From positions 1 to 14,393 of the forward strand of contig JAUXAJ010000112.1 in NCBI GenBank assembly GCA_030620005.1: a stretch of DNA of 14,393 nt, given 5' to 3'. Shown here one piece after another: positions 1 through 14,393 of this stretch. The translations under genes and the position numbers were made by a program. Numbering within the stretch: position 1 is the first letter of the stretch; every line of letters starts with the position of its first letter. Below the pieces are notes generated by a model, which saw only the letters and a list, made by a program, of their open reading frames with translations, had not been told where the DNA came from and ran no database searches. Origin of the DNA: Promethearchaeota archaeon (GTDB taxonomy: Archaea; Asgardarchaeota; Lokiarchaeia; Sigynarchaeales; SOKP01).

Positions 1-1
1 A

Positions 2-184
2 GAAAAAGAAAAAGCAAGACTGAAAGAAGCAAAGGGAAGCGAAAGAGCCGTACAAGAAGAAGAAAAAGCTAAATTGAAAGCAGCAAGAGAAGAAGAGAAA
101 GCAAGACTGAAAGCAGCAAAGAGAGAAGAAAAAGCAGCAAAGGAAGAAGAGAAAGCAGCAAAGGAAGAAGAAAAGGAAATATAA
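2..184 (+). CDS. C-terminal tail of a Glu/Lys/Arg-rich helical protein (5' end outside window)
   Basis: This is the open 3' end of a gene that begins left of the window; 60 codons are visible before TAA at 182-184. The residues are almost only E, K, A, R and L, in runs such as EEEKARLKAAR, which predicts one long, highly charged, solvent-exposed helix. The first 119 bases are identical to 5905-6023, in the tail of the longin-like/winged-helix gene at 4715-6145, and the 3' end and flank (151-245) match 6112-6206 with two mismatches. The parsimonious reading is that this belongs to a paralogue of that gene whose N-terminal domains are outside the window. It differs by a shorter repeat block (KREEKAAKEEEKAAKEEEKEI at the end). 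An assembly artefact at a repeat, where contigs tend to break, is the main alternative. Function cannot be inferred from the tail alone. Confidence 0.7.
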   Translation, partial: EKEKARLKEAKGSERAVQEEEKAKLKAAREEEKARLKAAKREEKAAKEEEKAAKEEEKEI

Positions 185-190
185 TAGTAA

Positions 191-222
191 TCAATTTCAA
201 ATTTTTTTTTTAACTTTTTTTT
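191..222 (+). terminator. Oligo-T terminator after the left-edge gene
   Basis: Two T-runs (10 T at 202-211 and 8 T at 215-222) follow the stop codon at 184 within 40 bases, as expected for archaeal intrinsic termination, which needs T-tracts and no strong hairpin. The same pair of runs is preserved in the duplicate at 6163-6183. On the other strand this stretch holds the stop codon of the eS25-like remnant. Confidence 0.5.
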
Positions 223-524
223 ATGTCATACCATTTTGAATCTAGTTTTAGTTTTAACGAGGGGTCCAATATTTTTATTAATCCTTCGTTTTCCATTTCT
301 TTTAACAATATTTTGACTGTAGATGCTCTTATATCGTATCTCAACGCTATATCCATTGCTAAAATTGATTTCTTTTTCAAGATTGACTCCTTGATATCTT
401 TTTCAAGATTGTTTGGAATAAACGTGTCTCTCTCAACGACATTAATTTACTTGGTTCTTCCGTACTTTCTTCTCAAATTTAGTGTAGCCTTTCCAACGAG
501 TAATTTTTCTTCTTTCGAATTCGT
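210..524 (-). pseudogene. Decayed ribosomal protein eS25-like (S25e) gene
   Basis: On the minus strand, codons from 446 down to the stop TAA at 212-210 give INVVERDTFIP, a helical stretch, then SILAMDIALRYDIRASTVKI and LLKEMENEGLIKILDPSLKL. This is the winged-helix pattern of eS25: a 'hydrophobic-IT-P-x-x-(L/V)-A' helix, a recognition helix with S-x-A/V-x-x-x-L-K-E-L-E, then G-L-I-K. The same frame continues upstream as NSKEEKLLVGKATLNLRRKY, GRTK, but is interrupted by TAA at 449-447 (one change from GAA) and lacks ATG; ACG at 524-522 stands where a start would give a 104-residue protein, the usual eS25 length. An alternative is a one-base frameshift near 445 joining another frame reading ITRWKGYTKFEKKVRKNQVN. 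Either way the frame is broken. It faces the left-edge gene tail-to-tail with 25 bases between. Sequencing error in a real gene is possible. The eS25 family call is by recognition only. Confidence 0.5.
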
Positions 525-552
525 TCTTAAATAAAATAATTTAAAAACATAA

Positions 553-563
553 TTTTAAATATT
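553..563 (+). promoter_or_regulatory. Possible TATA box of the surface-protein operon
   Basis: TTTTAAATATT lies about 50 to 80 bases before the candidate starts (GTG 609, ATG 633) in an A/T-only stretch between the eS25 remnant and the surface-protein gene. An archaeal start point about 25 bases downstream (near 580-590) would give a leader of 20 to 50 bases. The region is so AT-rich that this is weak evidence. Confidence 0.25.
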
Positions 564-632
564 ACTTCTTAATACTTTTTTTAATTTAAAAAAAAATTTT
601 ATAAGAAAGTGAAAACTATTAATTTAAAACAA

Positions 633-3600
633 ATGAAAACGAAAAGTATTATTTTACTTTCCATTTTTATAGTTTCGGCTTTTTTACTAGGACCGTCGTT
701 GAATAGCACTAATAATTCAATTGCAAATACTAAAGCAAACAACGACCTTCAAGAAATAAATTTAAATATTAATAATGAGAGCCCAAAAACGAGCAATTCA
801 GTATCCAATTCTGAATGGTGGGATGGTGATTGGAGGTTTCGGATACCATTAACCACAAGTCTTTGTGAATACAAAAAAATGGATATTCATGTATATAGTA
901 CTATAAATTTTACTAAATACTTGCAAATATTAGGTGTTTCGGGAGAAACTTTTGATGTAAATTCGATTAGATTAATAGAATATCTTGATGAGAATACATA
1001 TTTTGAGACTCCTTATAAAATCAATGGTTCTAGTGCCAATCCAGAAAAAATTCAAATTGTTTGGATATTAAATGGAACAACACTCGCAGACACGAGTAGG
1101 TTATTTTATCTATATTTTGACACTGATGAATTTGGTCCAAAAACGGCACCAACTTATGAAAATCTCTTTTCTGGTACAAGATCACAATATGAGAATGATT
1201 ATTTAATTCTTGATGATCAAATTAACTGGTATTCATGGACAGATTCAACGACTCAATTAACAGGTGCAGAAAGTAAAAGCTTGACTGATGGAACATACAT
1301 AGCAGGCGATAATGCATTTAGATCCAATGGAAATGACCATTTTCAAGGTTGGTCTTTGATAAATTACCCACCTTTTAATTTTTCAGTTGGAGATAACGAT
1401 GATCAAATTCGATATATTGATGTATGGTGGTATTATATGGATAGCAATGCTGATATATCTCTTCAAATTCAGGATGACGGTAGTTGGGCTAAAAGATGGG
1501 GTTATGATGTAGACCCAGTTTTTGATGGTTATAGTTGGACAAGAGAAGGAAATTATGTGAATCAAGACGCAAATAAATGGCGTTTTTATAGAATGGATTT
1601 AGTGGATCAATTGCATATGACTCCTGATAGTTGGATTACAGGTCTAGCTTTCTCATCTGATAATGGTGATGTTATTTATGACCATATAATGTTCGAAAAA
1701 TATAATACAACAGATATTATTCTTGGAACTGAGCCTGAGAAAAAAACTGCTGAAATGACTATCATCACGAAAGATGTTGACGGTCAGGTTGTTGTTGGAG
1801 CTGAAGTTTATTTACTGAATCTCTCAGCAACAGTTCCCATTGTAAAAAGTGGAGTATCAAATGAACAAGGAGAAGTTATTTTTGAAAACGTAACCTATGG
1901 CGTATATAATATAACAGTTAATTATACATTAACACCTGGTCTTGAGAGAGTTGTTTATAATAGTTCGCAATTAGGCGTAAAGTATAATATTACAACGCTC
2001 TATCCAATAATTTATCTTAAACTGGACTTATGGACGATAGGCTTTAAAATTCAAGACCAAGATGAAAAAGACATTAACCTCGGTTATATAAATGTGAAGG
2101 AAAAATACGGAGGATCATCTTTAATAAATCTAACTCTTGATGAAACTGGATGTCAAAATTTCGTTTGGTCGAATAAATCTTCATATTACTACGAGATCTA
2201 TTATAATAACGACGATTATACTCCTAAAGAGACATTAATAGATAACGGAACCGTGTCGAGAAAAACAAAATTTATAAATTCAACTACAATTAATGTTGTG
2301 GATTATAATGAATATGGTAGCAGTCAACGTGAATATAAAGCAGAAAAAAGTTTTCTTGTAAGTGGAACAAACCAAAGCGGGTCAACCTATGAAATTGGTT
2401 TTCAAACAATAGTCTCAGCTAATATCACTTTAACCAATATGCAAGAAAATTTGACTTCTGTTAATGTTTGGTATATAGATAAGAACGGAGAAGATGATGG
2501 GACGGATTATCTTTTAGTATCAAAAAGCTATACAACAGAAACAAGTGATTTCTTGTCATTTAATTTAACTGGTGTAAAAGAGGCATATGGTCTAAGAATT
2601 ATAGTTATTGGAGAGAATAGAAGTACATGTAGTGGAACAATAAACGTTTCATTTACCGAAACTCAAACAGAACATGTCAATGTAAATATGTCTTCAATGG
2701 AAATTTATGTTACTACTGAAACAGGAGAACCAGTCTCAAATTTGATCGTCAAAATAACGAATTCTACTACCGGAGCTGAAATCGTGCAATTAACAACTTC
2801 ATCTGGTAATGCAAAAGACGCTTCTGGAAATCCATTTTGGTATTTACGTGGTGACTATAATATCTCGCTTATTTTCTATGGTAATTATATAAATTTCAAT
2901 TTAACAAGCGGACAACCAAAAACTACTGATTCTAAAAAAATTATACTAGACACATACACTACGCTTAATGTCGATGGTTTGCTTGATCCAACTAAATATA
3001 GATCTGCATTTAATGACACCATGGGAGACCAGACTGTAATTTGGAGGCAAAACATATATTTTCGAGTGAATTTTACAATTTCAGAGGATAGTGGAAAAAA
3101 TTGGACAGCAATAGAAGAACCTGCAACGGTTACATATTATCTTAAAACTATATCAAATATTATTCTCTTTACAGGAAATATGGACCCTCAAGGATATGGA
3201 TACTATGATAAAACATTAAATTCCAGTATTTTAATTGCTGATAATAACTATAAAATTATGTTGTTTGGGTATAAACAGGGATACATCGAACCAACGCCTG
3301 TAACATTTTTTATTACGATTACACCGATTCCAACAAGCACTAGTTTACATAACTGGAATAACCCTGCTCAAACTGTAACTCAATTTTCAGGATATTACAA
3401 TGAATTAGTTAATATTACAGTTTCATATTATCCTACTGGCTCTCCAAGCAAGAGATTGCTTGGAGCACTATTAGGCTATAATTGGGATTATGGTTCGGAT
3501 TCTAATATTGGAGAAGACCCGCTGCATCCCGGATATTATAGCCTTGAAATAAACACTTCATTAGCGCCTACAATTGCTCAATATGGCATCGATATTTCAA

Positions 3601-4715
3601 TTTCTCTTGAGAATTATACAACATACAGCTTTGTAACTTTACTCGGTATACTCCCAAGAATTACAACTATTAATGAAACAAAATCATTACTTCACAATTC
3701 GACAAGCATTTGGGTAAATAACTCATTCGTTTTCTATTATGAATATGTTGATACTCTAGTCCCTGAAAAAGTGGAAGGATTGGAAGTTGCAACATATTAT
3801 TGGTATAAATTAGACGCTGACGGTAATCCTATTGGTGATCCTAGTGAAGAAATCAATTTAGTAGAAACCTCTGATCATGTATATCAATTAGACTTTAACA
3901 CGGAAAATCGTAAGACAGGAGATTACGCACTTTTCATAACATTACAGAAAAATAATTACGAAGCGAGAAACGCTCTTATAAACCTTGAAATAAAATATCG
4001 AGAAATTACCGCCAAGATATCAGCTACAAATAAGGAAGGATCGCTAGTTAGCATTGTTAAAGGACAACCAATCGTGTTTTCAATAAAATTAACTGATCCT
4101 ACGAAAGGTTCGAGTTCTTCTTCAGGCGGAACCTCAACAACACAAGCAACGGTCCCTCTGAAAGGTGCCACGATAAAAATAACTTTAACCGAATTAAACA
4201 AGACTTACACGTTCAAGGAAGTTGCTGATGGAGTGTACAACCTAACGATTGCTACAACAGATCCCATATACGAAGCGTTTTTCACGCCCCAAACTATTAC
4301 GGCAGTGATAACGATCGAAAAAGAATATTACGAGACAGAATCGATTGAAATAACGATCGTCGTTGGCATGGAAGAAATACTTCCTGGATTTCCGCTGTTC
4401 TATTTCATCTTGCTTGTAATTGCGGTTGGTTCAGTTGTCGGTAGTCTTGCGACTTATAGATACATTCAGGTAGCAAAAATACCAAATTTCGTTAAAAAAG
4501 CTAGAGCCATGGGAAAAGCCGTGAAAGGGCACGAAGAAATCTCAGAATCGCTATTATATCCTGAGAAAGAAGCTTTTATAGCAAAGAGATTAGGAGAAAA
4601 ATGGAAGATGATAGGGCTATCATTAGAAGAAATCTTGGGAGTCAAGAGTAAGAAGGAATCAACAATCTCTAAGATAATGGGTACGAAAGATAAAACAGAA
4701 GGAGGTGTTGCGTGA
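633..4715 (+). CDS. Large secreted, membrane-anchored surface protein with beta-sandwich ectodomain
   Basis: About 1360 residues. The chosen start is ATG 633, which puts MKTK directly before a hydrophobic signal-peptide core (SIILLSIFIVSAFLLG); GTG 609 in the same frame would add eight residues, and neither has a Shine-Dalgarno site. An N-terminal domain begins WWDGDWRFRIPL (from about residue 62), resembling the DUF2341-type opening of archaeal surface proteins. A jelly-roll-like stretch and several Ig/carboxypeptidase-regulatory-like beta units follow (for example near 373-440 and 688-765), then a Ser/Gly/Thr linker near 1159-1172. About 40 N-X-S/T sequons suggest dense N-glycosylation. One transmembrane helix lies at about 1254-1275, followed by an 85-residue basic, helical cytoplasmic tail beginning near KIPNFVKKARAMGKAVKG. 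This is type I topology with a large exterior and small interior part. The stop overlaps the next start (TGATG), so it is coupled to the longin-like gene. An adhesin, receptor or S-layer-associated role is inferred; ligand unknown. Confidence 0.85.
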   Translation: MKTKSIILLSIFIVSAFLLGPSLNSTNNSIANTKANNDLQEINLNINNESPKTSNSVSNSEWWDGDWRFRIPLTTSLCEYKKMDIHVYSTINFTKYLQILGVSGETFDVNSIRLIEYLDENTYFETPYKINGSSANPEKIQIVWILNGTTLADTSRLFYLYFDTDEFGPKTAPTYENLFSGTRSQYENDYLILDDQINWYSWTDSTTQLTGAESKSLTDGTYIAGDNAFRSNGNDHFQGWSLINYPPFNFSVGDNDDQIRYIDVWWYYMDSNADISLQIQDDGSWAKRWGYDVDPVFDGYSWTREGNYVNQDANKWRFYRMDLVDQLHMTPDSWITGLAFSSDNGDVIYDHIMFEKYNTTDIILGTEPEKKTAEMTIITKDVDGQVVVGAEVYLLNLSATVPIVKSGVSNEQGEVIFENVTYGVYNITVNYTLTPGLERVVYNSSQLGVKYNITTLYPIIYLKLDLWTIGFKIQDQDEKDINLGYINVKEKYGGSSLINLTLDETGCQNFVWSNKSSYYYEIYYNNDDYTPKETLIDNGTVSRKTKFINSTTINVVDYNEYGSSQREYKAEKSFLVSGTNQSGSTYEIGFQTIVSANITLTNMQENLTSVNVWYIDKNGEDDGTDYLLVSKSYTTETSDFLSFNLTGVKEAYGLRIIVIGENRSTCSGTINVSFTETQTEHVNVNMSSMEIYVTTETGEPVSNLIVKITNSTTGAEIVQLTTSSGNAKDASGNPFWYLRGDYNISLIFYGNYINFNLTSGQPKTTDSKKIILDTYTTLNVDGLLDPTKYRSAFNDTMGDQTVIWRQNIYFRVNFTISEDSGKNWTAIEEPATVTYYLKTISNIILFTGNMDPQGYGYYDKTLNSSILIADNNYKIMLFGYKQGYIEPTPVTFFITITPIPTSTSLHNWNNPAQTVTQFSGYYNELVNITVSYYPTGSPSKRLLGALLGYNWDYGSDSNIGEDPLHPGYYSLEINTSLAPTIAQYGIDISISLENYTTYSFVTLLGILPRITTINETKSLLHNSTSIWVNNSFVFYYEYVDTLVPEKVEGLEVATYYWYKLDADGNPIGDPSEEINLVETSDHVYQLDFNTENRKTGDYALFITLQKNNYEARNALINLEIKYREITAKISATNKEGSLVSIVKGQPIVFSIKLTDPTKGSSSSSGGTSTTQATVPLKGATIKITLTELNKTYTFKEVADGVYNLTIATTDPIYEAFFTPQTITAVITIEKEYYETESIEITIVVGMEEILPGFPLFYFILLVIAVGSVVGSLATYRYIQVAKIPNFVKKARAMGKAVKGHEEISESLLYPEKEAFIAKRLGEKWKMIGLSLEEILGVKSKKESTISKIMGTKDKTEGGVA
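4701..4707 (+). promoter_or_regulatory. Strong Shine-Dalgarno site for the longin-like gene
   Basis: GGAGGTG lies inside the last codons of the surface-protein gene, seven bases before ATG 4715. This selects ATG 4715 over the in-frame GTG at 4712 and makes the downstream gene translatable both by reinitiation and by direct ribosome binding. Most other genes in the window have no comparable site, so high output of this protein is plausible. Confidence 0.75.
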
Positions 4716-6145
4716 TGCCAGTCGGATTAGTTGTAATGAGATGGGACGAAAGAGTAGGCACTGAAATATTAGCTAAACATCCCGAAGAGATTAACGTTAC
4801 TGACAAGACGCTCATGCAAGTGTATAGTACTCACGAGTACAGCGGCGAATCTGGAATGATAAGTTTAATGGTTGGAGCGTTGAACATTGCTTCTTATTAC
4901 ACGGGACCAGAAAAAGGATTTTACATTCTCTTGTTATTAAGCCTTGACGACGACCCTGATTCGTACGAGGGGGGATTAGCTGACGCATCGAGAGTCATTT
5001 TGCAAAATATTGAAGATGAATCATTCATACCAATGATACCCTCGTTATTCCAACGAATCTCCGTCTATCCCACGCTAAACAAAGAACAACGGATAGCCAT
5101 GACTTATCAAGACGATATTAAACGGATGATTATCAATCGTTTGAGGGAAGAAGGTGCTGTTTCGAAATCGGAATTATTAGTCTGGTTAAAGGACAAATAC
5201 AAGCGAGGATTTGTCGATTTAGAAGGAGTTTTAATCGATCTCATTAAACGAGAGTTGATTAAAGAAACATCAGTAAAGGGGATGCCATCGGAATTGGTTT
5301 TTCTTACGAATGACATATTAATGATTCGAACACCACCAGCAAAGCTTTTAGAAGAACCTTCTGAACACGGTTTACCTTTGCAGCTATCGGCAGATTATCA
5401 GTTGGAAGTAAAAAAATTTTTCCAGAGTTATCGCCCTACAGAGGAAGATACCCTAAGAGTTTTAGAAGCGTTTACAAATCCCCAAGTTTACGAAACTTTA
5501 CGCTTGTTAAGAACTGCGGTAGTAACAAGGAACGATTTAGAAAAGCTGAAAAAGAAAGGAGTAGAAGACGTTGATGACGTGTTAAAAAGTCTTTGGGATA
5601 ATAAAATGATTCAAGTTTTTCAAGACGATAAAAATAACGAGTATTATGCCTTAATTTCAGATATCTACATCGACCTTATCTTTCCTAAATACCTCTTAAA
5701 TGTAATAAAAAGCGAATACGATCAAAGGTCTAAAGCAGAACCAGTTTTATTGGAATATCTCAATGTGCTTGAAGACTCATACATGAGCTTGAAATCTTCA
5801 AAAAAATCGGAAAGAACACCAGAAGAAAAAGAAAGAGCTAAAGCGGCAAGAAGGGAAAAAAAAGCAGCAAGAGAAGAAGAAAAAGCAAGATTGAAAGCAG
5901 AAAAAGAAAAAGAAAAAGCAAGACTGAAAGAAGCAAAGGGAAGCGAAAGAGCCGTACAAGAAGAAGAAAAAGCTAAATTGAAAGCAGCAAGAGAAGAAGA
6001 GAAAGCAAGACTGAAAGCAGCAAGAGAAGAAGAGAAAGCAAGACTGAAAGCAGCAAAGGAAGAAGAGAAAGCAAGACTGAAAGCAGCAAGAGAAGAAGAG
6101 AAAGCAAGACTGAAAGCAGCAAAGGAAGAAGAAAAGGAAATATAA
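4715..6145 (+). CDS. Longin-like / tandem winged-helix protein with long charged helical tail
   Basis: 476 residues from ATG 4715. Residues 1-120 begin MPVGLVVMRWDERVGTEILA and alternate strands and helices like a longin/roadblock (profilin-fold) domain, ending at about SLFQRISVYPTL; such domains are abundant in Asgard archaea. Residues about 130-205 (REEGAVSKSELLVWLKDKY, VDLEGVLIDLIKRELIKE) look like a winged helix, and a second is likely at 240-325 (TLRLLRTAVVTRNDLEKLKK ... YYALISDIYIDLIF). Residues 361-476 are nearly all E, K, R, A and L with an 11-residue repeat, predicting a single alpha-helix or coiled coil. No signal peptide or membrane segment: cytoplasmic. The one-base overlap with the surface-protein gene suggests that the two products work together, perhaps with this protein docking on the receptor's cytoplasmic tail. 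DNA binding versus protein binding by the winged helices cannot be decided. Domain calls are from pattern, not from a profile search. Confidence 0.75.
   Translation: MPVGLVVMRWDERVGTEILAKHPEEINVTDKTLMQVYSTHEYSGESGMISLMVGALNIASYYTGPEKGFYILLLLSLDDDPDSYEGGLADASRVILQNIEDESFIPMIPSLFQRISVYPTLNKEQRIAMTYQDDIKRMIINRLREEGAVSKSELLVWLKDKYKRGFVDLEGVLIDLIKRELIKETSVKGMPSELVFLTNDILMIRTPPAKLLEEPSEHGLPLQLSADYQLEVKKFFQSYRPTEEDTLRVLEAFTNPQVYETLRLLRTAVVTRNDLEKLKKKGVEDVDDVLKSLWDNKMIQVFQDDKNNEYYALISDIYIDLIFPKYLLNVIKSEYDQRSKAEPVLLEYLNVLEDSYMSLKSSKKSERTPEEKERAKAARREKKAAREEEKARLKAEKEKEKARLKEAKGSERAVQEEEKAKLKAAREEEKARLKAAREEEKARLKAAKEEEKARLKAAREEEKARLKAAKEEEKEI
5860..6142 (+). repeat. 33-bp tandem repeats encoding an 11-residue charged helix unit
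   Basis: The 3' end of the gene is built from units encoding EEEKARLKAAR or EEEKARLKAAK. The clean copies run from about 5979 to 6130 and degenerate copies lie before. E at i and K/R at i+4 recur, as in ER/K single-alpha-helix domains; a hendecad coiled coil is the alternative because L and A recur every 11 residues. A shorter version is at 2-184. Such tracts expand and contract by slippage, which explains the 57-base length difference between the two copies. Confidence 0.8.
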
Positions 6146-6162
6146 TAGTAATCAATTTCAAA

Positions 6163-6183
6163 TTTTTTTTTTAACTTTTTTTT
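6163..6183 (+). terminator. Oligo-T terminator after the longin-like gene
   Basis: T-runs of 10 (6163-6172) and 8 (6176-6183) follow the stop codon at 6145 within 40 bases. They should end the surface-protein/longin transcript, separating it from the RuBisCO-like gene. The sequence is a copy of 202-222. Confidence 0.5.
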
Positions 6184-6278
6184 ATATCATATCATTTTGA
6201 ATCTAGATCTATCAAAACATTTTTGAATTTTCTTCAACTATTTCAATTGTTCACTAAACAATAATAAAATGAAAAGTG

Positions 6279-7367
6279 ATGGAATTGGAAGAAAGTTGTA
6301 AGCAATATTTAGAAAATCCGGAAGCTTTAGGCCTTGATGGAATTGATATCGAAAATTACATCATTGCTTCTTACATAATAAAAAAGCCGAAAGGAATGAA
6401 CATGAACTACATGTCTCGTTTTGCCGCAATTGAGCAATCTACTGGAACGTGGGTCAGAGTCCCCGCTGAAACCGCAGAAGTTCGAAAAAATCATGTTGCT
6501 AAAGTTTTAGGCGTCTATGAGCTACCTTTTTACGAGTATAGCGTTCCTAAGGACGTGAAGGAGCGAACATATTTCGTTCAGATTGGTTTTCCAAAAGTAA
6601 ACTTGCGCCCTCAGATACCCATGCTTTTTACAACGGTAATTGGAAACATAAGTCTAACATATGGGTTAAAACTGGTTGATGTTGCGTTTCCAAAGGATTG
6701 GTTGGAGGGATTTAAAGGACCTAAGTTTGGACTTGATGGCATTAGAAAACTATTAAAGGTTCCGTCCCGTCCACTACTTAATAACATGATAAAACCTTGC
6801 ACGGGGCACACCGCTGAGGTAGGAGCCGATTTGTTCTATAAAGCTGCTGTTGGTGGCTGTGATGTAGTTAAAGATGATGAGTTAATCTCAAATCCAGAGT
6901 TTAATACAGTTGAGGAGAGAATTGTAAAATACATGGAAGCGTGCGACAGAGCTGACGCAGAGAAGGGAGAAAAAACCTTATATACGATCAATGTAACGAA
7001 TAAACTTCCCGACATGTTTGAGCTAGCAGATAAAGCTATAGAATTGGGAGCAAATGCTTTAATGGTGAATTATGCGGCCGTAGGATTTTCCGCAATGCGA
7101 CAAATTTGCGAAGATCCTTCCATTAAGGTACCTGTTTTGGCACACATGGACTTCGCTGGAACGTATTTTGGTGGCGAATGGACGGGATTGACTTCTATGC
7201 TGACGCTTGGTAAACTCCCTCGAATTTGCGGATGTGACATCATTGTAGTGCCTGCCCCTTATGGAAAAGCTGAAATTCTTGATGAAAGATACGAATCCAT
7301 TTTAAAAGCCCTTCGATATCCGCTGAAACACATCAAGCCGACCCTGCCAATGCCCTCACTTGCGTAA
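6279..7367 (+). CDS. RuBisCO-like protein, large N-terminal part (frame ends before last barrel strands)
   Basis: 362 residues from ATG 6279 (in-frame GTG 6276 is an alternative). It covers the RuBisCO N-terminal domain and most of the barrel. Landmarks (residue here = spinach numbering): EQSTGTW gives E52 (E60); VIGN gives N123; NNMIKP gives K172 (K175); VVKDDE gives K198, D200 and E201 (the carbamylated K201, D203, E204); H289 in LAHMDFAG (H294); K330 in PYGKAEI (loop-6 K334). Residues unlike true carboxylases are C174 for K177, M290 for R295, and Ile where H327 is expected. This suggests a form IV RuBisCO-like protein (enolase, isomerase or other activity on a phosphorylated sugar or thiosugar) rather than a carboxylase; the substrate is unknown. 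The frame stops after PTLPMPSLA, just where family members have PSGGI or PSAGI; the remainder is in the overlapping frame 7367-7633. It stands alone, with no Calvin or AMP-pathway genes nearby. Confidence 0.85.
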   Translation: MELEESCKQYLENPEALGLDGIDIENYIIASYIIKKPKGMNMNYMSRFAAIEQSTGTWVRVPAETAEVRKNHVAKVLGVYELPFYEYSVPKDVKERTYFVQIGFPKVNLRPQIPMLFTTVIGNISLTYGLKLVDVAFPKDWLEGFKGPKFGLDGIRKLLKVPSRPLLNNMIKPCTGHTAEVGADLFYKAAVGGCDVVKDDELISNPEFNTVEERIVKYMEACDRADAEKGEKTLYTINVTNKLPDMFELADKAIELGANALMVNYAAVGFSAMRQICEDPSIKVPVLAHMDFAGTYFGGEWTGLTSMLTLGKLPRICGCDIIVVPAPYGKAEILDERYESILKALRYPLKHIKPTLPMPSLA

Positions 7368-7633
7368 TGGTTTCCATTTCAAGGGGTAAAGGTGGAATTA
7401 CTCAAGGCATGGTTGAAAAATGTGTAAAAGATGCGGGAACTGATATTCTCATTGGAAGCGGCGGAGGAATTCATAGCCATCCTGATGGGCCTACTGCGGG
7501 AGCTAAAGCATTTAGACAAGCAATCAATGCCGTAATGCAAGGAATTCCTGTAAAAACTTATGCTAAGGAACATAAAGAATTAGGAATAGCTCTTGGAGTA
7601 TGGGGCACTGGAAAAACAGCATTAATCGAATAA
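7367..7633 (+). CDS. RuBisCO-like protein, C-terminal part (barrel strands 7-8) in a shifted frame
   Basis: 88 residues reading GKGGITQGMV, then GTDILIGSGGGIHSHPDGPT and AGAKAFRQAINAVMQG. This is the standard RuBisCO C-terminal barrel region: the GGI loop and the second phosphate-binding GGG-x-x-x-HP-x-G-x-x-AGA motif. ATG 7367 shares its A with the stop of the upstream frame (TAATG), so reinitiation could make it as a separate chain. Joined to the upstream part it completes a protein of about 440-450 residues, normal for the family. The first ten residues (MVSISRGK) and the last two upstream (LA) have no counterpart between PS and GGI in typical relatives. See the finding on the 32-base insertion. 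It may be a true split gene, a broken gene or a sequencing error. Confidence 0.75.
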   Translation: MVSISRGKGGITQGMVEKCVKDAGTDILIGSGGGIHSHPDGPTAGAKAFRQAINAVMQGIPVKTYAKEHKELGIALGVWGTGKTALIE

Positions 7634-7636
7634 ATC

Positions 7637-7647
7637 TTTTTTTTTTT
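7637..7647 (+). terminator. Oligo-T terminator after the RuBisCO-like gene
   Basis: An 11-T run starts four bases after the stop codon at 7631-7633, followed by further T-rich sequence to about 7670. It lies in the 92-base gap between the RuBisCO-like gene and the converging HEAT-LRR gene. Confidence 0.5.
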
Positions 7648-7725
7648 ATATTATTTTATTTTACTTTTAAAAATCAGGTTATTTTCAGATGATATTTGGT
7701 TAATTCTCTTTTAGGTTATATTCTC

Positions 7726-8679
7726 TCATGATGAATAATAATTTTCTTTAAACCTGACTTTTATTCCATCAAATGTGTTTAAATTAATTTTGTCAAAAAT
7801 TTTATTACCTCTAATATCTATGAACTTAAGATTTTTCTTCGCCATGTTCTTAATATCTTCAAGAGATTCCAGATTTTCTATTTTATTGTTGACCACATAT
7901 AGATGCGTTAAATTTGGCAATTTTAACAAATCTTTAATGTCACTTACATGGTTATTTGATAAATCAAGATATTTCAAGCGCTTTAAATTTGTTAGACCCG
8001 TAATTTCGGAAAGGTCCTTGATATTATTCATGAATTCCCAAGGCGTTCCTCTTACCTCAAGGCCGTTAGAAACATTCAGTTCAACTACCAATGCGTGTTC
8101 TAACTCAAAATAAACGTTAAAAAATTTATTAATGAGCATTGAAATTGTCTTAAAATTAATAAGTATTTCAGATAACTCATCGTGATTAAAAGTATCAATT
8201 TTCCTTGTTTGAAATAATTTTTTTAGAGAGCTTTTGAATTTTTTATTATTAATCCGCTTATTTTTCTCAAGAAATTTCTTCCTTTTAATTCTCTTTATTT
8301 CTGAAATTAAAATAGCTTTCGAACCTTCGTTCTTCATTTCAGATAATGAATTTATAACAGATACCACGCAATCGTAATCCATTTCATGGAGAATGGCCCA
8401 TTTTAATGGTTTCAAGGCTTTATCAAGAAAAGATTTCTTCATTAATTGAATAGCCACCTGTCTTACTTTTGGACTTGAATCAGAAATTAACAAATTTTCT
8501 ATTAATTTGTAAATATTTTCATTAAAAACGCCAATCTTTTCTAGATACTCGACGCTTTTTACTCTATTTTTTTCATCATCACTATCTTCAATCAACGACA
8601 TTAATAGTTTAACGGCAGATTCCTTGCTTAAAACACTATTTTGAAAATATTGTAGAATTTTATTAGGTGTTAGCACCAT
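7726..8679 (-). CDS. HEAT-repeat plus leucine-rich-repeat protein
   Basis: 317 residues, start ATG at 8679-8677. Residues about 18-125 are paired amphipathic helices of HEAT type (SSPKVRQVAIQLMKKSFLDK, then SVINSLSEMKNEGSKAILIS). A very basic linker follows at 128-160 (KRIKRKKFLEKNKR, NNKKFKSSLKKLF). Residues about 198-300 are leucine-rich repeats of the short type: LKRLKYLDLSNNHVSDIKDL, LPNLTHLYVVNNKIENLESL, KNLKFIDIRGNKI. Both repeat types are protein-interaction scaffolds, and the combination is frequent in Asgard genomes. No signal peptide or membrane segment, so presumably cytoplasmic; the partner is unknown and the basic linker could contact nucleic acid or acidic membrane. It is alone on this strand: convergent to the RuBisCO-like gene and divergent from the small zinc-ribbon gene. 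Confidence 0.8.
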   Translation of the reverse strand: MVLTPNKILQYFQNSVLSKESAVKLLMSLIEDSDDEKNRVKSVEYLEKIGVFNENIYKLIENLLISDSSPKVRQVAIQLMKKSFLDKALKPLKWAILHEMDYDCVVSVINSLSEMKNEGSKAILISEIKRIKRKKFLEKNKRINNKKFKSSLKKLFQTRKIDTFNHDELSEILINFKTISMLINKFFNVYFELEHALVVELNVSNGLEVRGTPWEFMNNIKDLSEITGLTNLKRLKYLDLSNNHVSDIKDLLKLPNLTHLYVVNNKIENLESLEDIKNMAKKNLKFIDIRGNKIFDKINLNTFDGIKVRFKENYYSS

Positions 8680-8715
8680 GTTCTTTGAATGTAAGTAAAT
8701 ACTATTGCATTAATA

Positions 8716-8723
8716 CTATAAAT
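8716..8723. promoter_or_regulatory. TATA-like element in the 8680-8959 divergent intergenic region
   Basis: CTATAAAT, centred near 8720. Read on the minus strand it is about 40 bases before the HEAT-LRR start, giving a start point near 8694 and a leader of roughly 15 bases. Read on the plus strand it would start a transcript near 8745, at the inverted repeat described separately. The minus-strand use is the more ordinary reading. Confidence 0.3.
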
Positions 8724-8741
8724 TTTTTTTGTCATATATTT

Positions 8742-8838
8742 GATGAATTGGTAGTTATTAAAAAAAGATATGTCTTAGCATGACTTCCTTACTTGATAAT
8801 TCATCTTTAGTGGGTTTTTTTCTACTATTTTTTTTTTT
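8742..8838 (+). other. Inverted repeat followed by T-runs: possible small RNA
   Basis: GATGAATT at 8742-8749 is perfectly complementary to AATTCATC at 8798-8805, closing a 48-base loop. T-runs follow at 8814-8819 and 8826-8838, like an archaeal terminator, and a TATA-like element lies about 25 bases before. No frame of useful length crosses it. The stem is short and AT-rich and no RNA family is recognised, so this may be chance. Confidence 0.2.
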
Positions 8839-8959
8839 CAAAAGGAACTGCATATGCTTGATAAACTAAAATACATAAATTTACTTATTAGTATTAATAT
8901 GATTAGTCGTGAACTCTTGTTTAAAAGAAAAAACAATTTTAATTTGTATTAAATGAGGC

Positions 8960-9259
8960 ATGAGAAAAATAAGTGCTGGTGAAAATTTTCCGTTTAAATG
9001 TAAAGAATGTGGGTGGTACATACCGCAAGATTTAATTGAGAATTTAATACAAGGAAAGCAAATATATTGCGAGCGATGTGGCTCTGTAAATGGAGAACAA
9101 GACTTTCCGATTCAAAAATTAAACCAAATAAAAAAAGGCCAATCAACACACCCAACTCTTTTGAATACTTTTTCGTCTATAAGAAAGAAATCTTCTATAT
9201 TTACAAAAAAATTAAAAACAAGAATAAAAGAAGCCATGGAGAAATCTGAGGAAAAATAG
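8960..9259 (+). CDS. Small zinc-ribbon protein
   Basis: 99 residues from ATG 8960; an earlier ATG at 8953 is in a frame that closes at once. C14-x2-C17 (CKEC) and C37-x2-C40 (CERC) form a four-cysteine zinc ribbon in the first 45 residues. The rest is basic and helical (SIRKKSSIFTKKLKTRIKEA) with a short charged end. No membrane segment. Family not recognised beyond the zinc ribbon: such small proteins can bind nucleic acid or act as adaptor modules. It converges on the zinc-ribbon/longin-like gene at 9292-10431 with only 32 bases between stops. Confidence 0.7.
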   Translation: MRKISAGENFPFKCKECGWYIPQDLIENLIQGKQIYCERCGSVNGEQDFPIQKLNQIKKGQSTHPTLLNTFSSIRKKSSIFTKKLKTRIKEAMEKSEEK

Positions 9260-9291
9260 TTTTATTTTTCATGAGAATAATGATATATAAT

Positions 9292-10431
9292 TCAGGAAAA
9301 TTCCCGCTTTTTCTCAAGTAGTTCTTTTAAAACTAATCTTAATTCGTTAAAGGGTCGTAAATTTCCCGAAAATGGATTGTCAGAAATGAGATCAAAGTAG
9401 ATATCTAACTCTTCTTCAACTACATCTATTTTTTTTAGATTTCCTTCTGATAACATGTATAAGAAATATCCATTTTTATATTGCTTGAACGTTAAAAAGC
9501 GATAATTTTGAAAACCTAATTTTACTGCGATCCATCTCGGTGTAGCTCCCGTATTACCCACTGTATTCGCTGCTATTGCTTCTATTTTAGCAGTCATGAT
9601 TGATTCTTTCATTTCATTAACTTCGGCTGGATCTTCCAAGTTTCCAGGTATTTCTTTGAATATAAATTTATCTCCTAATAATAAAGAAATTACACCAATG
9701 GTTTTCGAAGATAGACCAAGGTAATCAACTCGAATTTTATCCTCTACGTAAGGAATTTCTTGATCCGAAAAAACTTCTTGTAAATCCATATACTCCTTTA
9801 AAATATACTTGAGTCTACTTTTAATTCTTATATCGATATCGTGTTTTTCTAATTTATCCAAATTATTAACATCTTTACCCTTTACTAAATCAGAATAGTG
9901 TTTTTGGACCTGCTCAAGAAGCCATTTTCCTTTTTTATCGGGAAAAACGCCATAAGCCAAATATATGATGTTGTCTTTTACGTCGAACTGGCATTTTACT
10001 TCTTCGTTATCATCAGTTATCAAAAGCATTTTATCAAGTTCACCTCCTAATATGCCAGTTGCGATATAATCTAAGTTATTAGTTAATTCTAATAAGAATG
10101 TGAGTTTTTTATTACTACAGTATAATGGCGTTCGCTCTACTGAAGTAATTCCTATGAGTTTTATGTATTCTTTTCCTTTCTTCAATTCAATTTTATCACT
10201 TTCTAAGGATATATCTTGAGCTTTTTGCTTGACACGCACCTTTCCCTTAAATTTAGATGATATTGTTGTCGTTTTTGCATGAAACTGTTTTGGTTCGGTT
10301 TTTTGTAACATTCCTGGTTTGGTAAAAAATTTTCGACACCTTGGACACACCATATCCCTTGGATAAGGTTTAGCGATTTTATATCCGCAATACTCGCATT
10401 TTATTGTATCTACATCAGAAAATAAAGGCAT
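9292..10431 (-). CDS. Zinc-ribbon protein with probable longin/roadblock-like domains
   Basis: 379 residues, ATG at 10431-10429. An N-terminal zinc ribbon uses C12-x2-C15 (CEYC) and C29-x2-C32 (CPRC). A Lys-rich linker leads to an alternating strand-helix region at about 88-185 (KLTFLLELTNNLDYIATGIL, NIIYLAYGVFPDKKGKWLLE), which looks like a profilin-type fold. A second such region at about 240-345 (GLSSKTIGVISLLLGDKFIF, TAKIEAIAANTVGNTG, GYFLYMLSEGNLKKI) has the layout of a roadblock/longin domain. Neither fold is certain without a profile or structure search. The gene follows hisC by 40 bases on the same strand, so it is probably the last gene of the his transcript, but nothing ties it to histidine synthesis. 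It is predicted cytoplasmic; a regulator of, or scaffold for, small GTPases is a family-level guess. Confidence 0.65.
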   Translation of the reverse strand: MPLFSDVDTIKCEYCGYKIAKPYPRDMVCPRCRKFFTKPGMLQKTEPKQFHAKTTTISSKFKGKVRVKQKAQDISLESDKIELKKGKEYIKLIGITSVERTPLYCSNKKLTFLLELTNNLDYIATGILGGELDKMLLITDDNEEVKCQFDVKDNIIYLAYGVFPDKKGKWLLEQVQKHYSDLVKGKDVNNLDKLEKHDIDIRIKSRLKYILKEYMDLQEVFSDQEIPYVEDKIRVDYLGLSSKTIGVISLLLGDKFIFKEIPGNLEDPAEVNEMKESIMTAKIEAIAANTVGNTGATPRWIAVKLGFQNYRFLTFKQYKNGYFLYMLSEGNLKKIDVVEEELDIYFDLISDNPFSGNLRPFNELRLVLKELLEKKREFS

Positions 10432-10471
10432 CTTTTACAAACTCATTCAAAGGATAATAAAATTAAATTCT

Positions 10472-11560
10472 TTAGTTTTTAAAAATTTTTATCTGCAATT
10501 TTTTAAACTCTTGTAGAAATTTATTGTTTTGATCATGAGTTCCAACCGTGACTCTTATAAAAGGATATAGCCCCGGTTTCGCGAAGTGTCTTACTAATAT
10601 TTTCTTTTCTTTTAAAGCCCAAAATAGTTTTAAAGCTTCTGATTTGTCTTGGAATTTAATAAGTATGAAATTTGCATCAGAAGGCAAAATAGATACTTTA
10701 TATTTGCTTAATTCTTCCGTTAATCTTTGTCTTTCCTCAATGATCTTCCTATTTTGCTCAAAAATTTTATCTTTGTGCCTAATACACGATAACGCAGCTA
10801 TTTGTGCTAAATAATTTGTATTAAATGGCAATTTAATTTTATTCATTTCTTTTATTAATATTGGATCTCCTAACGCATAAGCTAATCTTAAAGATGCCAG
10901 TGAAAAACTTTTAGAAAAAGTTCGAACAATTATTAAATTATTTACTTGTTTTAATAAAGGTAGCGCCGTTATCTCAGAAAAATCAGCATAGGCTTCATCT
11001 ACTACAACTATTCCTGGAAAGTTTTTGCAGACCTCAAGAATTTCAGCATTTTCAAACGATTTACCATTAGGATTATTTGGTGAACTAATAAGCATCAATT
11101 TTCCTTCTGCATTATAGACCGATTCTGGAAAAGAAAAATCTTCTCTTAATTTAATTAGGTTAATTTTTGCGTTATATAAGTCTGCTAATACTTTATACAT
11201 TCCGTAAGTTGGATAAAACAATACAATTACATCTTTAGGATTAACAAAAGCTTTAAAGATTATTTCCAATAACTCATCGGAACCGTTACCGATAAAAATT
11301 GAATTCCTATTAGTTAATGTCTTTTCATCTCTTAATAATACAGATAGAATCATTTTTCTAACTTCGAACGCCGTAGGATCTGGATACAATCTAATTTTAT
11401 CGTTTACGGCGCTCTTGATGTCTTCCATTATTTCTTTAATGGGAGGAAAGGGGTTTTCGTTTGTATTTAATTTTATCCAACCTTCGCCAGTGGGCTGCTC
11501 CCCTGGTTCGTATGGAGAAAAATTTTTAAGCGATGTCTTTAATAATTTTGATAAATCCAT
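10472..11560 (-). CDS. hisC: Histidinol-phosphate aminotransferase
   Basis: 362 residues, ATG at 11560-11558. It transfers an amino group from glutamate to imidazole acetol phosphate to give L-histidinol phosphate. It is a fold-type I, PLP-dependent class II aminotransferase. Visible motifs: NTNENPFPP at the N-terminus, GNGSDELLE (91-99) for the cofactor phosphate, SSPNNPNG (159-166), VVVDEAYADF with D188 and Y191, and RTFSKSFSLASLRLAY with the Schiff-base lysine K217 and phosphate-binding R225. The C-terminal arginine for substrate carboxylate is likely in PFIRVTVG. Length is normal. It lies 61 bases downstream of hisD and upstream of the zinc-ribbon gene in one leftward operon. Confidence 0.95.
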   Translation of the reverse strand: MDLSKLLKTSLKNFSPYEPGEQPTGEGWIKLNTNENPFPPIKEIMEDIKSAVNDKIRLYPDPTAFEVRKMILSVLLRDEKTLTNRNSIFIGNGSDELLEIIFKAFVNPKDVIVLFYPTYGMYKVLADLYNAKINLIKLREDFSFPESVYNAEGKLMLISSPNNPNGKSFENAEILEVCKNFPGIVVVDEAYADFSEITALPLLKQVNNLIIVRTFSKSFSLASLRLAYALGDPILIKEMNKIKLPFNTNYLAQIAALSCIRHKDKIFEQNRKIIEERQRLTEELSKYKVSILPSDANFILIKFQDKSEALKLFWALKEKKILVRHFAKPGLYPFIRVTVGTHDQNNKFLQEFKKLQIKIFKN

Positions 11561-11621
11561 TTATATTTCCATCCATGATAAGAATTCTTGTTGATGTATA
11601 AAAAGAATTTAACGCCATAAT

Positions 11622-12923
11622 TTAATTTTTGTATTTTAATCTTTCTTCAATCGCTTCTTTATGTGCGAGCAAACCTTCGTGTTCAGCAATAGTAGTAGAA
11701 GAATCACTTAATGCTTTTAACCCATTCTCATCGCAATCTAAAATGTTAATTATTTTTAAAAAATCGAACACATTCAAACCCGAATATTTTTTGGCATTTC
11801 CCCCCGTAGGTAAAACATGATTAGTTCCTGCAGAATAATCTCCTAACGATACTGGGGAGAATTGGCCCAAGAATACTGCCCCTGCGTTATTTACATGCTT
11901 CAATACATCATGAGGATTTTTTGTCATGATTTCAACGTGTTCGGGCGCAATTAAATTGCTTATTTTAATACATTCTTCTATTGTTTTCGCTTTAATTATT
12001 AAAGAATTATTTAAGGCAGCATTAATAATTTCTTTTCTCTTAGAATTAGCAATATAAGAGTCTATATTACTCATCACCTTTTCGATTAACTCAGAAGAAT
12101 CTGAAACGATGATTCCGATATTGTCTGAATCGTGTTCAATTTGTGATATAAAATCTACGATTACAAATTTAAAATTAACAGAATTATCCGCAATAATTAA
12201 GATTTCAGAAGGTCCTGCGGGAGTATCGATGGCAACTACATTTGATAATAATTGTTTAGCAGCATTTACCCATTTACTACCAGGACCTACAACCTTTTGT
12301 ACTGAAGGTACGGTTTGTGTTCCAAATGCCATTGCAGCAACGGCTTGAGCTCCGCCAACTTTAAACATTTTTTTTATTCCTACTTCTTTTGCCGCCACGA
12401 TAATTTCTGGAGCAATTCTTTTATCTGTTTGCGGAGGCGAACATAATATTATATCCTTGACCCCCGCTATAAAAGCAGGAATAGCCGCCATTAAAACGGA
12501 ACTTGGATAAATTGCCTTACCACCAGGAACATACACGCCTACAGATTCTAAGGGACGATAAATCTGGCCCGCAATAACTCCCTTTTCTATTTCAATTGAC
12601 CAATCTTCCCTTATTTGAGCTTGGTGAAATTTTAATAAATTCTTTTTTGCGTATTTTAATGCATTTAATAGTTTAATGTCGATATTTTCGTACGCGTCTT
12701 TTATTTCTTCTAAAGTAACCTGAATTTCTGATCTTTTTAACTCAACTTTATCAAATTTTTTCGAGAATTCAACGATTGCATTATCTCCGTTCTTTTTAAC
12801 ATTCTCAATTATGTTCAACACACTGTTTTTTATTTCGTCTAGTTGAATAACATTCCTTGGAATGTACTTGGAGATACTCTCTTCCGTTATTTGTTCTGAA
12901 CTAATTACTTTTAAAGGAGTCAA
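11622..12923 (-). CDS. hisD: Histidinol dehydrogenase
   Basis: 433 residues. It oxidises L-histidinol to L-histidine in two NAD-dependent steps, the last step of the pathway. The zinc ligands of the E. coli enzyme are all present: Q261 and H264 (SQIEHD), D362 (GDYSAG) and H421 (GLLAHKEA); the catalytic pair is E328-H329 (APEHVEI). GPSEILIIAD and GTNHVLPTGG are further family signatures. The start is TTG at 12923-12921: an in-frame TGA lies three codons upstream and no ATG or GTG fits, while the family alignment needs this N-terminus. It follows hisG by 15 bases. No truncation. Confidence 0.95.
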   Translation of the reverse strand: MTPLKVISSEQITEESISKYIPRNVIQLDEIKNSVLNIIENVKKNGDNAIVEFSKKFDKVELKRSEIQVTLEEIKDAYENIDIKLLNALKYAKKNLLKFHQAQIREDWSIEIEKGVIAGQIYRPLESVGVYVPGGKAIYPSSVLMAAIPAFIAGVKDIILCSPPQTDKRIAPEIIVAAKEVGIKKMFKVGGAQAVAAMAFGTQTVPSVQKVVGPGSKWVNAAKQLLSNVVAIDTPAGPSEILIIADNSVNFKFVIVDFISQIEHDSDNIGIIVSDSSELIEKVMSNIDSYIANSKRKEIINAALNNSLIIKAKTIEECIKISNLIAPEHVEIMTKNPHDVLKHVNNAGAVFLGQFSPVSLGDYSAGTNHVLPTGGNAKKYSGLNVFDFLKIINILDCDENGLKALSDSSTTIAEHEGLLAHKEAIEERLKYKN

Positions 12924-12938
12924 AAGCGATCATCCGTT

Positions 12939-13925
12939 TTAGTTAATTTGTTCTAATGGTAAGATCTGACGGGGCTCGTGCACGACTAAACCTTGAGCGT
13001 ATTTTCTTAGAACTGGGATTAAACTTAAAAACTCATCTTTTTTAATTATTGTATTGATGGCAAACCAGCCATTATTTTCGTCTCCCGCTAATTTTGAGAT
13101 GGTCGGGCGTTTTAAGGCAGGAAGCTCTGTTAGTAATTTATTTAAATTCTCCTTTTTAACGTTCATGAAAATGTGAAGTTTTTTGGATGCTTCAATAACG
13201 CCCATTAATAAAACCTTCAAGTCTTTGATTTTTTCTCGTTTCCACTCGTCTTTCATTGCGTGTTTATTTGCGATTAATACTGCCGTAGAGGTATCTATTA
13301 CATCTACAATTTTTAAATTATTAGCCCTTAAAGTTGAACCTGTTTGCGTATTATCAATAATCGCATCAACTTCCTCCGGTGGTTTTGCTTCAGTTGCTCC
13401 AAACGACAAAAAAAACTTTACTTTGTCGTTTTCTCCCCAAGTTTTCCAAGGAGTAATTACTATAGGCAACTTATCGCCGTAAAGTTTCTTGTACGTGTCG
13501 TTATTCTTTATGTAATTGAGCGAAAGAGTCAGATATTCGGTAGATATGCGAAATACTCGTTTCTCGTCGTGATATTTTTGTAAAACATCGTCAAGCGAAT
13601 TGATCTCCTTCCACATAGTTGGAACACAAAAGACAATTTTCACACTTCCTATCTCCAAGTCCAAAACGATCTCGACATCTGCGTTAGTTTCCTTGACCCA
13701 ATCAATTCCCGAAATGCCTAAATCAAATTCATTTTCTCCTATCAAGTAATTTGGAATCTCCTGGGGTCGAAGTAACTTAATATATATCTCTGGATCGCCA
13801 ATAGAAGGTCGATAATCTCTACTGGAGGCAAACCTTAATTTAAGCCCTGCCCTTTCAAAAAAATTGGTAACGACTTCTTGTAAACTACCTTTTGGAATCG
13901 TAAACTTTAATACGTTTTTACTCAA
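12939..13925 (-). CDS. hisG: ATP phosphoribosyltransferase, long form with regulatory domain
   Basis: 328 residues. It joins ATP and PRPP to form phosphoribosyl-ATP, the committed step of histidine synthesis. Motifs: FTIPKGSL at the N-terminus, FDLGISGIDWV (67-77), and the PRPP-binding loop DNTQTGSTLRANNLKIVDVI (191-210). Residues about 225-320 (ELPALKRPTISKLAGDENNG, then VLRKYAQGLVVHEPRQI) are the HisG C-terminal ACT-like domain, so this is the long, histidine-inhibited hexameric form that works without HisZ. The start is TTG at 13925-13923; the frame is closed upstream by TGA and contains no ATG or GTG. First gene of hisG-hisD-hisC; the other his genes are not in the window. Confidence 0.95.
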   Translation of the reverse strand: MSKNVLKFTIPKGSLQEVVTNFFERAGLKLRFASSRDYRPSIGDPEIYIKLLRPQEIPNYLIGENEFDLGISGIDWVKETNADVEIVLDLEIGSVKIVFCVPTMWKEINSLDDVLQKYHDEKRVFRISTEYLTLSLNYIKNNDTYKKLYGDKLPIVITPWKTWGENDKVKFFLSFGATEAKPPEEVDAIIDNTQTGSTLRANNLKIVDVIDTSTAVLIANKHAMKDEWKREKIKDLKVLLMGVIEASKKLHIFMNVKKENLNKLLTELPALKRPTISKLAGDENNGWFAINTIIKKDEFLSLIPVLRKYAQGLVVHEPRQILPLEQIN

Positions 13926-14013
13926 CTTGCATTCACACGGAAAATTAATTCATGACCATTATTAATTAATTAAACGAATCAAAGATTATGAAATTTTTGG
14001 ATAATAATAAAAC

Positions 14014-14032
14014 AAGTGATGTGAAAACACTT
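14014..14032. repeat. Inverted repeat upstream of hisG (AAGTG/CACTT)
   Basis: AAGTG (14014-14018) and CACTT (14028-14032) are complementary around a nine-base centre, next to the A/T-rich sequence 14031-14046 that could serve as a TATA box for hisG on the minus strand. Position and form suit an operator for a dimeric repressor, but short arms like these arise often by chance. Confidence 0.25.
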
Positions 14033-14043
14033 TTTTATATTAA

Positions 14044-14062
14044 AATGTGAAATATTAACATT
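14044..14062. repeat. Inverted repeat in the hisG/gelsolin-like divergent region (AATGT/ACATT)
   Basis: AATGT (14044-14048) and ACATT (14058-14062) flank a nine-base centre, the same arm length and spacing as the repeat at 14014-14032 thirty bases away. Two equally spaced short palindromes between divergent genes are suggestive of a regulator site. No regulator is identified. Confidence 0.25.
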
Positions 14063-14070
14063 AAAATACT

Positions 14071-14088
14071 AAAGGTTTATTATTTATA
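14071..14088 (+). promoter_or_regulatory. Possible BRE/TATA promoter of the gelsolin-like gene
   Basis: AAAGG (14071-14075) followed by TTTATTATTTATA (14076-14088) resembles an archaeal BRE plus TATA box. Transcription about 25 bases downstream would start near 14108 and leave a leader of about 20 bases before ATG 14130. AT-richness weakens the call. Confidence 0.35.
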
Positions 14089-14129
14089 TTAATAAAATAG
14101 AATTACACAAATTATAGGTTTTTTTTAGC

Positions 14130-14393
14130 ATGAATTTTGCACTTATGTTTAATGCTTTAGAAGGCGGAGTAATTGAAGCTATAAAATGGAGTAGGGAAAG
14201 TCTTACGCTGGATCGCTCTATAATAATCTTGGACGAGTCTAGTCTTTCATTGTTCTTATGGCACGGTTCTAAACAAGGGCTTGTCGCTCGAAGAACTGCT
14301 CTAAGACAAGCAGAATCGTTGAAAGGGCACGGATATACTATAGGAAAATCTATTATTGGTCGAGACATCAAAGTAGTTAAAGAGATAGATAGT
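14130..14393 (+). CDS. Gelsolin-like domain protein, N-terminal part (3' end outside window)
   Basis: An open frame of 88 codons runs from ATG 14130 off the right edge. It reads MNFALMFNALEGGVIEAIKW, then TLDRSIIILDESSLSLFLWH, GSKQGLVARRTALRQAESLK, GHGYTIGKSI. The pattern 'strand with DxxxxxLFLWHG, then a helix rich in R and A (ARRTALRQAESLK), then G' matches the core of a gelsolin-type actin-binding repeat (vYIWiGk ... A...A). Gelsolin-like proteins are known eukaryotic-signature proteins of Asgard archaea, where they modulate actin. Another possibility is a related archaeal domain of unknown role, since only one repeat is visible. ATG 14145 is a second in-frame start. Divergent from hisG. 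Confidence 0.6.
   Translation, partial: MNFALMFNALEGGVIEAIKWSRESLTLDRSIIILDESSLSLFLWHGSKQGLVARRTALRQAESLKGHGYTIGKSIIGRDIKVVKEIDS

Follow-up and report, generated by a model that had tools for sequence, protein, structure and literature searches.

Genes and features of the locus

The window analyzed here, a stretch of 14,393 nucleotides from a Promethearchaeota archaeon (contig JAUXAJ010000112.1), encodes on its forward strand a giant surface protein, A (positions 633..4715, 1360 aa), followed by a second protein, B (4715..6145, 476 aa from the ATG at 4715). A starts at ATG 633 and stops at 4713-4715; an in-frame GTG is also present at 609, upstream of this ATG. The protein comprises an N-terminal signal or anchor sequence, a sequon-rich ectodomain, a C-terminal transmembrane (TM) helix and a cytoplasmic tail. 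An earlier sequence-only reading of this DNA described an exterior protein with about 40 sequons and one membrane helix, and both descriptions hold: 40 N-X-S/T sequons were counted, and hydropathy shows a hydrophobic stretch at the N-terminus and a single C-terminal TM helix (4395..4451, residues 1255-1273 counted from ATG 633). Residues 31-1255 contain 38 sequons versus 18.7 +/- 3.8 in 1000 residue shuffles, none of which reached 38. Residues 381-431 give a weak CarboxypepD_reg-like match, and DUF2341 or Laminin_G_3 domains are found in homologs of A. The TM helix is followed by a conserved cytoplasmic tail (4455..4712), proposed here to be the docking element for B, which belongs to the motif family ...ARIPxFVKK...W..LGLSL..ILG. 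The 85-residue basic tail reported earlier is thus present, at 86 aa, but its basic character is only moderate (18 K/R, 11 D/E).

The coupling site proposed between the two genes was confirmed in the window sequence. A GGAGGTG ribosome-binding site for B (4701..4707) lies inside the 3' end of A, and the stop codon of A overlaps the start of B in the sequence TGATG (4713..4717; TGA at 4713-4715, ATG at 4715). B is modeled as a longin domain (residues 1-120, 4715..5074) followed by two winged helices in an AF2 prediction, the first at about residues 121-206 (5075..5332) and the second at about residues 243-322 (5441..5680). Residues 367-476 of B (5813..6142), its charged extension at the C-terminus, are encoded by a 33-nt tandem repeat not seen in the relatives fetched; 59 other close B ORFs shorter than 480 aa span 359-416 aa, with a set median of 370, two of them being fusions cut by contig ends. 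Since this segment is missing from close relatives of B, the charged, rod-like helix of about 110 residues described by the sequence-only reading does not belong to the conserved machinery, and it was dropped as a candidate functional element. The window also opens within the 3' end of an upstream B paralog (1..184, forward strand), of which it holds the repeat tail alone. This B-like ORF ends at about position 184 and its 3' flank is nearly identical to that of B over about 65 nt, supporting the duplication suggested previously. The local gene order is probably B1-A-B2, as at L004, L107 and L110.

Linkage and fusion of A and B in Asgard genomes

Searches with the TM helix and tail of A returned 112 strong matches across 61 Asgard genomes, counted at E < 1e-20 with weaker rows set aside. 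The earlier suggestion that an anchored surface protein should regularly precede the longin gene is borne out, as 107 of these 112 tails are followed by a B gene at a distance of 4-432 nt. The other five have no listed B, and their contigs hold none of 19 further, weaker B rows. The search for B scored up to eight candidates per genome, and 131 of the listed B rows were used for tail pairing; among the matches listed, 24 of 131 B hits have no strong tail upstream, or 43 of 150 once the 19 weaker rows (E 5.5e-70 to 2.2e-56) are added. These counts are not independent across genomes, as the genomes are related. Over 43 pairs, median identity to the window proteins is 69% for B, 50% for the tail and 31% for the ectodomain (21% when shuffled).

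In one clade, A and B form a single protein with the order ectodomain, TM, tail, longin, winged helix, winged helix. Eighteen single-ORF fusions were found among the fetched loci, and the complete, signal-bearing examples are 2648, 2650, 2090, 2673, 2645, 2432 and 2087 aa in length. A query composed of TM, tail and B is at least 95% covered by 42 of 120 database proteins among the matches listed. The 78 close B loci counted, a set that excludes L005-L041, L060 and L061, include 54 with a tail ORF upstream, 18 fused, two cut by a contig end and four without a tail; because loci were chosen by hand in favor of long-frame hits, 18 of 78 should not be read as a frequency. The 1-nt overlap between A and B is shared by 34 of the 54 tail-preceded loci, the window included, and of the 58 separate-gene loci 49 have GGAGG ahead of B, while none of the 18 fused loci does. 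In a midpoint-rooted tree the fused group, as labeled, needs three changes, because its clade of 20 includes L050 and L054, which are open at a contig end and were not scored as fused; fusion as the ancestral state is disfavored.

Close homologs of A and B are therefore encoded together with few exceptions, and in a derived clade as one polypeptide. That A and B are unrelated genes adjacent by chance has a negligible probability, being refuted by the fusions, the 107 of 112 tail-B pairs and the several genomic contexts in which the pairing is found. Physical association of the two proteins, as the sequence-only reading proposed, is strongly supported, since some relatives make them as one chain and elsewhere B begins at the stop codon of A with its ribosome-binding site inside A. 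The defined stoichiometry also proposed is 1:1 in the fusion-bearing relatives, where A and B are a single polypeptide. It is close to shown that A and B form one unit. With topology predicted from hydropathy (in a survey of loci other than L005-L041), the architecture of the window protein and the fusions fits a type-I transmembrane receptor: signal peptide, ectodomain, one TM helix and a cytoplasmic effector.

Outside this close set the pairing is looser. More distant B loci (150-400 bits) have a tail ORF upstream in five of 24 cases, and none of eight tier-3 B paralogs is preceded by an A tail (in ten genomes hand-picked because they carry fusions, are near relatives or have long contigs), which implies that B-like proteins also work without A. 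At the tier-2 loci L126, L127 and L128, a single B is preceded by two or three genes for surface proteins whose tails match weakly, as would be expected if these proteins shared a docking tail. Relatives of B were found in 156 of the 227 genomes from the phylum, so that the lineage-specific family suggested earlier proves too narrow a description, with the strong A tail found in 61. No relatives of B were found in viral contigs by tblastn.

The fold of B and comparison with known systems

An AF2 model (mean pLDDT 80.7) and matches among solved structures back the assignment of B as a longin domain followed by two winged helices, in agreement with the sequence-only reading. The predicted longin topology is bb-a-bbb-aa (E4-11, E15-22, H30-43, E47-53, E56-62, E69-76, H81-97, H105-116), with pLDDT of 82-91 for these blocks and structural matches to solved longins. 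The stretch joining the tail to the longin domain has pLDDT < 50. B has no significant Pfam or NCBIfam family, and no curated longin family was matched at E <= 1 (Pfam) or 0.1 (NCBIfam), which is compatible with a longin because the fold can be shared without a sequence match. PDB sequence searches with B gave weak winged-helix profile matches alone (best E 0.034), noted for the second winged helix.

The winged helices of B match bacterial regulators structurally, and one related database record (P0019, among the relatives listed) is automatically named an ArsR family regulator. Both points would suit a membrane-tethered transcription regulator whose winged helices bind DNA upon stimulation or cleavage of A, an idea akin to the gene control raised by the sequence-only reading. 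We regard this as quite improbable: residues 1-366 of B carry a net charge of -16, the recognition helices (LEGVLIDLIK and VDDVLKSLWD) are acidic or hydrophobic, and the winged helices of the fused forms remain tethered to the membrane. DNA binding by these domains is thus judged unlikely from their sequences.

In its modeled domain order, B resembles the GATOR1/SEACIT subunits NPRL2 and NPRL3, in which a longin domain precedes two or more winged helices (PMC5681675). No sequence match between window B and NPRL2/3 was found at E <= 1, nor between the B family profile and GATOR1 chains at E <= 10. Global TM-scores of B against NPRL2 and NPRL3 are 0.19-0.25 over long alignments, and the VIA alignment covers the longin alone. 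Unlike the A-B unit, neither NPRL2 nor NPRL3 is known to carry a receptor ectodomain or a fused TM helix. The EAP30 family of ESCRT-II (Vps22/Vps36) has no Pfam match in B, and the ESCRT-II structure 2zme_A matches B only at a Foldseek E of 0.02. Longin SNAREs such as Vamp7, Ykt6 and Sec22b have a cytoplasmic longin domain like that of B, and Vamp7 and Sec22b are membrane-anchored. In A-B, however, a TM helix and giant ectodomain precede the longin, and it is followed by winged helices rather than a SNARE motif, with no SNARE family listed in Pfam. Asgard ESCRT-linked proteins described in PMC10936438 are multidomain longin and HTH/PCI proteins, similar in this respect to B, and their longins were proposed to act on small GTPases. 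As portrayed there they carry Vps28-C or steadiness-box domains, neither of which Pfam lists for B, and B differs further in being tied to a surface protein. Excerpts of the Asgard roadblock/longin regulator literature describe no longin-winged-helix protein to which a surface protein is coupled or fused, and the portions of open-licence PMC papers available to us yielded no account of such a surface protein-longin unit.

Candidate partners of B and a receptor model

For Lokiarchaeum, totals of 109 small GTPases and 41 longin domains have been reported, and the 2016 review giving these figures asked, among its outstanding questions, whether likely GTPase targets might be deduced from putative operons (PMC4917890). 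A 2024 structural study states that pairing GTPases with regulators by genome layout is difficult and that in MK-D1 GTPase genes are generally not in operons with longin genes (PMC10933270). Near B, an Arf-like GTPase gene (c1), absent from the window itself, lies within 1.5 kb in 26 of 135 c1 matches listed, against a random expectation of 0.4 that assumes random placement and ignores shared ancestry; the other 109 are not beside a listed B. The best 18 c1 hits all adjoin B, but the c1 query was itself chosen as a neighbor of B and synteny is shared by many of the loci, so that the nearest orthologs are not independent. In eight loci of a distant clade (L089-L096), c1 follows B by 13-41 nt on the same strand; in the clade of the window, it is mostly convergent to B. 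The neighbor-gene survey excluded L005-L041, and the downstream-GTPase counts L060 and L061 as well. A Gtr1/RagA-like GTPase gene is found in the same syntenic block (L001).

We lean, with a little more than even confidence, toward A-B being a receptor or adhesin that spans the membrane and whose longin adaptor would recruit or regulate a GTPase of the Arf family, this last step being one we infer. A would be the outside half and B the inside half of one type-I protein. The glycosylated ectodomain, with its lectin- and Ig-like modules, would touch something outside the cell, and the conserved juxtamembrane tail would hold B at the inner membrane face. The longin domain of B would bind the Arf-like GTPase encoded nearby, possibly pairing with a presumed longin-like domain at its N-terminus; that domain is our reading alone, as a c1-B profile comparison detected no homology (hhalign E 0.53). 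B may then recruit the GTPase or set its nucleotide state, with the winged helices as protein-binding scaffolds, and the GTPase would act on the membrane or actin system.

Other uses of a longin beside an Arf-like GTPase were weighed. The SRP receptor alpha subunit has a longin-like X domain and pairs with Arf-like SR-beta, and by analogy B could serve A as a receptor for its insertion or translocation; at L090, the c1-like GTPase gives a weak match to SRPRB (E 0.003). We consider this very improbable, as fused B is the C-terminus and hence the last part synthesized, and Pfam finds no SRP GTPase domain in B. Longin domains are also used in SNAREs and adaptor complexes, and A may instead be a structural coat or adhesive protein with B as its sorting or anchoring adaptor, merely positioning it on the membrane or in protrusions without an inward signal. 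Linkage to one GTPase subfamily, including the best 18 c1 hits (with the bias of query and synteny noted above), speaks against this possibility, to which we give a distinctly smaller but still appreciable chance.

The receptor model names a definite trio of surface receptor, longin-winged-helix adaptor and Arf-like GTPase. It points to a receptor in archaea that acts on machinery once deemed eukaryote-specific; if true, Arf-family GTPases, and perhaps actin, came under outside-in control before eukaryotes arose. A tentative extension, which we hold as possible but doubtful, is a prokaryotic receptor-small GTPase-actin axis, in which, in these archaeal kin of eukaryotes, the cytoplasmic longin-winged-helix adaptor of an adhesion receptor controls the Arf-like GTPase and thereby actin-based protrusions. 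Such an axis would work similarly to an integrin or receptor-GEF/GAP module, with different parts. One B subtype would carry a dedicated gene for the actin step: although a second B locus in one genome of this subtype (L125) has no actin-like gene among its few genes, an actin-like gene follows B in an operon in four of four loci of the subtype, and its product matches Pfam Actin at 5.4e-28. Together with the Arf-like GTPase, this gene linkage supports in outline the link from the cell surface to an internal structure that the sequence-only reading had put forward.

Coupling, fusion and pairing of A and B

The sequence-only reading had proposed that a giant, sequon-rich surface protein (A) is translationally coupled to a longin-like protein (B, predicted as a longin domain followed by two winged helices), and this pair is borne out. 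On the forward strand, A extends from an ATG at 633 to a stop at 4713-4715 (1360 aa) and B from an ATG at 4715 to 6145 (476 aa), with one base of the TGATG common to the A stop and B start and a GGAGGTG at 4701-4707 (forward strand), upstream of the B start and inside A. A possesses a hydrophobic stretch at its N-terminus, a single transmembrane helix (TM) near its C-terminus and 40 sequons, 38 of them in residues 31-1255 versus 18.7 +/- 3.8 upon shuffling.

Searches with B identified relatives in 156 of 227 genomes of the phylum, some within open frames reaching 2,678 codons, in which A and B are a single ORF. Complete fused copies contain an N-terminal hydrophobic segment, a sequon-rich ectodomain of ~1,570-2,170 residues, a TM, a tail homologous to the conserved 86-aa tail that follows the TM in A, and B; compared to the window, the tail part scores 78-106 bits (lower in contig-cut copies) and the B part 463-523 bits. 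Such fusions are present at loci L042 (4689-12635, 2648 aa), L043 (5374-13326, 2650 aa), L045 (2090 aa), L047 (2673 and 2645 aa), L048 (2432 aa) and L052 (2087 aa); the fusion at L044 (1642 aa) lacks the N-terminal segment, and those at L049 and L053 are short, stop-bounded ORFs. Of the 588 database proteins detected, 120 were listed; 42 of these span 95% or more of a TM-tail-B query, and none of the 120 carries a functional name save one automatic "ArsR family" label. In a midpoint-rooted tree of 101 B domains, all 18 fused and two contig-cut sequences form a single clade (support 100/99) that sits among separate-gene Bs, so the simplest reading is that the fusion arose once and is derived. 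A GGAGG is found 4-20 nt upstream of B in 49 of 58 separate-gene loci (background, 0.9% of 2036 windows) and upstream of the B part in 0 of 18 fused loci; this disappearance of the B start site in precisely the fused loci serves as an internal control.

A profile of TM and tail (cut-off E < 1e-20) produced 112 matches in 61 genomes, of which 107 lie on the same strand as a listed B, 4-432 nt upstream of it. Of the 78 close B genes in the loci read, window included, 54 follow a tail ORF and 18 are fused, with two more at a contig end and four lacking a tail ORF; three of these four are B1 in gene triplets of the order B1-A-B2 (L004, L107, L110). The window-type 1-nt overlap occurs in 34 of the 54 tail-preceded loci. 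Coupling of A and B holds phylum-wide for close B genes, and by fusion, coupling and pairing the two form one unit, as the sequence-only reading had supposed. The conserved neighborhood mostly does not extend to distant relatives, however: a tail ORF precedes B in only 5 of 24 loci at 150-400 bits, which counts against a general A-B coupling, in 0 of 8 still more distant relatives and in none of L136-L141. At three loci of tier-2 B relatives (L126, L127, L128), the surface genes ahead of a single B number two or three, and their tail matches are weak (12-26 bits).

A variable exterior and its possible role

The exterior of A is lectin- or Ig-like and variable, as its homologs carry differing Pfam domains: of five examined, DUF2341 was detected in one (2.3e-24), Laminin_G_3 in two (7.6e-16, 5.1e-15) and significant CarboxypepD_reg in one (3.6e-10), the last domain being the sole, sub-threshold match (9.9e-6) in the window's A. 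Median identity to the window over 43 pairs is 31% for the ectodomain (shuffled, 21%), 47% for the TM, 50% for the tail and 69% for B, a gradient that fits a receptor. Directly before the TM, at about 4383-4394, A has a PGFP motif (PG[FIM]P in many relatives), which resembles the archaeosortase PGF-CTERM signal, although the TM of A is not C-terminal.

With membrane topology and folds as predicted, the tail of A would dock B, B would bind the Arf-like GTPase described below, and a signal could pass through A-B, presumably inward. The chief rival is that B is a sorting or anchoring adaptor. A published account of Lokiarchaeal cells (PMC9834061) describes a single membrane from which surface proteins protrude, without a highly ordered S-layer, and a cytoskeleton of actin, a picture that fits either the receptor or the adaptor. 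The component folds are already known; a giant surface protein coupled or fused to a longin-winged helix protein was not found described in searches of open-licence papers, in line with the earlier claim of no described counterpart.

Gene order and duplication

Its relatives mark the window as Lokiarchaeal: the four related loci from named genomes are Lokiarchaeota or Lokiarchaeia, the longer ones sharing the window's order of A, B, RuBisCO-like (where present), HEAT/LRR and his genes. The duplication claimed earlier is supported: the window is probably a B1-A-B2 triplet, because positions 1-184 carry the end of a B-like gene, and ~65 nt of the sequence after it are nearly identical to what follows B. 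The RuBisCO-like gene (6276-7633) is broken at 7367 into ORFs of 363 and 88 aa, probably through a frameshift or an assembly error; uncut relatives mostly have a single ORF of 438-470 aa. The block that recurs upstream of the module in Lokiarchaea includes a Gtr1/RagA-like GTPase (L001:329-1264, Pfam 3.4e-25; neighbor-gene cluster c7, 14 members).

An Arf-like GTPase, an actin-like protein and other neighbors

Recurring beside the module is neighbor-gene cluster c1, whose ~110 N-terminal residues, judging by their pattern, may be longin-like and are followed by a GTPase domain of the Arf type (Pfam Arf 4.1e-19 and 3e-24; PDB sequence match to Arf1, 9.5e-14); no homology between c1 and B emerged when their profiles were compared (E 0.53). 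Several loci have c1 convergent to B, another context places it beside fusions, and in eight loci (L089-L096) it follows B by 13-41 nt on the same strand. Within ten genomes, 10 of 29 c1 matches lie within 1.5 kb of B versus 0.18 expected, and phylum-wide 26 of the 135 matches listed lie beside B versus 0.39 expected, including all 18 top-scoring ones; most of the rest are elsewhere in the genome. P values for this adjacency are too strong, since the query was itself chosen beside B and many loci are syntenic, and the better argument is the separate contexts: tandem A-B units, a fusion locus, three loci of genome G086 and the L089-L096 operon. c1 also occurs in 55 of the 61 strong-tail genomes, a figure inflated by kinship.

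The order in L089-L096 is an orotate phosphoribosyltransferase-like gene (as read from sequence; cut off in L093), the B homolog and the GTPase, and seven of the eight loci add a gene for a small protein, helical and 106-120 aa long. In G086, short longin-only relatives of B (C6:274253, C1:442735 and C11:119813; 126-139 aa as open frames) are found some 0.6-2.1 kb away from c1 genes adjoining B, and perhaps supply a second longin to the complex. A gene read as FtsZ-like (L072:958-2139) has an A-B pair and a gene for an Arf-like GTPase as neighbors.

At four loci in four genomes (L088, L098, L122, L123), B is followed in an operon by a 278-287 aa protein, interpreted as longin-like, and then by an actin-family protein of 363-376 aa (Pfam Actin 5.4e-28; top PDB matches actins, 1.2e-26), with a surface gene before B in the three having enough upstream sequence. 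The actin-like protein looks like a dedicated partner, as it is only 21-28% identical to other actin-family matches and its close kin are confined to those four of eight genomes searched; this gene is the basis of our boldest reading. One of these genomes has a further B locus, L125, where none of the five genes is actin-like.

L099 (3489-4148) and L100 share a gene for a JAB/MPN-domain protein (Pfam 8.3e-15) whose C-terminus bears a hydrophobic helix; it lies 97 and 333 nt upstream of the B homolog, respectively, and could possibly tie the module to the Asgard ubiquitin system. Homologous proteins of 634-713 aa (25-82% identical; L126:8976, L127:4216, L128:8730, L130:465, L131:3856, L132:9377) are encoded next to tier-2 Bs or to the surface genes that go with them and, by eye, combine a winged helix with a long coiled coil.
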